NCBI GenBank assembly: GCA_002869095.1
Contig: PKTO01000178.1
Coordinates: forward strand, 1-7,427
DNA: 7,427 nt
Reading direction: 5' to 3'
DNA from: Clostridiales bacterium
GTDB lineage: Bacteria > Bacillota > Clostridia > Peptostreptococcales > BM714
Part shown: positions 1-7,427 of the stretch, in pieces
Position numbering within the stretch: position 1 is the stretch's first letter
Layout: each line of letters starts with the position of its first letter
Notes under the pieces: model-generated
The model's database searches: none
What the model saw: the letters and a program-made list of their open reading frames with translations, nothing else
What the model was told of the DNA's origin: nothing
Position numbers and translations under genes: made by a program

Positions 1-277
1 CCCCAACTTTGTAACCGGCTTCATAGGCCTTTTTCTTCTCAGCCTCGACCGCTTCTCCTGCCTCCTCAATTGCCCGGGAAATCATCTCCTTGCATTCGTT
101 TTCCGCTAGCCGAACCAATTCGTCTGCTCTATGCTTCGATTGGCGGATAAGTGATTCTGCCTGTACCGATGATGAAAATCCGATACCAGCAACCGGATTT
201 TCCCGAACCGGAATCTTGCGCGCTTCATCGCAGTCCCTTTGCTGGTAATCTTTATATATCCTATGCGATGATTGCAT
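1..277 (-). CDS. fliH: FliH, flagellar export ATPase regulator (partial: C-terminus beyond the window)
   Basis: The first 92 codons are readable from ATG at 277; the gene continues past base 1. FliH binds and restrains the export ATPase FliI at the base of the flagellar type III secretion system. Visible are a polar N-terminus (MQSSHRIYKDYQQ) and a long charged Ala/Glu/Lys-rich helix (about residues 45-85), ending in AYEAGYKVG. The last segment resembles the glycine-spaced YxxGYxxG repeats typical of FliH. The start overlaps the end of fliG by 17 bases, and a GAGGTG Shine-Dalgarno lies six bases upstream, which indicates translational coupling. Its place after fliF and fliG is the standard fliFGH order. 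The diagnostic C-terminal domain is not visible, so the name rests on the N-terminal helix, the glycine motif and synteny. Confidence 0.88.
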   Translation of the reverse strand, partial: MQSSHRIYKDYQQRDCDEARKIPVRENPVAGIGFSSSVQAESLIRQSKHRADELVRLAENECKEMISRAIEEAGEAVEAEKKKAYEAGYKVG

Positions 278-1289
278 CCTCTCCACCTCTATTCAAGAAT
301 ATTTCTCCTGCCTCATCCAGCCTTCTTATGATGCCGACAATTTTCTGCTGAGCTTCTTCAACAGCCACCAGTCGCACCGGCCCCATGAATTCGATGTCGT
401 CTTTCAGTGTCTCTGCGGCGCGCTTTGAAATATTTTTATATATTATTTCCGCAACATCTTGGGACGCACCCTTTACGGCAAGAGCAAGATCCCCATTGTC
501 AACGTCCCGCAGAACCCTTTGAACAGAATTATTGTCAAGGCTTATGATGTCCTCGAAAATGAACATGCTGTCCTTTATTTCCTCCGCCAACTCAGGATTT
601 TCCAAAGCCATATTCTCTACGATGTTTTTCTCGGTAGACCTGTTTACCGCATTAAGAATGTCCACAAGCGTCCTTACTCCTCCATAAGACTCGAAGTTAT
701 TGTCCACAACATTCGAAAGTTTTCCGTCAAGTATCTTTTCCACCTGCTTTATCACCGCCGGAGATGTCTTGTTCATTGTAGCAATTCTATAAGCGACATC
801 CGTCTTGATGTCTTCCGGAAGTTCGGATAAGATTTGAGCCGATTTTTCGGGCTGCAAAAAGCAGAGAATCAACGCGATGGTCTGAGGGTGTTCATGCTCT
901 ATCGTTTTCAAAAGTTGTAACGGATCGGTCCGTCTTGCAATGGAAAAAGGCTTTTTTTTCAATGCAAGTCGACTAGAATTCTCGATTATTGACAACGCTC
1001 TCTGGCTTCCAAGAGCACGCGTCAGTATGTCGCGGGCATATTCGATCCCGCCCTGCCTTATGTATTCTCTCGCCTTGTTCATTTCAATAAATTCAGTGAG
1101 TATTCCATCCCGCACAGCCGGTTCTACTGTCGTGATGTTCGCTATCTCGTATGTGATTTTTTCAATCATCGGCTCCGGCAACATCTTCAACACCTTGGAT
1201 GACTTTTCCGTTCCTAGGGAAATGAACAGCACGGCGGCTTTTTCCACACCAGACAATTCATTTATCTTATTATGCGTTTTCATCGACAT
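261..1289 (-). CDS. fliG: FliG, flagellar motor switch protein
   Basis: FliG is the rotor protein of the cytoplasmic C-ring. It docks on FliF and transmits torque from the MotA stator. From ATG 1289 it has 342 residues, normal for the family. The N-terminal domain (about 10-100) carries EKAAVLFISLG and GGIEYARDIL. The middle domain starts with the EHPQ motif (about 133-136) followed by TIALILCFLQPEKSA. The C-terminal domain carries the torque-helix pattern VQRVLRDVDNGDLALAVKGA and then ISKRAAETLKDD and GPVRLVAVEEAQQKIV. The longest frame begins at GTG 1292, but ATG 1289 overlaps the fliF stop as TGATG and has AAGGA nine bases upstream. ATG 1283 is also possible. The overlap with fliF implies translational coupling, which suits the near-equal stoichiometry of MS ring and switch. 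No key region appears to be missing. Confidence 0.97.
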   Translation of the reverse strand: MSMKTHNKINELSGVEKAAVLFISLGTEKSSKVLKMLPEPMIEKITYEIANITTVEPAVRDGILTEFIEMNKAREYIRQGGIEYARDILTRALGSQRALSIIENSSRLALKKKPFSIARRTDPLQLLKTIEHEHPQTIALILCFLQPEKSAQILSELPEDIKTDVAYRIATMNKTSPAVIKQVEKILDGKLSNVVDNNFESYGGVRTLVDILNAVNRSTEKNIVENMALENPELAEEIKDSMFIFEDIISLDNNSVQRVLRDVDNGDLALAVKGASQDVAEIIYKNISKRAAETLKDDIEFMGPVRLVAVEEAQQKIVGIIRRLDEAGEIFLNRGGEDAIIA

Positions 1290-2875
1290 CACACCTCATC
1301 CTTCAGAACCCAAGTCTTCACCAATTCAGCCAGTTTTTCGGGATGCTCATCTGCGTATTCCTTGACACTTCTTTCAATTTCCGGGTCATCCATGGGTTCA
1401 AGCCTTAATGTAGCATCCTCTATCACATCCTCAATGGGCAGTGGATTCTGTATGTTCATATCAAGTTGCTCTCTGAAGTTTTCCCGTTTGCCACTTCTTT
1501 TAGCGATTAAGATAGCCGCAACCATTAGGATCAGCAACACGAAACCGCCCGCTATCCCTCCATAGAGCATCATCTTCTGCCGACTCTCCGTATTCTGGAT
1601 AAAAACAGTTTCCTGTTCCTGCATCTCCTTTATCAATTGATTCTGGTATGTCTTATCGAAAGGCAGCCCCTCCACGCTTATTATATCGCCTCTGGTCTGG
1701 TCATAACCAATAGCTGCCATAACTATATTGTTTATCGCCGATTTTTGGGCATCGTTAAGCGTTCCGTCATAAATAACAGATGCTGAAATCCTCCTGACTT
1801 CGCCGGGAGCTTTAATCCTATAAGTTCGCGTTTCACCAATTTCATAGTTTCTGACAGTCTCATAGTTGCTTATGCTTTCATCATCCGCAACAGTCTCCGG
1901 ATTGACTATTCCGTACTCGAGATTGTTGTCGATTGGACTATAGCTTTCGTCGCTCTCAGCTCCTTCGGATCTCGTCAAATGGTCCTGTTGGCTTCTTACA
2001 ATTTTTTCGTCGTCATACTCGACAATAGTTGTTTCTTCCGAGTCAAAATCCATGTCCGCATTGACTTTGACTGCAACCTTGTCAACACCAAACGCCTGCT
2101 CAAGCATTGTCTTGAGCCCATTCTCAATATTTCTCTCGAATTCGTCCTCCATGCTCATGCGATTGTCTGCAAATACTGTTGCAGGCATCTCGGCTTCTTC
2201 CATGAATATTCCTGCGCTAAGCAAGTTGGCATTCGAATCCACGACCCGTACGTTTCCCTCCGGTATGTCCCTCAAAGCTCCCGAAACCAGTGAAATGATC
2301 CCCTTTATTTGTTGTGGCCCCAGATTCTCTAGCGGATTGATTTTGATTACAACCGTAGCGTTGCCCGCCTTCGCCTCACGCGTGAATACAGATTCCTGGG
2401 AAAGCGCAAGGTGAACCCTTGCGTATTCCACTTCCTCAAGAGACATTATCGAACGCGCCAATTCCCCTTCTAACGCTCTTTGATACATTATTTTACGGTC
2501 TTCGTCGGTCACAGCGAACCCCGCATCATCAAAAATCTCAAAACCCTTGCCGCTGTTAGGCAAAAGTCCATCCATTGCAAGATCAAGCCTCAGACGATCA
2601 ACCTTTCCATCCGGAACCATAATCGTCGCGCCTTCATCCGTAATCCTGTAATCGCTTATCTTCAATTCATCCATCTTCTTCACAATATTTGCCGAATCTT
2701 TCATGTCCAAACCCGAAAAAACCGGCACATAGACAGTCCGGCCAAAAAAAGCATAATAAGCAACCACTGCAATTAGGAACAACAAAAATATTACAACTAT
2801 TCCTACGCGCTTGCTCTTTTCCATTTTATTCCATACGCCGCCAAATCTGTCTGCCGCTATTTTTGCTTTACCCAT
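1289..2875 (-). CDS. fliF: FliF, flagellar MS-ring protein
   Basis: FliF forms the membrane MS ring on which the rotor, rod and export gate are built. Numbered from ATG 2875, a short basic N-terminus is followed by transmembrane segment 1 (about 24-45, VGIVVIFLLFLIAVV). The large extracytoplasmic ring-building region follows, with an acidic, low-complexity stretch in its second half. Transmembrane segment 2 is at about 437-458, and the cytoplasmic tail ends DEHPEKLAELVKTWVLKDEV, the FliG-binding motif. Length is 528 residues, normal for the family. The longest frame starts at ATG 2902 with nothing resembling a Shine-Dalgarno before it. GGGGGAG at 2885-2891 sits nine bases from ATG 2875, so I prefer that start. 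Upstream is a c-di-GMP riboswitch with a terminator, so the gene is probably controlled by transcription read-through. Downstream it overlaps fliG. Confidence 0.96.
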   Translation of the reverse strand: MGKAKIAADRFGGVWNKMEKSKRVGIVVIFLLFLIAVVAYYAFFGRTVYVPVFSGLDMKDSANIVKKMDELKISDYRITDEGATIMVPDGKVDRLRLDLAMDGLLPNSGKGFEIFDDAGFAVTDEDRKIMYQRALEGELARSIMSLEEVEYARVHLALSQESVFTREAKAGNATVVIKINPLENLGPQQIKGIISLVSGALRDIPEGNVRVVDSNANLLSAGIFMEEAEMPATVFADNRMSMEDEFERNIENGLKTMLEQAFGVDKVAVKVNADMDFDSEETTIVEYDDEKIVRSQQDHLTRSEGAESDESYSPIDNNLEYGIVNPETVADDESISNYETVRNYEIGETRTYRIKAPGEVRRISASVIYDGTLNDAQKSAINNIVMAAIGYDQTRGDIISVEGLPFDKTYQNQLIKEMQEQETVFIQNTESRQKMMLYGGIAGGFVLLILMVAAILIAKRSGKRENFREQLDMNIQNPLPIEDVIEDATLRLEPMDDPEIERSVKEYADEHPEKLAELVKTWVLKDEV

Positions 2876-2884
2876 TGAAACCGG

Positions 2885-2891
2885 CTCCCCC
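2885..2891 (-). promoter_or_regulatory. Ribosome-binding site deciding the fliF start
   Basis: The minus strand reads GGGGGAG here, with a nine-base spacer to ATG at 2875. The upstream in-frame ATG codons at 2902 and 2896 have only AT-rich sequence or no usable spacing before them. This site therefore argues for the internal start. Confidence 0.7.
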
Positions 2892-2935
2892 GCCATGCTC
2901 ATAATATATCTATGTAATTTGTTTTAAAAACATAC

Positions 2936-2959
2936 AAAAAAACCCTGTTGAAAAGGGCT
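2936..2959 (-). terminator. Intrinsic terminator of the riboswitch expression platform
   Basis: On the minus strand AGCCCU (2959-2954) can pair with AGGGUU (2946-2941) around the seven-base loop UUUCAAC, with one G-U pair. A run of seven U residues spans 2942-2936. The stem can extend outward with weaker G-U pairs into the U-run. The stem is short, so efficiency is uncertain. Its position, 13 bases after the aptamer and 61 bases before the preferred fliF start, is what a transcription-terminating riboswitch needs. Confidence 0.7.
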
Positions 2960-2976
2960 CCCAAATCCATCAGGTT
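2941..2976 (-). promoter_or_regulatory. Possible antiterminator pairing competing with the terminator
   Basis: AACCUG (2976-2971) can pair with CAGGGUU (2947-2941) with one bulged G. The first four of those bases (AACC, 2976-2973) also form the 3' strand of aptamer helix P1. The second segment contains the 3' arm of the terminator stem. The two structures are therefore mutually exclusive. This is found by eye and has not been tested by folding. Confidence 0.45.
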
Positions 2977-3057
2977 GAAACCCGGCCGTCTTTCCCTTTC
3001 GGCTTAAGACCCGTCGGCTTTGCGTCCCAGCCTTTCAACTGGTTTGCCCTTTAAACC
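2973..3057 (-). promoter_or_regulatory. Cyclic-di-GMP class I (GEMM-I) riboswitch aptamer
   Basis: The minus strand contains the two hallmark blocks of the class, GGGCAAACC (3049-3041) and GGGACGCAAAGCC (3028-3016). Both match the Vibrio cholerae Vc2 aptamer as I recall it. Between them CCAGUU and GGCUGG form a helix closed by a GAAA tetraloop (3036-3033). A second arm uses GUCUU (3010-3006) with AAGAC (2992-2988) and carries another GAAA loop on a CC/GG step. The 3' side reads GGCCGGGUUUC, matching the ligand-contacting segment. P1 is GGUUUAAA (3057-3050) with UUUCAACC (2980-2973), seven of eight pairs. By alignment, the residues equivalent to Vc2 G20, A47 and C92 fall near 3048, 3021 and 2984 and are all present. 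The G at the position-20 equivalent favours c-di-GMP over cGAMP. The aptamer lies between fliE and fliF, in the sense orientation. Confidence 0.95.
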
Positions 3058-3058
3058 A

Positions 3059-3346
3059 CTATATTTGCATTTTCATTATTTCCTGATAAGCCTCCACTAC
3101 CTTGTTTCTGATCTGGACCGTCATTTCAAGAGCTAATTTTGCCTCCTCCGTTTTTATCATGACTTCGTGAATGTTGTCCAAATCTCCAAGCGCCAAAGCT
3201 TCGGACGCTTTTTCCGATTGTATCTGAAGCTCGTTTACGTCTTCAAGCTGCTTCTTCATCGTATCCGAAAATGACAGCGTTTTGTTTGAATTTACGGTTT
3301 TCCCATTTGCATAGCCAATATCACCCGATACCGATTCTACCCTCAA
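3059..3346 (-). CDS. fliE: FliE, hook-basal body junction protein
   Basis: FliE is the small export substrate that joins the MS ring and export gate to the proximal rod. The product has 95 residues, typical for the family. The N-terminus is variable. The conserved C-terminal half contains GDLDNIHEVMIKTEEAKLAL followed by EMTVQIRNKVVEAYQEIMKM. The start is TTG at 3346, preceded by GGGGGAG with a five-base spacer. The next in-frame ATG is codon 30 and would remove about a third of the protein, so the TTG start is preferred. It follows flgC by 19 bases. The stop codon TAG (3061-3059) lies only two bases before P1 of the c-di-GMP aptamer, so ribosomes ending here would cover part of the riboswitch. 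No convincing internal promoter is visible, so it is presumably transcribed with flgB and flgC. Confidence 0.95.
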   Translation of the reverse strand: MRVESVSGDIGYANGKTVNSNKTLSFSDTMKKQLEDVNELQIQSEKASEALALGDLDNIHEVMIKTEEAKLALEMTVQIRNKVVEAYQEIMKMQI

Positions 3347-3365
3347 TCAATCTCCCCCTCAATCA

Positions 3366-3791
3366 TCATTTGCCAATTTCAAGGGCTTTTGCATACATTC
3401 CCTTGCTCGAATTAATAACCGTGACGTTTGCCTCGTAGGCCCTTGTGGCCGCTATCATGTCCACCATCTCATTCAGAAGATTCACATTCGGAAGTTCGAC
3501 GTATCCGTCACCGTCGGCGTCCGGATGCCCCGGATCGTATACCTTCTTGAACGGACTATCGTCCTCCTGGATTCCTACCGCCTCGACTCCGCTTGTTTTC
3601 ACTCCAAACGAGCCTCTCTGCATCTCATTCTCAAGCCTTTCCCGAAAAACAGCCACTTTTCTTCTGTACGGACCGCCATCCTCAGTACGAGTCGTATTGG
3701 CATTGGCGACATTTGAAGCTATTGTGTCCATGCGTAAACGCTCAGCTGAAAGACCGCTGGCGCTTATCGAAAGAGTGTCAAAGATTTTCAT
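3366..3791 (-). CDS. flgC: FlgC, flagellar basal-body proximal rod protein
   Basis: FlgC is a subunit of the proximal rod, secreted through the flagellar export gate. It has 141 residues, normal length. The N-terminal rod motif is clear at about 12-33 ([20 protein letters not shown]). The family motif [19 protein letters not shown] is at about 86-104, followed by the C-terminal helix containing [17 protein letters not shown], the heptad segment that packs in the rod. ATG 3791 is two bases after the flgB stop. The Shine-Dalgarno (GAAGGG) lies inside the end of flgB at rather long spacing, so coupling to flgB translation is likely. No anomalies are seen. Confidence 0.97.
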
Positions 3792-3793
3792 GC

Positions 3794-4210
3794 CTATCGC
3801 CGCCCTTCATTGATGACATATCTCAAAACAGAAATCTTATTGGACACCTGTTGCGCCAAAGCATTGTATAAAAGCTGATTGGCGGCCATGTCAACCATTT
3901 CCGAATCTATGTCAACATTATTGCCGTCAAGCCTCTGTGAAAATGATTCATCCCTTACTATTTCAGGCTTGACCGAAGTCCACTCCATATCTCCTCCAAT
4001 ATGGAATTCGTTGGTCTTTTTCAAGGCCATATCCTCGGACATGCCTACGGCAGACTTCATGGCCTCCTCAAACGCCACTCTTTCAGCCTTGTATCCCTTG
4101 GTATTGACATTGGCTATGTTGTTTGCAGTCGCCTTATGCCTCAGCAATGCAGCGTCCATAGCTTTTTTCAATATTCCAACATCAATGGCTCCGGTTACCA
4201 TCTTGCTCAT
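3794..4210 (-). CDS. flgB: FlgB, flagellar basal-body proximal rod protein
   Basis: FlgB is the rod subunit next to FliE at the base of the axial structure. From ATG 4210 it has 138 residues, typical for FlgB. The N-terminal rod motif [19 protein letters not shown] is at about 24-42. The C-terminal rod helix is [20 protein letters not shown]. The frame is open to an ATG at 4243, but that codon coincides with the expected transcription start of the promoter just upstream. ATG 4210 has GGGGGGAAG seven bases before it, so the shorter form is preferred. It is first in the flgB-flgC-fliE unit. It can be transcribed from its own promoter and possibly by read-through from the chaperone genes. Confidence 0.96.
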
Positions 4211-4217
4211 ATCGACA

Positions 4218-4226
4218 CTTCCCCCC
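4218..4226 (-). promoter_or_regulatory. Ribosome-binding site deciding the flgB start
   Basis: The minus strand reads GGGGGGAAG with a seven-base spacer to ATG 4210. Together with the promoter, whose start point falls near 4242, it gives a leader of roughly 30 bases. It argues against the longer frame from 4243. Confidence 0.7.
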
Positions 4227-4248
4227 GAATAATTACTTTGCATTTTAA

Positions 4249-4277
4249 ATTCTAAACACTATAATTGGAAAAATCAA
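4249..4277 (-). promoter_or_regulatory. Sigma-A-type promoter for flgB-flgC-fliE (and onward)
   Basis: The -35 box is TTGATT (4277-4272) and the -10 box is TAGAAT (4254-4249), with an exact 17-base spacer that is AT-rich. Each box differs from the consensus at one or two positions. The predicted start is near 4242, before the flgB ribosome-binding site. I found no TAAA-N15-GCCGATAA-type sigma-D/sigma-28 match in this gap. Confidence 0.65.
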
Positions 4278-4288
4278 GCTCTTTTTCC
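4267..4288. repeat. Inverted repeat overlapping the flgB -35 box
   Basis: GGAAAAA and TTTTTCC form a perfect 7-bp inverted repeat around an eight-base loop. The repeat covers the whole -35 box of the flgB promoter. It could be an operator, or a weak 3' hairpin for the upstream chaperone transcript, since the minus-strand arm ends in TTTTT before CC. Neither role is established. Confidence 0.45.
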
Positions 4289-4346
4289 AGCCGCCAGCTT
4301 TTTCGCGTTCGAAACCGGTCTGTCTTGTCACCATTAACTTCGGCAA

Positions 4347-4374
4347 TTTCAATATGCAAGGCAAAATATTGAAA
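4347..4374. repeat. AT-rich inverted repeat in the chaperone/flgB gap
   Basis: TTTCAATAT (4347-4355) and ATATTGAAA (4366-4374) form a perfect 9-bp inverted repeat with a ten-base spacer. It lies 18 bases after the stop of the FliT/FlgN-like gene. No T-run follows on the minus strand, so it is not a standard terminator. It might be a protein-binding site or an RNA 3'-end stabiliser. The rest of the 148-bp gap holds only this, the second inverted repeat and the promoter. Confidence 0.5.
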
Positions 4375-4391
4375 CTATAAAAATTTTTAAC

Positions 4392-4868
4392 TCATTTGGA
4401 TTTCCGATCTATGAAACATGCATTTCTGCACCTGTCATAATAGCCTTTGATGCTGATTTTTCCTTTGCTTGTCTCTTTCAGTTTTGAACCGATTTCCACT
4501 TTTTCCGCGCTTAGGGCGTCAATTACGCCTGCATGCCTTTCCATCAAAGTTTCGAGCGAATCCTTTAAATTCGATACTGCCTCATCGAAAGATTTTAGCA
4601 AATCTCCCCTCACGCACCCTTCTATCGACATCCTGTCGAACATCTCCAATCCCAGGGTTTTCGACAGGTGCTCCTCCATAACCCGTCGCTCGTCCGATAA
4701 AACACCTATTGCATCGATTGTATCTTGGCTGCTCTTGAGAATATCCATCATTTCATCAGATGTTTTATCCGCCTTTTCCCTAACCGCTTCAATGACTGAT
4801 TTCAAAGATTTGTACAAATTCGTCTGTCTGTTCAGATTCTCAATCAAAATCTCAAACTGCAACACCAC
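4392..4868 (-). CDS. FliT/FlgN-like flagellar export chaperone candidate
   Basis: I do not recognise this 158-residue protein by a signature motif. It looks almost wholly helical, with heptad-like hydrophobic spacing (about 5-70 and 90-135), no signal peptide and no membrane segment, like the FlgN and FliT export chaperones. It directly follows fliS with a 12-base gap, the position fliT occupies in Bacillus fliD-fliS-fliT. The C-terminus KGYYDRCRNACFIDRKSK is unusual: basic and aromatic, with two cysteines four residues apart. The start is GTG at 4868 (or the adjacent GTG at 4865), with GGGAGGG upstream. A role in keeping FliD or the hook-filament junction proteins FlgK/FlgL soluble before export is an inference from position and predicted structure. 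Another helical flagellar accessory protein is possible. Confidence 0.6.
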   Translation of the reverse strand: MVLQFEILIENLNRQTNLYKSLKSVIEAVREKADKTSDEMMDILKSSQDTIDAIGVLSDERRVMEEHLSKTLGLEMFDRMSIEGCVRGDLLKSFDEAVSNLKDSLETLMERHAGVIDALSAEKVEIGSKLKETSKGKISIKGYYDRCRNACFIDRKSK

Positions 4869-4880
4869 TAATCCCTCCCG

Positions 4881-5246
4881 TCAAGAAATGGCAACCCAAG
4901 CTTCCCTAAGTTCCTCTAGGAAGCCTCTAACTTCCTGCACCTTCTCCTCATCCATGCGTATGTTAGCCTCAACGAGCTCACGTGTCATGAAGGCGTACAA
5001 AGCGGCTAGCCTTTCGGCTGTCTCTCCAGCCTCGAAATTGAGGGACGCCGCAAGCTCGGCCAATATGTCCTGCGCGCGCTTAAGGTACTCGTTTTTCTTC
5101 TCAATATTTTTTTCACGAATAGCAACCTCCGCGAGTCGGCAGAAGCGTATAACCCCATCATAAAGCATTATCAGCAGCTTCTTTAGCGATGCAGTAGTTA
5201 CATTGTTTGTTTCGTAAATGTTGTATGCGTTGGAATTGTTGTACAT
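4881..5246 (-). CDS. fliS: FliS, flagellin export chaperone
   Basis: FliS binds the C-terminal disordered region of flagellin in the cytoplasm, prevents premature polymerisation and delivers it to the export gate. The 121-residue product has the family N-terminus AYNIYETNNVTTAS (about 7-20) followed by KKLLIMLYDGVIRFCRLAE. The remaining helices include KKNEYLKRAQDILAELAASL and the segment around ALYAFMTRELVEANI, matching the four-helix bundle and normal length. The upstream Shine-Dalgarno is a near-perfect AGGAGG that also overlaps the stop codon of the preceding gene. That suggests coupling and strong translation. The flagellin gene itself is not in the window. Confidence 0.96.
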   Translation of the reverse strand: MYNNSNAYNIYETNNVTTASLKKLLIMLYDGVIRFCRLAEVAIREKNIEKKNEYLKRAQDILAELAASLNFEAGETAERLAALYAFMTRELVEANIRMDEEKVQEVRGFLEELREAWVAIS

Positions 5247-5254
5247 GACTCCTC

Positions 5255-5617
5255 CTAGACCATCCGGTCAAATATGATTCCGGAATCTCCCATAATTTTT
5301 TTTAGAATCCGATCCATTTCCTCTTCGTTTAATACCCTTACAAGCCGATTGCTTGATCTCTCAAAAACTTTTATCATAAGCCCATTTCTTTCTTCGTCCT
5401 CCGCTACCACCAGGAAAATGTCGACCCCTTCCGACTCGAACAAATCGTTGAGCCTGCGGATTTCCTTCTTCAAGACCTCCGCGTCCCGCCTCCTGTCCCT
5501 CTCCTTATGGCGCCCGTCCTTGTCGACTGCCGGCTCGTCCTTCTTGTGTACGTAATCCTTTCCGGTACTGTCGAGAACCAGCCGCACAATCCTGGGATCA
5601 ATCTTCTCTATGCTCAT
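5255..5617 (-). CDS. Small FlaG-like protein between fliD and fliS
   Basis: This 120-residue soluble protein has an unremarkable N-terminus, then a very charged linker (about 23-50, rich in Lys, Arg, Asp and Glu). The C-terminal domain contains GLMIKVFERSSNRLVRVL and then EEEMDRILKKI, ending GIIFDRMV. That domain can be lined up by eye with the FlaG in this window: strand, turn, strand with an Arg before the next segment, acidic helix, then a terminal GII.D. I therefore infer a diverged FlaG-family paralogue, but the EIP motif of FlaG is replaced by VLN, so the assignment is tentative. Two adjacent ATGs exist; 5617 has AGGA at six bases and is preferred over 5620. It lies 19 bases after fliD and 8 bases before fliS, so it is part of the cap/filament block. 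Confidence 0.7.
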   Translation of the reverse strand: MSIEKIDPRIVRLVLDSTGKDYVHKKDEPAVDKDGRHKERDRRRDAEVLKKEIRRLNDLFESEGVDIFLVVAEDEERNGLMIKVFERSSNRLVRVLNEEEMDRILKKIMGDSGIIFDRMV

Positions 5618-5636
5618 CATTTATCCTGCCCCGCCT

Positions 5637-7046
5637 TTAGCTGTCTCCGCTTGTTGACAGGCCCGAAAGCGAGCTGAGCTGGCTCGACAGCCACGACATC
5701 TGGCTCTCCGCTTGCTGGAGCGCCACATCAAGCCTCGTGAACATGCTTATGTAGTAGGTCTCCCTAATTTCCATGCGGTCGTTGAAGGCGTCTATCCTGT
5801 CGTTCAATGTATCTAACGACCTCTGGAGTCCGTCCTCCCTGACCTCCGTTATGCCCGTTCCCGTCGCTATGAGGCTGTTTATATAATTTTCCAGTTTTGC
5901 AGTCAGCCCTATTTCCTCTCCCTCGGCGTCCGTGTCGTGGAAGAAATTCTTCACAGCTTCCGCGTCCTCTATGAGGGCCTCGGTCAATTCCGAGGAATCA
6001 AGCTGAAGCTGCCCGTACTTGTCTATTGTCGTAATTCCCAGCTGTGAGGCGTTTGAAAATTCCGAATCAAGCCCGGAAACAGAGCTTGAAACCATGGTTC
6101 TGAGGCTCGAGATAATCCTCTGAAGAGTCGAATCGCCCGCCAAATCTCCCGCGCTTCCTGCCGTTTCAGGATCCCCAGCGTCTGATTTCTCCTGCAGGAA
6201 GGAAAGCGTTGAATTGTACTGGGCTATGAAGGCCTCGACCTTGTTCACGGTAGCCGCAGTATCATTGGCTACCGTTATGCTTTCGGAAGTCCCTTCCTCC
6301 GTTTCCGCGCCAAGAATTATGGTAAGCCCCTCCACCGCGTCGTCCACACTGTTTGTATCCCTCTCGACAGAAATCCCGTTTATGGAAAATTGCGCGGTGA
6401 GACCCGTCTCCGAGGTCACATCCAGATCGGTCACGTCCAGCCAGATCGTGGCAAGAGGCGTTCCGTCGGTGTCTGCAAGAGTAAGCGTCCGCGCCCCTGT
6501 GTTGTCGTCCGCAAGGACCAGGCGACCGTCCACCACCGTCGCGCTCACCTCAAGAGTGTCGTTCATGTCATTGATTTTGCCGACTATCGTCGAAAGCGAA
6601 TCCGCAGCCTCAAGCGTAACGGTCTCTGTGTCCCCGTCGTCGTTCGTGATTGTGAAACTTCCCGTCACGCCAAGCTCAGTGTCATTGGTCTCACCCTCCG
6701 CCAGAACCTTGCTCCCGATAATGCGCGAGGAAGTCGCGAGGCGATCGACCTGAAACTCGTAGGTGCCGTTCATGGCATCCGATGTGGCCGAAGCCGAAAC
6801 TATTTCCGAATCGGTGCTGTTCGCCGCCTTGCTTTGGTAGACCGAAGCGTACTGCAGGTCCCTCACCTTGGTCATCAGACTGTCCAGGCGGGTGTTGATG
6901 TCCCTCCATGCGTTCTGCTCGCTCTCATATTCGGTTTTCTGATTCGCCATCTGCACTAAAGGCAGCCTCTCCATTTCCATAAGTGAATCTATTGTGGTCT
7001 GGTCTATTCCGGAATAGGACCCCAAAAAATTTATTCCGCTGCTCAT
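5637..7046 (-). CDS. fliD: FliD, flagellar filament cap protein (hook-associated protein 2)
   Basis: FliD forms the cap at the filament tip that guides flagellin folding and can also act as an adhesin. It has 469 residues. The N-terminal domain (about 8-110) has FLGSYSGIDQTTIDSLMEME and the helical segment with AWRDINTRLDSLMTKVRDL, which fit the FliD N-terminal family. The centre is Thr/Asp/Ser/Val-rich and beta-type (about 110-270), the usual variable surface region. The C-terminal domain contains TLSFLQEKSD, SQLGITTIDKYGQLQLDSSE and a final coiled helix, YYISMFTRLDVALQQAESQM then SWLSSQLSSL, the classic FliD ending. ATG 7046 has AGGGGTG five bases upstream and is ten bases after flaG. Its G+C content appears higher than that of the basal-body genes. 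No signal peptide is present, as expected for a flagellar export substrate. Confidence 0.96.
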   Translation of the reverse strand: MSSGINFLGSYSGIDQTTIDSLMEMERLPLVQMANQKTEYESEQNAWRDINTRLDSLMTKVRDLQYASVYQSKAANSTDSEIVSASATSDAMNGTYEFQVDRLATSSRIIGSKVLAEGETNDTELGVTGSFTITNDDGDTETVTLEAADSLSTIVGKINDMNDTLEVSATVVDGRLVLADDNTGARTLTLADTDGTPLATIWLDVTDLDVTSETGLTAQFSINGISVERDTNSVDDAVEGLTIILGAETEEGTSESITVANDTAATVNKVEAFIAQYNSTLSFLQEKSDAGDPETAGSAGDLAGDSTLQRIISSLRTMVSSSVSGLDSEFSNASQLGITTIDKYGQLQLDSSELTEALIEDAEAVKNFFHDTDAEGEEIGLTAKLENYINSLIATGTGITEVREDGLQRSLDTLNDRIDAFNDRMEIRETYYISMFTRLDVALQQAESQMSWLSSQLSSLSGLSTSGDS

Positions 7047-7056
7047 AAAATCACCC

Positions 7057-7404
7057 CTATGCCTTCTCGTCCACTATTATTCCTACTAGCTCCCATATTC
7101 CGGCCACCATGTCAAGAATCTTCTCGGACGGTATTTCGCGGATGGTCTCCTTGGTCTCGCTGTCCACAAGCTTGCACATCATCGTTCCAGTCTTCTCGTG
7201 AAGCTTGAACTCGTAGTGAGTGTCGTCCCCGAAAATCACCTCGCTTGCCGCCTTGAGTATCTCCTTGAATTCCTCCCGGTTCGGTTCCTTTCTTTCCAGC
7301 TCCGAAAAATGTTCCGATGCAATCCGTTTTATGCCGACAATCGGCTTGTCCAAAGCCTTCTGCGGCGATTCCGCCTTAGGCGACCCTTTTGAGAAAAATT
7401 CCAT
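7057..7404 (-). CDS. flaG: FlaG family protein
   Basis: FlaG is a small flagellar protein often encoded next to fliD. In several bacteria its loss changes filament length or stability, though its molecular role is not settled. The 115-residue product has a charged N-terminal part (about 1-60). The FlaG domain lies at about 63-115, with YEFKLHEKTGTMMCKLVDSE, IREIPSEKILDMVAGI and the terminal GIIVDEKA. The EIP motif and the ending are the recognised family features. ATG 7404 has GAAGGG about seven bases upstream. Only 23 bases precede it in the window, so its promoter or upstream partner is not visible. It leads directly into fliD. Confidence 0.92.
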   Translation of the reverse strand: MEFFSKGSPKAESPQKALDKPIVGIKRIASEHFSELERKEPNREEFKEILKAASEVIFGDDTHYEFKLHEKTGTMMCKLVDSETKETIREIPSEKILDMVAGIWELVGIIVDEKA

Positions 7405-7427
7405 CGATACGCCCTTCGATTCATTTA

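Follow-up and report, generated by a model that had tools for sequence, protein, structure and literature searches.

A c-di-GMP-I aptamer between fliE and fliF as a likely OFF switch within a clostridial flagellar gene cluster

Background

The pyr operon of Bacillus subtilis carries PyrR-controlled attenuators between its genes. Among c-di-GMP riboswitches, one of the closest described systems is Cd1 in the flgB leader of Clostridioides difficile, which is an OFF switch acting by termination; in the available part of the source, all seven functional class I switches of that organism are OFF switches (PMC6366702). Both the aptamer class and its association with flagellar operons are already known, and what differs at the locus described here is the position between fliE and fliF. 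A c-di-GMP riboswitch between these two genes was not found described in the literature searched, which covered few subscription papers and included the accessible parts of PMC6366702, PMC12452182, PMC9943018 and PMC13104608. The last of these, in the part available, turned out to describe a leader switch and not an internal one.

Results and discussion

A c-di-GMP-I aptamer directly behind fliE

The window, the whole stretch of 7,427 nucleotides analysed here, comes from a Clostridiales bacterium (contig PKTO01000178.1). Its main features are as follows.

2973..3058, minus strand: c-di-GMP-I aptamer (RF01051, 63.1 bits, full length), with compensatory changes across five junction sequences
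3059..3346, minus strand: fliE (PF02049, 1.6e-30), whose stop codon adjoins the aptamer
1289..2875, minus strand: fliF (PF01514 and PF08345), likely start 2875, with GGGGGAG at 2891-2885
261..1292, minus strand: fliG (PF01706, PF14842, PF14841), second of the genes that would come under the gate
3366..3791, minus strand: flgC (PF06429, PF00460), upstream of the switch
3794..4243, minus strand: flgB (PF00460), upstream of the switch; the true start may lie further in
4249..4277, minus strand: promoter-like TTGATT-17-TAGAAT, a consensus match only, just before flgB in a leader without aptamer

In the Rfam scan, the RF01051 (c-di-GMP-I) match covers 3058-2973 on the minus strand and model positions 1-87 of 87, with an E value of 6.4e-11. 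The score stands well above the gathering score of 35 bits, the check that the initial annotation had named for its proposed class I riboswitch, and RF01051 is the sole Rfam family above its gathering score in the window. The identification holds, with sharpened coordinates. The proposed range of 2903-3058 is the fliE-fliF gap itself, of which the aptamer takes the upstream 86 nt. The sense orientation between co-oriented genes is confirmed as well, since the aptamer, fliE and fliF all lie on the minus strand, as do all ten named genes of the window. The stop codon TAG of fliE occupies 3061-3059; therefore, the first base of the aptamer is the immediately following base. The related model RF03167 (c-di-GMP-I-GGC) reaches 53.2 bits on the window, below its cut-off of 59.

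The core letters GGCAAA, the GAAA loop and GACGCAAAG are all present in the window aptamer (alignment A1). The ligand-touching letters are taken by us to be G20, A47 and C92 in Vc2 numbering, and by mapping the window bears G, A and C at these places. By sequence, a candidate expression platform is also in place, as a terminator-like site (2960-2936) precedes the co-oriented fliF. The window's own genome contains 8 RF01051 matches, among which the 63.1 bits tie for the lowest score. No flagellar gene was seen around the other seven in the stretches read, and the frames downstream of them resemble exported proteins and a pilin, as judged by eye. At the position that presumably decides between c-di-GMP and cGAMP, the window carries G, and the aptamer of locus L008 (1501-1573) carries A, as do those of the order relatives L078, L080, L081, L084, L086 and L087.

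Genes on both sides of the aptamer

The minus-strand gene set of the window, assigned by Pfam, comprises flaG, fliD, a second flaG-like gene, fliS, a flgN-like gene (25.4 bits, under the Pfam cut-off of 30.5), flgB, flgC, fliE, fliF and fliG. By the open reading frame rule fliF starts at 2902; the start at 2875 is considered likely because the alignment of many homologs begins at residue 10 of the longer call and GGGGGAG precedes the ATG at 2875. The start of flgB (4243-4200) is probably at an inner ATG following GGGGGGAAG and not at the open reading frame call. An aptamer before flgB was found neither in the window nor in the corresponding loci of two relatives, L247 (genome G001, of the same genus) and L248 (genome G108).

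The contig of the window ends after fliG. On the same strand past fliF and fliG, the genome of the same-genus relative shows, by Pfam hits among the frames searched, a fliI-type ATPase, fliK, flgD, a flagellar_put gene and a flgE-type gene. The same run also holds motA, motB, fliL, fliO, fliP, fliR, flhB and flhA, and further an SRP54-type GTPase (flhF-like), a ParA-type ATPase, a PilZ gene of the YcgR kind and two flgF/flgG-type genes. If this gene order corresponds to a single transcript, the reach of a gate ahead of fliF would extend to the genes for switch, export, motor and hook. The placing of the motile/sessile decision at MS-ring synthesis, as initially proposed, is a reasonable inference, except that the gate may reach this much further. 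GGDEF domains were matched 12 times in the window's genome and 7 times in the same-genus genome.

Terminator and antiterminator in the fliE-fliF gap

Three further features lie within or just behind the aptamer.

2936..2960, minus strand: predicted intrinsic terminator, a hairpin at 2960-2940 with seven U at 2942-2936 (-6.7 kcal/mol)
3046..3052, minus strand: AAAGGGC on the aptamer 5' side, predicted antiterminator strand, pairing with 2958-2952 in the free ensemble
2952..2958, minus strand: GCCCUUU, 5' arm of the predicted terminator and, by folding, partner of the antiterminator strand

The terminator hairpin of the window has 7 pairs and lies 12 nt downstream of the aptamer. With a looser custom script, a hairpin running into six to eight U was seen at all five junctions known to carry the aptamer, 10-15 nt beyond it. 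A consensus terminator scan lists the window site, at 2 such sites in 2600-5000 vs 1.8 in shuffles; it lists none at the junctions of the same-genus locus L045 and of L009 and L010, two loci from metagenome-assembled genomes. The gating of fliF and the genes behind it, which was part of the initial proposal, is consistent with the terminator-like site between aptamer and fliF, and folding of the window adds a favoured direction, OFF.

AAAGGGC, positions 7-13 of the aptamer, is complementary at every base to GCCCUUU of the terminator 5' arm. In the same-genus relative the partners are AAAGGGC and GCCUUUU, forming seven pairs including one G-U. Before the terminator 3' arm is complete, this pairing reaches 0.95 of the free ensemble in the window and 0.82 in the same-genus relative. 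The mean pair probability of the window terminator is 0.006 in the free state vs 0.70 with the aptamer locked, and 0.01 vs 0.67 with slightly different locked letters, a contrast that is partly built in because the locked state lacks the antiterminator by construction. Pairing of the aptamer 5' region with the terminator arm was equalled in shuffle fractions of 0.027 (window) and 0.010 (same-genus relative), and pairing of the whole aptamer with that arm was no stronger than in shuffles (fractions of 0.28 and 0.11). Given these latter fractions and the relatedness of the two sequences, the antiterminator pairing is regarded as modest support. For the whole region of the window, the fold does not stand out (z -0.31). 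In the complete free fold of the window, the prevailing pairing is a second one, between GUUGAAAGG of P2 and the loop of the terminator; it is absent in the same-genus sequence (fraction 0.63) and was left out of the model for that reason.

Once complete, the terminator of the same-genus relative has a probability of 0.976 both free and locked in one calculation and of 0.97 in both states in a second, so that a switch there would need to act kinetically, during transcription. In L010 and L011 the terminator is formed in both states, and in L009 its probability is small throughout, at 0.094 free and 0.026 locked; folding thus leaves the direction undecided for these three loci. Ligand-dependent termination is supported by folding for the window only.

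Promoter-like sites were seen around the terminator. One at 2928-2901 in the window lies downstream of the terminator and could bypass the switch. At 1387-1416 of L045, a near-consensus CTGACA-18-TATAAT overlaps the linker and the terminator loop and may be a fliF promoter there or a chance match; the scan of the window shows no promoter-like match at the corresponding place.

Conservation of the junction aptamer

The initial annotation had suggested asking whether related genomes keep the insertion, and they do. The four nearest relatives seen, namely the same-genus genome G001 and three metagenome-assembled genomes (L009, L010 and L011), each have the aptamer between fliE and fliF. G001, the sole same-genus genome compared, is listed as 100% complete, and its single genome-wide RF01051 match (65.4 bits) is this junction. 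In the other three, FliF is 49-51% identical to that of the window. L010 (60.0 bits) and L011 (60.1 bits) are best matched by RF03167, and L009 is a near tie between RF01051 (51.5 bits) and RF03167 (51.3), the latter being preferred in one scan. All five junction aptamers were found by Rfam models alone, independently of the custom covariance model used in the survey below. L009 and G108 are taken as one contig, as both have 204,040 bases and the same aptamer score, which leaves five distinct junction cases.

The five FliF proteins form one clade with support of 99/98. The next clade consists of three family-f9 genomes, and the stretches read from them showed no aptamer at the junction or at the head. 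As all five cases fall in one clade, a single gain followed by retention is the simplest reading, of which the tree is no proof. Among the five sequences, in an alignment that was fitted to the model, 95.7% of the cells of aptamer pairs are paired vs 86.4% when shuffled, and both partners have changed in 8 of 20 pairs. The covariation score of 0.45 was reached by none of 500 shuffles and by no slid version, which supports the fold. In L009 a core C-G pair is replaced by U-A. Two stretches of the same locus, 3622-3838 and 2870-3334, are also notable: palindrome-like pieces (TGACCTA...TAGGTCA) stand between fliE and the aptamer, and the flgC-fliE gap is long as well.

Survey of the order and beyond

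The order-level sample comprised 297 genomes, 151 of which had a FliF match, and loci were read upstream of FliF among the matches listed. After G298 (match at the contig end), L200 and L220 (no fliE) and five re-fetched stretches were left out, 147 loci remained. A custom covariance model was trained on 30 aptamers, among them the five from the junctions. Gene starts were assigned by a simple rule; on that basis the median fliE-fliF gap among the matches listed is 24 nt, and 12 of the 147 loci have gaps of at least 100 nt. A junction aptamer occurs, among the matches listed, in 3 of the 147 loci: the window, G001 and G108. An aptamer before the first rod gene seen occurs in at least 17 (13 before flgB and 4 before flgC, again among the matches listed); this is a lower bound because only 81 loci have a flgB match preceded by more than 600 nt. 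In G054 the aptamer lies outside the locus, on the flgB side. A gap of at least 40 nt with a hairpin-U site at -5 kcal/mol or better was found in four loci among the matches listed, three of them aptamer-bearing. A set of 35 named loci found with FliF gave three junction aptamers (L009, L010 and L011). Same-order relatives outside the junction clade thus have the switch before the first rod gene or, in the stretches read, none.

In the loci L234, L238, L201 and L223 of family f11, a c-di-GMP-I aptamer precedes flgC, and by motif and by eye no flgB was seen in the space separating the two; in L223 only a non-flagellar-looking frame stands there. A sequence pattern consisting of a fliE-like stop and then the aptamer was matched in 3 of 391 genomes of the class and in 1 of 398 of the phylum (G000 in both), the pattern being strict and liable to miss variants such as L009. 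The third class match, G319, adjoins a long open frame, which we take to be a lysine 2,3-aminomutase by resemblance, and was rejected.

Other loci have an extended gap without the aptamer. No Rfam match at E 0.05 was found in those of L059, L062, L243, L214, L058, L046-L048, L056, L197 and L199. The gaps of L014-L017 and L042, relatives of Alkalibacter and Proteiniclasticum, measure 240-257 nt, and ACTGCTT and GCAGTTTT recur in four of these five. They also gave no Rfam match, and the shared sequence is a possible undescribed RNA element.

A likely OFF switch and its alternatives

Taken as a whole, the aptamer and the predicted terminator between fliE and fliF likely act as an OFF switch by termination. 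At low c-di-GMP, AAAGGGC on the aptamer 5' side would pair with GCCCUUU of the terminator 5' arm, and polymerase would continue into fliF. With c-di-GMP bound, AAAGGGC would be held in the binding core, the terminator arm would be freed, the hairpin would form and transcription would end after fliE. The direction was chosen from the fold of the window and from the behaviour of the C. difficile flagellar class I switch, as far as the available part of the source describes it (PMC6366702). Folding favours OFF in the window and, weakly, in the same-genus relative, and does not favour it in the three metagenome-assembled genomes.

A coupling to translation is a tentative extension of this proposal and, on present evidence, a rather doubtful one: the junction would read both c-di-GMP and fliE translation before committing to the MS ring and the export apparatus. 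In four of the five junctions the aptamer starts 0 to 8 nt past the fliE stop, so a ribosome ending fliE would cover the aptamer 5' strand, and in the two same-genus sequences this strand doubles as the predicted antiterminator strand.

An ordinary 5'-leader riboswitch, for which a promoter within fliE would start a separate fliF transcript and the cluster would be two operons, is unlikely. The window does have a weak promoter-like TTGAAG-18-TACAAT inside fliE (3246-3217, minus strand), but crude sigma-70 scans of L045, L009 and L010 show no sense-strand promoter-like site from the fliE start to the aptamer, and the median spacing of 24 nt elsewhere in the order suggests one transcript ancestrally. 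It is quite improbable that the main role of the element is to form the 3' terminus of a short flgB-flgC-fliE transcript and to fix the proportion of rod-gene mRNA to fliF-operon mRNA, with only a slight ligand response. The aptamer core is retained across about 50% FliF divergence with compensatory pair changes, which would be unexpected if only the terminator mattered, even though terminator-like GGCC hairpins with U runs stand in the fliE-fliF gap without an Rfam aptamer in two loci outside the junction clade (L012 3873-4028, L013 3879-4022). An ON switch, in which c-di-GMP would prevent termination and raise fliF expression, is slightly less probable still: the folding of the window indicates OFF, and the flagellar class I switch for which data exist is, in the accessible part of PMC6366702, of the OFF type, against which stand the existence of class I ON switches such as Bc2 of Bacillus thuringiensis (PMC6366702, same part) and the undecided direction in L009-L011. 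A decayed aptamer without function is hardly credible, as the full-length match, the conserved core letters and the aptamers at the same site in four relatives outweigh a score that ties for the lowest of eight in the genome.

Should the OFF switch operate as proposed, cells with high c-di-GMP would still transcribe the three rod genes flgB, flgC and fliE, and not fliF and the genes behind it for the MS ring, switch, export, motor and hook. This makes two ideas testable, namely that a second messenger splits the order of basal-body gene expression and that a riboswitch functions behind translated genes.

Comparison with known systems

What sets the element apart is the place of the aptamer between fliE and fliF, behind three translated genes, and its retention across a clade. 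As far as the available part of PMC6366702 describes it, the flagellar-operon c-di-GMP riboswitch with data sits at the operon head and shuts everything, whereas the gate described here is elsewhere and is kept across a clade. Cd1 (Cdi-1-3) shares with the window the aptamer class, the kind of gene cluster and a terminator after the aptamer, and OFF would be expected here by this likeness. Cd1 lies before flgB and gates the entire operon (PMC6366702, same part); in contrast, the window aptamer lies after fliE with none upstream of flgB, and thus does not share the location upstream of the first operon gene. RF03167 belongs to the same clan as RF01051. The junction aptamers of L010 and L011 match it best, unlike that of the window, which scores below its cut-off. 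The window element would resemble the PyrR attenuators in placing terminator-based control between genes of a single operon. There a protein binds the RNA, whereas in the window element a small molecule would bind directly.
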